Shown here: in pieces, positions 1 to 37,655 of the stretch | How the letters are laid out: the number at the start of each line of letters is the position of its first letter | How positions within the stretch are numbered: position 1 is the first letter of the stretch | IMG/VR virus record: IMGVR_UViG_3300044621_001089 | Location: 1-37,655 of that record | Source: a virus | Reading direction: 5' to 3' (one strand) | DNA: 37,655 nucleotides | Program-made: the position numbers and the translations under genes | Notes under the pieces: model-generated | What the model was told of the DNA's origin: nothing | The model's database searches: none | Seen by the model: the letters and a program-made list of their open reading frames with translations, nothing else

Positions 1-414
1 ACCAACCTACTGGTGCAGGGGGCAAAAAACTTAGTTGGCGCGATGTATGAATTGCACTTTAATTTGAGCAAGGGCGCGGCGGGGCATTCGTCTACAATCC
101 GAATTTATATAAACACGGCAAACAACTTAACTGGAAGCCCTGTTAAGGTGCTGGAATATGGAAGCGGGTTTAACTCCAACACTTCATTCCCATTCTTTTT
201 TAGGTATTTCAGAAACAGCGTAGGGTTGGTTGTTCCAAGGGATGTAAATGCGGCGGGTGCTGTTTTAGGCAACCTTAACACCCAATCTTTGGTTAGCACA
301 ACGCCTATAACCTTTAACCCTAACCTGACCTATTATTTTGTTATCACCACGCAGATGAACGTAACAACATCATCTGAAACCTTACAATTCGCTAAGCTAT
401 GCCTGAACAAATAA
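1..414 (+). CDS. C-terminal part of a fibre-like virion protein (5' truncated by the window edge)
   Basis: The frame is open from base 1 and ends at TAA 412-414, giving about 137 residues. The first ATG in frame (position 43) is preceded by in-frame coding sequence, so this is the tail end of a longer gene. The product is rich in Asn, Thr, Ser and aromatic residues with a beta-strand-like pattern, as in trimeric fibre or receptor-binding tips. I infer that it is the missing end of the gene that starts at 36736 and runs off the right edge: the two pieces join in frame if one base is missing between the window ends, giving a protein of about 440 residues. The following small gene starts 16 nt before this stop. 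No named family was recognised. Confidence 0.6.
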   Translation, partial: TNLLVQGAKNLVGAMYELHFNLSKGAAGHSSTIRIYINTANNLTGSPVKVLEYGSGFNSNTSFPFFFRYFRNSVGLVVPRDVNAAGAVLGNLNTQSLVSTTPITFNPNLTYYFVITTQMNVTTSSETLQFAKLCLNK

Positions 415-569
415 CATGGGCTGAACCTAACAGGCCACAAATCCCCGAAGATTACGCCGTACTTATTGACGGCGAAAACGGAACTGCCTACGAAGACGTA
501 AGCGAGTACATGCAAGCGGTGGCCACATTGGAGTCAAGCCAAACGCCCAACACGCCGCCCAATGAGTAG
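399..569 (+). CDS. Small hypothetical protein, 56 aa
   Basis: A 56-codon frame from ATG 399 to TAG 567-569 overlaps the end of the upstream fibre-like gene by 16 nt and the start of the next gene (562) by 8 nt. It begins MPEQITWAEP and is acidic and proline-rich, with no membrane segment. The support is positional: it fills the space between two genes exactly, with tight overlaps like those seen throughout this genome. It could be a small virion accessory or fibre-associated protein. No family was recognised. Confidence 0.6.
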   Translation: MPEQITWAEPNRPQIPEDYAVLIDGENGTAYEDVSEYMQAVATLESSQTPNTPPNE

Positions 570-936
570 TTGCTTAGCCTCATGTACTCCCGCCGAATGT
601 TTGGCCATGCCAAGCTGCGCGGCGGGTACTACACTAACTTTGGGTACTGCCACTGGCGCGGGCACTTACCGAGTGTACTTGGAAAACCTCGCAACGGGGT
701 ATGTAAGCAGCGCACAGGTAACGGTTGACAATACCTTGGTGGTGGCCATTGACCCAACCGCGCTGCAACGCGTCAACCCTGCCAACGTGTACCGGATGTG
801 GATGACCTTGGCGGTGGATAGCCTTTACGATACGCAGCCTATTTTAGTGGATGGAAATTCTTATGATTGTTTTTTGCTTAACTTTGTTAGGACGAACAAC
901 ACACCGAATAACCAAACACTAACACCACTAACATGA
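562..936 (+). CDS. Hypothetical virion-associated protein, 124 aa
   Basis: The 124-residue product has a Cys-rich start (MSSCLASCTPAECLAMPSC) followed by a Thr/Val-rich, beta-strand-like body. The spaced cysteines at residues 4, 8, 13 and 19 could form disulfides or bind metal. The Cys-rich edges resemble those of other structural proteins in this genome (7712 and 20264 genes). It lies between the fibre gene and the tail chaperone genes and overlaps the next gene by 4 nt (ATGA), so I infer a virion or tail accessory role. No family was recognised. Confidence 0.55.
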   Translation: MSSCLASCTPAECLAMPSCAAGTTLTLGTATGAGTYRVYLENLATGYVSSAQVTVDNTLVVAIDPTALQRVNPANVYRMWMTLAVDSLYDTQPILVDGNSYDCFLLNFVRTNNTPNNQTLTPLT

Positions 937-1271
937 AGTTAATTGACATTGGATTGTTTTCCTTTGCTTCTGCAATAATGGCTATGGCCGTTTACATTGC
1001 GCGCTGGGAGGGAATGATTTTAGAACCATTGGATAAGTACCTGCGGGAAGCCCTGCCGAAGTATGTTTACAAGCCCTTGATTGGATGCGTGTACTGCAAT
1101 GCTTTTTGGTGGGGTGTCCTTGCTGGGTTTCTGCATTGCGTCGCGCAGGTCGAGGATATTTTTGCATTGGCGGGTCCGTTGGCCATGCCGTTTGCTATGT
1201 GGGCTATTTTTGCGCACGGCTGCACCGCTATGGTGCTGTCAGCGTTAATGGTTGGCACATCCTCCAAATGA
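933..1271 (+). CDS. Small membrane protein with CxxC motif, 112 aa
   Basis: The 112-residue product has hydrophobic segments near residues 5-23, 55-70 and 78-107 and is probably an inner-membrane protein. A GCVYCNAFWWG motif near residues 50-60 resembles the CxxCxxFW signature of small DUF1360-like membrane proteins; this comparison is from memory. It starts in an ATGA overlap with the upstream stop and ends in an ATGA overlap with the chaperone gene at 1268, so the genes are probably translationally coupled. A membrane protein next to tail-assembly genes could act in superinfection exclusion, DNA entry or envelope modification, but the sequence does not decide this. Confidence 0.6.
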   Translation: MKLIDIGLFSFASAIMAMAVYIARWEGMILEPLDKYLREALPKYVYKPLIGCVYCNAFWWGVLAGFLHCVAQVEDIFALAGPLAMPFAMWAIFAHGCTAMVLSALMVGTSSK

Positions 1272-1942
1272 TTTTCCGATTGCTTTACAGGGCGTTCCCC
1301 CGCGCATATGCGGCGGCTATGCCAAACTTTAGCTTTCCGAATTACAAGGATAAGCTGGAGTTGCTATTCAAGGAAGGTGAGCATGGGTACTATAAGTTCC
1401 CCGTGGCGCAGGACATACCGAACGAAAGGTACTTAATCCTGCAAACCCACATCCAAGAACACCAAGCGCGGTTAAGCGATGAAGACCAAGGGGTGTTTGT
1501 CGAGTTGTTGGAAAAGGCTTACTCGGATCTGTTAAGCCCAAGGGAGGCAACGCAGGTGCAGGCAAAAAAGGAAATAGGGTACCTCATTGACGAAATTAAG
1601 TTCCGCCATAAGGAATTGCCAATCCACACGCGCGTGCTATGCGACATTGGGGCGGTGTGCCTAATTAGGGATGATGAAGACCCGGCTAAATTCGACAAGC
1701 AAATCCATGAGGAGAAGGTGGCGGTTTTGCGCGGCCACATCACAGACCATGGTTTTTTTTTGAAGATTGGCTTGGCGCAGTTTATTCCCAACTTCGAGCA
1801 ATTAGCATCGCATTGGCAAGCATTGGCGGCGGTGGCGGACAGGATGTTGCGGGAGAGCGACGCAAGGTTAAGCGACTTCAAGACGCTGAAATCAGGGGGC
1901 GGATTTTTCGCCAAGAACAAAGCTACAAAGAGTTCCTCTTAA
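1268..1942 (+). CDS. Putative tail assembly chaperone (gpG-like), 224 aa
   Basis: I chose the start at ATG 1268, which overlaps the upstream stop as ATGA; an internal ATG at 1319 is an alternative. The frame remains open upstream to 1085, but that part is read in another frame by the membrane-protein gene. The 224-residue product is charged and alpha-helix-like, ending in an SGGGFF segment and a Lys/Ser tail. Two features fit a tail assembly chaperone: it lies just before the tape measure gene, and a second frame offset by -1 overlaps its end and extends beyond it, like lambda G and G-T. The likely shift point is A TTT TTC at 1903-1909 (or A GGG GGC at 1894-1900). A run of nine T at 1753-1761 is a second candidate. 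No sequence family was recognised, so the call is by context. Confidence 0.55.
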   Translation: MIFRLLYRAFPRAYAAAMPNFSFPNYKDKLELLFKEGEHGYYKFPVAQDIPNERYLILQTHIQEHQARLSDEDQGVFVELLEKAYSDLLSPREATQVQAKKEIGYLIDEIKFRHKELPIHTRVLCDIGAVCLIRDDEDPAKFDKQIHEEKVAVLRGHITDHGFFLKIGLAQFIPNFEQLASHWQALAAVADRMLRESDARLSDFKTLKSGGGFFAKNKATKSSS

Positions 1943-2091
1943 TCTTGGCTGGCGGCGATTTAAGCGCGTACCGGTTGCTGATTGACGGCACTATTGATGA
2001 CGTGCTGGTGGCATACAAGCGCAAGGCCAAGGAAAACGAAAAGGCGGAGGCGGAATTAGCGCAGGCCAAGGCGAGGACTAAACGCCGCTAA
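1813..2091 (+). CDS. -1 frame extension of the tail assembly chaperone (gpT-like)
   Basis: This frame is offset by -1 from the 1268 gene. It is open without a stop from at least 1741 to TAA 2089-2091. The first ATG (1813) is followed by an unnatural Arg/Lys/Gly-rich stretch typical of a shadow frame. From about 1909 onward the sequence looks like a real helical protein (SYKEFLLILAGGDLSAYRLL, then a Lys/Glu/Ala-rich tail). I therefore read it as a frameshift extension, not a free-standing gene. A slip at 1903-1909 would add 60 residues and give a fusion of about 274 residues. In lambda-like tails the extended form recruits the tape measure protein, which is encoded just downstream here. Confidence 0.5.
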   Translation: MASIGGGGGQDVAGERRKVKRLQDAEIRGRIFRQEQSYKEFLLILAGGDLSAYRLLIDGTIDDVLVAYKRKAKENEKAEAELAQAKARTKRR

Positions 2092-2391
2092 AGGACGTTT
2101 GCCGTTTTGGATGTAGTGCTTTTCCAAGGTGAACAGCAGCGCATTGGCGGTACACAAATCGGAAATTAGGTATGGGTTGTTGGCTAATTTAGTCCGGAAC
2201 TTTTGCAGTTCAGATTGACAAATGCCGCCTTGTGGGTAGGTGTGCGGGGTAACAAGTGCATGGTTATTACAACCTAAGTAGCGGTTCATGAAGTACATTG
2301 CCGCGCCTTTGATGGTGTATTTGCGTGTGTCCCCACCAAGGTTTCCGGCGGCATCGCAAACGGCGTAGAATATGCGGGCTTTTAGTTCCAT
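2056..2391 (-). CDS. Hypothetical protein, 111 aa, only minus-strand gene in the window
   Basis: This is a 111-residue frame on the minus strand, starting at 2391. It has balanced, non-repetitive composition with five Cys and several aromatic residues, unlike the usual shadow frames. It fills the only large gap in + strand coding between the chaperone extension and the tape measure gene, overlapping the former tail-to-tail by 36 nt. A Bacteroidota -7 box (TACCTTTG, plus coordinates 2396-2403) lies 4 nt before its start codon on the same strand, the same spacing as at several + strand genes. Its promoter is divergent from the tape measure promoter at 2438. No family was recognised. It could be a regulator, an anti-defence protein or an acquired moron-type gene. 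Confidence 0.65.
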   Translation of the reverse strand: MELKARIFYAVCDAAGNLGGDTRKYTIKGAAMYFMNRYLGCNNHALVTPHTYPQGGICQSELQKFRTKLANNPYLISDLCTANALLFTLEKHYIQNGKRPLAAFSPRLGLR

Positions 2392-2395
2392 GCAC

Positions 2396-2403
2396 CAAAG
2401 GTA
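2396..2403 (-). promoter_or_regulatory. Minus-strand -7 box TACCTTTG for the antisense gene
   Basis: Read on the minus strand this is TACCTTTG, followed after 4 nt by the ATG at 2391. It matches the Bacteroidota TAnnTTTG consensus. No clear -33 TTTG is present 17-23 nt upstream, only a T-rich stretch at 2427-2434. Confidence 0.55.
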
Positions 2404-2437
2404 GTAAGCGCCACGGGAAGCGCGTGTTAAAAATCGT

Positions 2438-2445
2438 TAAATTTG
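2438..2445 (+). promoter_or_regulatory. -7 box TAAATTTG for the tape measure gene
   Basis: TAAATTTG lies 4 nt before the ATG at 2450, implying a leaderless transcript. It is back to back with the minus-strand box at 2396-2403, so the two promoters face apart across about 35 nt. No clear -33 TTG is visible. Confidence 0.55.
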
Positions 2446-2449
2446 CTAT

Positions 2450-5365
2450 ATGGCCATAGATAATATCATAGCGCGGTTTGAGCTGCAAACAGGACAAGCG
2501 CAAACCGAAATACGTGAATTGACCGCGCGGTTAGACGCGATGGATAAGGAGTTGAAGCAAGTCGCAAAAGACGGAAAGAAGGGCTTTGACGACGTGCGCA
2601 AAGGCGCGGAAAGCGCGGGTGGTGGGATAAACTCTTTAAAGTCGCAGCTGACCTCCTTTGCCGCTACAATGGGTATAGCGTTTGGGGCGCAGGAGATAAT
2701 TAGCTTTACGCGCGCCAGCATTGACGCAGCGGCAAACATGGGTGAAACCTTGTCCAAGGTTGGCGTTATTTTTGGAAACACATCAGGGGATATTGAAGCA
2801 TGGGCAGATACGGCAGCCACAAGGTTGGGGCAAAGCAAACAACAGGCTTTAGACGCGGCTTCCACGTTTGCTATTTTCGGAAAGAGTGCAGGACTAAGCG
2901 GCGATGGGCTTGCGGATTTTAGTACAGGGCTTACGGAGTTAGCCTCTGACATGGCGTCCTTTAACAATACTTCGCCGGAACAGGCTATACAAGCGATTGG
3001 GGCGGCATTGCGCGGAGAAACCGAGCCTATACGCGCCTATGGCGTACTATTGGATGACGCCAGCATGAGGGCGGAAGCCTTAAAAATGAACCTTATAGGT
3101 AGTGTAAAAGAAGCCCTCACCCCTCAAAACAAAGTATTGGCGGCGCAGGCTTTGATTTACAAGCAGACGGGCATTCAGCAAGGGGATATGGGTAGAACCA
3201 TTGACAGCTTGTCGAATAAACAAAAGGTTTTAAGCGCACAATTTTCTGACTTCCAAGTAGAGTTAGGCCAAAAACTTGCACCCGTTTTTGAAAAGATTGT
3301 AGACTTGGCGGGGGATATGCTGGAGGGCTTAGACCCCGACACGGTTTTAGAGTTTGCAAAAGCGATAGGCGTGGCGGGATTGGCATTTGGGGCGTTTAAA
3401 TTTGGTGCGTTTATTCAAGGCATTGGCGGAGCAACGGGGGCAATTAAGGGAATGAGGGGCGCGGTGGTTGGGCTTGGTCGCGCGGTTATGGCTAACCCGT
3501 TGGGGTTGTTATTGTCGGCCATGACAGCACTCGCGGTTTATGCTACGCCCGTGGTAAAGTCCATGCTTGGAATGTCCGAGGCGTTAGATGACATTGAGGA
3601 TTCAGCACAAAAGGCCACACAGGGTTTGCGGAAAGAGCAAATCGAAATGAACAACCTCTTTGAGGCGTTGAAAAAAACCAACCCAGAGAGCGAGGAAAGG
3701 AACAAGCTGGTTGATGAAATTAATGCTAAATATGGTACAACCTTGTCTAACCAAGGCAGCGAAATTGCCAACCTTGGAATGTTGGAAAGTGCGCAACGAA
3801 AACTGAATGATGAGTATAAGCGAAAAATTGAAATAAGGTTACAGGAGGCGCGTTTAGAAGCGGCTATTCAAAAGCAGGTTGAGCTTGAACAGCAACTTAA
3901 AGAACAAAGTGAAGATAGGCTTGGCGTATTAACTTCAATATTTTTATTGACGAATGCGGGAACGCGTGGAGCAGACACCGGATTGTTTGAAACCCGAAAA
4001 GAACTTGAGCGTGTAAAGGCGTTAATTGATGAACTTAGCCAGCAGGGGGTACAAGCCCCAGCAGGTGCAACAGCACCAGCCGTTCCCGTTCCAGACACTA
4101 CGGAGGCAGACAAGAAAGCCGAAGAAAGAAAGAAGGCCGCGCAAAAAGCCTACGAAGATCGCATGAAGCAACTGGAGGATTTGGAAAAGGCGGTGCAGGA
4201 TGCAAACTACGAAATATTGGAGGCCAGCCTAAGCGCACAAGACCAAGAATTGTTGGCGGTCGAAAAAAAGTACAAAGCGCAGATAGATTTGGCCAAGCAA
4301 TACGCGAATGATTCTACCGCCGAGGGGCGCAGATACGCGGCGGTATTGGCGGCATTGCAAGAGGCATCGGAATTGGAGGTTTTAGAAATCCAAAAAAAGT
4401 ATGCAAATCTTAAAGAATTGGCGCGAATTGATGCGCTAAACAAGGAGCGCGAAGCCGAGAAAAAGCGGGCGGCGGAACGGATGGAGTTTTTAAAGCAGGA
4501 GGATGAAGATTATGTTATTGCTTATGACGAACAATACAACCAACTTCTTGATAGGCTAAATAGGGAGGTTATTACATATGAAGAGTTTTTAAAACGAAAG
4601 GACAAACTCGACGAAGAGTATAACACGGCGGCCAAGGACAGGGCTAACAAGTTGGACGAAGAGCGAAAGAAAGCGGCACAGCAACTAACCGATTCAATCC
4701 TCCAAAGCACCCAACTATTCGGCGAAACGCTTACAAATATTATGGCAATAACCGGAAGGAACAGCCAACAATTTGCCGAGTTTTCAAAGGCGTTAGCCAT
4801 TGCCGAAATAGCCATTGCCAAAGGCCAAACTATCGCAAACGCATTGACGAAGATTTCAGCGGGGGGCTTATCCGGTTTTGCTTTGATTGCGGAAATAGCA
4901 ACGGTGGTGGCAAGTGTTACATCGGTTTTTGCGAGTATTGCATCAAGTGTGAACAGCGCAAACGCGCCGGAGTTACCACAATTTGAGTCTTACAATACCG
5001 GTACGCCATACCTCGAACGCGGCGGCAACCCGCGCGGCATAGACACTATTCCAATTATGGCGAATGAGGGGGAGGCGATTATACCAACCGCCGAAAACGC
5101 GAAGCACCCGGGACTTGCACGCGCGTGGATTAATGGAAACTTAGACGATTATATTTTCCGGAACTACGTTATCCCACAGCTGGAGGAGCAAGCCGCGAGC
5201 GCAGCAGCAGCACGCATGGAAGCGTTCGGTATCACGGGGCAAAACGTAGCCGGATTCGACGATTTCCGGCTATACTCCCAAGCCCGCAGGCAGACGGGCG
5301 CGCTGGAGGCAATTGTGGAAAACACCAACCCTAAACGGCAAAGCAGGAAGCGTTATTATTCGTAA
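2450..5365 (+). CDS. Tail tape measure protein, 971 aa
   Basis: This 971-residue protein is the longest in the tail region and the second-longest class of frame in the window. The N-terminal ~300 residues are Ala-rich and helical, with features of phage minor tail/tape measure proteins (early coiled coil, then segments such as SFNNTSPEQAIQAIGAALRG). Hydrophobic segments lie near residues 351-372 and 807-836, with long Lys/Glu/Ala-rich coiled coils between about 390 and 760. In siphoviruses this protein sets tail length and is ejected with the DNA. The length suggests a tail of roughly 140-150 nm if the usual 1.5 Å per residue rule holds. The start at 2450 is fixed by a promoter box 4 nt upstream. 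Confidence 0.88.
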   Translation: MAIDNIIARFELQTGQAQTEIRELTARLDAMDKELKQVAKDGKKGFDDVRKGAESAGGGINSLKSQLTSFAATMGIAFGAQEIISFTRASIDAAANMGETLSKVGVIFGNTSGDIEAWADTAATRLGQSKQQALDAASTFAIFGKSAGLSGDGLADFSTGLTELASDMASFNNTSPEQAIQAIGAALRGETEPIRAYGVLLDDASMRAEALKMNLIGSVKEALTPQNKVLAAQALIYKQTGIQQGDMGRTIDSLSNKQKVLSAQFSDFQVELGQKLAPVFEKIVDLAGDMLEGLDPDTVLEFAKAIGVAGLAFGAFKFGAFIQGIGGATGAIKGMRGAVVGLGRAVMANPLGLLLSAMTALAVYATPVVKSMLGMSEALDDIEDSAQKATQGLRKEQIEMNNLFEALKKTNPESEERNKLVDEINAKYGTTLSNQGSEIANLGMLESAQRKLNDEYKRKIEIRLQEARLEAAIQKQVELEQQLKEQSEDRLGVLTSIFLLTNAGTRGADTGLFETRKELERVKALIDELSQQGVQAPAGATAPAVPVPDTTEADKKAEERKKAAQKAYEDRMKQLEDLEKAVQDANYEILEASLSAQDQELLAVEKKYKAQIDLAKQYANDSTAEGRRYAAVLAALQEASELEVLEIQKKYANLKELARIDALNKEREAEKKRAAERMEFLKQEDEDYVIAYDEQYNQLLDRLNREVITYEEFLKRKDKLDEEYNTAAKDRANKLDEERKKAAQQLTDSILQSTQLFGETLTNIMAITGRNSQQFAEFSKALAIAEIAIAKGQTIANALTKISAGGLSGFALIAEIATVVASVTSVFASIASSVNSANAPELPQFESYNTGTPYLERGGNPRGIDTIPIMANEGEAIIPTAENAKHPGLARAWINGNLDDYIFRNYVIPQLEEQAASAAAARMEAFGITGQNVAGFDDFRLYSQARRQTGALEAIVENTNPKRQSRKRYYS

Positions 5366-5375
5366 CTTAGCGGCT

Positions 5376-7712
5376 ATGAACGTCCGCATAATAATCGACA
5401 GCCAAGACTTTACCGATTCAGTTATTAACCTTGAAAGCGTTGAGGAGCGTTTATATCGCAGCGATGAATTAAAGGGCTTTCTAACCGAGGTAAACGGAAG
5501 CATAACCCTAACTGGTGAAAGTTACGATTATGTGAGAGCCAATTTCCGGCAGAAGGTTTTTACTTCTTTTTTGGTTCAGATTTCGGAACAAGACCCAAGT
5601 ACTGGCGTGTGGACGCGGATTTTTTCGGGTGAGATTCAGTCAAAGAATATCACCTTTGATATGGTCAAAAAGCAAGCGGATTGCGAACTGACCGACCTAA
5701 ACTTTGTTAGGTACATTGAAGCCAACCGAAAGGTGGAGGCAACCATAGGTGTAAACCTAAGCGTAACGGGTACGTTTATACCTTCGCCTACCATTAATCA
5801 GTTTGACTTTTTCGAGATAACGAATTACAACAACACAAACAGCACCTATGCTGGTGGCAGCGGCGGCACAATAACCATGAACCTAACCGATGGTTATTAT
5901 ACTTACGACGCCCTAAAGTATCTTGTGGAGTTTATGTCAGATGGCCAGTTGTTGTTCCATTCGGATTTTTTCGACTATACCAACCCTGCTAACTTCTTTG
6001 GCTTCACCGGTATTTTTTCGGGGGAGCAGTTAAGGAACACAACAGGGGTTTCGCCGCGCATATCTTGGGATGATTTTTTTCTTGACCTAAACCGCATATT
6101 TAATGTATGGTTTACTATTGACTACGTGGGCGACCGCCCGCGCGTGCGCGTAGAGCCTTACGACTTCTTTATTAGACAGGGGCAAAACCCAGAGATTGAA
6201 GCGTTAGAACTTACCGAAAGCATTGATAAAAGCGTTTTATACAACCGGATTTTCGTAGGGTGTTCCCGACAGGACAGGGGCTTTGTGCCGGAGCAATCGG
6301 TTTTTTACCACACCCAAGACGAATATACGGCGGGGTTGAGCGCGGCAGAAGATGCGCTGCTTGATCTTCGGATGAAAAAGCTAATTATTTCATCCAATAG
6401 TATTAAGAGGGCTTTGCCTGTACGCCTTAGGGGTGGTCATGAACTTACGCCGTTTGTATTGGTTCGGGGTAGGCAGATAGCGGTGCCGACCGCGTTTGTA
6501 TTGGAAGACAATGCCGCGCGGGAGTTTGACACCAACAACGTAAGCACGGGTATGTTGGCGGTTAATTATACTTCTAAGTTAGCGTGCGCGGTAGGTGCGC
6601 CAGCGGGCATAACCATACCAACGGAACAAAACATATTTTTAGGAAACCAAGATTATCAGGTTTTTGAAAACGACACGGAATATGACCAAGAGGTGTTTTT
6701 CGTGTGCTTCACAAGCTCAAACCAAGCACGCCTAAAAATTACGGACGCGCCTAACCCGGCGGTTGGTGGGCCAAACATAGGCGCGTATAACGTGGACATA
6801 AATAACTACTCCGTTATCCAACGCTATATTGCAATGATACCGGGTTCGGTTTTGCAGGTGGCCATTCAGGGTTCACAGGCATTTGATGCGGGGCTGGTGT
6901 TTCAGCCAATGGTAAATAATTACATTGAGGCTACGGCGTTTCCAACTTTGACCACTACGCCGCCTTGGTCAGACCCAAACTGGACGCATAAACTTATTGA
7001 CTTCCCAGAGGACGCTGTACCGCCAGCATTCAACTCCGGTGGCGGATATAACCCGGCCACGGGTAGGTTTACTATTCCGGCGGCGGCGGGTGGCATTTAT
7101 GGGTTTAGAACTAAAATAAACATCGCGGATTTAACCCCTTCATCATTCCAAGATACAGCACTTTATGTTGTTTCTATTATCCACTATGACACAACCGGAA
7201 ACATAATAAACTTATCAAGTCAAACGCGATATGTAACACCAAGCAGCGTGCCACCAACTGTTGAGGTAGTGGTGGATGCGGTGTTTAACATGGCCGTTTC
7301 AGATTATGCGGTGGTGGTCATATCCAAGGCTCACTTTGGTTTCCCGGCAAACGGCACAACCTACCGCGTTTTTGATGTGGCCTACAACTCATTCAACGGG
7401 GCAAACGGCGCGTTAAGGGCGGCATATCGCACATTCTTTAGAACGCTAACAACGCCGGACGCAGGGGGGCTGGTGGCCACCGCAAGCCCAACGCAGGTGG
7501 AGGCAATTATAGATGAGGTAACGGGGTATGTGGACGGCGCGACATGGAACAATATTAAAGCCAACCCTTATGTTGGGTGCGTGCTGCACTTTGGCCAAAA
7601 TAAAGCGATTACAGCGCGGATAAGAGAGATTGTAAGGAACATTAGCGACGGGGCAATAACTGCCACCATGCAGCGCAATATTGATTTTAACACCAACTTA
7701 CTTAACGAATAA
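5376..7712 (+). CDS. Minor/distal tail protein, 778 aa
   Basis: I chose ATG 5376 (MNVRIIIDSQDF), 11 nt after the tape measure stop; the frame extends upstream to 5313 but that part overlaps the tape measure gene. The 778-residue product begins with a beta-rich domain reminiscent of distal tail or baseplate hub proteins (SVEERLYRSDELKGFLTEVN and ITLTGESYDYV near residues 17-55). It continues as a beta-rich, Asn/Thr/Pro-rich protein. Its place immediately after the tape measure gene is where distal tail and tail-associated proteins lie in siphoviruses. Its stop overlaps the next start (TAATG), indicating coupling. The subfamily was not identified. Confidence 0.7.
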   Translation: MNVRIIIDSQDFTDSVINLESVEERLYRSDELKGFLTEVNGSITLTGESYDYVRANFRQKVFTSFLVQISEQDPSTGVWTRIFSGEIQSKNITFDMVKKQADCELTDLNFVRYIEANRKVEATIGVNLSVTGTFIPSPTINQFDFFEITNYNNTNSTYAGGSGGTITMNLTDGYYTYDALKYLVEFMSDGQLLFHSDFFDYTNPANFFGFTGIFSGEQLRNTTGVSPRISWDDFFLDLNRIFNVWFTIDYVGDRPRVRVEPYDFFIRQGQNPEIEALELTESIDKSVLYNRIFVGCSRQDRGFVPEQSVFYHTQDEYTAGLSAAEDALLDLRMKKLIISSNSIKRALPVRLRGGHELTPFVLVRGRQIAVPTAFVLEDNAAREFDTNNVSTGMLAVNYTSKLACAVGAPAGITIPTEQNIFLGNQDYQVFENDTEYDQEVFFVCFTSSNQARLKITDAPNPAVGGPNIGAYNVDINNYSVIQRYIAMIPGSVLQVAIQGSQAFDAGLVFQPMVNNYIEATAFPTLTTTPPWSDPNWTHKLIDFPEDAVPPAFNSGGGYNPATGRFTIPAAAGGIYGFRTKINIADLTPSSFQDTALYVVSIIHYDTTGNIINLSSQTRYVTPSSVPPTVEVVVDAVFNMAVSDYAVVVISKAHFGFPANGTTYRVFDVAYNSFNGANGALRAAYRTFFRTLTTPDAGGLVATASPTQVEAIIDEVTGYVDGATWNNIKANPYVGCVLHFGQNKAITARIREIVRNISDGAITATMQRNIDFNTNLLNE

Positions 7713-9589
7713 TGCCACGTAGGGACATAAGATTATTGGATTATCAACCGGTTGTTTTTCGGTTGGTAGAGCCTAATACAGACAGCATAGCAGATAACTT
7801 TACGGATGAGGAAACAACGCTGTACGACAAGATTTTAGGTAAGTGCCGCGTGTTTGGTGCGAACTGGTGTCAGGTGGCGGAGTTGGGGGACGCGGTAAAC
7901 GTGCAATGGAAAGCGAGTGAGGTGGGTAGTAACTTGTGGGAGGGAAATGTATTTAGGACTGCAACCGTAACAAGTACCGCGTCAAATAAACTTATTGACA
8001 GCACGGCCACGTTTAGCACTACGCCGGGCGCGTTTCCATTTAACCTTTTGGTATTAAATACGGCAACGGGGCAAAGCGCATGGATTACCGCCGTAGATAG
8101 TGCTACGCAGTTAAGCCTAAACGCAAACATTTTCACAAGCGCGAGCGAGCCTTATGTGATTTTCAGAACAAGGGTAAACACGGCAGGCTGGAGTTTAGAT
8201 TTCAGTAGTGGCATTGGTTACATTGTGCAGTATGCGGGTGGTGGGCCAAGTACATTAGAAGCGTCTAACCCTTCGCCATTATCACCTATGATAAGGCCAA
8301 ACAAGTGGAACAGGGTTACGCTAAGAGTGCCTCAATACAACTATGGTAGTTTTGATGTGGTGGTCAATGGGCCGAGTGGCCCGCTTGCAACATACACCAT
8401 TGCAAGCGCAGGTGAGTTTGAATTTTACGTTTGGGGGCAGCCGCTTTTCGTAACCACCTTTTCCTTCATTGTCAGCGTAGACTTTTCGGGAACGATTGAC
8501 CTGTTTTCCTTGGAAATCTACGAAGTCAACGACTCCTACTCCCTCGTAGCCCTTGACCTTGCAGGCAACGTCATAGGCGGCCAAACGATAACCTATGGCG
8601 ATTCCGCCAGCGACACCGCTATGTTTACGGGGAATGTGGTTTACCAAGGAACTTGGGGTGATTTCACCGAGGAATGCGGGTGCGTTCGTTTGGCACTAAT
8701 TGATGAAGGAAACCCGCCCGAATGTGAGGGTGAGTTGATTAGCGACCCGACATTTGAAAACCCAGAGGCAAACTGGAACTATACAGATGGGCTTTTCGAC
8801 CCATGTGAGGGTGAGTGTTGTGGTATGTGTTTCACCGAAACAAGCGCACCATTTGCAGGGGCGGGAACTTCTTTATTATGTCCTTTGGAAGTAGGCCGAG
8901 AGTATTGCGTTACCATTGAGGTTTGCGGGGTTACAACAGGGATTGGTGATTTTGCGCAAATAGGCGTGGATATTGTAGAAGGGCCTGCATTATTAATTGG
9001 CACAATCCCAGCAAGCAGTAGTAGTGGAACATACACCTTTAGCTTTACGGCAGATGAAGCCTACACCAACTTTTCAATAGGGTTTAATGACCTTAACTTA
9101 TACGGCTGCATAAGTTCGGTATCCTTGGCGGTATGCGAGGTGTCCACGCCTTACTACGCCCTTAGCGAGTGCTTCAAACTTTGTCCACAGGGATGTACTA
9201 CCGAGATTTCATACCGGAACGATTCAAACGCCTACGGCTTAAACTATGAGTTTGACCCGCTATACCGGAACTTCACGCGGAACACTGCGCGCATAATTAA
9301 CCAAACCTTACGGGACAACAGCTTGTCGGTGTTCAAATCAGGCCGCGGTATCGGAAACAACCCATACCATGATGGCCTAAGAGTTGCCGACTTCAACCAA
9401 GGGCCCGCACCAGCGTACTACCACATGGTCTTGTCCACCGCCTTAGCGCATAGCGATTGCCGCGTAGATGGTGTAAGGGTAATGCGGATTTCAGAATACC
9501 AGCCGGATTGGTCAGACAGCTACGAATTAGCGCGCGCTACAACAGAGGTGCAATTCCGCAACCAAGACAACCTACGCAACACGCGATGA
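7712..9589 (+). CDS. Minor tail protein with Cys-rich, carbohydrate-binding-like domain, 625 aa
   Basis: The 625-residue protein has a beta-rich N-terminal half. A Cys-dense segment follows from about residue 325 to 490, containing clusters such as CEGECCGMCF and a pattern (LISDPTFENPEANWNY, later YTFSFTADEAYTNFSIGF) typical of beta-sandwich, CBM4/galactose-binding-like modules. The C-terminal ~130 residues are polar and probably mediate assembly. Together with its place after the tape measure and distal tail genes, this suggests a tail tip protein that contacts surface glycans or is stabilised by disulfides. The domain call is from pattern only. The gene overlaps the previous stop (TAATG) and the next start (ATGA). 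Confidence 0.6.
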   Translation: MPRRDIRLLDYQPVVFRLVEPNTDSIADNFTDEETTLYDKILGKCRVFGANWCQVAELGDAVNVQWKASEVGSNLWEGNVFRTATVTSTASNKLIDSTATFSTTPGAFPFNLLVLNTATGQSAWITAVDSATQLSLNANIFTSASEPYVIFRTRVNTAGWSLDFSSGIGYIVQYAGGGPSTLEASNPSPLSPMIRPNKWNRVTLRVPQYNYGSFDVVVNGPSGPLATYTIASAGEFEFYVWGQPLFVTTFSFIVSVDFSGTIDLFSLEIYEVNDSYSLVALDLAGNVIGGQTITYGDSASDTAMFTGNVVYQGTWGDFTEECGCVRLALIDEGNPPECEGELISDPTFENPEANWNYTDGLFDPCEGECCGMCFTETSAPFAGAGTSLLCPLEVGREYCVTIEVCGVTTGIGDFAQIGVDIVEGPALLIGTIPASSSSGTYTFSFTADEAYTNFSIGFNDLNLYGCISSVSLAVCEVSTPYYALSECFKLCPQGCTTEISYRNDSNAYGLNYEFDPLYRNFTRNTARIINQTLRDNSLSVFKSGRGIGNNPYHDGLRVADFNQGPAPAYYHMVLSTALAHSDCRVDGVRVMRISEYQPDWSDSYELARATTEVQFRNQDNLRNTR

Positions 9590-10479
9590 CGCGGGAGCAG
9601 AACCAAATAATTAAGGACTTGCAGGAAGGTATAGACAACTTTCCTGCCGCCCTTTCCAAAGGCACAATGCGGGTGCAGCGGGAGGCGTTTGATAAAATTA
9701 TCGGCAGCCTGTCGAGCCTTGCACTAAACCCCGACGGAAGCGTGATAACCAACACGGCCAACTTCGGGCAAATTGAAACCATAATAAACGACCTACGGGC
9801 GGCGTACCTTTCACCCAAGTACCGCGAGTTTTTGCGGGAGTACCTTGGAGGCTACGACCTCATGGCGGAAATGACCATAAGGCTTTTTGACACCTACGGC
9901 ATAACGCCCAACATTACAGACGCGGCAAACGCTATCTTAGCCAACGCGAAAACAAACGCCACGCGGCTATTAACGCAGGGCGCGGTGGACACAGCTTTAC
10001 CTTCCTTCCGCGAAATCCTAAACAACGCGGTGGCGCGTTCGGAGAAATTTACTGACGTGATCCGAAACGTACGCCAAAACATTGAAGGGAGCGAGGATTT
10101 CCAAGGCAGGATGGAACGCTACGCAAAGCAAAACGCCAAGGACATTTTTGCAGTTGGCCATGCGCAGTATATGACCGCGGTAGGTGATGCTATGGGGTTT
10201 GAGTTTTATGAGTATGCGGGCGTAAATACTTTGGATAGCCGCGAATTTTGCCTACACCGGAAGGGCAAAGTTTACCACACGCAGGAAATCCGGCAATGGG
10301 CAAACCTTGATTGGGACGGCAAAAACAGAGCAACCACGGCAGACACTATATTTTCGCTGCGAGGTGGCTACAACTGCAACCACTTACTTGTGCCTATTGC
10401 TACGGCGTTGGTTCCTGAAGACGTAATCACCCGCGCAAAACGAAAGGGATATATTACCGATGACGACCCCGCCGCGTAA
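9586..10479 (+). CDS. Minor head protein, Mu gpF / SPP1 gp7-like, 297 aa
   Basis: The start at ATG 9586 overlaps the upstream stop as ATGA; the open frame reaching back to 9457 overlaps the previous gene and is not used. The helical N-terminal part is followed, at about residues 217-285, by the signature of the phage head morphogenesis family: DSREFCLHRKGKVY, then a Trp/Asp segment, then GGYNCNHLLVPI. These proteins are minor capsid components that act with the portal in head assembly and DNA ejection. Such genes normally lie beside the portal, but here the portal is about 5 kb downstream beyond lysis and accessory genes. Confidence 0.78.
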   Translation: MTREQNQIIKDLQEGIDNFPAALSKGTMRVQREAFDKIIGSLSSLALNPDGSVITNTANFGQIETIINDLRAAYLSPKYREFLREYLGGYDLMAEMTIRLFDTYGITPNITDAANAILANAKTNATRLLTQGAVDTALPSFREILNNAVARSEKFTDVIRNVRQNIEGSEDFQGRMERYAKQNAKDIFAVGHAQYMTAVGDAMGFEFYEYAGVNTLDSREFCLHRKGKVYHTQEIRQWANLDWDGKNRATTADTIFSLRGGYNCNHLLVPIATALVPEDVITRAKRKGYITDDDPAA

Positions 10480-10485
10480 TTGTAA

Positions 10486-10512
10486 TTTGTATCTTAAAAA
10501 ATGTTAAATTTG
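10486..10512 (+). promoter_or_regulatory. Promoter for the 10551 structural gene (TTTG ... TAAATTTG)
   Basis: TTTG at 10486-10489 and TAAATTTG at 10505-10512 are separated by 15 nt, a little short of the usual 17-23. The AT-rich leader of about 35 nt ends in CTTTAAAAAAATG, a favourable Bacteroidota initiation context without Shine-Dalgarno. Confidence 0.55.
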
Positions 10513-10550
10513 TCCTTAGTGTTTAACGTTAATCCTTAATCTTTAAAAAA

Positions 10551-11081
10551 ATGTCTTATTGTCTTAATGCACTCCCAGCGTACAGCGAGAACCAATGTGG
10601 TGAACTTCGCGTGCGCGGTATCGGTGATGTCTTTGTCTTAGCACAAGGCGTAACCTTCATTGACCCCACCGACCCCGCAGAATGGGCGGCTAAACTTGCG
10701 TCTAACGATGTTGTAATTGTAAAGAACATCAAAGGGCAGTACGCCAACCCCGAAGCTGAAAACGCGGCCAACCCACGCGAGAGAGGCCCAGAGGAAATTC
10801 TCATGAAGCTAAACCACACCTTGGCGTTGACCGATGCCAACGTGAACGCGTCTAACGACAGCTTCTATGAGATTTTGAACACGCAGACCTTCGGCGGTAT
10901 CGGGTGGCACAACCCCAACGAGAGCGAGATCCGTTTGGCTTACGCTGACGTGCGCGCTATGGCTATGCCAGCCTCCAACATTGACGCTGAATTTCAGCTT
11001 TACAATGTTTCCTTCATGTGGGAGAGTAACCCGAACGACTTCCCAACATTGTATAACGCACCTGCTGGGGTATTCGCCTAA
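10551..11081 (+). CDS. Probable major tail protein, 176 aa
   Basis: The 176-residue protein begins MSYCLNALPAYSENQ. It has its own promoter and A-rich leader and is followed at once by a strong terminator (11106-11130), so it is a single-gene unit expected to be abundantly expressed. Its codon choice (GCC/GCG, AAC, CGC and TTC) resembles that of the capsid gene at 19044. Size, expression layout and position in the tail/head region fit a major tail tube protein. A capsid decoration protein is the main alternative. No diagnostic motif was seen. Confidence 0.5.
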   Translation: MSYCLNALPAYSENQCGELRVRGIGDVFVLAQGVTFIDPTDPAEWAAKLASNDVVIVKNIKGQYANPEAENAANPRERGPEEILMKLNHTLALTDANVNASNDSFYEILNTQTFGGIGWHNPNESEIRLAYADVRAMAMPASNIDAEFQLYNVSFMWESNPNDFPTLYNAPAGVFA

Positions 11082-11105
11082 AAGGAATAACGCACACACA
11101 CGAAG

Positions 11106-11130
11106 AAGGGGGTTTAATGCCCCCTTTTTT
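11106..11130 (+). terminator. Rho-independent terminator after the 10551 gene
   Basis: The stem AAGGGGG / CCCCCTT, with GGGGG at 11108-11112 and CCCCC at 11120-11124, encloses a 7-nt loop and is followed by TTTTTT. Confidence 0.85.
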
Positions 11131-11150
11131 AGTTAAAAAAAGTTAAGGAG

Positions 11151-11181
11151 TTTGGAGGGAAGGGGCGGTGGTGTAACTTTG
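11151..11181 (+). promoter_or_regulatory. Consensus Bacteroidota promoter, TTTG-N19-TAACTTTG
   Basis: TTTG at 11151-11154 and TAACTTTG at 11174-11181 are separated by exactly 19 nt. The ATG at 11186 follows after 4 nt, implying a leaderless mRNA. This is the cleanest promoter in the window and the best evidence for the host phylum. Confidence 0.8.
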
Positions 11182-11185
11182 CTTC

Positions 11186-11497
11186 ATGAAAAAACCAATC
11201 ACACAATGGCTGTCGGAAATGCCCCAGCCTTACGCCGAACTTGCGCTTAAAGAATATGCACCCATATTGGAGGCAAGCGGCGAACCTGATGAAGACGTGG
11301 CCACCATGCGCGATGCGTTTGAGTGTTCCGTGCTGTGCATTGACAACAAGCAAAAAACAAACTTTTGGAATGATGTGCTTTATTTCATGGGCGAGGAAAG
11401 TGCATGGCCACCGATTGAGGTATATGGCAGGGCGTTTGTTTCCCAAAAGGATATGGATGCACCCAAGCGCGAAATGTCAATGTTTTGGAATTGCTAA
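11186..11497 (+). CDS. Hypothetical protein, 103 aa
   Basis: The 103-residue acidic protein begins MKKPITQWLSEMPQPYAELA. The start is set by the promoter box 4 nt upstream. It has a helical look, no membrane segment and no recognisable motif, and ends in FWNC. It opens a unit of small accessory genes (11186-14044) that runs to the next terminator at 14050. Proteins of this type are common first genes of Bacteroidota phage operons, but I cannot name a family. Confidence 0.7.
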   Translation: MKKPITQWLSEMPQPYAELALKEYAPILEASGEPDEDVATMRDAFECSVLCIDNKQKTNFWNDVLYFMGEESAWPPIEVYGRAFVSQKDMDAPKREMSMFWNC

Positions 11498-11498
11498 A

Positions 11499-11828
11499 AT
11501 GAAACACCAACTCACCAAACTAACCACCCGCCATGCGCTCGCTTTTGATATGTGCATTACCGAAATCTACAACGCATCGCTCGGAATACTACCGCCGGGC
11601 GTTGGTGAACCCGACCAAATGTTAAGGCAGTCAAAACAGGCAATTTCAATCTACATAAGCGAAGTCTTAAAGAATGTTAATTGGGTGGCGGATAATGAGG
11701 AAATGGCCTATCTTAGCCACTATTCGACGCACAACGATGTGATGATTAAACTACTCGACATACACGCGAACGCACGCGTTTACAGCGTTACGGGTGCAAC
11801 CGCAAAACAAGCAAAACCGATTTTATGA
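11499..11828 (+). CDS. Hypothetical protein, 109 aa
   Basis: I chose ATG 11499 (MKHQLTKLTTRHALAFDMC), one nucleotide after the preceding stop; the frame stays open upstream to 11241 but that part is the shadow of the previous gene. The product is 109 residues, mostly helical, without membrane segments. It overlaps the glycosyltransferase start by 4 nt (ATGA). No family was recognised. Confidence 0.65.
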   Translation: MKHQLTKLTTRHALAFDMCITEIYNASLGILPPGVGEPDQMLRQSKQAISIYISEVLKNVNWVADNEEMAYLSHYSTHNDVMIKLLDIHANARVYSVTGATAKQAKPIL

Positions 11829-12691
11829 CCACCGGCATACTTTTACTTTTAGTTGGTTCAAACAGAACCTACCAGCATTGGGCGGAAAACCTTGTTACCA
11901 GCATACGCCACTACTCGCCTGACCTACCGATTACGATAGTTACATCCGGTATGTACTTGCAGCCTATGTATAACAAGGGCGTGTCTTATGTTACTTGTCG
12001 TCCGGCCGACCACTACATGGACAATGGCAAATTCGCACCCGGCAAAGCTAAACTGCATTTAAACCTTTATACGCCCTACGAGCGCACTATTTATTTGGAT
12101 GTAGACGGAATCGCTTGTGGGCCATTAGAAGATGTGGCCGCCATGTTTGGTGAGATAGGCGCGGTGTCCAACGAATTTACACCCGTGGAAGCGGAGAAGT
12201 GGAAATGCCAATGGATGTCGCTGCCGGAAGTCCGCAAAACCTACACCATCCCCGAAGGTGCGCTACTGCCGGAGATTAATTCTTCGCTGTTGGTTTGGAC
12301 CAAAAACGAAACATCAGATAGGTTTTTTGAGCAAGCGCGGGCGAACTTTATACCAGCGTTTAATGGCCGCGTTTGGGGTAATGCTTTCCCCGATGAATTA
12401 GCTTTTAATGTAGCCTTTGCGCAGCTTGGCTTGCTGCCATGCGAAGCAGCGGGAACACCCGAACCTATTGTCTTTAACATTGGGTGGAAGGGTTGGTCTA
12501 CCGCAGGCGAAGCTATCAACGCAGGCGTGCGCGTGTTGGGGCTATACGGAGAAACCAACGCGGCTTTCAAGAGGCAATACCAAGCGTATGATGCGGTGCT
12601 AAGCGCAGCACATAAAGCGGTGCATGGTTGCTGGCCGCCGCTAAAGAGCCACCAATTAATGAAGTCTAAATTTATTCGGTTGAACAAATGA
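11825..12691 (+). CDS. GT8-like glycosyltransferase, 288 aa
   Basis: The protein starts with a Rossmann-like beta strand (GILLLLVGSNRTY), then SIRHYSPDLPITIVTSG, the pattern of GT-A fold glycosyltransferases. TIYLDVDG supplies the DxD metal- and nucleotide-sugar-binding motif at residues 92-94, preceded by KLHLNLYTPYER. PDELAFNVAFAQLG near residue 190 resembles the acceptor-side region of GT8-type enzymes. It would transfer a sugar from a nucleotide sugar to an unknown acceptor, such as phage DNA, a virion protein or the host surface. It is chained by ATGA overlaps to the genes on both sides. Two further genes of possible glycan or methyl chemistry lie at 29262-30411. Confidence 0.75.
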   Translation: MTTGILLLLVGSNRTYQHWAENLVTSIRHYSPDLPITIVTSGMYLQPMYNKGVSYVTCRPADHYMDNGKFAPGKAKLHLNLYTPYERTIYLDVDGIACGPLEDVAAMFGEIGAVSNEFTPVEAEKWKCQWMSLPEVRKTYTIPEGALLPEINSSLLVWTKNETSDRFFEQARANFIPAFNGRVWGNAFPDELAFNVAFAQLGLLPCEAAGTPEPIVFNIGWKGWSTAGEAINAGVRVLGLYGETNAAFKRQYQAYDAVLSAAHKAVHGCWPPLKSHQLMKSKFIRLNK

Positions 12692-13038
12692 AACACATAA
12701 ACGACATAGTTGTTGAATTGCATAAGGCGGCAAACTCAAAGAAGTGGGTGGCCGATCCGCCAATGAAGGATGCAACGGATTACCTCAACTCCACGAAGTG
12801 GGGTTACAGCTTAGTCCATGACGCGTTTTTAATTGCGGGAAACAGCGTAATTGAGGAAGCGGGGCAATATGGCCGGAAGCATGGCCTAAGCGTTGAGCAA
12901 GCCTTGAGCATTGACTTTATTTTAGAACGGGTGGCCAACATCATGGCCTACATGAAGCTGACTAATGGGCTGCTTGAAAAAGCCGAACTAAAGGGCGTGG
13001 TGTTTTTTGTGGAGAGGGAAACGAAGGAAAAACGATAA
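12688..13038 (+). CDS. Hypothetical protein, 116 aa
   Basis: The 116-residue helical protein begins MKHINDIVVELHKAANSKKW. It shares an ATGA overlap with the glycosyltransferase gene, which argues for co-expression, but no motif shows a joint function. No membrane segment is seen and no family was recognised. Confidence 0.65.
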   Translation: MKHINDIVVELHKAANSKKWVADPPMKDATDYLNSTKWGYSLVHDAFLIAGNSVIEEAGQYGRKHGLSVEQALSIDFILERVANIMAYMKLTNGLLEKAELKGVVFFVERETKEKR

Positions 13039-13105
13039 CGCACAACAAACCATTCATTAACCATAATTGCACCCGTTAAGGTGTGATTTATCATTCGGAA
13101 ACGAT

Positions 13106-13324
13106 ATGAAAAACGAAGAACTAAACCCCGCCTTGCGGCAAACCGATGTTATCGGTAGTGTTTCTGTACCTGCTGTTAGAGTGAGATTTTATCCCAAAGA
13201 TGTAGATGAAACTTTTGATGGAACTGTGATTGATGAAACGCAGTATTCGTATTTGGTAATACCCGATGATAACTTAACTGGAACTGCAAGGTGGAATAAA
13301 AAGTGTTGTGATGTTCTGCGTTAA
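13106..13324 (+). CDS. Hypothetical protein, 72 aa
   Basis: I chose ATG 13106 (MKNEELNPALRQ); an upstream TTG at 13067 is possible but unsupported. The product is acidic and Val/Asp-rich with a small beta-domain look (VRVRFYPKDVDETFDGTVID) and ends with a KKCCDVLR tail. The preceding 67 nt contain no recognisable promoter. Base composition is slightly more AT-rich than its neighbours. No family was recognised. Confidence 0.5.
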   Translation: MKNEELNPALRQTDVIGSVSVPAVRVRFYPKDVDETFDGTVIDETQYSYLVIPDDNLTGTARWNKKCCDVLR

Positions 13325-13361
13325 CATTGCGCCTAACCCCAAAATAAACAACCCCATCTTT

Positions 13362-13793
13362 ATGAAAAACCTACTCATATTTTTACCCTTATTGGCCAGC
13401 TGCTACACCGAAAGCCAATGTTCCAAGATGTTTCCGCCAACAACGAAAACGGAAACGATTACCAATGTAATCCAACGGGATAGCGTTATACAGGGTGCGA
13501 CAATTACGCACACTATAACCAACCGCGACACTATCTTCATGCAAACCAACCGCGTTTTCGTAAAACAAGACACCAGCGGACGCGCGGAACTACGCTACTG
13601 GATGGATGAGGCTGGGCGGCTTAACATGGAATGCACCGCCAAAGATGCGGCCATCAAATGGGTGGAGAGGCATACGGCCAAGACGACTACCGAAACGCGG
13701 CGGGAACTGGACATATCAATATGGAAAGTCCTTTTGTTTGCAGGAATAGTAATTGCGGCTTTCTTTTTAATTGCGAAATACAAACCAACATGA
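13362..13793 (+). CDS. Candidate unimolecular spanin (lipoprotein with C-terminal TM), 143 aa
   Basis: I chose ATG 13362 (MKNLLIFLPLLASC); the frame extends back to 13308 over the end of the previous gene. A lipobox (LASC) places the lipidated Cys at residue 14. The body of about 100 residues is Thr-rich. A transmembrane segment at about residues 122-138 (VLLFAGIVIAAFFLIAK) is followed by a short basic tail. An outer-membrane lipoprotein with a C-terminal inner-membrane anchor is the layout of u-spanins such as phage T1 gp11, which disrupt the outer membrane at the end of lysis. The holin gene lies 1.4 kb downstream, although the endolysin is farther away. An unrelated envelope lipoprotein remains possible. 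Confidence 0.6.
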   Translation: MKNLLIFLPLLASCYTESQCSKMFPPTTKTETITNVIQRDSVIQGATITHTITNRDTIFMQTNRVFVKQDTSGRAELRYWMDEAGRLNMECTAKDAAIKWVERHTAKTTTETRRELDISIWKVLLFAGIVIAAFFLIAKYKPT

Positions 13794-14044
13794 ACTACCA
13801 AGACTACATTAACTTAGGCTTTGAGCGCATTGACCTTGACGATGGCGTAGAGTTTAAGCAAACCGGATACGGAGGCTTTGCGCTCACCAAGAAGCTAAAC
13901 GAAAACCTTGCAGTGCAGGTGGCACACCCAAACCTAAACGAGCCGAACCTTTATATCAAAAAAAGAGAAAGCGACACATGGCATATTTTCCCGATACCGA
14001 TTGCCGCCATTAAAGACTTGTTCCGAGAACCACACACCCCATAA
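13790..14044 (+). CDS. Hypothetical protein, 84 aa
   Basis: I chose ATG 13790, overlapping the spanin stop as ATGA; the frame extends back to 13631 inside the spanin gene and that part is a shadow. The 84-residue product begins MNYQDYINLGFERIDLDDG and looks like a small mixed alpha/beta soluble protein (GFALTKKLNENLAVQV, then LYIKKRESDTWHIFPI). It is the last gene before the terminator at 14050. No family was recognised. Confidence 0.65.
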   Translation: MNYQDYINLGFERIDLDDGVEFKQTGYGGFALTKKLNENLAVQVAHPNLNEPNLYIKKRESDTWHIFPIPIAAIKDLFREPHTP

Positions 14045-14049
14045 GTTTT

Positions 14050-14077
14050 AGCCCCGTTTTATGGGCTTTCTTTTTTT
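14050..14077 (+). terminator. Rho-independent terminator after the accessory operon
   Basis: AGCCC (14050-14054) pairs with GGGCT (14063-14067), followed by TTC and seven T. The next promoter box begins four bases after the T run. Confidence 0.75.
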
Positions 14078-14080
14078 GGT

Positions 14081-14088
14081 TACTTTTG
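14081..14088 (+). promoter_or_regulatory. -7 box TACTTTTG for the metallophosphoesterase gene
   Basis: TACTTTTG matches TAnnTTTG and starts directly after the terminator T run. The leader to ATG 14111 is 22 nt and contains GGGAGG, one of the few purine-rich stretches near a start here. No -33 TTG at good spacing is seen. Confidence 0.5.
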
Positions 14089-14110
14089 GGAGGGAATCAA
14101 CATCAACACC

Positions 14111-15139
14111 ATGCCAAACAGCCAAAAAGGGGAAATTGTCGTGGACTATATTAAGTCCATGACTTCCGATTTTAACAACCGCACATTAGCCAAAAAAATA
14201 GTGCAGGAAAACCCGCACGTTTTTGACCAAACCGAAAAGGAAGTTGAAAACGTAAGGGGGCGAATAAGACAATACAGAGGCGCGTCAGGGGAATCGAACC
14301 GAAAAGAATTTAAAAACAAACTATGGGTGCGCGAGGAAAAGAAGGTGAGCGAGTACATGGCCGACTACATGGCCAAGGGCGAAGAAAACGACACGCCAAC
14401 TATTTGGCACTTGCCGCAGCATCTAAAGAAGGTTTTAATATTGTCGGACATACATATACCCTACCATGTTTATGACGCGGTAATGGCCGCGTTAGACTAC
14501 GGAATGGAACAAGGCGTGGATGCTATCTACCTCAACGGGGATATCGTAGACTTTAAGGACATTTCGAGGTGGGATAAAGAGCCAGACGCTATCAGGCTGC
14601 ACGATGAAGTGGACATGGTGCGCGAATTTCTCCAAGGGTTGGCGGGAGTTGGCCTGCCTGTGTTTTACAAACTCGGAAACCACGAAGACCGGTGGCAAAA
14701 GAAGATTATGCGGGATGCGCCGGAGTTTGCAAAACTTGACGCGCTTAAACTCGAAAACGTGCTGGGGCTAAATGACCTTGGAATTGAACTAATCGCATCT
14801 GGAACGCGTGCGCAGTTTGGCAATTTGACCGTTATACATGGGCATGAGTTTGGTGAAACGCTGTTTTCTCCCGTAAACCCTGCGCGCGGTTTGTTTTTGC
14901 GGGCTAAGTCTTCGATTTTGTCTGGCCACTACCACCAGCGAAGCCAACACGGAGAGGCAAACATCATGGGTGAGGAAACTCGCTGCTACTCCACGGGCTG
15001 CCTGTGCGACCTCTCACCAAAATACCGCCCCTTCGCCTTCACAAAATGGAAGCATGGCGCGGCAATCGTGGAGGTAAACCCCGATAAAACCTTCCAAGTG
15101 TATAACTTTGAGATAAATCAGGGTCAAATTATTTATTAA
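14111..15139 (+). CDS. Calcineurin-like metallophosphoesterase, 342 aa
   Basis: All core metallophosphoesterase motifs are present in order: SDIHIPYH near residues 111-118, LNGDIVDF near 141, GNHEDRW near 188, VIHGHEFGE near 243 and LSGHYHQ near 271. Together they supply the two-metal site for phosphoester hydrolysis. About 100 residues precede the catalytic domain and are basic and helical (for example NNRTLAKKIVQENPHVF), possibly a DNA-binding extension. Phage enzymes of this type may process nucleic acid ends or cyclic nucleotides; the substrate cannot be told. The gene starts a unit that continues with the holin and head genes. Confidence 0.85.
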   Translation: MPNSQKGEIVVDYIKSMTSDFNNRTLAKKIVQENPHVFDQTEKEVENVRGRIRQYRGASGESNRKEFKNKLWVREEKKVSEYMADYMAKGEENDTPTIWHLPQHLKKVLILSDIHIPYHVYDAVMAALDYGMEQGVDAIYLNGDIVDFKDISRWDKEPDAIRLHDEVDMVREFLQGLAGVGLPVFYKLGNHEDRWQKKIMRDAPEFAKLDALKLENVLGLNDLGIELIASGTRAQFGNLTVIHGHEFGETLFSPVNPARGLFLRAKSSILSGHYHQRSQHGEANIMGEETRCYSTGCLCDLSPKYRPFAFTKWKHGAAIVEVNPDKTFQVYNFEINQGQIIY

Positions 15140-15144
15140 CTTTG
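15137..15144 (+). promoter_or_regulatory. -7 box TAACTTTG for the holin gene
   Basis: TAACTTTG overlaps the stop codon of the metallophosphoesterase gene and ends 5 nt before ATG 15150. A second copy of TAACTTTG lies at 15103-15110 inside the upstream gene. Confidence 0.5.
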
Positions 15145-15149
15145 TAATT

Positions 15150-15587
15150 ATGAAACTAATGGCCACCGCTTCGGCTTTTCTTATAGCTTTTTTCGCACCT
15201 GTTGCACCCGTTTTGCTGGCGGTTGGGGGTTTTATAGCCCTTGACACGCTCACAGGCATTCTAAAATCAATCAAACTTAATGGCTGGCGGTCAATACGCT
15301 CGGCGAAGTTGGCCAGAGTAGCCACAAAAAACTTGGTTTATTGCGGGAGCGTGTTGGTTTTTTTCCTTTTGGACAAGGCCATGTTTAACGAAGTGCTTAT
15401 AGGCTTCATTCCCACGCCCTATGTACTGACAAAAGCCATGGGTTTAATTTTGTGCAGCATTGAAGCCAAGTCAATAGATGAAAATTTTGAGGCGGTTTAT
15501 GGTGTATCTTTGTGGGAGAGGTTTAAGCTGCTAATTAAGCGCGTGAAGTCAGTCGTAAGCCAAATTCAAGAAATCAAAAAAGCATAA
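15150..15587 (+). CDS. Holin, phage holin 4 (Cph1/TcdE)-like, 145 aa
   Basis: The N-terminal hydrophobic segment (residues 4-30) runs into FIALDTLTGILKS, the D-x-x-T-G motif of the Phage_holin_4 family. A second hydrophobic stretch lies at about residues 66-80 and a third near 90-103. The C-terminal tail is charged and coiled (ERFKLLIKRVKSVV). Holins form membrane lesions that time lysis and let endolysin reach the cell wall. Here the endolysin is separated by about 5.9 kb of head genes, while the candidate spanin lies 1.4 kb upstream. Confidence 0.78.
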   Translation: MKLMATASAFLIAFFAPVAPVLLAVGGFIALDTLTGILKSIKLNGWRSIRSAKLARVATKNLVYCGSVLVFFLLDKAMFNEVLIGFIPTPYVLTKAMGLILCSIEAKSIDENFEAVYGVSLWERFKLLIKRVKSVVSQIQEIKKA

Positions 15588-15589
15588 GC

Positions 15590-17650
15590 ATGGATGTCGT
15601 TTCATTAGTGGCTGCGGCCACTTCCAAGATAAAAAAGTGGAAAGCATCTAAGGCTTGGTCGCGCCCGCAAACCTATGACCCAAAGTTTAAAACCAGCCAA
15701 TGGATTGCGTCTTTGCCGGATTTTTCAGAAGGGTATAAGGCGGCAATTTTGGAACACGAGAAGGTTGCTCCACACGCGGAAGCGGATTATTTCCCGTATG
15801 GCATATTAAAGTCCAAAGCACCCAACCAAGACGAGAAGGAATGGGAATATCAAATGCACCTCTACGAATCGGTTACCAACAGCGATTGGGGGCGCGCGCT
15901 GAACAAAACCAAGGCGGTAGGCAACAAGCAGAACTACAACATCAAATGGTCGAATCCTGACCAGAAAAAGTACTTCTACGAGGACTACCCAATCTACCAA
16001 AGTGTAGAGGCGTTTTTCATGGATATTGTCCGAGAGGAAAAAATCAACTATCCAAACAAACTTATGGTAGTTGAACCCGAGCGCCTCAACTACTACGAAA
16101 CCGAAGACGGCGTGCGCATTGACGACACGGAAGCCGTTTCACCCGTGGTGCGCATCTACGAGGAATTTCAGACCATATACTTTAAAGAGCGCAGCCATGC
16201 ACTCGTGTTGGTTAGCATGGATGAACACTACATCGACACGCTAAAAAACGAAAAGCATGACGGCTTAAGATTTCGCTATTTCGACACCACTATGATTATG
16301 GACATCGTGCAAGTGGGCGAAGATGAAAAGAAAAACCCCGTTTATGAATTTTTACCAGCATACGTTCACGGGTGGGGGTGGCTACCTTGCACAAAGCTAA
16401 AAGGGCCGTCTAAAATTATCGGCGGTGAAGTGGTATATCAATCTTCTTTCGCTTCCGCTATACCTGATCTAAACGAAGTCATCCGCATAAACTCTACATC
16501 GCAGGTGTCTATCCACACCCAAGCCTTTCCAGTGCGCATTATGGTGGTAGACCCGTGCGACTATAACGACGGGCAGGGTAACGCGTGCGGCGGTGGCAAT
16601 GTTTGGTCGCCTATTGAAAAAGCCCATGTGTCTTGTCCTTCCTGCAAAGGCAGCGGCAAAAAATCCTTGGGACCAACATCGGTAATTGAGGTGCTGGCAC
16701 GCGACCCGCGACCCGGCGCAGGGCCAACCGAACTACCGACAGACCCGTTAAAGTTCGTTGCGCCTGACCCGACTATTTTAGAGTACCTTGACAAGCGAAT
16801 CGAGAAACACCGAAACAAAGCCTTTTCCATGTTTTTTGATACCGACAAGGCCACCAGCGAAACGGCCACGGGCAAACAACTGGAAAAAGAGGAGTGGCAG
16901 ACATTTATGGCGGGCTTTGCGCGTGAGTTGTTTGGATTGTTAGGTTTTGCGATTGAAGCTATTGGCTTCATGAGGTTTGGGGCAGATTTTGCGCAGGTAG
17001 AAATATCATATCCCAAAACATTTAACTTCCGTACACCGGAAAGCATAACCGCCGAAATTGCCACGGCTAAAAAAGAGGGGCTGCCAGCCACTTACCAAAA
17101 GGCTTTGACCTTGGAAGCGGTAGAAACGCGGTTTGGCTCGGATAAAGTAACCATGTCCGACATTGAACTGCAAATGGCAATCGATAAGCTGTGGTACATG
17201 GACGCCCTACAAGTGCGCGCAGGACTTGGTGTAACTATTTCCACGCCGGAGGCATTGCTGCACCAAAATTTTACTACGTATTTAGAGCAAGCCCGCATTG
17301 AAGATGAAGGGTTTGATGAACTTGATACCACGGCCAAGCGCGCTGTACTATTGGCATTGGCACAAGTGGACAACCTAATCATTAACCCTGCTGCCGCAGC
17401 GATTGACGGAGGGGCTGCAATGGCCGCCGCCGGAGGTGATAGTACAGGGGCACTACGCGGAAGCGTTGGGGGACTAACCGGAATGATTGAAATAGTTAAA
17501 GCGGTGGCATCCGGTTTGTATGACCTTGACGCGGCGGTGTCGCTGGTAATGGATAGGTTTGGACTAACCGAGGAACAAGCCCGCGCACAATTAGGAACAC
17601 CAAACGCTACTCAATCGGTGGTAGACGGCGTGCAAGATTTAAACCTTTAA
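15590..17650 (+). CDS. Portal protein with zinc-ribbon-like insert, 686 aa
   Basis: The 686-residue protein is followed by a small head gene, a scaffold-like gene and the major capsid gene, which is the classical portal position. The N-terminal half is alpha/beta with many aromatic residues. The region at about residues 400-560 is helical and polar (YLDKRIEKHRNKAFSMFF, KQLEKEEWQTFMAGFARELF), as in portal stem and clip regions. The C-terminus is Ala/Gly-rich. An unusual insert has Cys at residues 323, 333, 349 and 352, the last two in CPSCKGSG, resembling a DnaJ-type zinc knuckle. Portals form the dodecameric DNA channel and bind the terminase. The family call rests on size and context. Confidence 0.72.
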   Translation: MDVVSLVAAATSKIKKWKASKAWSRPQTYDPKFKTSQWIASLPDFSEGYKAAILEHEKVAPHAEADYFPYGILKSKAPNQDEKEWEYQMHLYESVTNSDWGRALNKTKAVGNKQNYNIKWSNPDQKKYFYEDYPIYQSVEAFFMDIVREEKINYPNKLMVVEPERLNYYETEDGVRIDDTEAVSPVVRIYEEFQTIYFKERSHALVLVSMDEHYIDTLKNEKHDGLRFRYFDTTMIMDIVQVGEDEKKNPVYEFLPAYVHGWGWLPCTKLKGPSKIIGGEVVYQSSFASAIPDLNEVIRINSTSQVSIHTQAFPVRIMVVDPCDYNDGQGNACGGGNVWSPIEKAHVSCPSCKGSGKKSLGPTSVIEVLARDPRPGAGPTELPTDPLKFVAPDPTILEYLDKRIEKHRNKAFSMFFDTDKATSETATGKQLEKEEWQTFMAGFARELFGLLGFAIEAIGFMRFGADFAQVEISYPKTFNFRTPESITAEIATAKKEGLPATYQKALTLEAVETRFGSDKVTMSDIELQMAIDKLWYMDALQVRAGLGVTISTPEALLHQNFTTYLEQARIEDEGFDELDTTAKRAVLLALAQVDNLIINPAAAAIDGGAAMAAAGGDSTGALRGSVGGLTGMIEIVKAVASGLYDLDAAVSLVMDRFGLTEEQARAQLGTPNATQSVVDGVQDLNL

Positions 17651-17659
17651 TACACACAT

Positions 17660-18094
17660 ATGAACACACCAAGCGTTGTACTCGTAAGAGTGGCACACCG
17701 GAAAGCCTTAAGGCCAACCGAGCGGCTTAGACCCCGCGATTTCGGAAGCGAAAAAACCTTCGCGCACATGGAGTTAAAACAAGTAGGCTCGCAGCCCTTC
17801 AATAAATGGCTGGCGGACTTTGGGCGTAACGGCTACATGATTAAAGCCGACTACGAAGCGGGCAATTATGCGCCCTATGGCTTTGACCCTGCAACAATCC
17901 AAAGCATTGAAGACGGCAGACGTGGAGGCGTTTCACGCGAAGCGGAACTGCAAATGGAACTCATGGAGAAGGAAGCCGAAATCGCACGCCTGCGCAAAAT
18001 CGCCGAAGCCGCCGAAAAGCCAAAAGGCAAAGCCAAAGCACAGCAAGAAATCATTGAGCCACAAGGCTACGACCAAACCAACACACCCGAATAA
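17660..18094 (+). CDS. Hypothetical head-region protein, 144 aa
   Basis: The 144-residue protein has a basic N-terminal part (RVAHRKALRPTERLRPRDFG). The C-terminal half contains a Glu/Ala/Lys-rich coiled coil near residues 95-130. It lies between the portal and scaffold genes and its stop overlaps the scaffold start (TAATG), so a role in head assembly is likely. No family was recognised. Confidence 0.65.
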   Translation: MNTPSVVLVRVAHRKALRPTERLRPRDFGSEKTFAHMELKQVGSQPFNKWLADFGRNGYMIKADYEAGNYAPYGFDPATIQSIEDGRRGGVSREAELQMELMEKEAEIARLRKIAEAAEKPKGKAKAQQEIIEPQGYDQTNTPE

Positions 18095-18873
18095 TGGAAG
18101 CAACTGAAATCTTAAAAACCCTTGGCATTGAATTGGCCGAGGGAGAAACCCTAAGCGCGGATTTATTGACCACTAAGCTGGGCGAAAAATACGTTGATGT
18201 TAGCCTACATAAAAAAGAGGTGGACGCGGCCTTTGGTAAAGCTATGGGAACAATGGAAACCAAGCTAAAGCCTTTGCTTGGTGAAGACGCCAAAGGGCTT
18301 AAAGGCGACCAAATGGCCGAAAAATTAGCCTCCAAGTTTGCGGACATGGCCGCGCTCGTTGATGCCGCTAAAAAAGAGGGGGCTGGCACAGCTGAAATTG
18401 CTAAACTCCAAAAGAAAGCAGATGACCTTGCCGGGCTATTGGAGCAGGCCAACGCCGCCGCCGAAGCCGCAAAGGCAGATGCTGCCACCGCGCGCGAAAA
18501 AGCGTTTGAGGAACTTGGCAAAGAAAGGCTAAACGCAAAGATTACCGAAACCTACAACCGGATCAATTGGAGTGAGCAGGCCAACGAGTACGCCAAGAAG
18601 GGGCTGTACTTGGACATTTCCGCGAAGTACGAATTTAAGGAGGAAGCGGGAAAGCTAATGGCATACGACAAAGATGGAAACCTTGTGAAAATTGGCACAT
18701 CCCATGCGACCGCCGACCAAATCTTCCAACAGGAAGCCAAAGCGGCAAAGCTGTGGAAGGAAGTAAACCAAGCAGGGGGAAACCAACGGGTAACCATTGA
18801 CCCCGCAGACAAGCACGCGGAGAAGCGAGCCGAGCGGCTGGCGTTTGCCGAAAAGCTAAAGCCTAAGGCGTAA
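18094..18873 (+). CDS. Putative capsid scaffolding protein, 259 aa
   Basis: The 259-residue protein is Ala/Lys/Glu-rich and strongly helical, with a long coiled coil at about residues 85-160. The C-terminal region is basic and Lys/Arg-rich, as in scaffolds that bind capsid protein through a charged helix. It sits between the portal and major capsid genes. It ends before a strong terminator, and capsid expression restarts from a separate promoter. No protease motif was recognised, so capsid maturation by cleavage is not supported from this gene. Confidence 0.7.
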   Translation: MEATEILKTLGIELAEGETLSADLLTTKLGEKYVDVSLHKKEVDAAFGKAMGTMETKLKPLLGEDAKGLKGDQMAEKLASKFADMAALVDAAKKEGAGTAEIAKLQKKADDLAGLLEQANAAAEAAKADAATAREKAFEELGKERLNAKITETYNRINWSEQANEYAKKGLYLDISAKYEFKEEAGKLMAYDKDGNLVKIGTSHATADQIFQQEAKAAKLWKEVNQAGGNQRVTIDPADKHAEKRAERLAFAEKLKPKA

Positions 18874-18890
18874 ACCGCGCCATATTTCAC

Positions 18891-18917
18891 AGCCTCCCTA
18901 ACCGGAGGCTTTTTTTT
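18891..18917 (+). terminator. Rho-independent terminator between scaffold and capsid genes
   Basis: AGCCTCC (18891-18897) pairs perfectly with GGAGGCT (18904-18910), followed by seven further T. Confidence 0.88.
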
Positions 18918-18927
18918 GCACTATAAT

Positions 18928-18956
18928 TTTGGTTTAACATTTTTTAACTATATTTG
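18928..18956 (+). promoter_or_regulatory. Major capsid promoter, TTTG-N17-TATATTTG
   Basis: TTTG at 18928-18931 and TATATTTG at 18949-18956 are spaced by 17 nt. The expected transcript starts near 18961, so its leader is about 80 nt, the longest in the window, and begins with the tandem hairpin repeat. Confidence 0.65.
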
Positions 18957-18960
18957 TAGC

Positions 18961-19018
18961 GGCGGTGGCGACCGCGCCCAAATACGCAAGGCGGTGGCGA
19001 CCGCACCCAAATCACGCA
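18961..19018 (+). repeat. Tandem 29-bp repeat forming two hairpins in the capsid leader
   Basis: Two direct copies start at 18961 and 18990. The first 23 nt are identical except for one base. Each copy contains the hairpin GCGGT-GGCG-ACCGC (18962-18975 and 18991-19004). They lie at the expected 5' end of the capsid mRNA, about 25 nt before the AT-rich stretch that precedes the start codon at 19044. Confidence 0.8.
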
Positions 19019-19043
19019 CCCGTAAAATTTTAAATCCAAATCA

Positions 19044-20105
19044 ATGTCATACGCATCTACTTTAATTGCGTGTAATGCCGTACAGGAATCCTTGGCAAAC
19101 ACGTGGGCTTACAACAACTTGAGAGCCGACCAAACAACCCTTATGCAGGTGTTGCTTTCCGAAATCAACCGCCGCGATACCATTCAGCGCATCGTGTCAA
19201 ACAATGGCAAACGCCGCGCCGTAGAGGTTATCTATGAGCAACGTTTCTTAGAATCTATCGTGGATAGCGGTGGCCGCATCGTTTGTGGTGGTGGTTCAAC
19301 TTCCGGCGAACTTTCCAAAACTTATGACGTTGCACCTTCCGATGGTTTCAACATCAAGTGGAGTGTGGATATGCAAACCTTGGAAGAGCGCTGTGAAGCC
19401 GACCAAGACTACATCGCCCGCCAAATCCTTAAGAACATGAACGTGCTTCTTGAGCGTGCCGAAACCTATGTTGCTGCGCAAATCGCACTTAACCTTGGTT
19501 TCTTTGCTTCTGATGTGGACGCCGGGAACCCTGCTGGAACTTCTACCTTAAAGCAAGGTACAGCTTTCAACACCAACGGCACTATCTCTTACGACCTTTC
19601 CAATGTCGTTAAGTATGAGTTTACCGCCAACGAATACAACGGCCCTATCGTGGCACTTGGTGGCGAAGACCTTTGGAAATATGCCAACGCTTTGCAAGCC
19701 TCTACTGGCGAAAACGACCTCGGCGTGCAACCTGAAATCCTTCGTCAAAACGCTGGCATTAACTATGGTTATTCCCGCAAAATGGCTTCCGCTTTGGGTG
19801 GTAAGGAGTTTTTCTTGGGTATGATGCCCGGTGCAATTCAGTTGCTATCTTTCAACGAGTTTGCTGGTGCAGACGGAAACCCACGGGTAATTGATGACAA
19901 CGCTTTAAAGCAAGGCGTTATCATGCACCCCGAACTTCCAGTAATGTTTGACTACTACGCCGAGTACGCTTGTTCCGGTAGCAGCCGTCAATGGAATTTC
20001 GGTTTGGCCTACAACTTCGACACAGCTTTCTTGCCTAACGATATGTTCCAAGTGGGAGACCGCATGGAAGGTGTTAACGGCTTACTTGAGTTCGAGGTTA
20101 TCTAA
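19044..20105 (+). CDS. Major capsid protein, 353 aa
   Basis: The 353-residue protein begins MSYASTLIACNAVQESLANTW and has mixed alpha/beta composition typical of capsid proteins. The gene shows marked codon bias (AAC, CGC, TTC, GCT, CTT) relative to its neighbours, consistent with very high expression. It is a single-gene unit bounded by terminators at 18891-18917 and 20129-20159, with a strong promoter and a structured leader. It directly follows portal and scaffold genes. An HK97-type fold is likely but not shown by a motif. The start codon lies in an A/T-rich, Shine-Dalgarno-free context. Confidence 0.82.
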   Translation: MSYASTLIACNAVQESLANTWAYNNLRADQTTLMQVLLSEINRRDTIQRIVSNNGKRRAVEVIYEQRFLESIVDSGGRIVCGGGSTSGELSKTYDVAPSDGFNIKWSVDMQTLEERCEADQDYIARQILKNMNVLLERAETYVAAQIALNLGFFASDVDAGNPAGTSTLKQGTAFNTNGTISYDLSNVVKYEFTANEYNGPIVALGGEDLWKYANALQASTGENDLGVQPEILRQNAGINYGYSRKMASALGGKEFFLGMMPGAIQLLSFNEFAGADGNPRVIDDNALKQGVIMHPELPVMFDYYAEYACSGSSRQWNFGLAYNFDTAFLPNDMFQVGDRMEGVNGLLEFEVI

Positions 20106-20128
20106 AATCGTGTGTGTTCGGTTAGAAT

Positions 20129-20159
20129 GGGGGTGGCTTCGGCTGCCCCTATTTTTTTT
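20129..20159 (+). terminator. Rho-independent terminator after the capsid gene
   Basis: An 8-bp stem with two G-U pairs (20130-20137 with 20142-20149) is capped by a TTCG tetraloop and followed by eight T. The next -7 box starts at 20161. Confidence 0.88.
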
Positions 20160-20160
20160 G

Positions 20161-20168
20161 TACCTTAG
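20161..20168 (+). promoter_or_regulatory. -7 box TACCTTAG after the capsid terminator
   Basis: TTTGTACCTTAG (20157-20168) shares its 12-mer with the site at 36058-36069 and nearly with 35443-35454. It lies 18 nt before the small ORF at 20187. No -33 TTG is seen. Confidence 0.45.
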
Positions 20169-20186
20169 CGAAGTAATCCTGAAATC

Positions 20187-20267
20187 ATGGCCACTAAAAA
20201 AACTTACACCCCTACAACCGTTACCAAGCCACGCCCAGCCAAACCATGTAGCACCTGCGGAAGATGA
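20187..20267 (+). CDS. Tiny basic protein or leader peptide with CxxC, 26 aa
   Basis: The frame from ATG 20187 encodes 26 residues: a Thr/Pro/Lys-rich peptide ending KPCSTCGR. Its TGA overlaps the ATG of the next gene (ATGA at 20264-20267), and a promoter box lies 18 nt upstream, which together argue that it is translated. The CxxC could be half of a metal site or simply reactive. It may serve mainly as a leader that couples ribosomes to the next gene. Confidence 0.5.
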   Translation: MATKKTYTPTTVTKPRPAKPCSTCGR

Positions 20268-21259
20268 ACTGCCTAACGGAATTAATCGGACTTGACGAAT
20301 GCGGCACGCGGGTAGCTGGCAAGCTATACATTAATGATATGCCGGGGTGGAATAGTTCGCTGTTAGGCTACCTAACAACGGATGAGAAACCCGCTACCAC
20401 GGATGTATTTAACGCGGCCGCGCTTCGTGCTGCCATGCGCTTAGAGGACGACTGGCGAACCGCGATTACATCCAAGATTAGCGCACCCTCCATTATTGGC
20501 AGGGGCAATATTGGTATGTATCAAGACGGCAAACGCATACGCACAGCAAGCGCAGGGAAACACGCAGGCATAAGAGTAACCGCAAACGGATCGGCATTTA
20601 CACAGCTAAATATTGACCAGATTAAGGTGTTTTGGCCTGTCGGGGTTTCATCCTCGGTCATTGTGGTGGACTTGTTGCAGGGGGCTATCTTGGCCACCTA
20701 CCCATTTACAAGCGTGGCTGGAGGCTATGCAACGATTGACGCAAACCTTGCCATAAGAAGCATGGGGCAAGCTATGGACATAGCTATACTTGCACCTGCC
20801 GACAATGGCAGCTACGATGGTGCAATCACTTACGGCGGATGTCGGGAATGTGGAACTAAGTGGGAGCCTGCCGGAAAAAATGTTTACGCGCAAACTACCG
20901 CGTTTACAACGGGCGGACCTTACACGGATGCCACCGCTACAAGCCTCGGACATATTAATGGCGTTTCGGCCACTTATGCGCTGTCCTGCGACTACGAAGC
21001 TGTGCTATGCCAATACGCCCACAGGCTTAAACGCGCTATGGTTTACGCCGCGCTGGTGGAGGTGCTAAATGAGGCGTTGTTTTCCAAAAGGCTTAACTCC
21101 TTCACAAGCGCAAATCGCGAGGATGTGGTCGACCAGCGAGATATTTACGCTGGACTTTACGACGAATCCGTGCAGGGCGTATTCCAAAACCTTGTGCTTC
21201 CAAACGACATTTGCTTTGCTTGTCGGCCAGCTGTTAGGGCGGCAACCTATATTCCGTAA
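20264..21259 (+). CDS. Hypothetical structural protein, 331 aa (possible head completion protein)
   Basis: The 331-residue protein follows the capsid gene and overlaps the preceding 26-codon frame as ATGA. It is mixed alpha/beta with several cysteines, including a GGCRECGTKW pair near residue 193 and CFAC near the C-terminus. A helical region near residues 245-300 precedes a conserved-looking end. The position is where adaptor, stopper or decoration proteins occur. No family was recognised, so the role is inferred from context. Confidence 0.55.
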   Translation: MNCLTELIGLDECGTRVAGKLYINDMPGWNSSLLGYLTTDEKPATTDVFNAAALRAAMRLEDDWRTAITSKISAPSIIGRGNIGMYQDGKRIRTASAGKHAGIRVTANGSAFTQLNIDQIKVFWPVGVSSSVIVVDLLQGAILATYPFTSVAGGYATIDANLAIRSMGQAMDIAILAPADNGSYDGAITYGGCRECGTKWEPAGKNVYAQTTAFTTGGPYTDATATSLGHINGVSATYALSCDYEAVLCQYAHRLKRAMVYAALVEVLNEALFSKRLNSFTSANREDVVDQRDIYAGLYDESVQGVFQNLVLPNDICFACRPAVRAATYIP

Positions 21260-21262
21260 GCC

Positions 21263-21463
21263 ATGAAAGTAACGCAAACGGGACACATTCTTGAACACGA
21301 AATCGGTGATATTGTCTACCTCAAAACAGACGAAGAGCCGATTAAGAGATTGGTCGTAAGCATACACCTTAAACCATATGGCGCGGTGGTTTATGTCTTG
21401 GCACAAGGCATGAATGAATCGCACCATTGGGGAATCGAAATTACCAACACACCTTGTATATGA
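21263..21463 (+). CDS. Hypothetical small protein, 66 aa
   Basis: The 66-residue protein (MKVTQTGHILEHEIGDIVYLKTDEE...) has the look of a compact beta-barrel: GDIVYLKTD, then RLVVSIHL, then YGAVVYVLAQG. It overlaps the endolysin start by 4 nt (ATGA) and follows the upstream gene by 3 nt. Similar small beta proteins are frequent in Bacteroidota phages, but I cannot name a family. Confidence 0.65.
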   Translation: MKVTQTGHILEHEIGDIVYLKTDEEPIKRLVVSIHLKPYGAVVYVLAQGMNESHHWGIEITNTPCI

Positions 21464-22038
21464 ACCGATGTTTTTTATCGCCGCGAATCACGGCGGCAAC
21501 ATCCATGCAGCGCGCGCACTCTTTTGCGGATGCTAAACAAAGCCACGCGCAAATCGCAGGATGGTTAGACGTGGAAAGAAACCCGCGCTATGCACCTACC
21601 AAGACAAGCACGTTTTGCAATGTAGCAGCGCACGACTTCGCTACGCTGGCAGGGCATTACATCCCGCGCGTATGGTGGACTATTGAGGCCATGACGCGCA
21701 AAGACGCCGCGGCAGTTTACGGCAAAAACTGCGTAGAACTTAACGCAAACGCCCTGCATGATTGGTTTATTTCTCATGGTAGGCTGTTTGGGTGGGGGCG
21801 TACAGACATTGTGGAAGCGCAGGAAATCGTGAATAAAGGGGGCTTTGCTATTATCGTAGCGCGTAACAAAAACCGCAGGCAAAGCGGACATATTTCCGTT
21901 ATTATTCCCGGCGAAGTGCAGGCCATACCCCTGCAATGGAACGCCGGGCGCGTGAATAAAGCCTCGTTCAGGTCGTCTTGGTACACGCGCGTAACATTTG
22001 ATAGCTGGGGAGTTTATGCGATAATGCCGCAGGCGTAG
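21460..22038 (+). CDS. Putative endolysin, cysteine peptidase/amidase-like, 192 aa
   Basis: I chose ATG 21460, overlapping the previous stop as ATGA. TSTFCNVAAHDFATLAG near residues 49-65 gives a candidate catalytic Cys53 at the start of a helix. QSGHISVIIPG near residues 141-151 gives a candidate His144. This order (Cys in a helix, then His in a beta strand) is that of CHAP and NlpC/P60-type peptidoglycan hydrolases. No signal peptide is evident, so it would need the holin (15150) to reach the wall. Size fits a single-domain endolysin. The family within the clan is uncertain. Confidence 0.62.
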   Translation: MNRCFLSPRITAATSMQRAHSFADAKQSHAQIAGWLDVERNPRYAPTKTSTFCNVAAHDFATLAGHYIPRVWWTIEAMTRKDAAAVYGKNCVELNANALHDWFISHGRLFGWGRTDIVEAQEIVNKGGFAIIVARNKNRRQSGHISVIIPGEVQAIPLQWNAGRVNKASFRSSWYTRVTFDSWGVYAIMPQA

Positions 22039-22078
22039 CAGATTTTAACACTTTTTAAGAATTAAGCGCGTTTGCCCT

Positions 22079-22110
22079 ATTGTAAGATATTACAATGGGG
22101 CTTACTTTTG
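22079..22110 (+). promoter_or_regulatory. Early promoter with inverted-repeat operator
   Basis: A TTG (22080-22082) and TACTTTTG (22103-22110) are spaced by 20 nt. The TTG lies within a perfect 7-bp inverted repeat, ATTGTAA-GATA-TTACAAT (22079-22096). A protein bound there would block the -33 region. The promoter leads into the small regulatory genes and the replication operon. Confidence 0.62.
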
Positions 22111-22139
22111 TCATATAAATAATTCAAAAACAAAACGCC

Positions 22140-22346
22140 ATGACAACGAAAACCTCTCCCAAGAATGGTAAACTATATAATGGTTTACTTGCACATTGCC
22201 AAAAGCAATATTGCAATATCTCTGAAATAACAACAGCATACATAATGGATGGCAAAATTTACACAATAGACTATGTAAGTACCTCCGGTGTTTATTGTCT
22301 TGCCTCTAATACTGCGATTGCCGAAAAATCAATAGATTTTAAATAA
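22140..22346 (+). CDS. Hypothetical early protein, 68 aa
   Basis: The 68-residue product (MTTKTSPKNGKLYNGLLAHC...) comes directly after the operator-controlled promoter with a 29-nt leader. It is AT-richer than its neighbours and contains three Cys. A hairpin at 22355-22376 follows, so it may be partly separated from downstream genes. It could be an early host-takeover or regulatory protein; no family was recognised. Confidence 0.6.
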   Translation: MTTKTSPKNGKLYNGLLAHCQKQYCNISEITTAYIMDGKIYTIDYVSTSGVYCLASNTAIAEKSIDFK

Positions 22347-22354
22347 AAACCAAC

Positions 22355-22376
22355 GGCGGGGCGTAAAAACCCCGCC
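22355..22376 (+). terminator. Weak terminator or attenuator hairpin
   Basis: GGCGGGG (22355-22361) pairs with CCCCGCC (22370-22376) around an 8-nt loop, but the following tail is only TATTT. It may attenuate rather than end transcription into the replication genes. Confidence 0.5.
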
Positions 22377-22389
22377 TATTTACCGCACC

Positions 22390-22509
22390 ATGAACAACAC
22401 CAAAAAAGCACTAATCGCAATTGTTGCAGTTTTTGCACTAATTGCTTTGAACGTAGCCACATGCTACGCCGACAAACAATGTTTTACACATAACACCACA
22501 AACCCATGA
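22390..22509 (+). CDS. Small membrane or secreted peptide, 39 aa
   Basis: The frame from ATG 22390 encodes 39 residues: MNNTKKALIAIVAVFALIAL, then a short polar tail with two Cys. The positively charged start and long hydrophobic segment indicate a membrane peptide or a signal-anchor. Its stop overlaps the start of the next gene (ATGA at 22506-22509), which supports real translation. Confidence 0.55.
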   Translation: MNNTKKALIAIVAVFALIALNVATCYADKQCFTHNTTNP

Positions 22510-22754
22510 ACATCAGAATTAACCCATTCGACGGCATCAACCTTGAAGTTGAAACAAAGGAACTTAACCTTAACATCTGCCTATCCAAAGGCAGCGGGCT
22601 GGAAGCCGACACCGCCATGAAGTTTGTCCAAACCGCTTACCACGCGGTTAGCTTCGTGGATGACCAAGAAATGGACACCACCACGTTTATCATGGAGCTT
22701 ATCCGCCGCTTACCACAGGACAAAAAAGAACTTTTTAAAAGCCTTAACCTATGA
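22506..22754 (+). CDS. Hypothetical early protein, 82 aa
   Basis: The 82-residue acidic protein (MNIRINPFDGINLEVETKEL...) combines a short beta start with a helical C-terminal half. It is linked by ATGA overlaps to the small membrane peptide upstream and to the HTH gene downstream. No family was recognised. Confidence 0.65.
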   Translation: MNIRINPFDGINLEVETKELNLNICLSKGSGLEADTAMKFVQTAYHAVSFVDDQEMDTTTFIMELIRRLPQDKKELFKSLNL

Positions 22755-23032
22755 CACAAGTAAAAACCACAACCGCGCACTTTACCGCCATGACCCTCAA
22801 AGCTGGCACTAAAGCGCATATCTTACGACACCACAAGCAATATACCGACCGCTTTGGAATATCGCGAAAAACGCTCTATAATTGGGTGAATGACGTATCT
22901 ATGGTTGGCCCTGCTTACTCATACGCATTCCTGCACTTCACCGCAAATATGCTTAACTGCCAAATACCCGAAATGCTGGAATTTATTTACGGCAAAACAA
23001 CTTTACAAACCAAAACACAAGTTGAATTATGA
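22751..23032 (+). CDS. Helix-turn-helix DNA-binding protein, 93 aa
   Basis: The 93-residue basic protein contains RFGISRKTLYNWVND near residues 34-48, a good helix-turn-helix with the Gly-turn and the recognition helix SRKTLYNW. It lies in the early operon below the promoter that carries the inverted-repeat operator at 22079-22096. It is a candidate autoregulator or early-to-late switch protein. It shares ATGA overlaps with both neighbours. Confidence 0.62.
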   Translation: MTQVKTTTAHFTAMTLKAGTKAHILRHHKQYTDRFGISRKTLYNWVNDVSMVGPAYSYAFLHFTANMLNCQIPEMLEFIYGKTTLQTKTQVEL

Positions 23033-23580
23033 TCACTACCGAAATCCAAAAACTACCGGACGCTGCCGCTGCCACACAAGCCATGCAGCAACTCGATGAA
23101 CTCTTAACCATGCTGGGTGAACAACCTGACAAGCGGTTTGTGAAGGCACATAAGTACCTAAAAAAAGAAGATGGTACGCCAGTTGTATATCAAGAAATTG
23201 GCTTTATCGAAGCCAAGTTAGACCAAATTTTCCGAGGCTTGTGGAATCGCAAAGTGGTACACCAACAAAATGTAGCCAATGGATATACTGTAACTGTTGA
23301 AGTATCTGTGTATAACTGGGTGGCCAATGTTTGGATTACCCGAAGCGGAATGGCTGCCAAGGCTTTTCAACTTGAAAAGGGTGCGCAACCATTAGACTTC
23401 TCAAAAATAAAGCCAACGTCAATAGAGGGAACAATCCCAAATATTCAGACCGAAGCCTTCAAAAACGCGGTGAAATCCTTGGGGAATATCTTTGGGCGAA
23501 ACCTCAACCGAGAATTTAAGCACGGCCACGCACCCGACAAGCGCGTGAAGGAAATTATTGAAGGGCCAATTAATGCGTAA
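23029..23580 (+). CDS. Rad52-like single-strand annealing protein, 183 aa
   Basis: The 183-residue protein has the layout of Rad52-superfamily phage annealing proteins: a conserved-looking core at about residues 60-115 (YQEIGFIEAKLDQIFRGLWN, then alternating beta strands including VTVEVSVYNWVANVWI) and EAFKNAVKSLGNIFGRNLNRE near residues 142-162. The downstream Cas4-like nuclease makes the usual annealing protein/exonuclease pair used for recombination-dependent replication and repair. It is placed in the Rad52/DdrA-like group by pattern only; a divergent Erf-type protein is the alternative. Confidence 0.6.
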   Translation: MITTEIQKLPDAAAATQAMQQLDELLTMLGEQPDKRFVKAHKYLKKEDGTPVVYQEIGFIEAKLDQIFRGLWNRKVVHQQNVANGYTVTVEVSVYNWVANVWITRSGMAAKAFQLEKGAQPLDFSKIKPTSIEGTIPNIQTEAFKNAVKSLGNIFGRNLNREFKHGHAPDKRVKEIIEGPINA

Positions 23581-23590
23581 CACGAAAATC

Positions 23591-23812
23591 ATGAACAACA
23601 AAAGACAAACTGCGGTGTATTGGTTAGCAGATTACGTTATGAGGCATTTGAGTATGTCGCAAGAAACGATAGAGGCAATAAACCAAGCCAAAGAATTGGA
23701 GAAGCAGCAGCTTGAAGACGCCTTTATGGAAGCAGATTATTTTGAGGGTCTGGCATCCAAAAAAGATTTTGAGCAATACTACACCGAAACCTACAACACC
23801 CCACAACCATGA
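23591..23812 (+). CDS. Hypothetical protein, 73 aa
   Basis: I prefer ATG 23591 (MNNKRQTAVYWLADYV), 10 nt after the annealing protein stop; ATGs at 23558 and 23573 are in frame but overlap that gene. The product is acidic and helical, with a region rich in Glu, Gln and Lys (KELEKQQLEDAFMEADYFEG). It shares an ATGA overlap with the nuclease gene. Short acidic proteins like this are common in recombination operons; no family was recognised. Confidence 0.62.
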   Translation: MNNKRQTAVYWLADYVMRHLSMSQETIEAINQAKELEKQQLEDAFMEADYFEGLASKKDFEQYYTETYNTPQP

Positions 23813-24558
23813 ACCTATCACAATCAGCCGTTAAAACTTGGGAAGCTGCAACCCAAACAACCCCCGAAGGGGTAAACCACTACCATTCACCCGCGTGTAA
23901 GCACTATTGGAAACTCATCTATATTGACGGCAACGAAACGCCGCCAAGCGATGCGCAGTTACTCGGCCAAGTTTTTGAGTATAAGCTGACAGGACAAAAA
24001 ACCCTACACGGTCAAACACCCGAACTGCCTAAACTTAAAAGTGGCGGGGCTTCCGCAGACGAGCGCATGATTGATGAACGCGTGGAAGCTACCAAAGCGT
24101 TTTTGGATTACCACGGCATTTTTCTTAGAAACGGCAGCGTTTTCATTAAAGACGGCATCACCGGACACATTGACGCGGAAAGCGAAGTAAACGGCAAACC
24201 CGCCATTATTGACATCAAATTCACCGAAACTAAAGAAGATGACAAATGGCACGGGTGGGGGGACATGGACAAAATCGACCTGCTCCAACCCGCCACCTAC
24301 GTGTGGGGAATGGGAACGCCATACCGCCGATTTTACTACCTAATTGTTGGTAAAACGTGGCTTAGGCTTGTGCAGGTGCTACTCACCCAAGCCGACCTTG
24401 AAGATATGCACGATCGGTTTAATGCCGTGCGCGAAGCCATAGCCCAAGGGGACTTCGCTCCAAGCCCAACGTGGAAAAATTGCAAGTCCTGCAAACTGGC
24501 GGACATCTGCCAACACGCCATAAAGTTTCCGGAAATCGAAACATATCAGCGCGGCTAA
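23809..24558 (+). CDS. Cas4/RecB-like PD-(D/E)XK exonuclease with Fe-S cysteine set, 249 aa
   Basis: The nuclease core is seen as GHIDAESEV (Asp122) followed by IIDIKFTET (Asp135, Lys137), the D-x(n)-DxK metal site. LLQPATYVWGM about 20 residues later supplies the Gln of the RecB motif. A single Cys30 near the N-terminus together with Cys225, Cys228 and Cys234 near the C-terminus matches the one-plus-three cysteine layout that binds a 4Fe-4S cluster in Cas4 and AddB-type nucleases. It probably resects DNA ends for the annealing protein encoded just upstream. Confidence 0.8.
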   Translation: MNLSQSAVKTWEAATQTTPEGVNHYHSPACKHYWKLIYIDGNETPPSDAQLLGQVFEYKLTGQKTLHGQTPELPKLKSGGASADERMIDERVEATKAFLDYHGIFLRNGSVFIKDGITGHIDAESEVNGKPAIIDIKFTETKEDDKWHGWGDMDKIDLLQPATYVWGMGTPYRRFYYLIVGKTWLRLVQVLLTQADLEDMHDRFNAVREAIAQGDFAPSPTWKNCKSCKLADICQHAIKFPEIETYQRG

Positions 24559-25946
24559 TGCTTTTCGACTACCAAACAAAGGCGGTTAGCGATACACGCG
24601 CCGCCTTTTTAAACCACCGCCGCGTCATACTGACCATGCCAACCGGCAGCGGCAAAACCTACACCGCCGCCACAATGGTTAAGGCAGCAGCCGAAAAAGG
24701 ACGCTCGCTCATGTGGGTGGCTCACCGAAACGAACTACTTGACCAAGCGCGCGGCTCACTCGCTAACGTAGGCGCACCTCCCGAAATTTGCACGTCAATT
24801 CAAAAATGGAACAGATCCGGCGGACGCATCAAACGCCCTGACTTCATCGTTATTGATGAAGCGCACCTAAGCATTGCAGACACCTACAAAAAGTTAATCG
24901 AAGCCTACCCCAAAGCCTATGTGCTGGGGCTAACTGCCACGCCATACCGCTTAGACGCGCAGGGGCTGGGCGAAATCTACGACACTATTGTCGAAGGGCC
25001 AGCAACACAACACCTCATAGACATCGGCAGGCTATCCCCGCCTATGTACCGCGTACCCTCGCAGCTGAATTTCGCCGAACTGAAAAAAGCTGGCCGCGAT
25101 TTCGACCCGCGCCAAATGGCGGCAATGTGGGACAAGGCCAAAGTATTTGCAGGCGTGGTAAGAAACTTCACGCAAATGTGTCCGGAGGCCAAAGCGATAG
25201 CGTTTTCATCAAGCGTGGAGCAAAGCCAAAAGTTAGTAAATGAATTTGCAGCTGCAGGTTACATCGCCGCGCATGTAGACGCCGAAACGCCACCAAAAGA
25301 ACGTGCAAGGTTGTTAGATTTATTCCGGAAAGGGCAAATCCAAATCCTATGCAACGTGGCATTATTTACAGAGGGCTACGACCTCCCCGACATCCAATGC
25401 GTAATCTTAAACCGCGCTACACTATCCCGCGCCCTCTATATGCAAATGGTGGGCAGGGGTGGTAGGTCCGCGCCCGGCAAAACAGCCTTTTGGGTTTTGG
25501 ACTTTGGGGGAAACGTCCTACGGCATGGCCGCTGGGAATCCCCCGTAGAGTTTAACCTTGACGGAACACCGCCAGCACCCAGCGAAGGTGTCGCACCCAT
25601 GAAGGTGTGTAAATCCTGTTTTATTATTAACCCCATTCAAGCCAAAGTTTGCACCGCTTGCGGCTGGGTTTTCACAACACACACGGGCAATGCCGAAGAA
25701 ACTGAACTTGTTTCTTTAGACGACCGCCCAAGTGTGTTAGAATTTGTCGAAATTTGCAATTCCGCCACGGCGCAAATGCGACCCGAAGCCGCAGCCCATA
25801 GGCTCGCATCCGTAGCCCAAAACCCCGCCGAATACCGAAAGGCATTACAGCAGCTGGCTACCATGCGGGGCTATTCCGCTGGGTGGGTATGGAGGACGCA
25901 AAAAAACATCCCTTGGAAAGGCAAGGAAAAAATTATTAATGAGTAA
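24558..25946 (+). CDS. DEAD/DEAH superfamily 2 helicase with zinc ribbon, 462 aa
   Basis: The start overlaps the nuclease stop (TAATG). All key SF2 motifs are present: MPTGSGKT at residues 27-34 (Walker A), DEAH at 100-103, TATPYR at 126-131 and QMVGRGGR at 296-303 (motif VI). A zinc-ribbon pair follows the helicase core: CKSC at 351-354 and CTACG at 365-369. The arrangement resembles phage DEAH-type helicases of the RecG/RadD-like sort that remodel recombination intermediates. It is coupled to the annealing protein and nuclease genes in one operon. Confidence 0.86.
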   Translation: MLFDYQTKAVSDTRAAFLNHRRVILTMPTGSGKTYTAATMVKAAAEKGRSLMWVAHRNELLDQARGSLANVGAPPEICTSIQKWNRSGGRIKRPDFIVIDEAHLSIADTYKKLIEAYPKAYVLGLTATPYRLDAQGLGEIYDTIVEGPATQHLIDIGRLSPPMYRVPSQLNFAELKKAGRDFDPRQMAAMWDKAKVFAGVVRNFTQMCPEAKAIAFSSSVEQSQKLVNEFAAAGYIAAHVDAETPPKERARLLDLFRKGQIQILCNVALFTEGYDLPDIQCVILNRATLSRALYMQMVGRGGRSAPGKTAFWVLDFGGNVLRHGRWESPVEFNLDGTPPAPSEGVAPMKVCKSCFIINPIQAKVCTACGWVFTTHTGNAEETELVSLDDRPSVLEFVEICNSATAQMRPEAAAHRLASVAQNPAEYRKALQQLATMRGYSAGWVWRTQKNIPWKGKEKIINE

Positions 25947-25967
25947 CCGAATAACGCCAAAGCAACC

Positions 25968-28253
25968 ATGAACTTCAACCTATCTTTTTACCCAAACGTG
26001 CGCGCTCCCAAGCCTTCGCACAACATGACTTTCGAAGATTTTATAGACAATGTCCAAACCAACCAAGAGTGGCAGGAAGCCGCAGAGCAAATCCAAGCCA
26101 TAAGCGACAAGGCAGAACGCCGCGAAGCCAAAACCAAACTGCCCGGCGTACGCCTCTCGGGTACGTTTTCCGGCCAAAGCGACGACAGCATCATAACCAA
26201 GTCCGGCCTAATTGGCATGGACATAGACGACTTCTCCGGCGATTTACAACTTCTCAAGGAACAGCTTTGTCATGACCAATTTGTAGCGGGCGCATTTTTC
26301 AGCGTTTCGGGAAATGGCTTATGCGCGGTTTTCCGGATAACCACAGACGATTACGCGGAAGCATACATTCAAATTTCGGCTTACCTACGCAAAGAGTATA
26401 ACATCACCTGCGACCCCGCGTGTAAAAACATTTCCCGCTTCCGCTTTATTACCCACGACGGGCTCCCATACATAAACCTTAACGCCGTTGTTTTCGACAT
26501 TAAGCCGCCCAAGACCCAAAAGAAAGCGGACTTTGTACCCTACTCCAAAGACAGCGATGTAGAGTACATTATCGGCCAAATCCAAAACCTCGGCATAGAC
26601 ATCACCACCTCCTACGAAGATTGGCTAAAAGTTGGCTTCGCAATCGCCGACGAGTACGGCGAAAATGGTCGGAACTTTTACCACATCCTTTCCCAAAACC
26701 ACCCGGAGTACAACGAAAACACAACCAACAAAAAGTACGACTCCCTCTTACGCGGTCGCAATTCGTCTAAACGCGTATCAATTCGTTCACTTTTTTACAT
26801 CGCAGCACAACACGGCATTCGCACCGTGTCCCCCGAACGCGCCATGATTGACGCCCAAGCGCAGCGCGTTTCCAAAACCACCAACACCACACAAGACCTC
26901 GTAGGCTCTCTCGCGGCCGTGGGCGTAAACATTTCCGAAGATAATGCCAAAATAGCACTCGAAGCCGCCAAAACATCCAAGGTTTCAGGCAACGCTATGG
27001 ACTTAATTGGGCAGTTTATTATTTCAAACTTCGACCTCTACCGAAACGGCGTAACACAGCGCATCTACTGTAAGGCAGACCCGCTGCACCACAAGTTTAT
27101 CGGGGAGCAGGAAATCAACTCCATGTTTGTCCGCCTCAAGCAAATCGAACCAAAAGTTAAAATCCAAGACATTAAGGCGTACATCAACTCTGAAAACACG
27201 CCAACATTTCACCCGTTTGCGGACTTCATCGCAGAAAAACAAGGCTACGAGGGAAAAGACGTAGTGGCACAACTTATCGACTGCATCAAAGTGGAGGAAG
27301 ATAAAGCCTACGGCACAACGTGCCAGCATGGCATTTACAAACAGGTTTTCCTGCGCAAATGGCTATTGGGCGTGGTAGGCTCAATGCAAGGCCACCACAA
27401 TGAACTTATGCCTATTCTTTGCGGGGCTGGCGGTATAGGCAAGACCGTATTCGTACGCGAACTTTTACCCAAGTCCATGCGCTATCTTTTCGGAAGCGGC
27501 ATCATTGGAATGGGCAAAGACGACCAAATGAAAATGAACGAATTTCTTATCCTTTTGGACGACGAATTTTCCGGCAAAACCACCCGCGACTTTAAGACGC
27601 TTAAGCAGGTGCTTTCATTGGATTACGTTACAATCCGCTTACCCTACGCTGCCACCACCGAGAAGCTCCAGCGCATCGCTTCTTGGATTGGCACGTCAAA
27701 CGAAACCCAAATCATTGACGACCCCACAGGCAACCGCCGCTTTGTTCCCATGACCATTACCGAAATTGACCAGAAAGGCATGGAAAAAATAGACCGGGAG
27801 GCACTTTGGTCGCAGCTTGTAACTGAATACACCAAAGCCGACACCGAGGAACTACGCAAACCACACCACCTTACACGGGAGGAAATGAAGTTTTTAAATA
27901 TGGTGTCCGCCGCATACGCCGTTACATCCGCCGCCCAAGACCTTGTATCTTTAATTGTAGACCTTCCGCAAATCGGCCAAAAAGTGGAGTACCTTTCATC
28001 CTCCGAAATACTCGCGCTCATGAAAATGAAGTACCGCGTTGACCAAGTCAACCCCCAGCAAATTGGGCGCGTGCTAACATCTTTAGGCTTTGAGCAAAAC
28101 CTAAAGCGTACCGGAACAATGGTAAAGCGTATGTGGAAGGTGTCTTTAGTAAACACCGCCGACCTCGGTTTAATTGGGCGCGAAGTGGCTTTGCCGGGTT
28201 TAACACCCTATAACACTTTAACTAACGAAGATTTTTTAACTTTACCGAATTAA
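25968..28253 (+). CDS. VirE/BT4734-like primase-helicase, 761 aa
   Basis: Three parts can be seen. Residues 1-180 resemble the BT4734-like N-terminal primase region (SGLIGMDIDDF near 82, FFSVSGNGLCAVFRI near 110). Residues 195-285 resemble the PriCT-2 linker (TSYEDWLKVGFAIADEYGENG). The C-terminal part is a VirE-type P-loop ATPase with GAGGIGKT at 486-493 and FLILLDDEF near 526-534, then a sensor-like region (GTSNETQIIDDPTGNRRFV). Proteins of this type initiate and drive DNA replication in Bacteroidota phages and mobile elements. It is the main replication protein here; the iteron region lies about 3.2 kb downstream. Confidence 0.85.
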   Translation: MNFNLSFYPNVRAPKPSHNMTFEDFIDNVQTNQEWQEAAEQIQAISDKAERREAKTKLPGVRLSGTFSGQSDDSIITKSGLIGMDIDDFSGDLQLLKEQLCHDQFVAGAFFSVSGNGLCAVFRITTDDYAEAYIQISAYLRKEYNITCDPACKNISRFRFITHDGLPYINLNAVVFDIKPPKTQKKADFVPYSKDSDVEYIIGQIQNLGIDITTSYEDWLKVGFAIADEYGENGRNFYHILSQNHPEYNENTTNKKYDSLLRGRNSSKRVSIRSLFYIAAQHGIRTVSPERAMIDAQAQRVSKTTNTTQDLVGSLAAVGVNISEDNAKIALEAAKTSKVSGNAMDLIGQFIISNFDLYRNGVTQRIYCKADPLHHKFIGEQEINSMFVRLKQIEPKVKIQDIKAYINSENTPTFHPFADFIAEKQGYEGKDVVAQLIDCIKVEEDKAYGTTCQHGIYKQVFLRKWLLGVVGSMQGHHNELMPILCGAGGIGKTVFVRELLPKSMRYLFGSGIIGMGKDDQMKMNEFLILLDDEFSGKTTRDFKTLKQVLSLDYVTIRLPYAATTEKLQRIASWIGTSNETQIIDDPTGNRRFVPMTITEIDQKGMEKIDREALWSQLVTEYTKADTEELRKPHHLTREEMKFLNMVSAAYAVTSAAQDLVSLIVDLPQIGQKVEYLSSSEILALMKMKYRVDQVNPQQIGRVLTSLGFEQNLKRTGTMVKRMWKVSLVNTADLGLIGREVALPGLTPYNTLTNEDFLTLPN

Positions 28254-28266
28254 ACGCCACTACACC

Positions 28267-29265
28267 ATGAACACCACAAACGACATTACCAGCCTACTTT
28301 CAAACGTAGCCAAGGCAGCTGCCCCAACAACCATCCCCGCAACCCAAAATCTTTGCTTCCGGAACAACCAAGTGGAGGCAACCGACCTGCAAACGCACAT
28401 CGTCGCACCGCTGCCCAGCGAGCTGAACTGCCAAGTAAACGCTTCCGCTTTAATCTCGGCTTTAAAGCAAATCGAAAACCCAACCATCACCCAGCATGAG
28501 GGCTACATCCTCTTAAAAACAGCCAAGGGTAAATACAAAATGCCGTGCTACCCAGCGGAAGATTTCCCAAGCGCACCATCCGTGGTCGGCACACCACTCC
28601 AAGTGTCCTCGGAGGTTTTTGCATCGGCCATGCAATACTGCTCAAACATGGTGGGCAAAGACGAACTACGCCCCGTCATGTCTGGCATATACTTCGGCGA
28701 AAACGAAATCGCTGCAACCGACGCCACACGCCTCGCAAAAATTAGCCAAGACCACCCGCTTTCCGGCATCATTCTACCCGTTAAGCCTATCCGCTTAACC
28801 CAAGACTTTATACGCTCAAACTTCGCCGTTACCCAAGCAGACAACCACATCAAAATAGAAGCCTTTAACGCGACTATTTACGCGCGGTTAATTTCCGGTA
28901 ACTACCCGAAATACCAAGCCGTTTTCCCTTCCCACAATGCCGAATTTCAAGCCGACACCGCCGAACTTTCAACCGCTATTCGCCGCGTACTTCCCTATGC
29001 CAATAACTCCACCAACCTCATTATTTTTGACTTCGAGAAACAATGCCTAACCGCGTTTGACATAGACTTAAACAAAGAGGCAAGCGAGGGCTTTACCCTA
29101 CCTTCCGGACCAAAACAAATCGGCGTGAATGGCCGCTTTTTGGCCGACATCCTGCGCACCATCGAAACCCCAAGCATAACCATAGCCCACGGCGAACCAA
29201 ACCGCCCGCTTATTATCAAATCCAAAAACGCAGAGTTTTTATTAATGCCTATAATTTTAGCATGA
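28267..29265 (+). CDS. dnaN: DnaN-like beta sliding clamp, 332 aa
   Basis: The 332-residue protein has the DNA polymerase III beta subunit pattern: RPVMSGIYFGENEIAATDAT near residues 138-157, LISGNYPKYQAVFP near 212-225, and a C-terminal PLIIKSKNAEFLLMPIILA that includes the conserved final strand with M-P. It is slightly shorter than bacterial clamps (about 370 residues). It would encircle DNA and tether host polymerase III or a repair polymerase. No phage-encoded DNA polymerase or clamp loader was found in the window. It follows the primase-helicase gene by 13 nt and overlaps the next gene by ATGA. Confidence 0.8.
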   Translation: MNTTNDITSLLSNVAKAAAPTTIPATQNLCFRNNQVEATDLQTHIVAPLPSELNCQVNASALISALKQIENPTITQHEGYILLKTAKGKYKMPCYPAEDFPSAPSVVGTPLQVSSEVFASAMQYCSNMVGKDELRPVMSGIYFGENEIAATDATRLAKISQDHPLSGIILPVKPIRLTQDFIRSNFAVTQADNHIKIEAFNATIYARLISGNYPKYQAVFPSHNAEFQADTAELSTAIRRVLPYANNSTNLIIFDFEKQCLTAFDIDLNKEASEGFTLPSGPKQIGVNGRFLADILRTIETPSITIAHGEPNRPLIIKSKNAEFLLMPIILA

Positions 29266-29831
29266 CCACAACCATTATCGGGAAACACCCTTCCGCATAC
29301 CAACACCTGCACCTTGTAGACGGCACTACAATCGGCCTAAACCAAGCTGCCCTCGCATTTCACACCGATTTCGCCATGTCGGGCCATGACGTAGTTATCG
29401 ATATGTTCAAGCTGACCGGGTTTTTCCCCGAACGCACAATCGCTTGTTACCCTTCTTTTGAAGGAACAAACCACCGCACACCGCATTGGATTAAAAACGG
29501 ACAATTCCGAGAGACAATAGAGCGCAAAGAAATACCTTTGGAGTGGATTGAAAACTTTGTAATATCCGCCGTAAACCACGACACCAAGGCACTATACCCG
29601 AACTTTTGGAGCATCCTGCATTTAGCCATGTTTTACGCCGTTTCGCATGGGGCTACCAAGCTAATCCTTATCGGCGTAGACAACACGCCAAGCGGATCTG
29701 AAATGTACCCCGACATGGTTCACCATGATTACGTGCGAAAGCATACCGCCCTGTTGGTCGAACTATTCCAAAAGCACGGCATAGACGTGCAATGGTTTAG
29801 GGAGAACACCTCTACACTTTGTAACCAATAA
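29262..29831 (+). CDS. MptE/DUF115-like Rossmann protein, possible sugar transferase, 189 aa
   Basis: The 189-residue protein has TTIGLNQAALAFHTDFAMSG near residues 22-41, the pattern of the MptE/DUF115 group (a strand, then GxN, then F-TD). SILHLAMFYAVSHGATKLIL near residues 113-132, followed by IGVDNT, is typical of the same fold. The group includes pterin pyrophosphokinases and proteins related to bacterial sialyl- and other sugar transferases. It overlaps the clamp stop as ATGA and is followed after 10 nt by a methyltransferase gene, so the two may act on the same substrate. The exact reaction cannot be told. Confidence 0.55.
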   Translation: MTTTIIGKHPSAYQHLHLVDGTTIGLNQAALAFHTDFAMSGHDVVIDMFKLTGFFPERTIACYPSFEGTNHRTPHWIKNGQFRETIERKEIPLEWIENFVISAVNHDTKALYPNFWSILHLAMFYAVSHGATKLILIGVDNTPSGSEMYPDMVHHDYVRKHTALLVELFQKHGIDVQWFRENTSTLCNQ

Positions 29832-29841
29832 ACCAAATATA

Positions 29842-30411
29842 ATGGCAAAGAAAAAACCAGCCATAGACCAAGACGCGGACATCGCGCCAGCTACGCCCGT
29901 GGGCTACCGCCCAGCAGACCCCGCTACCAACCGCCCAGCGATTTGGTCAAGCGAACCGGAAATCGCCCAGCTAATTCTCGCTATTGCAGCCAACACTAAG
30001 GCCAAAACCATTATCGAAGTAGGCTGTTTTCGGGGGGGTACAACTACCCAGCTGGCCGCATCAGGCTTGGACATCCATGTGGTGGACATCGCTCCGGAAT
30101 TACCACCAATGCCGCCCAATGTAACCGTGTACGTCGGCGATAGCATCGCACTCGCGCCCAAGCTACCCAAAGCAGACATTATCTTCTTTGACAGCGTGCA
30201 TGAGTTTAAGCGGCAGCGCGATGAGTTTCAACGCTACGAGCGCACCTGCGGAAACCCCAACACCACTTATATCTTCCACGATGCTATCCACATCTTGGAC
30301 GTAGCGGCCTTCTGCGCATGGCTTCGGGAATGGTATGACGTGGTCATCATTAACACCACCGATAATCGCGGTTTAGCCATTGCCAAGTGGAAGGGAAGCC
30401 GTAAGAAGTAA
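29842..30411 (+). CDS. Class I SAM-dependent methyltransferase, 189 aa
   Basis: The core shows IIEVGCFRGGTTTQLA near residues 55-70 (motif I with an E-V-G-C-x-x-G-G variant), HVVDIAPEL near 77-85 (motif II acid) and ADIIFFDSVHEF near 110-121 (motif IV region). These fit Methyltransf_24-type small enzymes that act on sugars or small molecules rather than on DNA bases; the classical DNA methyltransferase NPPY motif is absent. The N-terminal extension is Ala/Pro/Asp-rich. It ends the early operon just before a terminator. A joint role with the preceding DUF115-like gene is inferred. Confidence 0.68.
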   Translation: MAKKKPAIDQDADIAPATPVGYRPADPATNRPAIWSSEPEIAQLILAIAANTKAKTIIEVGCFRGGTTTQLAASGLDIHVVDIAPELPPMPPNVTVYVGDSIALAPKLPKADIIFFDSVHEFKRQRDEFQRYERTCGNPNTTYIFHDAIHILDVAAFCAWLREWYDVVIINTTDNRGLAIAKWKGSRKK

Positions 30412-30432
30412 CCTACCCAACCCCCATTTTTT

Positions 30433-30455
30433 AGCCCCTTCAATGGGGCTTTTTT
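30433..30455 (+). terminator. Rho-independent terminator of the replication operon
   Basis: AGCCCC (30433-30438) pairs with GGGGCT (30445-30450) around a 6-nt loop, followed by five T. Confidence 0.83.
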
Positions 30456-30493
30456 GTAACATTTTTTAACTAAGTAATCACACATTGTTTCAC

Positions 30494-30501
30494 TAAATTA
30501 G
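30494..30501 (+). promoter_or_regulatory. -7 box TAAATTAG for the PAPS-reductase-like gene
   Basis: TAAATTAG is followed by CCAC and ATG 30506, the same 12-nt layout (box, CCAC, ATG) as at 36062-36076. The -33 element is not clear. Confidence 0.5.
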
Positions 30502-30505
30502 CCAC

Positions 30506-31396
30506 ATGAAAAATTTATTAGTTTCATTTTCGGGCGGCGAAACGTCCGCATACATGGGCCAATGGCTTAAAAGGCACTATAAAGAACTTGGTTACGAAAA
30601 CATCGTTTTTGTGTTTGCAAACACTGGTCTTGAAAATGAGCAGACATTAGAGTTTGTTGATAAATGCGACAAGCACTTTGGCCTAAATGTGCATTGGGTA
30701 GAGGCTAAAGTTATTTTTCATGCAGGCGTTGGAACCACATATACAATAACAAATTTTGAAAACGCAAATAGAAACGGGTACGTTTTTGAGCAGTTTATCA
30801 AAAAGTATGGCATACCAAACCAAGCCTCACCCCAATGCAGCAAAGAGTTAAAGCAAACACCAATTCGCGCCTTTTGCAAGGATTATTTTAAAACAGAAAA
30901 ATATGACACCGCTATTGGCATCAGAAAAGACGAGTTTGACCGAATGAACGCAGAAAGAAAAAAACTACGAATTATATACCCGCTTATTGACCCCAAAATG
31001 CTTCCTGCAACAAAGCCAATGGTTAATTTTTTCTGGAAGCAAATGCCTTTTAGATTAAACCTAAAGGGTTACCAGGGCAACTGCGCTACCTGCTGGAAAA
31101 AGTCGGATAAGAAGCTATGGCAGATAGCCAAGGAATCACCGGAAAAGTTTGACTTCATGGCAAGAATGGAGCAAGAATATGGAGACTATTTCCCTCCACA
31201 AAGGGTTGAAAGATATAATAAAGAAGGAAAACCAATTCCGCAAAACATTAAGTTTTTTAGAGGCGAAAGAAGCGTGCAGGACATTTTACGGGAATCCAAA
31301 AACTTTAATGGCATAGTTAAAAACGATGCGGAAAATTATGCAATACAGAAGGAACTTTTTGAGGACGAATCCTGCGACATATACACCAAGTGTTAA
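30506..31396 (+). CDS. PAPS reductase/adenine nucleotide alpha-hydrolase-like protein, 296 aa
   Basis: The N-terminus MKNLLVSFSGGETSAYMGQW carries the PP-loop SGGxTS at residues 9-14. FVFANTGLENEQTLEF follows, as in phosphoadenosine-phosphosulfate reductase-fold enzymes. QCSKELKQTPI near residue 110 is the second nucleotide-side motif. GNCATCWKKS near residue 193 adds a CxxC that could bind metal or Fe-S. Such proteins act in sulfur transfer or nucleotide activation. In phages they are widespread but poorly defined, and DndC-type DNA phosphorothioation enzymes are related. The gene is alone between two terminators with its own promoter and is AT-richer than its neighbours, so it may be acquired. 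Confidence 0.75.
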   Translation: MKNLLVSFSGGETSAYMGQWLKRHYKELGYENIVFVFANTGLENEQTLEFVDKCDKHFGLNVHWVEAKVIFHAGVGTTYTITNFENANRNGYVFEQFIKKYGIPNQASPQCSKELKQTPIRAFCKDYFKTEKYDTAIGIRKDEFDRMNAERKKLRIIYPLIDPKMLPATKPMVNFFWKQMPFRLNLKGYQGNCATCWKKSDKKLWQIAKESPEKFDFMARMEQEYGDYFPPQRVERYNKEGKPIPQNIKFFRGERSVQDILRESKNFNGIVKNDAENYAIQKELFEDESCDIYTKC

Positions 31397-31401
31397 TAAG
31401 C

Positions 31402-31425
31402 AGCCCCCACTTAGGGGGCTTTTTT
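31402..31425 (+). terminator. Rho-independent terminator after the PAPS-reductase-like gene
   Basis: AGCCCCC (31402-31408) pairs with GGGGGCT (31414-31420) around a 5-nt loop, followed by five T. Confidence 0.87.
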
Positions 31426-32212
31426 GTGTCCTATAATATAGTTTACCCTTTGGCACGCCTCGCGATATATAAGTTTTATTTATCTTTTGCCAGCAACCCA
31501 TAAAACCAGCTTATAATAGCCCCTTTTTGCTTACTCGTTTTTTGAGTAATGGTTACAACTTTTATGGGGTATATATCCAGCCCCTGTATTTTCGGTAAAA
31601 GTTTCAAACGATTTTTGCACTTTTTTTTACTTTTTTTCAACAGCCTATTTTTGTCAATTTTAAATTTACACACCACCGCGTTTTTTCCGATAAATTGCAA
31701 CTCGCAAGCCATTCCCCCACAGCCCTTTACGCCCATTTTCCGCCATATTTTAACCCGTTTTTTTCCGATAAAAGTTTGTAACAGTGTGTTTTTTTACTGT
31801 TACACTCCAAGCCTCGCAGCCTCAATGCGTTACAAGGGTTTTGTAACAGATATTTTTTCGCTGTTACACGCTACAGCCCTACTCCCACGGGCGTTCCCCG
31901 CGTTTCTGTAACAGATATCGACATTTCAAAAACTATATAAAAAATAGGGGTATTCAAAGTACCAAATTTTACTATTTATTATTAAGTTTCTATTAGGGTA
32001 TATATCTTACAACATATAGTTGTAACCATTTCTATACAATGTTTACTAATATTTTCTGTTACCTGTTACAGAGTATTATATTATATAGTAAAGACGGGGG
32101 TTGTAGGCTGTAACAGATTTTTTTTATCTGTTACAATCTGTTACAATTTGGTGGAATGGAAAAATTTGTTTTATTTGGTGGCCGAACAAAAACAGAAAAT
32201 CAAGCATAGTTT
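31426..32212. other. Non-coding AT-rich region, candidate origin or packaging site
   Basis: This is the longest stretch without a supported gene (about 790 bp). The left part (31426-31770) is T-rich on the + strand with runs such as TTTTTTTTAC. It has three related copies of a T-rich motif ending CCGATAAA or CGGTAAAA (31588-31609, 31681-31702 and 31758-31782). The right part holds TGTAACAG iterons and several hairpins (listed separately). It lies between the replication operon and the terminase operon. Frames at 31549-31911 (+) and 31476-31736 (-) are low-complexity and rejected. The next gene starts at 32213. Confidence 0.65.
31777..32145. repeat. TGTAACAG/CTGTTACA iteron array with perfect hairpins
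   Basis: Nine exact copies of the 8-mer in either orientation start at 31777, 31797, 31842, 31861, 31907, 32063, 32109, 32128 and 32138, with near matches at 31829 and 32056. Three perfect inverted pairs form hairpins: 31777-31785 with 31796-31804 (9 bp), 31842-31849 with 31861-31868 (8 bp), and 32109-32118 with 32126-32135 (10 bp, T7 loop). The last arm is repeated in tandem at 32136-32145. A related palindrome TTACAAC-ATATA-GTTGTAA lies at 32007-32025. Such density cannot be chance. Confidence 0.85.
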
Positions 32213-32557
32213 ATGAAACGCATCGAAGACCACATCCAAGCGGAAATTGTTAAGTGGTGGCAGACGACCTACCCAGCGAGAGCCGCCGACCTTATACACA
32301 TCCCAAATGAGGGCAAAAGGAGCGCGCAGGAGGCCGGAAGGATGGCGGCGTTAGGGTTGATGCCCGGCGCACCCGATTTAATCGTTCATATCGGCTTTAA
32401 TCACTTCGTGCCGATTGAGGTGAAAGCACCCGGCGGGCGGCTATCCCAAAGTCAAAAAAACTTAAATCGCTTTTGGGGTGCGCGGGGAACTGAAATACAC
32501 GTCGTATATTCGTTAGAGGATTTCCAAAAAGTCATATCCCCATGGATGAAGAAATAA
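32213..32557 (+). CDS. VRR-NUC domain nuclease, 114 aa
   Basis: The 114-residue protein is a stand-alone VRR-NUC module. GAPDLIV supplies Asp55, and FVPIEVKAPGG supplies Glu69 and Lys71 of the PD-(D/E)XK core. SQSQ (Gln81) follows in the expected helix, and Glu11 in the N-terminal helix is also typical. Such small phage nucleases cut branched or single-stranded DNA and often act near replication or packaging genes. It is the first gene after the iteron region and overlaps the next gene by 16 nt. Confidence 0.86.
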   Translation: MKRIEDHIQAEIVKWWQTTYPARAADLIHIPNEGKRSAQEAGRMAALGLMPGAPDLIVHIGFNHFVPIEVKAPGGRLSQSQKNLNRFWGARGTEIHVVYSLEDFQKVISPWMKK

Positions 32558-32763
32558 GCGTTGAAGCCTACCAAAGGGGTTTAAGAAACATCGAGGCGAT
32601 GGAGTTTGAGCGATGGTACAGGGTAAGCGAACCGGAGATAGATTCGGCCATGCGACACGCGCAGGAAACGGGGGTACTTGCTCACGCAGGCTTCATGCTG
32701 GAGTGGAATTTTAAAGAAACCTTGGTACGCAAAGTAAAAAACCTTAACTTTGTTTCAAACTAA
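32542..32763 (+). CDS. Hypothetical protein, 73 aa
   Basis: The 73-residue helical, Glu-rich protein (MDEEISVEAYQRGLRNIEAM...) overlaps the VRR-NUC gene by 16 nt, so the pair is probably co-translated. The C-terminal part is basic (FKETLVRKVKNLNFVSN). The promoter of the next gene lies within its last codons. No family was recognised. Confidence 0.65.
   Translation: MDEEISVEAYQRGLRNIEAMEFERWYRVSEPEIDSAMRHAQETGVLAHAGFMLEWNFKETLVRKVKNLNFVSN
32722..32752 (+). promoter_or_regulatory. Promoter TTGG-N19-TAACTTTG for the SSB-like/terminase operon
   Basis: TTGG at 32722-32725 and TAACTTTG at 32745-32752 are spaced by 19 nt and lie inside the end of the previous gene. The leader to ATG 32787 is about 34 nt and A-rich. 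Confidence 0.6.
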
Positions 32764-32786
32764 TATAAACCGAAACACACGAAATC

Positions 32787-33146
32787 ATGGCAAAAATGTA
32801 CTGCGGCCAAGCCGCAATCAGACAAACGAAAATTGGTCAAGTGGTCAGCATTGAGCTTGACTTGACCGAATTAAGGGTAATTTTGGGAGAGGCCGCACAA
32901 GGCCAAAGCGAAGCACAAATCCGCGAGTGGACGGATAAGGCTGGCGTGGTACACAAGACCATTAAACTTGAAGCTATTCCAATGAAAGAGCCGGGCAAGT
33001 ACAGCACTCACACATTGAAGCTAAATACCTACGTGAAGGATGCCGCCGCGCCTGCACAGGCACCCGTGGTGGACAAGCGTAACGAGTACATCCATGATGC
33101 GGTAGTTACGCCCCAAGTGGTGGATGACGGAGGCTTACCATTTTAA
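32787..33146 (+). CDS. Candidate single-stranded DNA-binding protein with SSB-type tip, 119 aa
   Basis: The 119-residue protein ends VVDDGGLPF, matching the acidic Pro-Phe tip (as in DDDIPF) by which bacterial SSB proteins recruit replication and repair enzymes. The first ~90 residues are beta-rich (IGQVVSIELDLTEL, TIKLEAIPMK, THTLKLNTYVKD), compatible with an OB-like fold, and a flexible Ala/Pro/Val-rich linker follows. No conserved OB-fold signature is certain. No other SSB gene was seen in the window, so this fits the gap in the replication set. Confidence 0.55.
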   Translation: MAKMYCGQAAIRQTKIGQVVSIELDLTELRVILGEAAQGQSEAQIREWTDKAGVVHKTIKLEAIPMKEPGKYSTHTLKLNTYVKDAAAPAQAPVVDKRNEYIHDAVVTPQVVDDGGLPF

Positions 33147-33151
33147 AGATT

Positions 33152-33502
33152 ATGACCGCGCGTGAGGCTTATGCCATAGTGTGGTCGGCAGTTTGCAAGG
33201 GCGACCTAATTGCAGCCGCTGGGAGGACGGCAGCAAAGGGTGGCCCTTGTTCTATTTCTGAATTGGTAGCCCTGTTGAAATCCGAAGCGGGCGTATGGGA
33301 AGACCACCTATTGACCGACAGGGAACGCGCTAAGAACACATTGAGATTTGTAACCGAGCGCGGCCGTTCGGAATTGGCACGCGTAACCGCTGCGCGCACC
33401 TTGGTAGATATGTTGGAGGTAGACGGGCTAAACCCGAATGCTGACCGAGCCAAGATGCCAAGCGAAATAATATTTAAAGTACACGCGCCGAATGCTGAAT
33501 GA
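33152..33502 (+). CDS. Putative terminase small subunit, 116 aa
   Basis: The 116-residue protein lies directly before the large terminase gene and overlaps it by 11 nt. It is helical, with a region (ARVTAARTLVDMLEVDGLNP) and an end (PSEIIFKV) that resemble C-terminal parts of phage small terminases. An N-terminal helix-turn-helix for DNA recognition is possible (CSISELVALLKSEAG near residues 33-47) but not clear. It would bind the packaging site; the iteron region 1 kb upstream is one candidate. Confidence 0.62.
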   Translation: MTAREAYAIVWSAVCKGDLIAAAGRTAAKGGPCSISELVALLKSEAGVWEDHLLTDRERAKNTLRFVTERGRSELARVTAARTLVDMLEVDGLNPNADRAKMPSEIIFKVHAPNAE

Positions 33503-34808
33503 CCTTATATTAAACCTAAAGCAGAACGAAACCCTAACTGAAAGCCTAAAGTATAGGCTTTTTGCGTTTGTTGGGGGGATTAGGGGAGGTAAGACCATAA
33601 CGGGCAGCCATTGGGCATTGCGCAACATCCTGTCGCGCCCAAACGAAAAGGGCGGCATATTCTCCAACACTAACAAGCAGTTAAACCAAGCTACCCTAAG
33701 CGAGTTCATCAAGGTGCTGGATTATTATGGGCTGCATAGAGGAGTTTACTACGTTACCGGAAAAGACCCCGAAAGGTTCTTTGGTTACAAGTCCAAGTTC
33801 GACAGGCATGACGGCGTTTGGTCGTTCGCAAATGGTGCGCAGGTTATTGTGTTTTCGATTGAAACCATGATCCGCGGTATTGAGTTAGGCTGGTGCTGGG
33901 GGGATGAAGTACAGGACGCACCCGTTGAGAGCCTTAACGTGGTGCTGGGGCGTATGTCCGGAAGCGCGACCCCAAACACGCTATGGACAATGACGCCGCC
34001 AGCGAATAACCCCGGCATGGACAACTTAATTTACGGGGAGAATCCGATACCTCATGTGATTAGCACGACATACGACAACGCGGCGAACCTACCGGAAGGG
34101 TATGTGGAAGGATTGAGGGAGCGATATGATGACCTTTGGTTTGATCGTGAGGTGCTGGCGAAGCGCGTAACCATGTCGGGGCGAAATTGGCTTTATGCTT
34201 TTGACCGAAGTAGGCACGTGGGGAAAGTGGAGTATGTGCCGGACCTACCCGTTTATGTCAGTATTGACTTTAACGTATCGCCATTCGTAGCGGTGTTAGC
34301 GCAGCGCGGCGGCGGTGGTAGACAGGCATGGGTGCATTATTTTGACGAGGTGGTGATGCGAGACACCGAGGTGGGGAGTAGAACCTACATTGAGGCATTA
34401 TGTGAGGCCATACGGCAAAGGACACCGCAAGCGGCGGAGCGTAACTTATACTACGTTACGGGGGATGCCAGCGGGCGTGCGCAGTCGGTCATAAGTAGAC
34501 CGGGCGTAAATTATTGGACAGAGGTAGCGCAGTACTTACGGGTTGGTTACAACAAAATGAACGTGCCGTCATCTAACCCGCCGTTGGTGGAGAGCAGGCG
34601 GTTATGCAATGCGATATTTGCGAAGTTTCCGGATATTAAGATTTCGCCGAAGTGTGCGACATTGATTATGGATTGCGAGTTTGTAAAGGCAAAGAACGGG
34701 GCGGAGATAGACAAGAGCAGCCGGGCGAATGTGCACCAGCGGGCGGATGCTTTGGACGCGCTTAGGTACGACTTACAGGCAAACAATGCGGGGTGGGTTG
34801 AGCGTTGA
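33492..34808 (+). CDS. Terminase large subunit, 438 aa
   Basis: The ATPase domain has FVGGIRGGKT near residues 26-35 (Walker A) and ELGWCWGDEVQ near 131-140 (Walker B with catalytic Glu). The nuclease domain has VSIDFN near residues 255-260, YVTGDASG near 321-328 and RADALDALRYDL near 416-428, which supply the acidic metal-binding residues of the RNase H-like fold. The length (438) is normal. It pumps DNA into proheads and cuts the concatemer. In most siphoviruses the portal gene follows directly; here it is about 18.4 kb away when the ends are joined. Confidence 0.92.
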   Translation: MLNDLILNLKQNETLTESLKYRLFAFVGGIRGGKTITGSHWALRNILSRPNEKGGIFSNTNKQLNQATLSEFIKVLDYYGLHRGVYYVTGKDPERFFGYKSKFDRHDGVWSFANGAQVIVFSIETMIRGIELGWCWGDEVQDAPVESLNVVLGRMSGSATPNTLWTMTPPANNPGMDNLIYGENPIPHVISTTYDNAANLPEGYVEGLRERYDDLWFDREVLAKRVTMSGRNWLYAFDRSRHVGKVEYVPDLPVYVSIDFNVSPFVAVLAQRGGGGRQAWVHYFDEVVMRDTEVGSRTYIEALCEAIRQRTPQAAERNLYYVTGDASGRAQSVISRPGVNYWTEVAQYLRVGYNKMNVPSSNPPLVESRRLCNAIFAKFPDIKISPKCATLIMDCEFVKAKNGAEIDKSSRANVHQRADALDALRYDLQANNAGWVER

Positions 34809-34831
34809 GCGTGTTAAAAGGTGTTAATGTC

Positions 34832-34862
34832 TTGGCACTTGGTGGGGAGTTTTGTAGGTTTG
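34832..34862 (+). promoter_or_regulatory. Promoter TTGG-N19-TAGGTTTG after the terminase gene
   Basis: TTGG at 34832-34835 and TAGGTTTG at 34855-34862 are 19 nt apart, a good match to the Bacteroidota consensus. ATG 34877 follows after 14 nt. Confidence 0.58.
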
Positions 34863-34876
34863 TGAAAACGTAAACC

Positions 34877-35089
34877 ATGAGCAACCAAGTAAACCACCCA
34901 TCCCACTACGGCGGCGAATCCAACCCATACGAAGCGATTAAAGTTATCGAAGCATGGCACTTAGGCTTTAACCTTGGCAACGTGGTTAAGTACCTATCCC
35001 GCGCGGGAAAGAAGGGCGATACGCTGGAAGACCTACGCAAAGCCGCGTGGTATTTAAATCGGGAAATTCAAAACCGCGAAAATGAATAG
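34877..35089 (+). CDS. DUF3310 family protein, 70 aa
   Basis: The 70-residue protein shows the whole DUF3310 signature: NHPSHYGG near the start, YEAIKVIEAW, then GNVVKYLSRAGKKG and EDLRKAAWYLNREI. The family is widespread in phages and sometimes annotated as a nucleotide kinase-like protein, without firm biochemical proof. It has its own promoter and overlaps the next gene by 8 nt. Confidence 0.88.
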   Translation: MSNQVNHPSHYGGESNPYEAIKVIEAWHLGFNLGNVVKYLSRAGKKGDTLEDLRKAAWYLNREIQNRENE

Positions 35090-35366
35090 GTACACTTTGC
35101 TTTCCGAAAACTACGCCGAGCGTAAGAAGCTAAGGCAGGACTTCCATAAGGAAGCGCGGATAGGTGCGCTGGACAAGCTGGTGGTGTATTGCGCTTGGCT
35201 GGAGCATAAGGCAACAACTGAAACCAAGATAAGCAACGCTCAAATTAGGCGGCTATTTGGTAGCATATCGCGGCTGGACATTCACGACGACTTTTGTTTT
35301 ATCGAATACACCCTGTTCTTGGAAAACGAACTAATCATATCCCGTAAGGCTGCATTAAAAAAATAG
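35082..35366 (+). CDS. Hypothetical protein, 94 aa
   Basis: The 94-residue basic, helical protein (MNRYTLLSENYAERKKLRQD...) overlaps the DUF3310 gene by 8 nt. The middle region (ISNAQIRRLFGSISRLDIHD) could be a short DNA-binding helix pair, but no family was recognised. It ends just before a -7 box and the terminator at 35419-35445. Confidence 0.62.
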   Translation: MNRYTLLSENYAERKKLRQDFHKEARIGALDKLVVYCAWLEHKATTETKISNAQIRRLFGSISRLDIHDDFCFIEYTLFLENELIISRKAALKK

Positions 35367-35367
35367 T

Positions 35368-35375
35368 TACCTTTG
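35368..35375 (+). promoter_or_regulatory. -7 box TACCTTTG before a short terminated transcript
   Basis: TACCTTTG follows the 35082 gene directly. A transcript from here would start near 35382 and meet the terminator at 35419-35445 after about 60 nt. No -33 element is evident. Confidence 0.4.
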
Positions 35376-35418
35376 GCTGTTCATGGTTTTTGTTTTGTTT
35401 TGTTTTTATGCGTTTTTG

Positions 35419-35445
35419 GCGGGGTGTAACAGCCCCGCTTTTTTT
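35419..35445 (+). terminator. Rho-independent terminator, loop carries the iteron 8-mer
   Basis: GCGGGG (35419-35424) pairs with CCCCGC (35433-35438), followed by seven T. The 8-nt loop is TGTAACAG, the same 8-mer as the iterons at 31777-32145. Confidence 0.87.
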
Positions 35446-35446
35446 G

Positions 35447-35454
35447 TACCTTTG
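35447..35454 (+). promoter_or_regulatory. -7 box TACCTTTG directly after the terminator
   Basis: TTTGTACCTTTG (35443-35454) begins in the terminator T run and ends 3 nt before ATG 35458. Confidence 0.5.
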
Positions 35455-35457
35455 GGT

Positions 35458-36057
35458 ATGGCCATGACCATTCAGCAGTATATCCAAAAAATCAACAAGG
35501 CGGTTAAGGAATTGGAGGACGGCAAAGCGTTTACTGACGCCATAAGCGCGACCATTGTAGACCAAGCGGACAGGATATTTAACAATGGATTGGACGCGAC
35601 AGGCGGGCCTATTGACAAGTACAGCACGAAGCCAACATACATACCAGTTGATGCCGGCCCTATCAAGGTTAAGCCATTGGGCAAGCCATACGGCAAACCA
35701 AAGGTGGCGCGCTCTGTTTTTGAAACGGGAAAGAAAGCGGGTAAGCCATATAAATCGAGGTACTATAAGGGCGGCTATGCCGAATTTAAGGTTAAGATGC
35801 GGCGAACGGGTAAGTTTAGGCTGTTCCTTTTTGGCAACTTCAACCGCGCTTTTTTAAGATATGGTAAGTTCCCAACGCTGCTCAAAGAACCTAACCGCAT
35901 GGTGGCAATCTTTGCGATAAAGGCGGATGAAAGTAACCCACAGGGCAAAATAGACGGCCTGCTGAAAAACTACCCCAACGCGTTTAAGCTAAGCATAAAC
36001 GAAAAGGTAAACCACCGCGCGCGCATTTCCGCTTTGTGGAACAACGCCTTTAAATAA
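35458..36057 (+). CDS. Hypothetical virion protein, 199 aa (possible tail or neck protein)
   Basis: I chose ATG 35458 (MAMTIQQYIQKI), 3 nt after the promoter box, or ATG 35464. The frame reaches back to 35383, but that part is a T-rich hydrophobic stretch encoded by the terminator. The 199-residue product is very basic (many Lys-Pro-Tyr repeats such as KPYGKPKVARSVF) with a helical start. Small basic proteins of this type occur among neck and tail completion proteins (HK97 gp10-like), which would fit the position before the tail module. The family is not confirmed. Confidence 0.58.
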   Translation: MAMTIQQYIQKINKAVKELEDGKAFTDAISATIVDQADRIFNNGLDATGGPIDKYSTKPTYIPVDAGPIKVKPLGKPYGKPKVARSVFETGKKAGKPYKSRYYKGGYAEFKVKMRRTGKFRLFLFGNFNRAFLRYGKFPTLLKEPNRMVAIFAIKADESNPQGKIDGLLKNYPNAFKLSINEKVNHRARISALWNNAFK

Positions 36058-36061
36058 TTTG

Positions 36062-36069
36062 TACCTTAG
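36062..36069 (+). promoter_or_regulatory. -7 box TACCTTAG for the 36074 gene
   Basis: TTTGTACCTTAG (36058-36069) is followed by CCAC and ATG 36074, a 4-nt spacing that implies a leaderless mRNA. It overlaps the end of the previous gene. Confidence 0.5.
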
Positions 36070-36073
36070 CCAC

Positions 36074-36739
36074 ATGATTGCAGAGGTCATTTCCGAATTA
36101 TTGCCAAGCGTAGAAGCCACGGGGTTAATAAGTAACGCCTATGGCTTATGTGAGCTGGTCAATAAGGACGAGCGCGAGTTTCCGGTTTATTACATTGGAA
36201 GGGACAACGCTGTCAGCGTAAGTGAGCAAGACCCCCATAACGGGGTGGCTTGGTTTATGCGAAATGGCGAAACCACCACGGAGGACTTGGAAAGCCCACG
36301 CGAGAACGACCGCATAATACGTCAAACTATCCCCGTGCGCTTTTACGCATGGAGTGGCCGAAAGGTTTACGACGATGACGCGCCGCAAAGCCCCGAAATA
36401 TTAGCGCAAAATATGCGGGCTGCATTGGTGCGGGCTACCATGCCACAGCTTCGGCAAGTGTTGGGGATTTCCCGCGCGTTCACCGAGGCAACCGCCGTAA
36501 ACACTAACACGCGCGAAGTGTTGGAGATTTACGCCAATATACCCGTGCAGCGGCTTGACCATGTGGCGGTTTACATTGACTTAAACGTGGTGTTGATAGG
36601 CCGCGAGGAATGTTTTGTTCAGTATGCGTGCAAGACGCGTAACCGGGTTATTTTGCCCGCCGGAATATTAACGACAAGCCCATTGGGTGAAGCATTGATA
36701 ACAAGCCCCACGGGGGATTACATACTACCTTCGATATGA
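36074..36739 (+). CDS. Hypothetical virion protein, 221 aa (possible tail terminator/completion protein)
   Basis: I chose ATG 36074, 4 nt after a promoter box; an in-frame TTG at 36059 lies inside the previous gene. The 221-residue protein has mixed alpha/beta composition (QTIPVRFYAWSGR, LEIYANIPVQRLDHVAVYID), which resembles small neck or tail completion proteins. Its C-terminal ~25 residues contain short Thr/Ser/Gly repeats (TTSPLGEALITSPTGDYIL). It overlaps the fibre-like gene as ATGA. The role is inferred from position. Confidence 0.55.
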   Translation: MIAEVISELLPSVEATGLISNAYGLCELVNKDEREFPVYYIGRDNAVSVSEQDPHNGVAWFMRNGETTTEDLESPRENDRIIRQTIPVRFYAWSGRKVYDDDAPQSPEILAQNMRAALVRATMPQLRQVLGISRAFTEATAVNTNTREVLEIYANIPVQRLDHVAVYIDLNVVLIGREECFVQYACKTRNRVILPAGILTTSPLGEALITSPTGDYILPSI

Positions 36740-37655
36740 GCCAAAAACGAATAAATCAACTGCCGGAAAACGTAAACGCGGCAAATGAAACAAATGATTA
36801 CCTCATTAGGCAGACGTGGGAGGGGCAGGGAAACCCGAACCTTCAAACCAACACAGGCTGGAAAACCTACGTAAGCAGCTTTGGTGATTTTTTCGCGGGG
36901 ATACTAACGCCGCTAAACCAAGTTTTAAACTGGATTATTTCGCCGATTTCTACGGACGCGCTGAACACGGCCAGCCTTGGAAGCGACCTAAAAATATATG
37001 TGCCACCTCCGCCTGCGAACGCGGCATTTTATGCGACTACGGCGGCTTCGGATGTGGTAGGGTACACTAAGTTAGTGATAAGCACGGTTGATCCTTCATA
37101 CGATAACCCTGCCGTGGATGTAAGCACGGGTGCAATAACGGCTTTCGGCCAAGCGGCGGGCGCATTGGTCAGCGCGCCGGGTGTGTTTGTGGGAAATCCG
37201 GGAGTTGTAACCATAACGACTACGGGAGAAATACGCCGCACCTCCGGAAGCGGCACGGCCGAGTTTTATTTTGAGGTGTACCACAGGGATGCAGGCGGAA
37301 CGGAAACCTTGATAGGAACGTCCAATGTAACGCCGCCTATTTCTACGAGTGCATACACGCAGTTTACGGCCAACTGCCTCGTAAACAACGGAGATTTTTT
37401 AGCGACAGATAGGCTGGTAATTAAATACTTTGCTAACCGGATAGCGGGCGGTTCAAACCCCGTCTATGAGTTTTTGTTTGGCGGTGCTAACCCTGTAACA
37501 ACGCTGTTTCCTGTTCCGGCTGGCGTGATTGCCCCGCCGATTTCAAGCGACCCCGGCAACAATGCTACAATTGGCACGGATGGTAAGATATTCGTACCAA
37601 CGCCTGTTATAGCACAAGACTTTGAAACCTTGGCAACCCAAAGCAGCCCTGTAAC
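36736..37655 (+). CDS. Fibre-like virion protein, 3' end off the window (306 codons seen)
   Basis: The frame opens at ATG 36736 in an ATGA overlap and stays open to the end of the window. It begins MSQKRINQLPENVNAANETN, then a short helical region. A motif of the form ISxDxxNxAxxGxDxKIxVPxP occurs twice, near residues 70-91 and 275-295. Such repeats (SSDPGNNATIGTDGKIFVP) are frequent in Bacteroidota phage neck and tail fibre proteins. The middle is beta-rich. The C-terminal part is probably the piece at 1-414, which would give a protein of about 440 residues. Confidence 0.65.
   Translation, partial: MSQKRINQLPENVNAANETNDYLIRQTWEGQGNPNLQTNTGWKTYVSSFGDFFAGILTPLNQVLNWIISPISTDALNTASLGSDLKIYVPPPPANAAFYATTAASDVVGYTKLVISTVDPSYDNPAVDVSTGAITAFGQAAGALVSAPGVFVGNPGVVTITTTGEIRRTSGSGTAEFYFEVYHRDAGGTETLIGTSNVTPPISTSAYTQFTANCLVNNGDFLATDRLVIKYFANRIAGGSNPVYEFLFGGANPVTTLFPVPAGVIAPPISSDPGNNATIGTDGKIFVPTPVIAQDFETLATQSSPV

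Follow-up and report, generated by a model that had tools for sequence, protein, structure and literature searches.

A probable replication origin of P4/PICI build in a tailed phage encoding a VapE-type helicase-primase

Replication origins of the P4/PICI kind are known from small satellite elements. In satellite phage P4 (NC_001609), repeats of about 8 bp occur in both orientations at spacings of 9–11, 18–22 and 43 bp; the annotated type-1 repeats, mostly TGTTCACC, are spaced 10, 11, 22, 43 and 10 bp in ori and 9, 43, 18 and 14 bp in crr. These two loci are about 4.7 kb apart, crr being located directly 3' of the gene for the alpha helicase-primase and ori remote from it, and a winged helix of alpha binds the P4 repeats (PMC4234260). 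The origins of PICIs, including SaPIs, lie 3' of the replication gene and consist of two iteron sets around an A+T-rich region (PMC6092414). The SaPI Rep protein recognises its iterons through a C-terminal domain, as the SCCmec protein Cch2 does its repeats (PMC7581432). SCCmec Cch2 and pRN1 are further cases of a self-loading helicase with sequences adjoining its own gene (PMC7581432, PMC4234260), and stem-loops 3' of the primase-helicase gene have been proposed as the origins of pRN1 and of phage BIP-1 (PMC4234260).

The stretch analysed here (the window) is an IMG/VR virus record of 37,655 bases from a tailed phage, with the main genes all in the + direction. Its largest inter-ORF gap (31397–32212, 816 bp; the runner-up has 358 bp, which bears out an earlier note, made from the sequence alone, that had called it the only large non-coding region) is bounded by a PAPS-reductase-like gene ending at 31396 and by a gene for a VRR-NUC nuclease (32213–32557, +; PF08774), and a terminator-like hairpin recognisable in the sequence (31402–31420, +) closes the upstream operon. 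Within 369 bp of this gap (31777–32145), the 8-mer TGTAACAG/CTGTTACA occurs in nine exact copies. By comparison, 1000 dinucleotide shuffles of 31397–32212 never gave any 8-mer more than four times per 370 bp, and elsewhere in the window just one further exact copy is found, at 35425 within an ORF. Iteron 1 (TGTAACAG, 31777–31784, +) forms an inverted pair with iteron 2 (31797–31804, −), as does iteron 3 (31842–31849, +) with iteron 4 (31861–31868, −), and iteron 5 (31907–31914, +) marks the left edge of a 141-bp gap with 79% A+T (31915–32055), the proposed melting site. At the right edge of this gap lies iteron 6 (32063–32070, −), preceded by the near-copy CTGTTACC (32056–32063, −), which is of the TGTAACA type in the relative L132; iteron 7 (32109–32116, +) is paired in inverted orientation with iteron 8 (32128–32135, −), which iteron 9 (32138–32145, −) repeats directly at 10 bp. 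The two iteron sets thus span 31777–31914 and 32056–32145, and the start-to-start distances are 20, 45, 19, 46, 156, 46, 19 and 10 bp. The description of the region as A+T-rich holds for the middle gap and fails for the left iteron set, which has 53% A+T.

The finer elements of the array described in the earlier note were each recovered, namely hairpins with stems of 9, 8 and 10 bp, a tandem ATCTGTTACA (32126–32145) and the palindrome TTACAAC-ATATA-GTTGTAA (32007–32025), which consists of degenerate iterons within the gap. When the window was aligned with four close relatives, 1 of 72 iteron columns and 44 of 297 spacer columns were variable (Fisher p = 5e-4), showing the conservation of the 8-mer in related phages that the same note had proposed as a check; the palindrome contains no variable column. 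Since L132 has lost the ninth pair of the first hairpin stem yet keeps both 8-mers, the hairpins are, as judged from these sequences, better read as inverted iteron pairs. In all three inverted pairs (31777–31804, 31842–31868 and 32109–32135), left and right of the gap, the + strand has six to eight consecutive T between the iterons, never A. Another related word, GGTTACAAC/GTTGTAACC, is present at 31551–31559, outside the array, and at 32019–32028, forming a 16-bp inverted repeat (94%) with copies 457 bp apart, both of which are kept in the relatives.

The proposed initiator is encoded at 25968–28253 (+) and is a diverged VapE-type helicase-primase with a BT4734-like N-terminus, PriCT-2 and a VapE ATPase (PF08800, PF08707, PF05272). 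Its sequence matches PriRep1 (PDB 7pds) with E = 3e-8, and 7pds is also the top Foldseek match (E = 3.7e-14) of a structure model that is itself of low confidence (mean pLDDT 54); a single-sequence structure prediction (pLDDT 34) was discarded. The C-terminus is modelled, likewise with low confidence, as helix-helix-helix-strand-strand. Within it, a winged-helix-like segment (about residues 655–725, 27930–28142, +) is proposed to read the iterons, on the basis of this weak model (pLDDT mostly 40–60 there) and of the aligned C-termini of kin. A sliding-clamp (beta) homologue follows directly (28267–29265, +; PF00712/PF02767/PF02768).

Comparison with the described systems reveals a close likeness in layout. 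The window spacings of 10, 19–20 and 45–46 bp correspond to the three spacing groups of P4, whose iteron TGTTCACC is similar to CTGTTACA of the window. With TGTTACA as plus, the right half of the array reads +, − (46), + (19), + (10), and P4 ori reversed contains +, − (43), + (22), + (11). The window differs from P4 in that its two iteron sets flank a single A+T-rich gap, and its helicase, unlike alpha, does not carry a Toprim-type primase. With PICIs and SaPIs it shares the two-set layout and a helicase homologous to PriRep1, the comparison with SaPIs covering layout and helicase. Thus, two iteron sets around an A+T-rich region, the P4 type-1 spacing and a helicase-primase of the P4 alpha/SaPI Rep/PriRep group are all present, whereas the position typical of PICIs, immediately 3' of the helicase gene, is not, the array lying 3.5 kb and four genes away. 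The iteron word is also a different one, and only the origin is PICI-like: the window encodes a large terminase and a tape-measure-like ORF and is a full tailed phage, as opposed to a phage-induced satellite without structural genes. The origins of SCCmec Cch2, with three AAGTG repeats, and of pRN1, with one long stem-loop and no iterons, are unlike that of the window.

We explored how widely this layout occurs by scanning IMG/VR for a TGTAACA module, which returned at least 119 stretches; matches with all spacings in multiples of three (e.g. L221, L230, L189) were filtered out because they look like coding repeats. Among the matches listed, many are A+T-rich arrays of 8–15 copies, often adjoining helicase-primases of 700–900 residues that belong to the VapE class (PF05272), to DUF3987 (PF13148) with Prim-Pol, or to DUF927 with Toprim and a Cch-type HTH; D5_N/DUF5906 helicases are found elsewhere in the records of such loci. 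Of the genes next to arrays, VRR-NUC is the commonest (20 of 65 array loci among the matches listed, median distance 100 bp), and helicase, array, VRR-NUC and DEAD helicase is a frequent gene order in these loci. Some array contigs have no known helicase near the array. About a dozen contigs (L184, L208, L344 and similar) contain a TGTAACA cluster with spacings of 9, 11, 13, 70 and about 178 and no recognised helicase in the stretch examined. In L012 (4397–5117) and L044 (255–975), TGTAACAG occurs seven or eight times with a period of 75–78 bp, a tandem repeat unlike the origin arrays. Three related phages (records G003, G011 and G022; loci L297/L298, L303/L304 and L318/L320) have a pair of TGTAACA arrays: one lies close to the genes presumed to serve packaging, the other near the record ends (in G003 beside a serine integrase). 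Each pair may be made up of two origins, or of one origin plus an array for copy control, as with crr in P4. DnaA boxes adjoin the array of L048, from G003. A megablast comparison of the array phages L175, L234 and L048 with named phages gave no match.

The word itself is not the constant feature. With the heptamer scrambled to TGAATCA and the layout unchanged, 16 matches were obtained, compared with the at least 119 for TGTAACA. Of the 16, five (L352, L353, L356, L358 and L367) hold arrays of 7–13 copies, some spaced in the same way; TGTAACA was therefore rejected as a universal word, the layout being constant and the word not. We then retrieved 80 VapE and 80 DUF3987 loci by protein, blind to repeats, and searched for any repeated 7-mer adjoining the helicase gene. 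Arrays with at least six copies were found beside the helicase in 59 of 80 VapE and 68 of 80 DUF3987 loci (the shuffled maxima were four and five), fractions that are not estimates for all phages because the loci were picked for their likeness to helicases that have arrays. Every one of the 59 VapE arrays lies 3' of the helicase gene. The iteron words vary (TGTAACA, GTTTACA, GTCAACA, GGTTTAA, TGCGCAA and others), and the spacings cluster at 43–47 bp for opposite-strand neighbours and at 8–13 bp for same-strand neighbours. A spacing of 41–48 bp is present in 63% of the VapE and 82% of the DUF3987 arrays, compared with about 40% for randomly placed words.

Outside the species of the window phage, homologues of its helicase are found in Bacteroidota; in IMG/VR, its distant kin amount to one 25%-identical locus, all others being near-identical. 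In G442 (31% identity over nearly full length) and G114, an array with a different word lies directly 3' of the helicase, in integrase-like/HTH/VapE neighbourhoods (the integrase call was made by eye). Neighbourhoods of this order (integrase-like gene, HTH, VapE, array) in Bacteroidota genomes, at L541 (5303–10370) and L542 (3376–10000), look PICI-like and may be satellites of Bacteroidota phages. Named phages also contain such arrays: the cultured Flavobacterium phage mumin6-4 has eight copies of AGGTAAC in the slot of the window array, after VapE and before VRR-NUC, with TerS and TerL downstream, one gene from the helicase and with no origin annotation, and Paenibacillus phage AJG77 has ten copies of CTGCAAC between VapE and VRR-NUC. 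No exact array was found beside the helicase in the VapE phages phi46:1, P12024L, BT03, BU2-1, Javan100 and SH-St 15644, nor in the streptococcal satellites Javan56 and Javan168.

We compared iteron similarity with protein identity segment by segment, with overall identity removed. Among DUF3987 helicases, the signal is clear for the last 80 and the last 45 columns of the C-terminus, with partial r of 0.38 and 0.44 and p = 0.003 (the lowest value attainable with 300 permutations), and the segment 320–400 is weakly positive as well (r = 0.15). In VapE, the C-terminal segment alone is significant, with a weak effect (last 80 columns, r = 0.10, p = 0.01). This covariation agrees with the literature on SaPI Rep, Cch2 and P4 alpha (PMC7581432, PMC4234260), and the helicase C-terminus is likely, on these sequence comparisons, to be the reader of the iterons.

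The earlier note had offered, besides an origin bound by a phage initiator, a pac or cos site at which the small terminase would start packaging. The terminase genes (small terminase candidate, 33152–33502; large subunit, 33492–34808, +, phrog_2) indeed follow the array at a distance of about 1 kb, and several phages have similar arrays upstream of TerS-TerL-like genes. However, the 38 loci that we found via the large terminase, mostly at 63% identity, contain no VapE, DUF3987 or D5 helicase and no two-orientation array, and 33 of them have VRR-NUC; the presence of the array is thus tied neither to the terminase nor to VRR-NUC. Such arrays accompany helicases in satellites and integrated elements instead, adjoin homologues of the VapE helicase in unrelated elements, and change their word with the helicase C-terminus, so that a packaging site appears very improbable. 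Of the three proteins named in the note as potential binders, it is the VirE/VapE helicase-primase (25968) that these results single out, in support of the origin reading.

Recognition as hairpins, extruded as single strands or transcribed into RNA, would account for the three perfect hairpins with T-rich loops and has a precedent in the stem-loop origins proposed for pRN1 and BIP-1, but the relatives differ at the stem ends while the 8-mers are constant, inverted pairs are no more typical of the class than direct repeats at 8–13 bp, and no Rfam family scored above its gathering threshold; we regard this explanation, too, as highly unlikely. Slightly less improbable, though still unlikely, is an operator array for a transcription regulator of the late operon that starts with VRR-NUC. 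The array directly precedes this operon, inverted pairs 19–20 bp apart fit dimeric regulators, and small HTH-like proteins are encoded (22751). Nevertheless, no convincing promoter, none beyond chance, was found in the array, nine copies around an A+T-rich gap are more than operators usually have, and the linkage to helicases across families would be left unexplained; a regulatory role would, moreover, be compatible with an origin role. The cluster of DnaA boxes expected of a DnaA-dependent origin was not found, there being no TTATCCACA box in 31777–32145 even with one mismatch allowed.

We therefore consider 31777–32145 to be the DNA replication origin of this Bacteroidota-type phage, of P4/PICI build, with a probability of roughly 0.83. 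This reading builds on the architecture of the array, its linkage to helicase classes, its conservation and the observation that, across families, the iteron varies together with the helicase C-terminus. By analogy with P4 and SaPI biochemistry, the C-terminal winged-helix-like segment of the VapE-type helicase-primase would bind the TGTAACAG iterons, the protein occupying both sets on one helix face and assembling on either side of the A+T-rich gap. The assembled protein would then melt the gap, load as a self-loading helicase and, once the origin fires, prime replication, probably with the phage's own clamp. GC skew, which the earlier note had suggested as a check, shifts across the array in the window (GC3 skew of −0.33 on the left and +0.07 on the right, permutation p = 5e-5) but is inconsistent across the array class. 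It was dropped as proof of an origin, and counts for little in the window because early and late genes also differ there.

This kind of origin is already known from P4 and PICIs; its frequency in ordinary tailed phages contradicts a published claim that it is absent from all other bacterial replicons. In the open-access literature, to which our search was largely confined, we found no description of such arrays in VapE or DUF3987 phages. It seems somewhat more probable than not that the P4/PICI origin plan is standard in many tailed phages, in Bacteroidota, Firmicutes and probably further phyla, and common to VapE, DUF3987 with Prim-Pol, DUF927/Cch and D5/DUF5906 helicases, the spacing grammar being fixed and the iteron words free to change in coevolution with the helicase C-terminus. 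If so, the PICI origin, supposed to be unique, would be a module passing between PICIs and ordinary phages, and a satellite could compete with its helper for one initiator where the two share a word. For phages known from metagenomes, whose origins are mostly unknown, a helicase-linked spacing grammar would allow origin and initiator to be called jointly from the sequence, and the recognition code would become directly testable through the way in which iteron word and helicase C-terminus covary.
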